This document shows positions 1 to 64,000 of a DNA stretch of 64,000 nt, one piece after another. The DNA is taken from contig NC_067286.1 of assembly GCF_020740795.1 (NCBI RefSeq), forward strand, positions 3,467,990 through 3,531,989, read 5' to 3'. The notes beneath the pieces were generated by a model. The model did no database searches. It saw nothing but the letters and a program-made list of their open reading frames with translations, and was not told the DNA's origin. This DNA comes from Apus apus. Its lineage: Eukaryota; Chordata; Aves; Apodiformes; Apodidae. Numbering within the stretch: the first letter of the stretch is position 1; every line of letters starts with the position of its first letter. Position numbers and translations under genes: made by a program.

Positions 1-432
1 TGCTGTTAGCAGCAGAAGACCATTCATTTATGATCAGCAAATGGGTTGGCAATTATGGCACAGTACAAGCTAATGGCAAAGAAGAGAGATAATCCAACCC
101 CTTCTTACTCTAATGAATCTTCTTATTAAACACACTGAGCCCTCCTCTATTTTGTCTGGCCAAGTCACTTAAAGATGCTGACAGAACAAACCACCATGCA
201 ATTTGAGTATTTAACACCACCTGGCAAACTCAAACTAATGCAAAATCCCCCCAAAGCAACTTCATTTCTGACAATCCATGAACAACTTAAAACTCAATGA
301 CACTTCACCACACCTCACGTTCAACAAGCGGTGGAGTTTGTTTGTATGCTTTATAGCAGGAAACAATCACCTACTTTTGTGCAAGACCACACTCAATCTA
401 TGACATTTTATAAATGATTGTCAGATACATAC

Positions 433-15221
<14,789 letters not shown>

Positions 15222-15285
15222 CGGAGCCACCACCGCGCTCCCTCCTTCCCTCCCTCCTTCTCTCCCGCTGCGGCGCCGCCGGGAC

Positions 15286-15374
15286 GGGACCGGGAGGGGC
15301 GTGGGGACCGGGGAGGGGCGTGGGGACCGGGGAGGGGCGTGGGGACCGGGGAGGGGCGTGGGGACCGGGGGGCC
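15286..15374 (+). repeat. 20-bp G-rich minisatellite, about 4 copies, in TPCN2 promoter
   Basis: Exact tandem copies of a 20-bp unit (ggggaccggggaggggcgtg and shifts of it) beginning about 65 bp upstream of the TPCN2 start codon. Each unit carries three runs of four G, so the G-rich strand meets the simple pattern for G-quadruplex formation several times over. The G-rich strand is the non-template-sense (+) strand relative to the minus-strand gene. The near-perfect identity of the copies suggests recent expansion. Confidence 0.9.
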
Positions 15375-15462
15375 CGCCCGCTGCACATGACCCGCGGCCG
15401 GGGGAGGGCGGGAGCGGGGCGGGATCGTTCCGCCGCTCCGCCCGCCGCCGGGCGGGGTTGCC

Positions 15463-15723
15463 GTGCTGCCCTCCGACGGGCTCTGCCCTCCGACGGGCTC
15501 TCCCATCCGGAACCGGCTGCCCTCCGGAACCGGGTACCCTCCGACGGGCTCTGCCCTCTGACGGGCTCTCCCATCCGGAACCGGCTGCCCTCCGACGGGC
15601 TCTGCCCTCCGACGGGCTCTCCTATCCGGAACCGGGTGCCCTCCGACGGGCTCTCCCATCCGGAACCGGCTGCCCTCCGACGGGCTCTGCCCTCCGACGG
15701 GCTCTGCCCTCCGGAACCGGCCG
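15463..15723 (+). repeat. 17-bp GC-rich minisatellite, about 15 copies of alternating variants
   Basis: Tandem array built from two interleaved variants of about 17 bp: ctgccctccgacgggct and ctcccatccggaaccgg. The order of the variants itself repeats (roughly D-D-E, D-D-E), giving a higher-order period near 51 bp. The array lies 240-500 bp upstream of the TPCN2 start. The E variant carries CCGGAACCGG, which contains an ETS-like GGAA core between two CpG-containing CCGG sites. Confidence 0.9.
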
Positions 15724-15830
15724 CCTTCCCCCCTTCAGGACCGAGCGTTCGGGGGCGGTCTCTGGCGAGGAAGCCGTTCTGCGAGGAAGGCTGTGGTGAA
15801 AAAGCGTTTAGTTCTTCACCCGAAGTTGAC

Positions 15831-18120
15831 GGGAGCAGATCCCAGGCGTCCTTCACGCTTTCCCCATGAGGAAGTGCAGATTTTTTTATATTTTTTTTTT
15901 TTTACCTCGCTGTGAACCCGGTTATCGCCCCCTGCCTCAGGGGGAGCTGCGGAACAGCGGCCGAGGGGGGCTGGGTTGGGGATTGATTGAGGAAATAAGA
16001 GCGAGGTTTTACATTATTGTGCCTTGCTTGTACTTGCATCCTCCACTAACCGTCTCCAGCCCTAGCAGAAGGTGTTTATTTTGTACTTAGTCACCTAGGC
16101 AGCCCAGAAGCGGCTAGGAAATTAGCTTGTGCTACTTTGACTGTGAAAAGATGCTCCTCTCCCGCTCCTCTCCCCCTTTCCTCACGGTCCCCTTCCTACA
16201 CACCCTCACCCTTCTGTTTTGTCAAACTGCAGTTCTCTAATTAGCAACGGGGCTTCACCACTTATGGGTCAAAAAAAATCACAGTTTTACCCTGACTTCT
16301 CAATACGTCAGGGTAATATCCTGCCCTTTTGGGGAGCTTAAGATAATAAGGAAAATTCCATGGCATTACCTCTATCCCCACAGTCATCACTAGTGAGAAA
16401 GTGAACAGCAGCAGCTATGCATTCATTTCTCATCCTCAGGAGACAGCAAAGCACTCACAAAATGAGTTATTGTTAGTAACAGCTGAACTACAGACAGCAA
16501 ATGGAACAGGTACAGTGAAAATCTAAGGATAGTAAAAGGAAAGTAGGGGTGCCCTGGTGCAATCTGTATTCAGCACTAGCAGGAAATAAATAAAATGCAA
16601 TTTGCACACATGCTGAAAGAGCCATCCCTAAGAAACTTAAGTGTCCTTTTCCCAAGTGTTTGGATTAACAGGGAGCACATGTAAACATGGTATTATTTTT
16701 GCTATTATTTTTTATTTTAATGAAAACAAATGTTTCCTTCTTTCCTCTCCTGTGATTGTCAGGAAACAGAATCAGTAACTTCAGGAAGAAAAAAAATAAA
16801 TAAGAAGCCTTCAAATGTACAGTGGATTCCTGAACTTGGTTTAAAATTCATCCTCTCACTCTGATTGCTACAGGGAGTAGAAGTGCCCAACAACAGTAAA
16901 GGAAGGAGAATCTCAGCTGGGGATTTCTGTCAGACTAACATAAACATCCTTAAGTACGAGCAACATCCACTAAGGTAAGATAGCCATGTATTGAAACAAA
17001 TACCATATAATAAACCCACCAAGAACAATGCAGCATCTTTAACTCTGAATGAATCGATTCTGTCTTTCTGGATCATGGAAAACAGAAGTGGAGAACATGC
17101 CCCTTAGCAGACATTTTCCATTAGCAAAATGCACAGCCATTTAAACCAAAGTCTCTCTTGGTCTGAGCTCCCCTGCTGTCACTGCTACAACATTGTTTGC
17201 CCAGAACCTCAGAAATGCATTACTGGTTTCCCCTATTAAAAACTTGCCTTTCAAATAATTTTTTTTTAAAGCAATGGAAATGGCCAAACATTAAATGAAC
17301 AAGCAGAAAAGGGATTAAAGTCAAGGAACAAGCCTATCCTTGCACCTTTTTTATTGTCCAGAGCACTGGACATATTTAAAATACCAGTGAAATCACAAAG
17401 TTAAAATAACTTTTTGCAAACAGTAGGTGGAAGGTGGCTAATGCACCAATTATGCTCACAGGAGGCTGACTTTATACTTCAATCTGCAATATTCAATCTA
17501 TTTCCAGATGTTTTACACCCAGCAAGCTTGATTCCAACAGTAAAAGGATTATGTGGGCACATCCAACCACCCACTCATGGCATGGTCAGTGGTAACAGAT
17601 CACACAGCTCCTAGACAGGCAGCACCAGAGCATATAGGAATTATATCAGTGGCATGGATACCAAACCTGTGTCCCTTCTATTCAAAATACCATGCCCCAG
17701 AAGACATTTCTTATTTCAGGTAGACCGAGTTACCCTTACATACCAAATATGCCAGGAGGTGAAAGACACCATGCCAACTTTATTCAAAAATCATTAAAAT
17801 ACAGCTGAGGGTCTTGGAGAGCAATAACCATTAAACAATCCTTGAACATCCTGATGAAGGGGGTATTTCTCCTCTCTGAAAAAATGGAGTCAGAGATGTT
17901 AAAGTTAATTGTCTCAGGTTACACAGCAAGTAGATGCAAAACAAGAAGCTGGACACTTAATTTGGATCCTACTAACAAGGAGATTACCCATCTGCTTCCA
18001 GTTAAACATGCTTCCAATACCTTGCTGAATTAGACTTTATATGGCTATCAAAACACTGGATCAGTCTACGTAGCCAATGCTAGATAAATAAAAAACATGT
18101 AAAATAGGAACAGACTCAAT
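15831..18120. other. Intergenic spacer between TPCN2 5' end and NADSYN1 3' end
   Basis: About 2.3 kb of mixed, mostly AT-rich DNA with a T-rich run near 15889-15903. No splice-supported coding segment, recognisable repeat family or RNA gene was seen. Both neighbouring genes are read on the minus strand, so this is the NADSYN1-downstream, TPCN2-upstream spacer. Confidence 0.6.
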
Positions 18121-18140
18121 TAGCATTATAAAAGAACAAG

Positions 18141-18146
18141 TTTATT
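18141..18146 (-). terminator. Candidate distal poly(A) signal of NADSYN1
   Basis: AATAAA on the minus strand (tttatt on plus), about 415 bp past the NADSYN1 stop codon at 18561. A second signal at 18295-18300 would give a shorter 3' UTR of about 260 bp. Which one is used cannot be told from sequence. Confidence 0.5.
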
Positions 18147-18294
18147 GCAAAGTAAAATGAGTTTTTCCCTTTAACTGCACATGCCAGAACTGCTAAAATT
18201 TTATACTTTCATCTGGATGTTGCTCAAAAAAATCTCCAAATTATTAGAACCAAACTTAATATTTGTATGTGTATACACTTTCACAAAACCTGCA

Positions 18295-18300
18295 TTTATT
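18295..18300 (-). terminator. Candidate proximal poly(A) signal of NADSYN1
   Basis: AATAAA on the minus strand, about 260 bp past the NADSYN1 stop codon. It could serve as an alternative to the signal at 18141-18146. Confidence 0.45.
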
Positions 18301-18560
18301 TGTGACTGATTTTCAATTAATGACAATTAACTCAAGTAGTTGAAGAAAATCTTTAATAAATTATTCCTTAGCCAAACTATGGTTTAAGTATATTGGGAAC
18401 AAAACAGGGAGTCAATTGTGGAAAAAAAAGGACTTGATTAAAAGTTACAGTGGTCATCTCAACAATTTTTTGGCTCATCTATTCTCATCATCGCAGTATA
18501 ATCCAGTTTTTGAACATTCTGCTCAGTAAATTCATCACCACAGTTAAACAAGACAGCAGA

Positions 18561-21500
18561 TCAGTCCACGTCTTCAACTAGAGAAATCCCTTCCTTTTCT
18601 TCTAGCTTGGATACCTGCAAGTTAAAAGGAAACTGAGTCAATAGTAAACACAAGTTTGCATTTCATGTCTCCTGTCTTTTCAGACTTCCACCACAAAACA
18701 GTGCAGAGCTCAGATTTATCAGGAACTGACAGTGGGATACAGGGGACAACTGAGCTGAACAGGCTGTTAGTTGTAGTCAAGAGCAAAGGTCAAACTCTCT
18801 CCTTACCCACGCCCTAAATCTCCCCCTGACTACATGCTCCCATCACTTCCTAGTTTTCTGTCAGTTTGGTGACTTCATTTGGCTGACTAAGGAGTGTGAC
18901 AAGCACCAAAGCCACCTCAGAAGCCAGGAGAGACAGGAAGGTAGGCAAGACTACTCCTTCCAGTGACAGCTGTCAGGTCAGATCACATCAGGCCATAACC
19001 TGTAACACTGCCCATAAAAGAGAGCCTAGAGTAATTTAAACAAACACAGGGAATGTTTTCCATGCACACAACACATAATTTTATAAAACTGTTCACTGTT
19101 CTTAAAACAGAATAAAAGTTTATGCTAAGCTAGGCTGTTAACACCAACAATAAAATAGTTTCAGAAAGGATTCTACAAATCCATGGAGGACAGACCAAGA
19201 GCACAAACTAAACACAATGTTCTGCACGTTCTCTCCTAACTGGAAAATTCTGTTTTACATTCCTTAAATCTATAAGGATATATAGGGAGGGTTCTACTAC
19301 AAAATCCCTATACTTATGTTCTTCCTACAGCATCTGCTACTGGCCATGAAAGAGACAGACAAAGATACTCTGATAAAATTTTTGGTTTGACGAAATGCAG
19401 CTGATCTTATAGCATGACCAACAAGCACTGGAAAAAGCAGAAGGCAGACTGCAAATACCTCATCTGGACACCAGCAGGTGTGCCAGCTTTCTTGGGAGCT
19501 ATGCCACAGTTCCTTCTAAATTATGCCAGCTATTAAAACTCCAATAAGCATTTTGGCACCTATAAACTGTTAAAGTGCATGCTCTGAGAACACATCCTGT
19601 GCCTCAGATGTAACTCAAAGGCAGAAGCCACAGACAGTGCTACCAGAGTTCCTAAGGCTGCTCTAAACCACTAGAAACTTAATCACCCAGTTGAAACCCT
19701 CAGCTAAGTAGAGCTGAACAACAGTAAGACTCCAAGGGCAAACCTGGCAATTCCCAGCAACTACTATGATCTCAGTCTCCTTTTACTCCTGTTTCTTCTG
19801 CAGCAAACACAGAAGGAATTCTGTACTTCCAAGAATGGGTAACTAAGTTGCCTTGACAAGACTACAAACATCCAACATAGAAAAGCACTTTCCACAGATC
19901 CAACAGATTTCACTATCATTAGCATTCCTAAACTCTACTTTTTTAACCATTTCCCTTCACAAATGAGCTCAAGCTGTAACATGACTCTTTTCCAGGAAAA
20001 CCTGGCATTACCTAACTAAAGGTGTTTTTTGTGTCATTTAGAGTTTATGCCTTATTTTCACAGTCCTGTTACAACGACAGAGAAACCTCAAGTGCAGATT
20101 AAGTCCCAGGAGTGTAATTACCAGTGGAGACATTGTCCTAGAGAACAACTCTCTTCAGAATTACAGTTGTTCTGAATATGCACAGTAAGTGGAAACTCTT
20201 CCAGGATTCCCTTTCTTGAATAGGGCAGATTTGACTTTTATTATTGCAAGTCATTATTTTCCAGTCTTGCAAAACGCTGTCCATAATAATGAGTTATCAG
20301 TTCAAGTTACAACTGAACTTGATCAGTGCAGGTTACTGTTGCCTAAATAACAGATTCTTCCCCAAACTTGACTCCCAGTTTTCAGGAATGAGTTGCAATG
20401 GCTCGTAGCCTTGCACAGCACAACTGCTATTACATACAAGTCTAGTTAAAGAGTGTAACAATATCCTGGATCATTAAAAGATCTTAATCACATTTACTGT
20501 AAGTATAAAATAATTACATTTTGGTCCAGACCCTACATAAATATTTTACCCAGCTCCCACTGAGGCCAAAATAACTTTTGTCCTGGACTGCAGTGGGGAA
20601 AAAAGTCAAAAATGATGCAAAAAAAACCCCAAAAAAGCAACACACCACACAGACCTACAAAAAAGCACTGCACGTGGTAGCTTTTATCCTAAGTTTCAAG
20701 GTAATAAAACACTATTACAGCATGTCTGGCATTTCACAGACGAGGGAATTAATATTTTACTGCATATATAAACATATTCTTAAAAGCAACTGAGGTGTAA
20801 AATCTCTGGCAGAAAAAAACATCAAGGCACTAAAATTTTTCAGCCCAGCACTTTTGCCATAAAAAAGTGCATTAAAATAACATTGAAGGTGTGAATAAAA
20901 ACTACAAAAAGTTAAGCAAGGTTCTGAGAGTTGCCTGAGCCCCTCCACACCTCAGAGTGCTCACACTAAGCACAGCACCATTCCTGCCTCTGGATTTGAG
21001 CAATGTTATCTGTGAGTCAACTGACCTGAGGTTCAAAAACAGGTATTGCTGGAGAAGAAGGTGAGAGAAGCATTCACCATTAATTGCTGCCTCTTACTGG
21101 CTTTTCCCCCACTGATGCAGGCCAAGTCCTAATCCCACAATTACACAGATCCCTTCAGACAGGTCCTGAACTGAAACAAAAACACTTAAGCTTCTTCTCC
21201 ATATTAGCACAAGACTTCAAGAGTATGGGCACACCTACTAGTTTCTGGCCTCAGTACATCTATTCCCTTTTTCTTCTTCTTGCTTCCCCACCAATACCAC
21301 AAGCTATATTTAACAATGAAAAAAAACCCAAAAGAACAGCCTACGCTGAAACCAGAGAATTCTCAGCCTCACAGTTATGCCAAAACAACAATCTGGGTTA
21401 TTTCTGTTTTAAACTACCATCCTAAATGCTCTTTTTGTTTTTTGCTGGATATTCACTGGGACTGGGCTTGTCCCATTGCAAGGGCTTTAAATATAAAACC

Positions 21501-24500
21501 ACACAAGAAGTAAAGGGAATTTACCTGTTTATCTATACACCTAAATTGCCAGGACCATGTGGTGTTATAAAGGAAAGGCCTCAGGTCAAATCGGTTGTCA
21601 TCTGGACTGTAGTTTTCAGCATGGTAGGAAGGAGTGAGGGTGGTCATTTTGTGTCTGTTAATGGAATACATCCTGAAGAAATGCTTAACCTTTGATGCCA
21701 CCTGGTGTACAAAAAAAATACAGCTTTTAATCAAATAACAGTTCTTAGTATTTCAAAAATGTAGGTGAGAATGTGTTCCAGCTTTACACATCCATTTTCT
21801 TCCATTAACAATCACATCAATTATCTACCACAATCTGAACTTCTTCCTTTATGTACAAGAAAGGAAGAATTGTATAGCAGCAAAGCAGACAGCTCTTCAG
21901 TGTAGACAGACTTTCAAAGTAGGAGTCAAAGGCTTCTAGGTGTATTTCAGGGAAGAACTTTCCCCTGAAGGTACACTGCTGAAGTAACTGTTTTCAAATT
22001 ACCCGATGACTTTCAAACAATTTGCAACAGAGTCAAGAAGCTCCATTAATTTAAGAGATGCACACCAGTTTTTCCAGCATATTCTGCTACAGCCATAAAA
22101 TAATCTCTAAACACAGAGTAATTAAACTATCCCTTTTAATTTTAAGGAACTCTACTCAACTTTTCTCCAAACACCGTCTATTTTGGTAAAGACATTGAAT
22201 GACTATTTTTTATTCTGTGTTACCTCTCTTGGAGTAAAAACTTCCTTCCACATATTAATCAGCTTACAGAACATGCTGTAAGGTCCAGCCTTTGCAATTT
22301 TTCTTAATTTGCCATAGACTGAGAGCTCTGCATACGTCATCCCCATGTCTGCCTGAAATCAAGACACACAGAAAGTCATTGAAAATCTCAACTATGGAAA
22401 TTCTAATGAATAGTTTTATGGTGCAATTACAAAGAAACACCAAAATGAAATTGCCAGTTATCAAAGAGACAGAGTAATACTATGAGCAGAATTGAAAAAA
22501 AAAAAACCATACCTGGAATCTCTGCAAAATGGGAGACTGGAAATCCTTCCATGAATATATTTGATTTGGCCAGTGAAAACTTAATAGCTTAAACGTAAAA
22601 CTTAATTGCTCAAATGTAAAACTTAATTGCTCAGATGTAGTATATATGATTAAGGCAAAGCCAAATGAAGTAAATGAGCAACACTTTGCTTTATCATAGT
22701 TTTACAATGTCCTACAGCTAAATATCCAACAGCGCCTAGAGGTAGTGGTTAGGGTTACCAGTCCTCTTGTATTCAAGTGGATAGCAAAGAGAAGGGGAGG
22801 GAGAAGAGGAAGGGCTTGGCCATCAGACATTTTAATAGCAGTAAGACCCTGATTGACTCTCTTTTGATACTAAGAAACTTGAAACAAACTGAATTTCAGA
22901 GCACCCGTCCTTCTAAGTGCCCAAAATATATATATAATTATTTTTTTAAAGTTAATTTGCTGTTTTGGAAACTGTTGTCAGCATAGATAAGGCTGGTGTG
23001 GGAAAGCCACTGGCAAGGCATTGGTATAAGATTGTTTACAATATGCTTGTCAATAAGCATGGATACATACAAGACAGACAATAGTTATTGGACAAAAAAC
23101 AAATTTTGGGATAAGGTTTAGGGGTCCCAGAGCATTCTGAAATCACTGCCCACTACCTCATCAGTTTGAGCCACTTGTCCATCCACCAGGGGCTCTAACT
23201 CTGCAGTGGGGGGAGCAGACATGATACTGTAAGGAAAAAGTAAAAAGAAAAACATTAAGACTCCTCAGTCTTGTGAGTACTGTTAACAGTCTGGTTTGTT
23301 AAAAGTCAGATGTTTCATTCAAAACTTTTTCAGGGCATAAACTGCTCAGTGACTAGATAACGCTGAAGAAGCGGTACTTGCAAGCGGTTCCAGGTTTAAA
23401 AAGCAGCGGTGTAAACCAAAAAAATAAAGCATCTGATTCAAACAGTTCCTTCAGTGGAATTAACACCACAAATGCTTGCACACAGTAACTCTTACGACTG
23501 GGGGCATTTTCAGCACCCAGCCACCAGTTACACTGTGAAGGGTTTAACACAACCACTGAAAACCAGGGATGTGCACAAGACTTATCTTTACTAGCATCTG
23601 CAATATTTACTGCAGCTTAGCTCTGTTACTAGAGAAAACCAAATCATAAAGCCCACAATACACTGCATGCAAATACAGTCACCAAAATCCACCACTTCAC
23701 TACTCACCTCCTGAGGGCCGTGAGCTGAAAATTTTCAATGCAATATTGTATGAAGTTCTTTAGATCAGTTTTGCTGATTCCACCAATGGGGTTGATATCA
23801 GCACTTGAGCAATCATACTTTGTCAGGTAGCCTCGGAGACTGAGCAAGAGAGGAAATTTTATGTAGTAAAGGATAATATGTAATAGGTTTGTGCTATATA
23901 GAAAATATGTTGTATAAAAACAGGGAGAAACAAACTGCGTATCATTAACGTATTTATACACAAGGGGCAAACAGGTGTTCAGCTGCAACAGGGTTATCCT
24001 AAAGCCACGAATTTGCCAGGAGGAAGATGATATTTTAAACAATTATAAAGCACTGCAAAACTGCCCATGCTAAGGTAACTCCTTTGCTGCAAAACTAACA
24101 AAATAATGTCCCAAGCAATTAAAAAAAATAAGCCCCACAACACCCATAGAACAAGCAAACACTCCTCTCCCCGTATTTGAGGTTCACAATGCCACAGTCT
24201 TACAGGGATTGCTTTAATCTTCAAATAGCCAGCTCTAACAACAGTTCTCAGATTTTTAAAACTATTTTTCTATTCTGTTTTTCAGCTCAAAGTTCCCAAC
24301 TTAATTCCTATTACAGCATTTGAAAATACAACAAATAACAGATTGGAAAGTTAACCTGGTAACTGCACAGGCAAGCTCTACTGAAATGGCAGTTTAATGG
24401 AAAACTGTGGCAATACTTTGGCTAAACTTTCAAAAAATACACAATTTTCCATTCAGCTCAATTCAACATTTACATCAATTTCACTACTGTCACTGTATTT

Positions 24501-27500
24501 TTAGCTTGTTACCTTTTCTGAGTAATAATCTACACTGGGATTTGCTAGAGTTGCAAAGAAATTCAGCAAACTCTCCCCAGTTCACCTGGTTTTAGATTTG
24601 AAACTGTCACTAACCTCTCATCCACATTGGCTGATCCTAGCACTAGAAGTCCTCCTGGCATCCCACGGGTCCATAGTGTCAGCTGAGCAAACAGGTAGGC
24701 AAGGACCATTCTTATTCTAGCCTGCAAAGCAAAATGAAAAATAAAATTAAAAATAAAACAAATTTACATAGCAGAATACTTTCTCCCCAGCCATTTTTAT
24801 TAATCAGTCCCCTAAACAAACCCATGAAGAACAAAATGCAAGAGGGGTAAATGTTCATCTGACGAGGATGGTCTTGTGGAGAAGATGCTGAATAGATGTA
24901 AATCCTACTGGACTAAGACCTGTCTATCAGATTATTTTGCTGCTCATCTTCCTGACCTGGCACCCTTCCATCAGGATGCTTTTCTAAGCACCAAACCTAT
25001 TGATGGGATACAGACATCTACTATTTCTTCCTCATCATCCTGTAACACTCACAAACGATAGTTATCTTGGTCTTCCCCTGAGTTATGTGGGACTGTGGAG
25101 TTCTGCTGCAGACAAGTATTTACTAGAAGCCCAGGAACCTTCAGAGACACACCAGAAGTTCAGGTTTTCACAGCAACACAGATGAAGGGCCCCCTCGCTA
25201 CTTTACCATTTTGTACTCTTTTTCAATAGAAATTGTCTGACCTGATTCAGCCTACATGAAACACACCTGCACGTTCTGGAGTGCCAGGTTTTCTCTGTTG
25301 GTCCCTCCATAGGCAGAAAAGCGGGGAGTTCGACCTGTCACCATGCTGAAAATTCCCACAACAGCTTTCACAGCCACATCGATGTTCAGATTGATGTGAT
25401 AGCTGAGAAGAATTCAAGCAGAAGGGACTCAGCTTGCACGGTCTGACTAGATAAAATAGCATTAAAGAAAAAAAACCCACCCGTAAATTGTTTTAAAGGC
25501 TGCTACTATCTCAGTATGAAGAGCAACACTTTCCAGAGTCTGTTTCCAAACTTCCATGTCCTTCACCAAATGCTTCTAAGTTTGCCTCACATTTACAAAC
25601 TTAGATAACACTGTCTATAACACTCCTCAACAGACCCATTATTCCTCTCCTATTTTTTCCTATTTTAGAGTTTAAAAGATTTATATGGAAGTCTTTGCCA
25701 GAACATGGTTTGTTGTTATTTTTTTTTCCCCAGCGCTTCTCAGTTTGTACCTGCCTATTTGCTCAGCCAGAAGTTTAGCCCTGTTGCAAGTGTCCTGGGA
25801 GGAGTTCTCACTAGCCATGTAGCAAGTGGTAAAGATGCGCTTGCAAAGTTCTTGAGGCTTCTCAGGGACATAGGTTTCATCATTCACAATCCTGCGTGCA
25901 TCAGCCAGCACATCTGCATCTGAGGACAAAGCAAAAGAAACGGAACAAGAGTGGAAATTATTGCACTCCTGCTATCCAGGACATGCAAGGATCTTGCATG
26001 GTCCTTGTACTCCAATCAAGCTTTACGCTGCCCCTCACAAATAAGATGACTCCACCATCTAAATCCCCAAACGTATTTTTATAGACCACATAAAAGAATA
26101 ACTGATTTTGGTCCTGATCTTGAACATAAAAATATTAAATCCTTTTATTCTATGCCTTAAAGAAACTTCACAGAACATACCATCAAATACATACAAAGGC
26201 ATAGCCCAACGCATATAGTTTACTTAAAGCCAGTTTAAGAGCTTCAACCATGTCTAACCATGTTTTGTAATGCTGAATGTAACAGGAGAAAATTCTCATA
26301 ATAACTGAAATCCCAAAACTACATCAGCCAACATTTTGAATTACAATCTAGACAGAAACCCATCTGAGTTCCACATCCAATTCTTAAACCCAAGAAGAAA
26401 ATTATTAAGCCAACACAAAGAACCTGAACCTGTATGCACATTTTTGCTGGAATTTCTGAAGACACACAAAGGATCCCATTAGAACAATCGGGCAAGAGTC
26501 TGCCATCAATTAGCTCTTGCCTCTACTGCACCCAGCTAATTTTAACTTGTCTGCAACCATCAGTAAAGCATGCCTAGCCAGACATGCACATCTACTCACT
26601 TCCATTCTTGACTGCCAGGCAAACCTGGTGACACATGGAGTACACTATGCAAGCTGTAGCAGAGCTGTCAATTCCACCACTAAGAGGTAGGAGAAATCCT
26701 GCCTTGAAAACAGAGCAAGAAACAAGTCCCAGCCAGTAAAATTGGAAAAATCTATATTGTACCATTAAGAAACATATTATTGAAAATGAATTACATGTGC
26801 ATTTTTCAAGTCTGCTTATATTCTGCTGGGGAAAAAAACAAACCAACCAGACCTAGCAAACCCTCTTAACTCTTATTAATTAGACACTCAAACAAGTAGT
26901 CAGTGTAAATCCTTTGGCTAGGAAACCTTCCAGTACATCTTTATCCTCTTGTAAGACAGTAGAGCTAATCAAAAGGATTAAATTTTTCATGTATATTTCA
27001 ATATTGAACTGAATTACTAGTTTGTGCCACTGCTTATTTTAAATATCTCCATTATGCCATTAAAATATTTTCCTTACAAATAAAAATGTTTCAAGGAAAA
27101 AGAAGTGCCCTTTATTAGGTAAGTTGGAGTGTTGCTTTCAAAGAAAGCATGATTCCTAAGGAAAAGGTCTGAACAGCACACTGAAGTCTCACTTTCCATA
27201 TGGATTTTAAGTCTAGACTTAAAATCAGTGAAAAACTGACACCCTGCACCTCGGACTAACATCACCTTGCACTAACAGCAGCACAGGACAGCAATCTGCA
27301 CTGTTGCTAAGGGACAGAAGATGTGAACACCAAGCCAAAGAACAAAACCAGTTGTTCTTACCTGTTTGCTGCGCCTTAAATAGTCCCAAAGCCAACATGC
27401 AGGGCCAAGGCTGAAATGACAGAATGTGCTTTTTACAAGAGGGTTATGGAAAAAGACCTAAGCAAGTCGACATACTTGCTGTACTCTTCCAATGAGATCC

Positions 27501-30500
27501 TTCCTGTGTTTAAATGTAATCTTACATTTTGGGGTTGTGTTTTTTCTTCCTTTTTTTGTTTTTAATCAAAATAATTCTCAAGCAACAAATTATGTGCTCA
27601 CCTGATCTCCTCCTCAGGACTGTGATGCCTCCACTGGATTGGCACAGAAGTAGGTACAGCTACATCATCAGAACATGACAGAGCAAAATTCACTTTTACC
27701 CTGGGATAAGGATTCACTTTACTTGCCTAAGCAATAGCACAGAAGAATTGGGAAGACAGCAGTTTTAATGTAGCGTACACCTACAAAACATCATGCCTAT
27801 GGTGAAAATCAAGACATGCAAATACTTTTTTCAATCTAATAATTATTTAAATTGGGCAGAGTTTACAAACACAACCCCTGTAAGGAATTCTTACCGCTAA
27901 GTTACGAGATGAAATCTCTGCTCTGTAACTTCGAACATCCTCCAAGTCCAGAGTGGCAACCAGCACCTCCTGTGGAAGGGCTTTCAGCATTAGATTGGTT
28001 CTACACAAAATGATAATCAACATTTGACAAGCCTGGACTACAAAAAGCTTTGGGAACTTGCAAGCCACAAAAGTAGTGCACTTGTCAGAGGGCTGAACAA
28101 TAGACTCACCATCAGCTGAGGTGGGGACAGAAGGAAAAGGCAAGATAGGTACTGAGGAAAGAGATTCACTTGGCACATAATGTGAGGAAACCTACAGCTT
28201 TGATGACAGAACTACTGAGAAAGGGCTTTTTCAAGTAAAGCTCAACCTATCAACCCTTCTGTTTACCAAATGGGGTCAAAATTAGAACACGGCAACCTTT
28301 GTCCTTTTTTTCTTAGATAAGGGAATATAAATTAACAGGGTGTCTCCTAAACATGGTGATGGCATAAACCAACATTTGCATGAAGTTTCTCCACTGTGAC
28401 AACTCCTCCTCACTCACAAAAGCAGAAGATCTCCTGTAGGTCAGATCTGGAAAACGTAACTAGGAAAAACCTTGCAACTAGTTCAACAGCATTCTAAAAA
28501 TCTATCTTTTTAGCCTTGAGACATGGATCTAATACCTAGAATGTCAACATAAGTGAATCCATACTGATTACAGCTGTAACTAGCAGCTATAGGTTGAATA
28601 CATTACCACATCATCAAGAGAAAACTGGGATCCTTGTGCAATTGTTTCTCCATTCATGGAAATCATGGCACACCCATCATAATAGAGACGATCACCATCA
28701 CAACCCTTCTGGTTAGCTAAAACATATATTCCACCATTCTGGGAGGAAAACAAACATGCAGACAACAAAGTGCTTGTTAGAATATAGCACCTGACAGAAT
28801 GTTAGAAGGCAAAATGCTATTTCTCTGTTCCTGTCCTTCTTCCTCTGTCTTGACATTGTGAATAATATTTGGGACTCTCTTGTCATTTGCATGTCACGCA
28901 AACAACACAAACAAGTAATTACATCAGTAAATGTAGTAAGTGAGCTCCATCCTTTTCACACTGTTTGAAGACAGTCTGCTCTTATTAGCAAGAAGAGTAA
29001 TTCCCTTAGCCCAAACAGAGAGGGCTACACTTCTAAACCGGAATTCTAAGCTCAAATTGAGATTGAGAAAAGCAGGGAAATTATGACAGAAGCTATGTTT
29101 GGATATTTGAGGACAGGGCAGTTAAATATAACCAAAGCACATCAAATTACAATGACAAACCTGTCGTCCAAATTAAACATTTTTCACAGTGCAATGTACA
29201 TTCATTACTTTGTCTCCATCACTGTTAGACAGAATTACAATCTAATAACTAAATGTCTTCTCTTTTTTAAAACAAGCAGAGCTTTGAGAGTAGAAAAATA
29301 TATTTTAAGTAAGAAGATGGCAGGAGAATATAAAAAGTCTGAGTGTAAACACTGATTTCTATTTCCCCTTCCTGATACAATTACTGATACTCCTCCAACT
29401 CAGTGTTGCTATGTGAACAAAAATTGTGCAAGAAACTGCCACTTTAAGGCAATAAAAGACACTTTCTTATGGTTTTATATGTGTGTTGACTGAATTAGGA
29501 GCTGCTAATGACCTGCCAATTCAGCATATGGATCATATTGAAGATGATTGCTCAGGCACAGATAAGTTCAGGGAGCAACCACAGCCACTGGTTCTTTGCC
29601 CTTTATGCAGAACGTGCATTCAACTACAGCCTTTCAAGCTGGTTGCCTTCTCTATGCAGTGGACTCAACGTTTCATACTTCAATTACTGAAACACAATTA
29701 CTCTGAATAACTATTTTCTATCCATTATACAAGTACAATTTTTTTTTTTTCTTCAGTTTAATGGAATTTAGATCAAGATCAAATACATTTTTGCAGTGTA
29801 GGTCTCCAGAGCTGGGAGTTCTGTGTGTGAAGGACAGATTATACAGTTGGCTTGCCAGTGCAGAACTATGTGCTCCCATGCAAGGCTTCTCAAGGGGGTT
29901 CCCCCCACACACACTCAAGTAGGTTTGTATCTCCTCTATCCCATGCAAATATCAACCTCTCTTTTAGTCCACTGCTCCACAGACCAGACAGAGGTGAAGA
30001 AAATGCTGTGTTCTGTCACAGGAGACTGTTCTGACATAAAATAAGGTGCATAACCAAAAAATTAATTGTATTTTTTTTTTAGCCTATACCTTTGCTGTGG
30101 CAGAATTCACCAAATCCACCCGGGTGTGAGCCTTCCGGAGCACATGGTGACTCCCTGAAGAGTTAGTGAAGATTTCCACACCATCAAGTCCCATTTCAAT
30201 ATGAGGGCTGTCAAAGCAAAAGGCAATACCGCGCTGGGAATCCTGCAGGTATCATTTAAAACCACTAACAAATAAAACCATCTAAGTCACTGCCAGTTTT
30301 CTGCATGTCTTAGCTCAAACCAGCAGAGGACTCTCAAAAATGTCTGTTTTCTTGCAATGCTTGGCTCTCCTGTCCAAGACTAGTAGTGGTTGCAGAGGGA
30401 AGAAGGGCTTTGGCTCATTCTCTTCTAAATGAAATGCCTTCTAATTTACTCCATAAAATCTGGGTCTCAAAGAAAGACCATCTTGTTCTGAAAGGGCAAC

Positions 30501-33500
30501 ACTGAGATATTCTAGCAACACCACTTGTCCCATTTCCCCTCTCTCCTAGTAAACCCAAAAGCATAAGCAAACAGAACCACAAGAAGATTACTTTTATTGC
30601 TTTTTAATTTTTCCAGTGTCAAGAAATACTAAAAAAAAAAAATCTTTGCCTCTACCCTACCTTCTGCAGTTTTAAGTTAATTAATGTCTGTGACTGGGAG
30701 ATTTGGAAAAACATGAGGAACACTTAGTTTATTTTGTCTTAACTGCAACAGCTTTCATGTAACCATTTCTCCACCCTCAACTCATGTCAGACCTTTGTGA
30801 TGGGATCTTCTTTGTGGTTGGGAAGAACTTTAAATAGGAACAGCAACTAAAACAACAGTAAATAATTACCTAAAGGCACTAGGCTTTGCTTTCCCTCAGT
30901 GACCTTTTGTTGTTTCCATCTGCATTGCCTTTATGCATTGTCTGATGCTGGTTACAAAATTTCTGAGATCAGGTACAGCAAGTGGTAATAATATGGGATT
31001 ATAATTACAAGACAAAACTGATAGTACAAAATAACTTTGTCACCACTCTGACTAGATCGTTACAGAGGCGGATGCAGAGAGGATGTTTCAGCCACAGGCT
31101 GAATAAAACCTGAGCAATACCTGGAATGGGAGCACTATAGTTACGTCATTTTTTTCCTCAGCTCACCTTTTTCATTCTGCTGCTTTTCTGTATTTCTCTG
31201 CTCCCTTCTGTTTCAAATGAATTTAGCTTAATCACCTAAAGCTTCTTTTGCCATCCTGCATCTAGCCTAGTGAAGTCTTTCTCATGATGTATTTATTGCT
31301 CCTAATTATATTTCACTATTTTAGCTTACTGGTACTTTCCTGAAAAATATACTCCCTGGAAGAACTATAAGCAGATGTTGTCAAACATTTATTTTAGGCA
31401 GGTCCAGGGTATGTTTTCATTTACTTTTAATTTATTCTTCTCCTTTACCTGTTTGGTGCCCAGAGCTCTTCACATATTTCTGCCCCTAGGCAGGTATCTT
31501 TGGTTGCTAGCACTGCATCCCCAAAAGGAACAGTTTCCTGAGGAAAAACCAAGAGCATCCTTACACACATGTACTTTAAAGAATCTACTAAATGCTAAAA
31601 AGTTAACTGCAAATCTTTTAAAAAATCTTAACATGTATTACTGACTTATGTGCAGCGAGTGACTCAATATCAATCACATCACACCTTTCCTCATTTTATA
31701 GTAAGGTTAAGCAAAAAAAAGAAAAAAGCTCTAAACTGCAAACCTCTGGATTGTACTGAAATTTGGTGTCAAAATTTCAGTAGTATTTGGGTACAGTGCT
31801 TTGCTTCAGGACAAGCCTTTTGAATTAAACAATCTGAAAAAGAGACTTCTAAGAATCACGCTCACGCTTTAGCAGGAAATAACCTATGTTTCAGCCCCTT
31901 CTGAATAAAGGTGACATTTTAATTTTTTTAGCTCAAACACATACTCACTTCTAGTCTCAAGCACAGATAAACTCAGTACCAGAACTGTGCAAAGTAAGAC
32001 AATCTTCAAGACCTTGTACATATAAATAAATGGGGCAAATTTGAAGTGTACGTGTTTTGCTGCCAAATAAAAACATAAACTCAAATTATGGTCTCATTTA
32101 ATGTAGCTGGGAACTATCACTGAAACCTATGAATCTGCAACATGACTGACAGCAGATTTTGGTGCATTACAGATTTGTGCCACAAATTCTGTTCATTTAA
32201 ATTGCTGAACCTGGAAGATACTAAAGTTAAAAAGTGTAAAAACTCACCTGTCCAGTCACTTCCTGAATGATCCCAGGTAGAAAATACTCCTCCACTTGCC
32301 TAAAGCAGGTTTATAGGTCATGAATACAGTATTATGTAAATTACAGCATAAAAACTGATTCTAATCCCCACATTCTGTCACCTACTAATACTGATTAAAG
32401 AAATTGTGTTTCAGTTGTACAGGGCTGTGTATGTTTGGGAAAAACAACCTTCATACTTTCTGTGAAATTATTCAGAAACATGAAGATCAACAGCCAGCAA
32501 CATCCCCCTGCTTCAGAAATGCATGGTAGACAATGCTCCATCCTAGCTATGAACAAGACCTAACAAAGAACACAATGTGCAAGCCAAATACCAAATGAAA
32601 GTTTATCTTTTTTGCAGTGTTACTACACAAGTAACTCAGATTGACTGGGGTTAAGAAGACAGATTTTCAGGGGCTCTCTAAGAATTAATTTACTGAGACC
32701 ACCAAGTTAGAACTACAGGGTGAGTGGATGGCATCAGGGATGAACATCAAGCACATTCTGGAGCATCACAAGGTACATAGCTTCCATCCTCTGCAGTCAT
32801 TAAAATTCTGATGGAGCTCATTCATTTCACATTGTTTTCCCATTGAATATTGAACAGGATGCAGCGATTGAGCAGATGAGCACAGGCTCTTCCAATCCTG
32901 AACTGCACACAGTTAGAAACTAGACACAAGGAAAACAACACTGCTGCACTGGTTGCAGGATCACTGAGCCACACTTTTCCTTCCAGCTCAGCAATTCAGA
33001 GTTTGATTGGACTTAATACACTTTTTAGCTGAACTTCAGTTATGTAGCTTAGCTGCTTAGCCCACCCTGCAGCAGCACAGATGGATTGCTATGGAGATTT
33101 CAGCCCGTGGCTGCAAAAGGCAAGCTGTGCTTTTACACACAATTTCAATGGTAGCCATCCTACCTTGCTTTGTTCCACGGGGTAAACCATCTAAGTTCCC
33201 TGTAGTTTCCTGCATTTGCCAGTGATATTTTCGGTCTGATCAGAAGAATTTTTCTTAAAACATAAAACAAAACAGAAAGGGCAAGTTAAGACCTGAGGTA
33301 CAACCAAAGAAGACCGAACAAAAACACTGATTAATACAAACTCTTCTTCTGTTATGATGTACATTAAACATCTCCTACATACAATAAGGTTTAAAGTTTC
33401 TGTTTGCAGACTGAAGGGCTTTCTGGAGTCTTTCAGAAAGCAGTGGGGATTTCGTTTCTACAAATTCAGAAAGGAAAAAAGAGATAATGGAAAACATGAG

Positions 33501-35330
33501 TTGGCTCTCTGAAGTTTAATAGTTGTGAAGACAACTCCATCGCTTCACACAGCGCTGAAGAATCTTTCCTGAAGGCCAAACAGGTCTCTGAAAGGATACA
33601 CTAATGCATCAAAACACAGAAAGAACTACTCACTTATTTAAGAAGATCACTCGACAGTTGTAGCGAATGTTTCTGTGCAGAACAGGCCTGTGAAAATAAG
33701 AAGCAAAGTTACCAATGGCCAAGCTTGTTAAAGGAAACCTAGAAAAGCTACAGAACCTACTTCACTGCTCAAAAACTATTTTTAAGACAATTCCACACTG
33801 TATCATTCAGGAGAACTAAACAAAGCAATTTATCAAATTTTAGCTTCTAATTTTTAATCCAAATAGTTGTTTTCAAAAATCAGAGTTACTGACCATTCTG
33901 TCAGTCCCAGATTTATCAGCTACTGCCAGATCACTGGCAGGCCTGAGACACACAAGCCAACCAGAAGAATCCCCCTAGCTGGCCTAACATATTTGATTAA
34001 ACTTGACTTCCTATGATACCACCAGGCTAGTTCAAAATAAAGCTAGCTTTACATGTTTGTATCAACACTAACAAGTAGGTGTACAGACATTAATTTTACA
34101 GTTTAGCAATGTTCATTGTCAGCATGTAATTTACAATGGTTTCAGTGATTTTGGCATACACGTGTATTGTTTAAAGATGTCTCTGAGGCAAAAGAAGTTA
34201 CTTTAGCCTTGACATTGCTGAAAGAGAGCCAATTTATAAGGCCCTTTGTGTTATATATAATACTCCTACCCATGGCAATTGGGTACCCACCCATGAATGT
34301 TCCAACAAATAACTGCAATTACCCAGTTTCTCTCCTGACAGGCTCAACCACCAGAAATCTTTGAAAGGATTACCCCTCAGGAAGTGTTCTGCATGTTGCA
34401 GTTCAAGCCATGGTAATCAAAAGGGAAAGTAATGCAGTTCCTAAGATGTGTTTAGAAGCTTGATGAGGAGCTCTCACTATCCAGGTACACAGCAGAGGCA
34501 GCTTTCCTGAGAGACCTACACCCTTATCACATGTACAGGAAAAAAAACTTACATTCCCACGTCACAGATAATATCTTGAGTAGCTGGAGACTCCAAAAGC
34601 TTTGCCAGGACTTGAAATGAATGCAAGAGCGTGTCAGACTCATAATAGTGATCTGAGCAGCCATACCCACTGCATGTAAAAACGTGAGAAAGAAAGAATT
34701 CAGACACCACAACCAAGGGACTTCTTCAATACGAGGCACACCTCATTCACAAACAGGCAATTTACACAGAACACGAAGAAGCAGCAGTGTCAGTATCATC
34801 CCTACAGACAGCACCCAAAACTCCGGGGCATCGCTGGGGTAATTCCTTTCAAGGAGCAGCAGCTTGGTCAGAATTCAAAGAGCTGCAGTTTTAATGAAAA
34901 AGGCTGGCTGAAATCGGTCCAAAACTGCCGGTACCAGCCAGGTTGCCAAGACACGAGAACCCGTCTTGTGCTTGGCAACTACGATGCTCTTCCCGCCGCC
35001 GAGCCGCACGCTCCGAGGGATGCTCTGGGCACAGAGCCCTGACGGCTCTTCCCCAGTAAACCCGGAACGAACCAAAGAGCGAACCACAAAGCCCACTCAC
35101 CAGATTTCCAGCTCTGGACCAAGCCGGTACCGGGCCCCTTTGCTCTTGGCGATCTCAATACCTGCAAGACAGCTGGATTAAACACCGCTCCGGCCCGGCC
35201 CGGCGCCTCCCCCCGCCCCGGGAACGGCCCCGCAGCCCCACTCACTTCTGAAAATCCTCTCCAGGTTGCCTTCAAAATCCAGGGCCCACTGGTTGAGGGC
35301 ACAGGAGGCCAGCGTGACCGCCCGGCCCAT
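18561..35330 (-). CDS. NADSYN1: NADSYN1, glutamine-dependent NAD+ synthetase (complete, 21 coding exons)
   Basis: Cytosolic enzyme that makes NAD+ from nicotinic acid adenine dinucleotide, ATP and glutamine, the last step of the de novo and Preiss-Handler routes. Exons in order: 35330-35246, 35161-35101, 34669-34553, 33687-33634, 33253-33164, 32299-32248, 31537-31449, 30207-30090, 28738-28607, 27969-27895, 27726-27602, 27410-27362, 26702-26600, 25919-25751, 25402-25267, 24721-24615, 23839-23708, 23226-23157, 22352-22224, 21701-21525, 18614-18561 (includes TGA). All phases join, giving 707 residues; human is 706 from memory. The N-terminal nitrilase-type glutaminase domain has its triad at E45 (GPELE), K114 (LLIRPK) and C175 (GAEICEELW). 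The C-terminal ATP-pyrophosphatase synthetase domain has the PP-loop SGGIDS at 357-362, then [16 protein letters not shown] and [21 protein letters not shown]. The start has a strong context (GCCGCCATGG). It is head-to-head with DHCR7, as in mammals. Confidence 0.98.
22576..22638 (+). repeat. 21-bp tandem repeat, three copies
   Basis: Three head-to-tail units of 21 bp: aaaacttaatagcttaaacgt, then two copies of the aaaacttaattgctcaaatgt type with one to two changes. It is in the NADSYN1 intron between coding exons 18 and 19. No coding content. Confidence 0.85.
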
Positions 35331-36130
35331 GGCGGCCTGCCCGCTTCCGGGGCCGGGCCGGACCGGGCCGGACCGCCCCTCCCGCCGCCCGGCAGTGCCT
35401 GGATGTGGGGCCGGGACCTCCCCCGGCTCGGTGGGCCCGAGGAGCTCCCGAACACCGGCTGCTTTCAGCGGGGCTGCCGAGCCGCGGGCTCCCCCCGGCC
35501 CCGTCCCCCTCGCAGCTCCGGATCCCCCCGCCCCCGCCCCCTGGGCTCACAGCGGAGGGGACTGCAGCCCCAGCGCCGTTTTCCGAGCCCCGCAGCCTCT
35601 CTCCTGCCCAGCAAGCTCGGTACCGAAGGGAAGGGGCGCGGGGTTCTGGGCGCTTTCCGCGCTCCAGCATCGCCCAGCGGGCGGAGCCCAGAGCCGCGGG
35701 GCTCTCACAGCCCGCCCGCCTCCCTTCCCGCAGCCCTCCCTGCCGAGAGCCTCCTTGCACACGGGGTTGTGTATTTATCCCGCACCGAAACGCCTCCCCG
35801 GACGCCGCTTCCCTCCCTCCCAGCACCTCGGCTCTTTTTTTAGCGGCCGCTCGTGCGCCGCGGAGGAATCAAGCCCTCCGCGCCCACCGCTGCGCGGCGG
35901 CCAGCCTGCTTTCCCGCCTGCTCTCAGGGGAACAGCCGCCGACGACGCCGTGCCCTGGGCAGGTAAAATTACTCCGTACGAAAAGACCAAACAAACAAAC
36001 AAACAAACACACAAACGAACGAGCCCGGCGCTGCCACCCGCCGGGCTCCCGCCTCAGCCCTCCCCAGCCGCGCCGCGGCGGGCCGGGACGCGCGCCCCGC
36101 CCCCTCGGCCCATGGGCGGAGCGCGCTCGA

Positions 36131-36135
36131 CCAAT
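36131..36135 (+). promoter_or_regulatory. CCAAT box (NF-Y type), DHCR7 side
   Basis: gaccaatggga context, a close match to the NF-Y consensus, about 90 bp upstream of the putative DHCR7 first-exon donor. Sterol-synthesis promoters commonly pair NF-Y with SREBP; no clear sterol response element was found by eye. Confidence 0.55.
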
Positions 36136-36170
36136 GGGAAGGCGCGGCGGGGAGGGGGAGCTCGGCGGGG

Positions 36171-36175
36171 ATTGG
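36171..36175 (-). promoter_or_regulatory. Inverted CCAAT box (ATTGG)
   Basis: gggattggtcgg, the reverse complement of a CCAAT box in good NF-Y context, 40 bp downstream of the forward box. Confidence 0.55.
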
Positions 36176-36225
36176 TCGGCGCGGCGCGGAGGGGGCGGGG
36201 CGCGGCGCGGCGCGGAGGGGTCCCG

Positions 36226-38396
36226 GTGAGGCGAGGGGCTGCGCGGTGCTGCGGCGGGGTCCGTGTGGGGCGTGCTCCTCCAGGTCGGTTTGAACGTGCG
36301 CGGCACCCCCCGGCCCTGCCCCGATAACCCCCCCCCTGCCCCGATAATCCCCCCCTGAGGTGCCCGTGTCTGGTATCAGGGGCCTGGCGCTGCCCTCCCG
36401 GCTTCCATGGGGCTGCCCAGCCCCTCCCGGGCAGCCCGCTGCCGTGTTCCTGGGGAGGGGGGGCTCTGCGGGATATCGCTCGTCAGCTGGGGGTTTTTTC
36501 CCCTCTAAAACGCGTGTTCGTGAGCGGGGCTCCGCGTTATTTTTGCGGGGCGGAGTGGAGAAGGGCGGGTTTGCTGCGGTTTGCTCTCGGGCTGCCCTCG
36601 GGAAGCCCGGGTCGCGCTGAGGAGAAGGACCAAAGGCCTGTTGTTGTTGCTGTTGTTGTTGCTGCTTGAAAGGGACTTCCCCGCGTTGCTTGTACCTTGG
36701 GTTCGGGGCTTCGACACCAAAGGGGAAGAGCTCCCCGGCGAATGGTGTGGCTGGTGTGGTTCTTCCCTGGACGCGCCGTGTCCATCCCTCAGCCCTCAAG
36801 CCTGCGCTGGCTTCTCTGGGAACTCTGGAGTTCCCTCTGCACCTGATACTTGAGCTGTGAGTTTTGCTTCGGGCTGTTGTTAAGAAGCTAAGGGTTTGGG
36901 ATAGCAGCGTTTGGGGCTGATCCTGTCCTGACTTTGGCACCGAGGCACCTTTTCCTTAACGTGCCGGGGGGGCAGTGGGAGCCTGCTGCTCCCTAAAGGG
37001 GCCGGGAGCTGGGAGCTCGGGGGAGGGAGCACAGCTGTGGGCAAGGGGCTTGCCTGTCAGCCCCGTCGTACCCTGTGAGGTGAGCGGGGCAGGTGCAGAG
37101 ATTGTGGCCAGGTTCAGTGAAGAGTCAGGCAGGTTCGTGGTGACCGGGCAGGTCAAGCTGGGAAGCTGGCCCATAGGTCAGGGGCAGGTGTCCTGATTGC
37201 CAGGCAGGCCTGGGGTGATGGGGCCAGGCCTGGGACAGGCAGGGGCATCAGCCCAGCTCTGGGGGTCAGGGTCAGCACTGGTGAGGGGAAACAGAATCAG
37301 ACACAGACCTGAGATGGCCCAGCAGGTCCATGGGGACAAGGACAGGCTGAGGCCAGGCCAGGCCATCAGCTTGTGGGTCAGGGCTGGGTCAGCAGGACCA
37401 GCTGCTCTGGTAGCAGTAGGGACCAGCACTCCTGTGGCATCACTGATGGTCCTGGGATGGGCTGAGATGGGTCTTGTGGACCATGAGCAAGGTCAGGGAG
37501 GTCCTGGGTCAGGCCAGGCAGGGACAGTAAGGCCTGGAATTGTCCTCAGGGCCCTGACAATTTGTTGTATTGTCACTTCTGTTTCAGTGGAAATAACTGC
37601 TGGTTTCTGGTTTGCGTTAAAACATCAAAGCCTGAAAACGTACAAGCCTAACAACTGTTAGCAAATTCCCCCATGAATGGCAAACAGCAACGCTCCATGT
37701 GTTTTAATGTCTTTATCTTCCCATGAGACAAAGTTCAGGAAAATTACCCTTTTTTGGATGAGGGATTAAGAAATGTTCAGGTTATGGGATGTTGATCTTC
37801 AGCAAAAGAAGTATTTGGGCAAAGCAAAAGAAAGCTATCATGCATGTTACACAGAGAGAATTAGATGTTGCCTAGGAAAGTTGTTCTCCATTCCCACTGA
37901 TTCCTGGTTTAGATGGGATTATAAACTGCATTCTTATATTCTTTGAAGTAGTTAGCCTGTATGGAGCAAGGTGTTCAGGGAAAAGAACAGAATTTGCCAA
38001 GGTCCAGTACACTTAATGTTACAACAGTAGTGTTTCTCTAATTAAGAAAGGCAATTAGTTATGGGACTTTCTTTTCAGAGGTGTGTAAGAATGTAGCAAA
38101 ACAAGCTTTTTTTCGCTCTGCATCTCACATGTAAGTAATAAGCCATATGTTGTACAATATACCTTAAAAGAAAGTTCCAGTTAGCAAGAACACTGATGGA
38201 TTACTATGATATCAGTGTTTTGGTTATTTTTTTCCAAATAGATCACAAGGGATTGGGAAATATTTTTTTCCTTCCCCAAATTTCTTGTAATCAGAAGGCT
38301 ATACAATAACTTTCATTTGTATTTTTCTTCTGTAAAGCCTTAATAATTGCCAAGAACCAGCTGGAGTAAAAGCATGAGTGTTTTTCTTTCATACAG
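36226..38396 (+). other. Putative DHCR7 first intron (5' UTR intron)
   Basis: Runs from the candidate donor gtgaggcg at 36226 to the acceptor tttctttcatacag just before the start-codon exon. It contains a CTG/TTG-type trinucleotide run at 36641-36667, the GGTCA-rich repeat at 37080-37540 and otherwise unremarkable sequence. The donor assignment is inferred; another upstream exon could be used. Confidence 0.5.
37080..37540 (+). repeat. Degenerate GGTCA/GGCCAGG-rich minisatellite in DHCR7 intron 1
   Basis: About 450 bp with repeated cores such as aggtcaggg, gggtcaggg, ggccaggc and gcaggtcc at irregular spacing. It includes GGGTCA at 37263-37268 directly followed by GGGTCA at 37269-37274, and another pair GGGTCA at 37375-37380 and 37386-37391 separated by 5 bp. 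These look like nuclear-receptor half-sites, but they may be a by-product of the repeat unit. Confidence 0.6.
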
Positions 38397-38402
38397 GACA
38401 TC

Positions 38403-44026
<5,624 letters not shown>

Positions 44027-44835
44027 GGCTAACACAGAATCCCAAGGGGAAGAAGGGAGAAAAAAAAAAAAAAAAGAAACTTTTGGTTTTTGGAGGTGAA
44101 GAGAGTTTATCCCCATTGCTAAACTATCCACAAGAAGGACGCTTGTGCTGTTCTGAAGGAAAAAAGGTGGCTGGGCGAAAGTCCTTGATGTACTGAAGGA
44201 ACACACAGGCAGACTGTTTGAAGTGAATTAAATGAAGCACTGGAATGTCCCTGTTTTTTAGAAGATTCTTTTATCTAGGCTTTTTATTTTCCCCCTGCTC
44301 TCTCAAAATTAACTAGGAGTCGAAAAAAAGTTGCATATATTGAGACTCCTGAGATCTCCCAAAGTTGGAAGGAGGCTTTACTCTTCAGAGTACCACAGTT
44401 CTGGAAGTAGTTTCCAGTGACTCGGGAGAGGAGGGAAATAGATGTGTGATCTGTTTATATAAGCAAGGTGTGGTTGCTTGTGACAGGCATAACCTACAGT
44501 CAGTAACTCCCCAAAGGAGGTTTTATTGTTTGTTGCTTTTCAGGAGGTTAACTGGGGAAATACTGAACTGGGAACCTGACCCCACACTAGTGTGTGGGAA
44601 GATTGTTATAATCTGATACAAATGTTTATGAAAGCTGGTGTAAATTAGTATAGCTTAAAAGTTACATTAGTTTACAGCACCTGACAACATGGTATGTGAC
44701 CAAGTAGTATTATTCTGATACTGAAACCAAACCTGCATTGGGAAGATACTGAGCATATCTTGATTTTTTTCAGTGTGGATAGAAAGTTTGGTTTTTGTAT
44801 TATTTGTATAAAATCATGTTTGTAAAAATTTAAGA

Positions 44836-44841
44836 AATAAA
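44836..44841 (+). terminator. Candidate poly(A) signal of DHCR7
   Basis: AATAAA about 810 bp past the DHCR7 stop codon, followed within 40 bp by a less A-rich, T-containing stretch. It is the first canonical signal in the downstream region. Confidence 0.6.
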
Positions 44842-44980
44842 TTCTTGCTTTCAAAACCAGTAAAAAATACTGCTAGTTTTCCTTTCAGCTATTTCATTTC
44901 TTGTTACATAGTTCTCTTTCAAAGTTACTGGATTCAAAAGGGGCTCTTCCAAGAGTATAATTCCAAGAGCTGGTTCAAGA

Positions 44981-45490
44981 ATGCATGAAGGAGAAACAAT
45001 AAAAAGAAAGAGGGATCATATTATCAACCACATGTCTTTTAACAAGCTTGGTAAGTATATAACTAAATTGGTTTGTTGTTTTGTATTTTTTTTTGTAGGA
45101 GCTGCCAAACACACTGATCTTCCTGGCAGATATGAAGGAGGTGTGTTGGTGAGTATGTGTTTTGGTTTTGTTGCAGTACTCACCGAAAGGATGGTTTTGG
45201 CAAGAGAAAAGGGTCTCTCCAAACCTAGAAAACAGATGTAGATTGGCTTTGTGTCAGAGCTGGATGTACAAGCATGTCTAGAGATGTGTCCTTAGAGAAA
45301 GCTCTTATAAACCTTCTTGTAGCATCAGTACTATCTGCAGACCTCATAACTGTTTTAATCACCGTTTTGCAGGTAACGATTTCAGTACATTATAGTGCTG
45401 TTAATAACAGGAGGAATGATGGCTGTGATAATAGCATGCTCACTGGCAGCTGTTGCTGTGGTAAAACATTTGAACTTTGCACTCCTGTGA
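44981..45490 (+). CDS. Candidate small single-pass membrane protein gene (low confidence)
   Basis: I do not recognise this protein. A splice-consistent reading can be built downstream of DHCR7: exon A 44981-45050 (starts MHEGETIKRKRD, ends at CTTG|GTAAGT), exon B 45099-45148 (after a long T-rich tract ending gtag; encodes AAKHTDLPGRYEGGVL; donor TTG|GTGAGT), exon C 45386-45490 (after gatttcag; TGA stop). Exon C encodes 34 residues with a convincing hydrophobic helix, IIVLLITGGMMAVIIACSLA plus AVAVV, and a short tail VKHLNFALL. Phases 1 and 0 match. Against it: the first intron would be only 48 bp, unusually short for a vertebrate, and the frame is also open straight through it to 45241. A competing acceptor at ttttgcag (45371-45372) gives a different exon C frame ending at 45507. 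The frame is also open upstream of the ATG (back to about 44912), so a further 5' exon is possible. Confidence 0.22.
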
Positions 45491-45507
45491 GTGAAGAGGA
45501 CTTCTAA

Positions 45508-47762
45508 CAGACATACCGAAATGGGGGTGGGTAGGGGGCAAATCAAAGCCTGTTGCCTTACATAGTCCAATACCTTAACAGTTCTACAAGGGGCAATGCT
45601 TATAAAATGGCTGATTTGAGAGAACTCAATCCAAAGAAGGGGAAGACTGAGGTGTGGGCTTCTGGAAGTGTTGGACCCCATCAGTTCCTGGCACTGCATT
45701 GCTTTAGGCTTCCCTTGACTTTGCTGGGGTAATTGGATTCTTTTTCCAGCTTCCCTAAGGCTCCATGCTTGCAGCCTTTTCTTTTGTAGCCTTGGAAATG
45801 GCACTGACAGCTTGCTTTTAGTGCCAAGGCTCTTTAAACATTGGAAGATACTCTGGACTCTAAATCATGGCAGCCTTGCATGGCATAGTACACTCCCTTC
45901 AGAGATAAATCCTGGATGATTAGTGGAAGAAATTGCCCAATTAAGACCAATAAAAATATCAGCACTTCAGAAACAAAACTGGGAAAATTTCTAGCAAAAG
46001 GGCAGTAATGAGAGTGTTATGCTTCTCCTAAGCAATTTCTGTTAAATCCAATATTGCTTAAAGGACTTTCTGTACTGCTTGACACTTGGAGCATAGAGGC
46101 ACTTTTATCTGTTTCACTGAAGCAGACTGCTGCTTCTGCTGAGGATGCTGGACCCTGCAGATAGCCCAGCTGCCTCAAGTGAGAAGTCCTCATTGGTCAG
46201 ATTGTTACAAACACAGTAGGAAGCAATTAGTTGCAAGGTTTTTCAAGCAAGAGGCCATCACTGAGCTAATCTCACATCCTATTTATTGTAAGGATACAGA
46301 TTTTGCTTCCTCAGGCTTGCCTGCTGTCCATACAGATCTTCATTTTTGTGCCATCTGTGTGGCCTGTAGACTGAGTAATTATATGATAAATACACACAGT
46401 GGTCTGCATCTGGCTGGAAAAGGAAGTGTTAATTCCATTCAGGCTTGTATTTCTTATTAAAAAGTTGTTTTTGGAGAGCACAAAACCCCATTTTTATCTA
46501 TTCTAACAAGCAATGTGTAAGCAGTACTTAAAGAAACATGATCACTTAAAAGGCCATCAACTTGCTCATCTTCAGATAGGGTGATGTCTGGGTCACATTT
46601 TGTGTTGGATGCCTGGCAGTGATGATTAAATTTGTTTCCTCCAGAATGCAAAAAAAACCCCAAACCAATATATATGTAACTTTGAAGGTTTTGTGGGCAG
46701 TGTATACTAGATTAACTTTTGCCCTGATATTTCATATTTATGGATACTGTGCTGTCAATATCACCTATCAAGCTTTGAGAGTTTAATACAGTGGGAATTT
46801 CAAATATGGAAATGCCAATATTTGTATTTAAATTGGCTTATAACTAATGGAAAAATACAGCAAAATCTTCTGCTAGTTACTTGCAGCACTAAGGGAATAG
46901 TTTGGTTGGATTGTTGTGGGAAGAATAGTAACAAATGCCTACTTAAGCAGGGCACAACAGGCTAAATAAGTTCCAGATCACCACAGATCTACCTAAGGGG
47001 AAACAAGAAAACAAACAAAAAAACCTCAAGAACCAACCCACAATCTTCTAGTGTATAACTGTTAGAAACTGTCAGTGCTCCATCTACAGCTGGAGGGGAG
47101 TGCAGAGAGGGCAACTTGGAATACCTACAGAGCAGGAGGGAGGGAAGGAGGATGCCTGCTGAGATGTGAAACCCGTGTTACTAGGGGGCGTCACGAAACG
47201 GTGACATTTCTGAGACCGGGGCTCTGCTTTTCAGCACAAAACGATCAATCGTTTGTAACTCGATGCAAAACTACAGTTTATTCCCACACAGCCTGCAAGA
47301 ATGCTGATAGATTCCAATGGTGGATTATAGCACACATCACGCATTTAGGCTTTAAGCGTGTTCAGAAATACGTAAACTCCCTTTTTAAAACCTGTACCTC
47401 TGAGCAACTCGCTGACTAATCCAAAAGGCTGTGCCTAGGATATAGGGAAATGTGGTTGCTCAGTTCCAGTTTTGTTCAGACAATAAGGACAACAGACATT
47501 CAGGCTGTTGCCGCAGGGTGGCAGCCACCAAGTGTTTTCTTCTCTAAATTACCGGTCTAAGTTTTGATCATGTGCTGACCTTAACCTAGAACTGCACTGG
47601 GTTATTTGGTTATTTTAAATGATGCACTGTCTTCATTGAAGGTTAAAAGTGATGTGCAGTTGAAAATAAAACTGGAACGGTTTTTCTGGTTGTACTCGTA
47701 CAAGTAAACAAAACCTAAATGTGCCAAATCAAAACTTTTTTTAATTACTTTTGAGATTACAG
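45508..47762. other. Spacer downstream of DHCR7, no recognisable feature
   Basis: About 2.2 kb. Scattered short open frames lack splice or codon support. No LINE, LTR or RNA gene was recognised. Confidence 0.5.
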
Positions 47763-48235
47763 ATATGGATCTACTTTACAGCAACTGGACAGGTAATGAA
47801 ACTACTATTTTATTTTTATTTTTTTATCTTACATGTATTAATGGAAAATTAAACAGTCATTTAATTTCTGCCTTGTCTTCTTTTGTGTATTACAGACGTA
47901 TGTTTCCTGAAATGTGGAAGGTTAAGTTAGCAGCTGAAGAAAACCTGTAAATTGTTATTTAGTGCCCTTGTTATTGGGAGTCAGGAGTGCTTGGGGAAAT
48001 GTTTAAGGCAGGTGCAGTGGTTAGTGAGAAGAGAGTGGCTCTGGATTTTCTGCTTCTGTTGCAGTGGAGAGAGAGACCTGCCTTCTGGACAACCAACTGA
48101 CAGTTTTCATTACACCATCACTCTTAAACTTCCCTTAAGAGTCATGTTATTAATTCAGATTTATCTAGTATGGAAAGGGCTTCAATTCTCTGACTATTGA
48201 AATACTGATGGAATAAAATCACAATAGTTTCTTCT
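47763..48235 (+). other. Candidate terminal exons of an unknown transcript with poly(A) signal
   Basis: A 30-bp segment, 47763-47792, is flanked by a T-rich tract ending attacag and by a donor ACAG|GTAATG. The next segment starts at 47896 after an excellent acceptor (cttcttttgtgtattacag). Joining them gives an open reading YGSTLQQLDRRMFPEMW continuing to a TAA at 47948-47950, if entered in phase 2. If entered in phase 0, for example from the segment ending at 45148, it gives IWIYFTATGQTYVS and a stop. AATAAA at 48212-48217 lies about 260 bp after the TAA. Product unknown; a noncoding transcript is equally possible. Confidence 0.22.
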
Positions 48236-51200
48236 TCCTTTCATCTTAAGCTTTGTACTTATATTAGCTAATTTTTCTGTTAATAATCTCCTTTTGGAAA
48301 CTTATGCTTTAGGGACTATAAATCCAAAATATTTTCAGCCTGGTTACATGAATGAATTCATACAATAAGTTTCTCAAGAGAGAGAAACCTCTTTGCAAAC
48401 AGAAAAAATGTACTGGTTGTACTGTTCACTATCTACTGTGGGTGGTGCTACAAGATTAATCACTTGTAAGGAAAAATGGGATATTCTTGCCAGATTTTTC
48501 ATTTGTGCTGAAAAATGAATATATCAAGCAAATCACTATCATAAACTCCTAAAATATCTTGAAATGTGCCCATTCTTTTTTCTTAAGGCAGTAATAAGTA
48601 ACCATCTTGGTGTCTGGGTAGTATATTGTAATGTTTGGCTTTCCAGCTGGCACAGTGTACTTACCATTGAGGACCACTTAGGGGTGGGCTTTCTCTATTA
48701 CATTGCAGGTATCATAGATACCATAAAGATGGTACTTGCCTTGCTGTTAATTGCTCTGATTTCACTTAAGTTTTAAGACCAGTAAATACTTCTGTTTTTT
48801 TTCCTCCCAGAGTTGCTTCTGCTTAGCGTAGTCTCTCCTTTTAGTTATTTAGCTGTGTCAGTGCTTCCAGCACAGCTGGGTAGCCTTAGAGTCTAGCATT
48901 TCAAAACATGTATGTATTTCTATCCCCTAGAGTTAAACTGTCCTCAGTCCTACTGTGTAGCTCCTTACTTTGGATTAACAGTTTCTTGGATGAACAACTA
49001 TGAAACTGTGTCTTCTGTTGCTTAGTATCATCTCTTGTGTAACTTCAGAGGAATTTCATGTGGCTGAATTGACTGATTGCTCCTACACTGGCTCTATGCT
49101 CTTTGTAGCTGGTGAAGTGAGTGAAGTGATGCCCTGAGGTGATGTGCCAAAGTCCTACAATTCAAATGTAAACCACAGCTATAAGAAATGCAGACTATGC
49201 ACACACTCTAATGTTTACCCTATTTGTGTAAGACCTGGTATGGTTAGCTCCAAGGAAGTGAGGTTGCTCTGAAGTAAAACTCATGCATTCTCAAAGAACT
49301 GTCCTGTCCTCAGGCCAGCAGTTTTCAGTTTGAAAGTAAGAAAAATAAATAAATAAATAAATATTTTAATATATATATCCAAGTACTTACAGATCATGTT
49401 TCTAATGCAACTTACAGTCCTGAGAATCTAAAAATGAAGAGGAAGAAAAAACTGTGTTCCAGTTGTGCTGATTGGCATTGTGTGGACATAAGTTTCATGG
49501 TTCAGGGATTATATGAGTCTCTTCAGGCAACGTTGTCCCTATTTGTTATCTGAGGAGAGCACAGGAAAAAAATTGCTTTGTCCCACTCAATTCTCTTGCT
49601 TTCTAGCTGAAAACAATCATCAAGACTTTGATAAACATCCATTCTCCTAAATGATGGTTTTATTAGTTAAAATTCAGTACTATGATGTGCTGAGCTTTTG
49701 TTTGTGAAACTGGGAAAGCTGCATGCACAAGCCAGTAGTCATCACATCTAGTTTTCTTGAGTGCTTTTACTGTTTGTGTTTCTTTTTTCTTACATGTTGA
49801 GAGCCACTGAGTGTGTCCACGTTTTTTAACTGCCCTACAGGCAACAGCTTAATCAAAACTAGTAATTTTGTTTGGTGCTCTTTTTTTACATTAGATGAAG
49901 AGAGAATTACATGCCAAACATTTTGAGAATAGAATAAATGTATTTGAACTTCATGAATAAACATCTCCAAGCTATACTTTTCTTGGGGGTATCGCATCCT
50001 GATTTTTGTCTAAGTTTGAAACCTTTCCTGAAAAGAAATCTGGCTCTGAGTCAGGTGCACAGGCAATCTGTACATTCCCTTGTAGCTGGTAGTTCTGTTG
50101 GAGTGGTGATGCAGAACCCTTGGCCAATGTTCGTGGACTTGTTTTGCCTCTGAGAACTTGCAAACTGAAGGACAGCAGTTGTCTCAAACCTCAGTGCCTC
50201 TGCACCACCTCTGGCTATGACTGGCTGTGCACAAATCTTACAGAAAAGGAATTTGGATCATTCTAAGCAAACATACAATTCATTTTATTCAAATTTCACA
50301 GGCACATTTGATGGCTTTATTTTAGGGGTGTAAATGGAGGTGGAATTACAATGATCCTTCTGTTGGCAGGTCTGTGATGTTATTCCTGTGGCTTCATAAA
50401 AACTCCTTGTACGGGAGAACTGGAGAAAGATTTTTAGGAGAGATACCATAAGGAATTAGCTTCCAGAATTAAACAGAATGCTCTCTGACTTTTTCTTCAG
50501 AAAATATACCCTTATTTGCAAAATCTTGTACTGCTTCAGATAGAAAGCAAAATGTAAAATCCATAATATGATGTTTCACCATAATAATAAAGTATTAAGC
50601 TATTTAAATTGCAAATTTAATATAATTTGATCTGATTTAATGGCATTGGTTTATACTTGCTTCTTTGTCATTTAACCAGTGAAGTGAATGCAAGATGTTA
50701 TTTGAAAGCTGCTAAACACCTAAGTATCTCTACCATTATCTAATCAAAATTACACTTGTGAAAGGCTGTTTGGGAAGGAGAATTACTGTTTTAAGACTCA
50801 GAGGACAATACAGTTAATCTAAGTCTCTTAAGGATTGTGAAGGAGCAGAAGTTGTTCTTACACAAGTAAACAGTAAATTTCAAAATAAAAAGACTTAATA
50901 ATCTAGTCAGTTATTCTCTTCACATTATTCTGGGCACTTGTGAAACCCTGCCACTGTTACTGTTTGTGTGAGGTCTGACAAGCCTAAGGGCTGTAAAGTG
51001 GTAAAGTTTCCTTTTACTTTTTGCAACTGACCAAATAAACAGGAAAAAAAAACCAAACAAAAACAAAAATAAAAACATCCTACATGTAATTCACCTTTTT
51101 TCTGAAATTCTCTATCTTTTCATTGAAACTTGCATGCCTCAGAGAAACTTGGTAGCTGGGAAGCTTACCAACAGGGTAGAGCTTCTTAAAGAGCTTGATG

Positions 51201-51454
51201 AAGAACCATCCCTTCTCCAAGGCAGCTACACTGAGCTTATAATACACATGATGTCCCAGGCCAGGCTTCCTCTTACCAGACCAGAGATCCCTGTTCACAG
51301 CCCCCCAAGCCTCTTCAGATCTCCAGTGGTTGGTGCTGCACCGAGCAGGAGACTTGTCATAGGTCAAGGAGGAAGGAAGGAACCAAGAGCATCTTCCAGC
51401 TGCTGCCAGCCCACAATGTTAGCCAAGCTCTCTCCAGATAACTGGTAACAGCTC
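48236..51454. other. Intergenic spacer upstream of ZDHHC13
   Basis: AT-rich spacer. It includes an (AAAT)n microsatellite running into an AT stretch at 49341-49378. A segment at about 51130-51450 is less AT-rich and has open frames on both strands (51134-51448 plus, 51080-51367 minus), but neither resembles a family I know. Because it directly precedes a CR1 tail, it may be unrelated repeat-derived sequence. Confidence 0.5.
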
Positions 51455-51573
51455 CTTTTGGCCATTTGCTGTGGGCTGAAGGGGTTGTTTTTTGGCTGCG
51501 TTGCCAGGGGGGGTTGGACTCGATTATCTCCAGAGGCCCTTTCCAACCTCCACCAGTCTGTGATCCTAACGAT
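51455..51573 (+). mobile_element. CR1 LINE 3' tail fragment
   Basis: The sequence ggttggactcgattatctcc, followed by agaggccctttccaacctcc and accagtctgtgatcct, is the conserved 3' untranslated end of CR1 elements. The plus-strand orientation is deduced from this order. The usual terminal octamer repeat is reduced to one degenerate copy. It is truncated at its 5' side, as is typical for CR1, and lies about 850 bp upstream of the ZDHHC13 start. Confidence 0.85.
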
Positions 51574-51859
51574 GAGTCTTCCTTTCCCCCCCCCCGTAAA
51601 GATAGTTGCAGGTAATTACAAAGACACGTGGAATGGATGCTATTAAGGTTGCAACACCAAAGCCTGAGCATCCTCCACCCGTGCAGAGGGTGGTTACTTC
51701 AGTAGCTGTGGCCGTGTCCTGCTGTGCAAGCTCACCCTGCTCCCCTGCCCTGCTCCATCCAGGCACCAACGAGGCACAGCACTTGTTGTGCGCGGCCTTG
51801 GCATCATCCTTTCGGTAACATTTCACGCTGCCGGGCTGGCTTCCCGCATCACCGAGGTG

Positions 51860-52860
51860 TGGAAAACGCTCCCAGCCTTGGCGAGGGCTGGAGATGCCTT
51901 CTCGTGGTTGCCCATCGACTTTGCCGGCCTTGAGAACTCGGCGCCGGCTCCGAGGGGAGGCCCCAGGGCCCCTCCGGCTGCTTGAGGGCGGGAAGGGCGG
52001 GAGAGAGGACGGCCCTGCTCGGGACTGGCCGCCTCCAGCGGGACCTGTTTGCTGCCCGCCGGGGCACGGAGCCCTCCCGCTGCCTCCAGGGGCAGAGCAG
52101 CTCGCCCTTGACCCCGGGAGGAGGAGCCGAAGCGCACGCCCCGAGAGGCAGCGTTGCCTCCACCCGGTGCGACGGGGGGAAGGAGGAGTTTCCCAGCGGG
52201 CTGAAGAAAACCAGAAGCCGTTTTTCCGCTTGGGCCGGCCCCGGGGAAGCTCCGGGGGCAGCTTTTCCCCAGCCGTGCTGCCCCTGCCGGGCTCCTCCGG
52301 GAGCGGGTCCGCCCCAGCCCCGTGTGCCCGGGCCTGGTCCCGCCCCGCGGGCTGCTCCTCGGGGCCGGGGACCAGGAAGCGGGAGCAGGAAGCGGCAGCA
52401 GGAGCCCGGGGCAGGGAGGGAGCATGGCGGGCGGCGGCCCGGCGGTGAGGGCAGCCCCGGGGGACGGCGGCAGGACAGGGAGAGGAGCGGGGGAAGGAAA
52501 GAAGGAAGGAAGGACGAAGGGGTGTGGAGCGGCCGCCGAGGGGGCGGCCCTGCTGTCGGGGCGGTGCCCAGGGCCGCTTGACCCCCGTGAGGCGGGAGGG
52601 CGGAGGGGCCGCCCGGGGCCGGCTCCCCTCAGGCTGCCTCGGTGTCAGCTCGGCCCGGGCCCGAGGCCCCTGGGGCCCTCCCCGCGGTTTCTAGGCGGGC
52701 AGGGCCCGCCGAGGCTGCCCCCCCGAGCGGCCCGGGGGGCTGGTGTTCCTCCGGAGGCTGCTCCCGGCAGCTGGGTTGGACTGAACGTGGAGGCCCCTTC
52801 GCCCCCGCCTGGCGTTGTTCAGCTTTTCTGGGACCTCCGCAGCTGGTTTTTCTAGGCCGG
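51860..52860 (+). promoter_or_regulatory. CpG island / ZDHHC13 promoter
   Basis: GC- and CpG-dense block around the ZDHHC13 start codon (52424), with A/T-rich sequence on either side. A (GGAA)n-like run at 52494-52517 lies just inside the first intron. Long open frames on both strands in this block are composition artefacts. Confidence 0.8.
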
Positions 52861-55800
52861 GTTGGTTCTCAAGTGTCTCTGCGTTTCCCAAAGCTGCTGC
52901 AAGGCACGGGGGGTGGTTTCCAGCCCAGCAGCCTCGCTGGGGTGAAGGTCTTGTGTGGGGTTGCCAGCTCTGGAGGCGTTTCCTGCCTTTGTAATTTAGC
53001 CTGATGGACCTTAAACATCTCCCTTAGGGCTTCCCATGCCCCAGTGCCCAATGAAGGGATCAGTCTCTTCTCAAGGGGTTTTAACGGTGCTTTAAATGAG
53101 CTTCGTGTTTCTGGCAACAGAGCTTGGTCCACGCTGTGCCTCTGGTAAAGAGGGAGGTGTGGTCTGCAGTGTGTAAATAATGTTTGTTGATGGGCGGTTT
53201 TGCTTGCCAACAGTGTAAAAACCATTGCCGTGGGCCTCATCGACCTCATGTGCACAGCTGTCCTGGTGCCCACGGGGATAAGGATGTAGGGGTGCTACCA
53301 GGACCCTACCCGATTGTTGAGGACCCTGGCACCTGTGATATCGTCAAGGCTACACAGTGAGTAAATATTCTGTGTGTGCAGAGTGCTGAACGTGATGGGA
53401 GTGTCCTCAGATGTGAGCCAGGTTGGGTATCTTTATGAAGGGAATTCATACAGCTCCGTTGTCTCCCCTTCGTGAAAGAAGAAAAATCACTTAGAAGTAG
53501 TATTGTAAATATTTTTATCATAAACCATGGTATCTCAGCCAGGTTTGTTAGGTAGAACTACTTATGAAGGCTCAGCCCAGCTCTTTGTAAGACTTCCATT
53601 AAATGCAATGTGGAGTTTGTTCAAGTAGGAGCTGCTGGGTGATGCTTGCTGAGGATTTCTTCAATGTTTGGCTGTCTCTGAACTGGAGGGTCCTTAACAA
53701 ATAAATGATAAGTAAATGAATATGGGTTTCTTTTCTCATTGAAGGTATGGGATAGTAGAGCGATGCAAAGAACTGGTAGAAGCAGGATTTGATGTCCGAC
53801 AACCAGACAAAGAAAATGTGACTCTTCTCCACTGGGCAGCAATAAACAACAGACAGGAGCTGGTTAAGTAAGCTGGAGAGTCCTGGTGAAAGTTCTGCCA
53901 CTGTTACTTGTAATCACTTTGTTGTTGTTATACTGGAAAACAAAGGAAGTGTTGCTTGAGAAGAAATGCAGGAAATTCAAATCTTAACCCAATTACCCTG
54001 GTGAAAATGTCACTGAAATGTAAAGTTACTGCAGTTTCTTTATATATAAAATCCTGTAGTGTGTTAAATAATTCTGTTTCTCTGGGTTTGGTTTGTTTAA
54101 CAAAGATTAAAGCTTATTTTATTAGTGCCTTGCTAATTATTATATTTTTTTCCTCAAACATTTTCTCAAAGCAGCATTTTTACTGCAAAAAATGCTCTTG
54201 TGCATTTACTCCTTTAGTGATTTATTTTGTTTTTTTCAGTATGAGCTGTTTACTACTAGAGCTATCTTATCCTTAGTATAACGTTTAAATATTTTATTGT
54301 GTCTGTTCTTAATCTTACTGTGTTCCTTTTACACAGGTATTATATTTCTAAGGGTGCAGTAGTGGATCAGCTTGGTGGAGATTTGAATTCAACTCCCCTT
54401 CACTGGGCCATTAGGTAATGCTGCTTGCAACTACTAATTGTAAATCTGTTAATAGTTACAGTAGTATTTTGTGTAGCACAGCAGTGGTCACCTTAAATCC
54501 AAATCTGTGGTATGTTGATTTTTATTTTTCTTTTTAAGGTATAAGGAATTTCACAGCATGTCTATAATAATACTGAAATCTACTCTCTGATTCCTGGCAA
54601 CTGTGCAGGCCACAAAGTTGTCATGTACCTGTGTTTTAGCCACTTGGACTCAGGTTCTGAAGTTTCCCTAGGGATGAAACTGTTCAGACTTTGCCCCACC
54701 AGTTCTGCCTTACTGGGCAAAAAATAGTATTAGGGCACTGAAGTTAGCTAACTTAGTCTTCTGCCAAGCAAAGTTAGATACTTCTTCTGAGAAAGACTGC
54801 TCACAGGACAAATCACAGTAAAATAACCATTGTATTTGAAATTACCAGTCTTCCTTACACTGACTTATTGAGGTATATATTTAACATAATTTTCTGGTGC
54901 ACACTTTTAATTAAAAAAAAAAAGTAATTTCCTGAGTAAAACCCGGAGAATCAAGAAGGAAATTTTAAAAATGGGGGAGGAAGGGCAGGGTATTAATGAG
55001 AAGCATTAAGGCAAATGCTTCCATTAAAATTTCCAGCTTTTTTTGTCATCTCTGTGGTTTTATTTCATCTATTGTTACAGACAAGGACACCTGCCCATGG
55101 TGATGTTGTTGCTGAAATGTGGAGCAGATCCCAGTCTTATAGATGGGGAAGGATTCAGCAGCATTCATCTAGCAGTGCTGTTCCAACACATGCCCATTGT
55201 AGCTTACCTCTTATCAAAAGGCCAGGTATGCTGTTGATGTCCCAAGTATTGTTATCTGCTTGTGCCTGTGTGTAGGATACATTGCAGAATTAACTTGTGC
55301 TTTCTAGATGATAAGTAGGTGCTTAACAGCTATTTCCCCATGCCATAAGTTCAGAGAATTTTATTTTTTTTTAAATATACTTGTATATCTTTTATACTCT
55401 CCCCTGTTCTTGTCATTCCTGCACAATTTAGAGTGTTTAAGGAGGGTTCTTAAGACTGTTTAGGTTTGTGGTGCTGTGTAAGTAACAACTTTTAAACCTG
55501 GTAACAAAAAGCAGTATATGCTGGTTGATTACAAGTTTGTAAGTAAAAGCCTGTGCAATTGTCCATCATTTGAAGCATGCAGAATAGATGATCAGACTAG
55601 GTCTGAATTTTTAATTAGAAATGTCTGTCTTCAGTTTTTATATTGTATCGACTCTAGTTGATGTCTGCTTAGCTTACATCTGAAGTAAGCAGAACTAGTG
55701 ACAAGTGTAACAATTTGCTAATAAAAATAAGAGGAGAATTCCTACATGATCTAGACTGATGCTTTGAAAACCTGTGTATTAGGATTTAGAGAGTTGGTTA

Positions 55801-58800
55801 AGTTAAATTCTTCCTCATAAAGCTCTTTAGAGTAACTGACTTCTGGAACGTAGGTGTGGATGGTGTATATCACAAAGTTAAGGAAGTTTTTAGCCAACCT
55901 ATCATCTACTAAAAAATCCCAGTGATTAAACATTTATTTTAACTAAATGTGCTTTAATGTAATGATGGATGGAGGTGGGGAGGAGGGAAACTTTCACTGA
56001 GAAGGAAGGCAATTAGGTAACACGAGTTAGATGTTTTAACAATTACGTATGGAGATACATAATCAATCCTCTTTTGTTGTCTAAATTAAAAAAGGACAAA
56101 AAATTTGGTTGTCATGGTTCCCTTAAAAATAACCATAGTGGAGGCAGCCTGTTCTGACTCAGAAAGGGGGAAGAAATTGTTTAAATGAGTGTTTGCTTCT
56201 AGCTGGTTTCATTTGATTTCTTTCCACTCCTGCATTGAAGCTAAACCTGTTGTGTACCTCTGAATCTGCCCATCTCTTTGTTTCCTGAAATCATTGGTAA
56301 TCACTTGCTTGTTACCTTTTTCTCAGAACATAGACACAACAGACCTCAATGGGCAAACACCTTTAATGTTATCAGCACAAAAAGCTATTGGGTAAGTAAT
56401 GAATAATTTAAAAAGAATCAATTTTATTGTACCCCAGAAGCAGTGAGGTGATTTTTTTTTTTCATATGAAAACTTCCTGTTAAACTGACATTCCTTTTTG
56501 ATTTTAGTAGTACTAAAATATGCAGTACTTCAAAGATGAGGAGTTATGAAGTACCTAATTGGATATAGCAACGAAGGTTTCTAAAGGAGTTTAGGTTTAT
56601 GGCTGCACTGGTTGCAGTGTTGTTGTGCTTTTCCAGAAAAGAAGACAAATGGAGGTAGACACAGTATAGTACATTTAGAATAAAAAGAATGTGGAGGTGT
56701 AAGTTTATACACAGTGTGGTAGGAGGTTATAATCTGTGTATATAGCTCATAGTGGTTAAAATGGTGAAATAACATAGTCTAGAGAAAAAGTATTGAGGGC
56801 AGGTCCTGAATTATAAACTTCGATCTATCTTTGATGAGTGTTCTGAGACAAGACATTGTGTATCTGCTGGTATTTCTCAGATGGGAACAGTGATTTTCAG
56901 AAGGTGTTAAAAAATTTCATCTCCGCTCTAGATCCTACTCAGTTTGTTAACTTTTATACTTTATTTTCTAGACCAGAACCCACGAGGTTTCTCTTGAAGT
57001 TTAACCCCTGTCTCAATGCTGTAGACAGTGTTCAAAAGAACACTGCCCTGCATTGGGCAATAGCATCAGGAAACACTGGTGCAGTGGACCTGTTGCTGGA
57101 AGCTGGAGCTAGCCTGGACATAAAAAATGCCAAGGTACAATTTCTTTCATGATCCTTCACTCTGTGTGGCATGAATGTCTGAAATGAATGTAAAGAGAAA
57201 TCTGAGTCCTCTCCCCTTTGGATATCCTTTGGAATAGGTGTTGAGTAAAAGCAGGTGTTCTTAGCCTTTCCCCAAAGGAGTTAGCAGCTTTTTGGTGGTG
57301 TGGCACAAAGAGAGGCTTTACAATATTCATTTAATGAACAGCCAAGCCTTTCAGTCACTCAGCATAACTGTGTCCTTTGCAGATTCTCCCCATTTTCTTT
57401 TTCTTTTCCTCTTTTTTTTTTTTTCAGTTGGCTGTTCAAATCATTGCCATAAAGAGTAATGACTTTGGCCAGACTTTAAAAAATAAGTGTCTCAGTGTCC
57501 AGTGAGACTCTTAAAGACTTATTTTAAAAGATGTGTGTGTCATCCTGTGAAAACCAGTGTTTGGTTATACCTTTGTACATTCAAAAGGGCTAGTCACATA
57601 CTGAAGTCTTCAGCCTAATATTTGCAAAAACTGATAATATGTTATAATAATTTTGAAACCATTGATTCTTACAACTAGATAGATAGGTTTGTACCACGTA
57701 GTTAGTTATTCAGCATTTCTGTATGAAGCTGTGCAGATTTTCCATCTGCCACTTCTTTCTATTTGTTTGTATGACTCTTAGGTTATTGCTGGTTTAAATA
57801 GTTAACACAAGCAAGAAACCTTCCCTTTCAGTAAGCCTGTAGTATTCTAGCAGTTTAGTGTTTCAGGTTATTGGAGGCAGCCCAGCAGATAACTCAGATG
57901 GATGCAATCTGATTGCAAGTATCAGTTTACAGAAGTACAGAGCACTGAATTAAGCATGTGAAAGCTCTGAATTTAGCATACCCTTTAGACTTATGTGGGG
58001 AAGAAAAGAACAGTTTCCCACACCTTGCTTTAAAAACGAGGAAGTAACTGCCAAGTTATTTTAATTATAGCTATAATTATTTATTGCTTTAGTTAAAAAG
58101 GAAAGCATTTATGTGTGAACTGCATAAAGAAAGAAACATTTCTGTTGTTAAAGGGAGAGACACCACGTGACCTTGCCTGTCAGAGTCAGAATGGCTTCAT
58201 CCTTTACATGGTGAAAGAGGAAGAAAGGATAAGGAGCAGAAGAAGTAGCAGGTTACTGAAGATAGTAGAGAAATACGAGGTAATTTCACAAGTAATAACT
58301 AATGGAAATAAAGCTGCAGCATTCTATGTTTCAAAAAGAGTTAAGTTGCAAATTATTCTATCATCTTCTAAGGTTTCTGAAATTGAGTGCACAAGAGTAA
58401 AATTCTTTAAAAGCATGTGGCAGTGGTTTGGGTGGGGGTCTTGTGTGGCCTTGTTCCCCTCCCCTGTGTGTCACTTTGTCTTACCTACCTTGAGTCTTTC
58501 AGCATTGGCTACTACGTTATCTGAGTACTGAATACTTTGTCATCATTTATCAATAATAATTTTAATAGCTCTTCCTGCTGTTGGCATCGTCCTTGACGTT
58601 CATGTGGGCCATAGGATACATAATGAACTCAAGTTCTGATTCTTGGCTTTTGAAAGGAGGTCTCCTTCTCATCCTGCTCTTTGTGATGACTCTGTTTGTG
58701 AGGTTTGTGGCTTTTTCTCTCTTTATATATTTGTCATAGATGCCACATAAGGGATCTAATGCAGTATTCTTTTCAGAGCCTAGTTTTACTTAATGTAGAA

Positions 58801-61800
58801 AATACCTCCTGAGAAATGGTTGCAGAGTGTATGAGGGATTTAAATATATTTACTGTTTAGAAAGACCATAGAAATCAAATAGTTTCTTATCACCAAAATA
58901 ACTGAAAAAAAACCACTGAAGTGTTTAAGCAGTCTGTTAGCTAATTTTAATGATAGAGTGTCATTGAAGGTCTGCACTTGGTAGACACAGATATCCGTTC
59001 ACAGTGCTCAGAAATGTGCTTTATCTCAACTTTTCTTTCTGTGTTTGTGACACAGAATGAGTTTTAATGAGCTATTCCCTCCCCCTCTGCTGCCCAGACC
59101 TCCCAGTGTTACCCTAAGCTGTTTGGCAGTTTCCTGCTTTCTTCAGCAGTTGCTGCCACACTCTGTGTTCATTGAGATGGCAACGCTGTCAGTGTGCAGA
59201 GATCAGCATTTCTGATGTATCATACTAGGCTGGAACAAAGCACTCTTCAGTGTTAATTTTGCCTTGTTAACCCACTACACATCTGGCTAAAAAATGCTTT
59301 TGAGTGACAATTCTTGTTTGCTTGAAGAGGGACTTGAATTATACTGTGCCTGTGAAGTTTTTAAAATAACAAACCAGATAATTTATACTCTATGGAGTTA
59401 TGTTTTAAAAGCATTTTTAATAAATACCTTTCTTTTTCCTTTAATATTCTTTCAGGCAGTTTATAGGGTACAAGAATCTAAGGTATCTTCCCACAGCATT
59501 TCTGCTAAGTTCAGTTTTTTGGATGTTCGTGACCTGGTTTTTCTGGTTCCTGCCTTATATCCTTTGTATTCAAGAAATGCATTAGAACTCTCCTTACTGT
59601 TCCTAATAAATCCCAGTCTGGTCATGCAAATAGCAGTGATCAGTCCCAGGTCACCCTACATGGCTGTTAATGTCTGGTAAGTTGGTTTATTTGCATTGGG
59701 AAGAGGTGAAATAATTTTGAATTCAAGTTAAACCTGAACTAAAGATCTGTACCTTCTTTTATCCTTAGCAGATGCTTGTGTACAGTTCTGAAGTATTTCT
59801 TAAATTACTGGAGTATCAAAATGAACTTTATTGTCTCTGTTACCATCTTGGTGTGACTCTTCAATCTTCCTCATGGAGACTCATGCAGTAATGTATTTTT
59901 GGCATGCAGTATAAGCAGATAGCACATGCATTCAGCATAATTTTCAAAGCATCTATTCTTTCTGAAATGACAAGGCTTGGACAGTTGGTGGTATTCATGC
60001 TTCTGCTTTTAAAAAGAAAAACAACACGCTCCCCACTCCCCAAAAAACAGGAAATTTCTCCATGCCCCTTCAAAATTGATCTTCCAGTCTCCTGTCTATC
60101 TTTATTCACAGGTTATGCTGCATCCTCAGTGCACAGGGCATTACTGTCTACCTTTCATTGACTTTCTTTGAAGAGGTTTTGCACTCATGAGTAAAACAAA
60201 AACGTGTTACTTTACACTTGTTTTTCACTGTCCTGCTCTTCTCTTACACAGGGGGCATCTGTTTGTTTATTGATTAAGTTTTTGTGAAAAGGCCTTTAGG
60301 GAGGTGCTTAGAACTGTAAATAATTTTCTACTAAACCAGCTATAATATATTGCTACACAAGTTTAATGTTTAATTACTTCATTCTTCAAGTGGCATTTTC
60401 TTTTGTACTGTTCCAAATTAAGGTGTCCTTAATAGAATTATCAGGAATAACTTCGATGAACTGATCAAGGATGTTCCTGCTGGGGATACGTGCATATGCT
60501 TGTCCAGATTAAAATGTTAGTCAGTCTTGCATTGTGAAACTTTAAGGTTTTCTTGATGTCATCTAAATCAAAAGGAAAAAATTCCAAGAATAGGGGTTTG
60601 AGTCAGATGCTTGGCTGAAGACAGCGTAGTGACGTTCTTGAAGGTCTGACCATAGCTTGGTGAGATGGGCAAGTGCATCATTTTCCATTTTACTATCCAG
60701 CCCTTTTTCTCATCAGTGTCTTCTCCTTCTGGAACCTGTCACAGATCTGAGTGTTAAAAGAAGTGCTCAGTATTTTAGTTATCTGTGTTTATGTCTAAAT
60801 GAAAATTCAGCCATTCAAATGAGGACTCCTTCCAGTTCCAAAAAACAACAGAAGTGCAAATAAACCAGTAATATCCACAGGAAATCATTTTACATACGTG
60901 CACACTGCAATTGCATTGCAACCAGCACTGCTATAAGGCTGTTAGTAGCACAAATATTTCATAATTTATTATCTTGATTTTAATTAGAGCTACTTTGTGG
61001 TGTTTTAAACTCATAATACAAAAAAACCCAATGTCGAGGTTGCAGTACTTGAAGAGTTATTTACACTATGCAGTTCATAAGAGTGGCTGAGTGGTCACTG
61101 GAGATCAAACTCAGGCTTGAGCTCTCAGACTGCTACTTGATGGCATCTTGAACTATTCCTAAGGAGTCTGAGCTCTCAAGTTCAATTTAATTGGTATGAA
61201 ATTTATCCCACTCCTCTGGAGATAGTTCATCTTGGCATGTTTTTTTCACCCTTTCACCTGGCGTACGAATGTTTTTAGTCCATGGTGTAAAAGTTGTGTT
61301 CCTGATGACTAGATAGATGTAATTGGTCTACGAGAGAAGTTGCAGCAAAAACTATGTATGAAAATTCAAGTTTGCATCTCTGGACTTCATGAGAGATTAA
61401 TTCTCTCCACATACAGTCATTAAAACAGTCAGTTGCTGGGTAAAAGCAAAGGGTATGCAAGAAAAAAAGAAGTCAGATTAGACCAAGAATTTGTTATTTA
61501 ATTATCAGGGTTTTTCTAATATACTTGTGAGTGAAGAAGGGTTCCTAGTACCTTCAGAAGTGTTTTGCAGTGTGTGCTTCACTTGTTTGAGTGACAAAAG
61601 TAGTTCAGGAATGACTCAAGTTGCATTTTTCTATCGAAACCTATTCAATTGTCTTAGCTGAAACAAGTGAGGACAAGACTGAGAAAGCAGTTTGAGTAAG
61701 AGCCTGTTTGGTGACTTAGGGGTGTGTGCAGCAAAGAAATCTCAGAGCTGCTGGAAGCTTGGTAACTACGGGTGTCTGATTGGTATTGTTTAAATAAACC

Positions 61801-63524
61801 AGAAAAACTTCAGAGGGGGAAAAGGCAGTTGTGTTTATTTTATATCTGTTAAATATTCAAAGGCAAAAGGTCTGCACTCTGATAATGAAGCTGAGAGGGA
61901 GCTGTATTTTAAGACTTCACTCCAGTGCTCAAACTGTACAGAATGTTCAGCTTCTCTGATCTGGTGGCCTCTGAAGGACAGAGAGGATCCTACTGTAAAA
62001 GTGAAAGTCTGTATCTTCCTTTTTGTATGCTGCTTGTAAAATGACATAAATAATCTTGGAATATTTTGTCTGACAAATAACGGTGATATGAGCATATATA
62101 TATATAAGAATACATATAAGAATATATTCCTTAACCTGAGCATTACATGTAGGCAGTACAATTATTGAAATCACTGTCATGATCTGTGTGATGGGTCTTC
62201 TTTATTATTTCTATAAAACTTGGAGAACTGATCCTGGGTATATCAGGACTTCAGAAGAAGAAAGAAAAGAGGTAGGTGAAACAAATGGAAGGACTAACCT
62301 GGTGCAGCACAAAATTGGTAGATTTGTTTGTCATTATGTGCAGCTTTGCTAATTTTGAAAGCAGTGAAACCCTTTTTTAAGTTATTTTCTTTGTCATTGA
62401 ACAATGTAGATAATAGATAATTTCTTTTGATTTTTGTGCTTAAGGGTTGTGTAAATCACAGGCTGTTTCATAGCTCCGCTTTAGAAGGGCAAAAAGAAAT
62501 AATAGCAAATCAATGGGTAGAGAATTCAGTATTTGGTCTCTCCAGCCTGTGGATTAAGGAAAGCATTCTTTTTATCATCTCTTTGTTCTGCATGAGGTTT
62601 TATTTCTTCAGATTGCCAGGGAGAATAAACTGCAAGTAAATGAACTAGTAAACATTGTCTATCTCGTACTCATTAAGGAACAGTAAATAAGGCAGCTCTC
62701 CTCTTCTCTCTGACTATAGGAGAGGTACCTTGTATGTTAATACCATCTCATTTTTAAGAACATTTAATTCACATTATTAATTTTGGCAACATAGAGATAC
62801 TTTTCTGAATAATCCTGCATCACTGAAGTTGCATTAATCTGTTATGCTTCTCCTGGACCTTTTTAAAAACCCAGTGCTTATTCCTATTGGTGCTTGGCAG
62901 CCAAAATGCTTATGAACTGCAAAAAGCCTAATGTGAAAATCTTCATACATCTTGAAAATGTGATCCAAATGCTAGCATGAACTTCTTTGTCTTTCAGAAC
63001 ATTGTGGCTCTTGCAGAAGCAGGTTGCTTGGACTTCAGAACATTTTGCACCTCATGTCTTGTAAGTGAAGCTTTGCTATTTGTTTTCTAACCTTTTCGTT
63101 TTCTTTAGTCAATACTGCTGTAAAAACTTCTTCCCTCATTTCTTGTCATGCAGGTGTGATTTGCACAGTTTGGTCTATGTTACTTAGATTTCTTTTTCTT
63201 GTTTTATGGTGACAAAAGAAATGCTGTGAGATCCTTTGACTGTAATATTAATAAAAAAGCATTGTTATGGTGGTTGGTGTTTCAATCACTTTTTTTTTGG
63301 TAGAATTAAATTGTATAGTTCTCATCTATGTTCTGTGTTGTGGGGTCTATTAAACAGTAATTGATTCTCTAAACTTTGAGCAAAATAGATGCTTTTGCTC
63401 TGACTCTTGTTTTCCTTCATCCTCCCCTAGGTAAGGAAGCCTCTGAGATCCATGCACTGCCTTGCTTGTGATTCATGTGTGGCCAGGTACGACCAGCATT
63501 CTCTGTGGATTGGACGGTGTGTAG
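52424..63524 (+). CDS. ZDHHC13: ZDHHC13 (HIP14-like), ankyrin-repeat DHHC palmitoyltransferase; first 13 coding exons, 3' end outside window
   Basis: Golgi/ER membrane protein with N-terminal ankyrin repeats that bind substrates and a DHHC cysteine-rich domain that transfers palmitate (family knowledge). Coding exons: 52424-52444, 53214-53356, 53745-53867, 54337-54414, 55081-55225, 56327-56391, 56972-57134, 58154-58279, 58569-58702, 59456-59556, 62147-62271, 62998-63060, 63431-63524. This is 460 codons plus one base. Ankyrin repeats span about residues 52-285 ([39 protein letters not shown]). Membrane segments follow ([51 protein letters not shown]; and one in exon 11). The cysteine-rich domain begins at FRTFCTSC (residue 420 region) and continues [20 protein letters not shown]. 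The glutamine in DQH identifies ZDHHC13 rather than ZDHHC17. Oddities: serine 453 replaces the catalytic cysteine, and the intron after exon 10 looks U12-type AT-AC. The N-terminal 55 residues diverge most from human. Confidence 0.97.
59557..62146 (+). other. U12-type AT-AC intron of ZDHHC13
   Basis: The exon ends CTGCCTT and the intron opens with ATATCCTTT, the exact minor-spliceosome 5' splice site. A perfect TTCCTTAAC branch site lies at 62127-62135, with its branch adenosine 12 nt before the terminal AC at 62145-62146. No polypyrimidine tract is present. Splicing here makes codon T|AT (Tyr367) and keeps the frame. The resulting segment between the conserved FLP and YFYKTW motifs has the same length as I recall for human. 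A weak GT-AG alternative also keeps frame (see findings). Confidence 0.8.
62094..62108 (+). repeat. Short (AT)n run
   Basis: Seven-unit AT stretch about 20 bp upstream of the U12 branch site in the ZDHHC13 intron. Confidence 0.7.
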
Positions 63525-64000
63525 GTGAGAGTGTTTGTTTTATCAAATTTGAAAATACCACTTGTTTCAAAAGCTGCAGAAATAACATTTGTCTCCTTCA
63601 AAAGCACAGCTGGTACAGGAATGCCCAGCTGATACTGAGGGGTTTACTGTTAGCTGACAGAGGGAAATGAGTTAGATGGCAGAGAGAAAAGCCTCTACAA
63701 AGATAAAAGAGATGGAGTTGTTGCCCTAAAAGTAGAGACAGAAAGCCTGAAACTCCTTCTTTTGAGAGAGATGACTGAGACTTTAAAAGGGGAAAAAAAA
63801 AAAGGAATGAAGATGATTGCCAAAGTGCATGCAGAACTGTTACTCGTCAAGCACATCATACTAGAACTAAGCAAGGCTTAGTGAGGACAGCATTTGGATT
63901 TAAAATTGGTAAAGAAAATATGTCTTTACAGGCCAGGCAGTGAAATTTTGGAGCTTGCTGCTGTAAAGGTTTCCAGATACAGACAGTACCAGGAGGTTCA

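Follow-up and report, generated by a model that had tools for sequence, protein, structure and literature searches.

The DHHC enzymes take their name from the catalytic cysteine of their motif; what, then, can a protein of this family be when that cysteine has become a serine? The question is raised by the ZDHHC13 gene of the swift Apus apus, in a window of 64,000 nucleotides (the whole stretch of DNA that was analysed; contig NC_067286.1 of assembly GCF_020740795.1, positions 3,467,990 to 3,531,989 of the forward strand). The original prediction, made from the letters alone, had placed a D-Q-H-S motif at 63491-63502, as residues D450 to S453 in a spliced exon with an intact frame, and had offered three explanations together: a lineage-wide conversion to a non-catalytic scaffold, a serine-based variant, or a sequencing error or polymorphism.

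ZDHHC13 lies on the + strand of the window as 13 exons running from 52424 to 63524, with 460 codons and no stop, and this frame bears out the predicted motif. The exons were placed with a mammalian ZDHHC13 query, splice sites and phases then being taken from the DNA; the swift protein is 65% identical to this query. The assembled 460 residues are 100% identical, over their whole length, to the 618-aa isoform X2 of Apus apus ZDHHC13 (P0001), and the residue numbering of the original prediction was therefore right. The gene reads as follows:

52424..52444, + strand: coding part of exon 1 (MAGGGPA), by frame and splice reading, in agreement with P0001
53214..53356, + strand: exon 2, by splice sites and frame
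53745..53867, + strand: exon 3, ankyrin, with N89 (equivalent to zDHHC17 N100) and the bird-specific Q92/E93, by frame and alignment
54337..54414, + strand: exon 4, ankyrin, with W119 (equivalent to zDHHC17 W130), by frame and alignment
55081..55225, + strand: exon 5, ankyrin, by splice sites and frame
56327..56391, + strand: exon 6, ankyrin, by splice sites and frame
56972..57134, + strand: exon 7, ankyrin, by splice sites and frame
58154..58279, + strand: exon 8, end of the ankyrin domain and linker, by splice sites and frame
58569..58702, + strand: exon 9, transmembrane, by frame and AlphaFold model
59456..59556, + strand: exon 10, transmembrane, by frame and AlphaFold model
59557..62146, + strand: intron 10, U12-type AT-AC, with donor ATATCCTTT, branch-point-like TTCCTTAAC and acceptor AC
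62147..62271, + strand: exon 11, transmembrane, with the DPG motif D395-G397, by frame and alignment
62998..63060, + strand: exon 12, start of the cysteine-rich domain, with zinc ligands C425 and C428, by frame and alignment
63431..63524, + strand: exon 13, core of the cysteine-rich domain, with zinc ligands H438, C439, C442, C445, H452 and C459 and the DQHS motif, by frame, alignment and structure match
63491..63502, + strand: the DQHS motif, D450-Q451-H452-S453, with the Ser codon TCT (63500-63502) at the nucleophile position

Exon 13 has ctag at its acceptor and gtgag at its donor site, and the motif itself reads GACCAGCATTCT (GAC CAG CAT TCT, the codons starting at 63491, 63494, 63497 and 63500). 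Pfam finds ankyrin families together with PF01529 (42.2 bits against a cut-off of 28.7; the match is partial because the window stops inside the domain), and these two elements, combined with the identity to a protein named ZDHHC13, identify the gene as the orthologue. A pseudogene is ruled out by the intact 460-codon frame, the splice sites and the full-length orthologues. The donor and branch-point sequences of intron 10 fit the U12 consensus; since this intron is of the AT-AC type, a gene finder restricted to GT-AG introns would break the ZDHHC13 frame.

The rest of the window holds a few other recognizable elements. Upstream of ZDHHC13, three + strand frames at 41003-44023 match PF01222 (ERG4/ERG24), the C-terminal piece with an E value of 6.4e-49; we take them to be DHCR7. 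A reverse transcriptase fragment occupies 7407-8114 (RVT_1, E 2.8e-11 for 7407-7778) and presumably belongs to a CR1-type retroelement, and a G+C-rich minisatellite cluster with periods of 19, 17 and 51 bases lies at 15286-15729.

How widespread is the serine? Three protein searches (best 120 of 3065, best 120 of 293 and best 120 of 2850) yielded a union of 203 distinct ZDHHC13 proteins, which were aligned. Among these matches listed, the motif is DQHS in 113, DHHS in 13 and DQHC in 76; the one remaining row is a panda isoform without this exon (P0188), which aligns meaninglessly here and is left out of the non-bird counts. Position 453 is serine in all 126 bird rows among the matches listed, from 104 named species (125 of the rows are birds by name, and P0004 was assigned by similarity), and cysteine, always as DQHC, in all 76 informative non-bird rows. 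The serine is present in palaeognaths (Struthio, Apteryx, Dromaius, Rhea, Crypturellus), in landfowl and waterfowl (Gallus, Numida, Alectura, Oxyura) and in many groups of Neoaves (swifts, hummingbirds, pigeons, cuckoos, storks, penguins, raptors, owls, parrots, songbirds). The 77 non-bird rows come from crocodilians, turtles, squamates, mammals (including a monotreme and marsupials) and one newt, with no fish among the matches listed. The alignment across birds, crocodilians and turtles that had been proposed as a check accordingly separates serine in every listed bird from cysteine in the others, and the statement that mammalian ZDHHC13 carries DQHC was correct for 42 of the 43 mammal rows among the matches listed, the other being the isoform that lacks the exon. 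Nor do close relatives of the swift all carry cysteine, as they might have done: a second swift, Chaetura pelagica, has serine, as has every bird row listed.

An active DHHC S-acyltransferase is expected to possess both the nucleophilic cysteine and the first histidine of the motif, its general base. Bird ZDHHC13 lacks the former in each of the 126 rows among the matches listed; at the latter, residue 451, the swift and 113 of the 126 listed bird rows have glutamine, the other 13 have histidine, and no third residue occurs. Outside birds, too, glutamine occupies this position in all 76 informative rows among the matches listed. The change of Gln451 to His, which produces DHHS, is seen in three bird lineages: eagles, Mycteria and Thryothorus. 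It appears that in birds a well-preserved ZDHHC13 enzyme has been turned into something that works without the catalytic cysteine.

For trees and rates we used the 139 of the 203 rows with at least 97% coverage, reduced to 110 by dropping same-group rows at least 98.5% identical (81 birds, 12 mammals and 17 others, namely 16 non-avian sauropsids and one newt). In the maximum-likelihood tree of these 110 proteins the birds are monophyletic, and position 453 changes only once, on the bird stem, with zero changes within the 81 birds and zero outside them. The original prediction is partly upheld: the lineage-wide option stands (all sampled birds, one stem event, no reversal), and that of an error or polymorphism falls. 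The His451 origins are separate, one in a single eagle clade (P0005, P0006, P0017, P0037, P0099), one in Thryothorus (P0083) and one in Mycteria (P0018); the last is 98.9% identical to P0008 and was filtered out, and the third DHHS lineage is therefore missing from the tree counts. Over the whole protein, residues 12, 92, 93 and 453 alone split the birds from the rest (97% and 90% purity, among the matches listed). Residues 92-93, which are QE in birds and mostly LD elsewhere, lie three and four residues past N89, the equivalent of the Asn-100 with which zDHHC17 contacts client peptides. A change of LD to QE so near a client-contacting asparagine could possibly mean that docking evolved in step with the nucleophile's loss.

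Has the rest of the catalytic domain decayed? The eight zinc ligands (C425, C428, H438, C439, C442, C445, H452, C459) are unvaried in the bird rows that have a letter there (124 to 126 of 126, among the matches listed), just as had been predicted from the swift alone. D450 is present in 126 of 126 bird rows among the matches listed, as are P396 and G397 of the DPG motif, with D395 in 125. On the bird tree the eight zinc ligands, D450, N464, T548, E551, K432, R435 and W455 show no change and D395 shows one; outside the tree, one incomplete sequence, P0044, carries Cys at 455. A set of 18 zinc, pocket and acyl-CoA-side residues changed once in birds, against a mean of 84 changes and a minimum of 22 in 20,000 random 18-site sets drawn from residues 380-618, a contrast that is illustrative rather than blind, as the set was chosen by family role after the conservation table had been viewed and omits the variable second Thr of the TTxE motif. 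Eight of its members are structural zinc ligands. The roles of K432, R435 and N464 in this set are in part our assumption. The idea that the fold is under constraint draws support from the tree changes, the 18-site contrast and the zinc ligands alike. The TTxE motif itself, whose register was aligned by eye, is incomplete: none of the 125 bird rows among the matches listed has lost T548 or E551, but Ser replaces the second Thr in 120 of these 125 and in 74 of 76 rows outside birds. On this alignment the departure is ancestral to ZDHHC13 and not a bird trait. This second Thr position is residue 549, past the end of the window, and among the matches listed it is Trp instead of Ser only in swifts, a hummingbird and an owlet-nightjar (P0001, P0002, P0014, P0023), so that the swift's lineage has one more change next to the active site.

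Rates of change are less eloquent. The maximum-likelihood ratio of the cysteine-rich to the ankyrin domain is 0.91 in crown birds; it is 0.73 for the non-birds together, 0.78 for the mammals and 1.49 on the bird stem, where five changes fall inside the cysteine-rich domain (443, 453, 456, 466, 468). By parsimony the ratio is 1.09 in birds and 0.93 outside, a ratio of ratios of 1.19 with a 95% bootstrap interval of 0.69-1.94. No clear relaxation of the cysteine-rich relative to the ankyrin domain was found in crown birds, in a comparison whose power is limited by its 51 sites and fast maximum-likelihood tree. The domain has not clearly decayed, and the pocket is largely kept. Two AlphaFold models give a confident ankyrin domain and a membrane body for which six long helices are predicted, with pLDDT below 50 in both for the active-site loop 447-463. 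An essential residue lost from a fold that remains under selection, as these protein-level tests suggest, is the pattern of a pseudoenzyme.

With respect to chemistry, exon 13 aligns with solved DHHC enzymes and S453 falls on their nucleophile. Its best match among solved structures is 7khm, a DHHC20 chain that reads DHHS (third when residues 380-618 are the query). The orthologous mammalian ZDHHC13/HIP14L shares with the bird protein the ankyrin-plus-membrane architecture, the cysteine-rich domain and the D-Q-H of the motif, but has the catalytic Cys and reported acyltransferase activity where birds have Ser. The human ZDHHC13 C456S and DHHC20 C156S (PDB 7khm) mutants carry the identical substitution at the identical position; these, however, are engineered dead controls, whereas in birds it is the wild type (126 of 126 rows among the matches listed). 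The yeast enzymes Swf1 and Pfa4, which unlike bird ZDHHC13 have the first His and no ankyrin domain, resemble the birds when mutated in that the motif Cys is absent, the engineered change there being Cys to Arg. Partial activity of these yeast mutants is reported in a review (PMC8107437). In DHHC20 the triad-like site is described as Asp153-His154-Cys156, with the palmitate carried on the Cys (PMC8059564), and in a kinetic assay C156S is reported inactive, acylation of other cysteines in trans having been seen with this mutant (PMC11471619). The 7khm crystal of the non-reactive Ser156 form has served as template for full-size acyl-CoA complexes; in 7khm itself the Ser oxygen is given as 6.6 Å from the acyl carbon (PMC9739150). 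Human ZDHHC13 C456S is described as leaving CTNND1 palmitoylation "significantly compromised" (PMC12646662). The natural DQHC of zDHHC13 is said to support less autopalmitoylation than zDHHC17 and yet to palmitoylate huntingtin and ClipR-59 (PMC8059564); a 2017 survey of the family called the activity of ZDHHC13 still doubtful (PMC5359973). In the mouse, loss of ZDHHC13 is reported to cause hair, skin, bone and other defects, and a catalytic-motif mutant, AAHC, to have skin like that of the knockout (PMC11854935).

The ankyrin domain, for its part, retains the equivalents of the zDHHC17 residues Asn-100 and Trp-130 that characterize a domain able to bind the zDABM. N89 is Asn in 119 of the 119 bird rows with a letter among the matches listed, and 115 of 118 keep Trp at 119, the exceptions being three songbird models (P0140, P0143, P0149) with Phe. 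Bird ZDHHC13 is in this respect like ZDHHC17/HIP14, whose ankyrin domain has the same client-binding Asn and Trp. Mammalian zDHHC13 is reported to bind SNAP25 and CSP without acylating either (PMC9800311). In flies, according to one study, overexpression of Hip14 rescues the loss of Patsas, the HIP14L orthologue, and the HIP14 and HIP14L orthologues act in one pathway; its authors float a division of roles in which one protein binds clients and the other palmitoylates them (PMC12795455).

We think it probable, from the sequences and by analogy with the engineered mutants, that ZDHHC13 is a pseudoenzyme in birds as a whole, a scaffold on which clients dock by the ankyrin domain and whose acyl-CoA site is largely intact but does not turn over. 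The general-base His of the triad would already have been Gln when, on the bird stem, the nucleophile changed once from Cys to Ser, to be kept thereafter in all sampled birds; this step was probably an easy one, since all 76 informative rows from outside birds, among the matches listed, have DQHC and so lack the general base already. The protein would then most likely lack the acyl-enzyme (ping-pong) reaction of the DHHC S-acyltransferases, its canonical thioester chemistry presumably being lost as in the human ZDHHC13 and DHHC20 C-to-S mutants. Its N-terminal ankyrin domain may still dock clients with the [VIAP][VIT]xxQP motif, while the six-helix membrane body and the zinc-finger domain would stay folded and probably hold an acyl-CoA unturned. 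Such a protein could serve in the Golgi as a platform where clients dock, either handing them to its paralogue ZDHHC17 or competing with it for them. As mice with the AAHC motif have skin like that of the knockout, a loss of activity in birds would need compensation. The idea that the loss tracks the disappearance of a skin client was also considered, and is weakened by chicken TGM1, which retains its palmitoylation cysteines (PMC8535770). Several facts tell against a pseudoenzyme: the conserved D450, Q451 (Q/H) and acyl-CoA-side residues are equally to be expected of a working active site, D-H-H-S has arisen in three bird lineages, mammalian zDHHC13 can still palmitoylate huntingtin and ClipR-59 with its general-base His absent (PMC8059564), Swf1 and Pfa4 retain part of their activity with Arg for the motif Cys (PMC8107437), eight of the 18 conserved sites are structural zinc ligands, the bird stem combines the raised ratio with five changes in the domain, and the AlphaFold models give the active-site loop little confidence. 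Perhaps, and here we speculate, the birds' wild type is the laboratory trap form, with acyl-CoA and client bound and the serine put to use, either in a non-turning-over acyl-CoA sensor or scaffold or in a slow, oxyester-forming serine acyltransferase (cf. the D-H-S of the eagles and two other lineages). We know of no DHHC-family example of oxyester-forming serine chemistry.

Could the bird protein nevertheless be an acyltransferase by other means, through an O-acyl (oxyester) intermediate on Ser453 or by direct attack of the client thiol on an acyl-CoA positioned in the site? Most of the pocket is retained, D450 is invariant in the 126 listed bird rows, Q451 gives way only to His (making Asp-His-Ser in eagles, Mycteria and Thryothorus), and Swf1 and Pfa4 are said to tolerate in part the loss of the motif Cys (PMC8107437). 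We consider it unlikely all the same, given that the same C-to-S change is reported to inactivate DHHC20 (PMC11471619) and compromise human ZDHHC13 (PMC12646662), that the general-base His is absent from 113 of 126 bird rows among the matches listed, and that the Ser oxygen of 7khm sits 6.6 Å off its target (PMC9739150). It is more doubtful still that the enzyme was simply dispensable, DQHC being already weak, and that the protein was kept for something else altogether, ion transport or trafficking for instance, its active-site residues merely holding the fold. A reported transport of Mg2+ by HIP14L counts in favour of this, as does the share of zinc ligands (eight of 18) among the conserved sites. 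The low autopalmitoylation relative to zDHHC17 (PMC8059564) and the doubts voiced in 2017 (PMC5359973) point the same way, but D450, K432, R435, W455, N464, T548 and E551 are also unchanged in the bird tree.

Relaxed selection on a decaying enzyme heading for loss could appeal to the higher point estimates for the cysteine-rich/ankyrin ratio in birds (0.91 against 0.73, with 1.49 on the stem) and to the swift lineage, where a further motif position, 549, has gone from Ser to Trp. It is nonetheless very improbable: the crown-bird bootstrap interval spans 1, the 18 key sites have a single change, and the Ser, once fixed, has not changed again. As for a mistake in assembly or sequencing, or a polymorphism of one swift, nothing speaks for it except that the window is a single assembly; all 126 bird rows among the matches listed, drawn from many assemblies, have serine, which reduces the chance of this to practically nil and rules it out as an explanation.

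We found no report of the serine motif of bird ZDHHC13 among the papers listed in the literature, mainly open-access and at abstract level, on ZDHHC13 with DQHS, birds, chicken, inactive mutants and DHHC pseudoenzymes; a term search of the survey of DHHC family evolution (PMC5359973) met none of the words bird, chicken or inactive in the text it covered. A vertebrate class in which the cysteine has been replaced and nearly all the rest of the domain kept amounts to a natural, long-running test of the non-catalytic roles of ZDHHC13. It bears as well on how a DHHC protein may function without the acyl-enzyme step, the question raised by the two yeast enzymes, and it counsels caution over the current database names, which present the bird protein as an active palmitoyltransferase.
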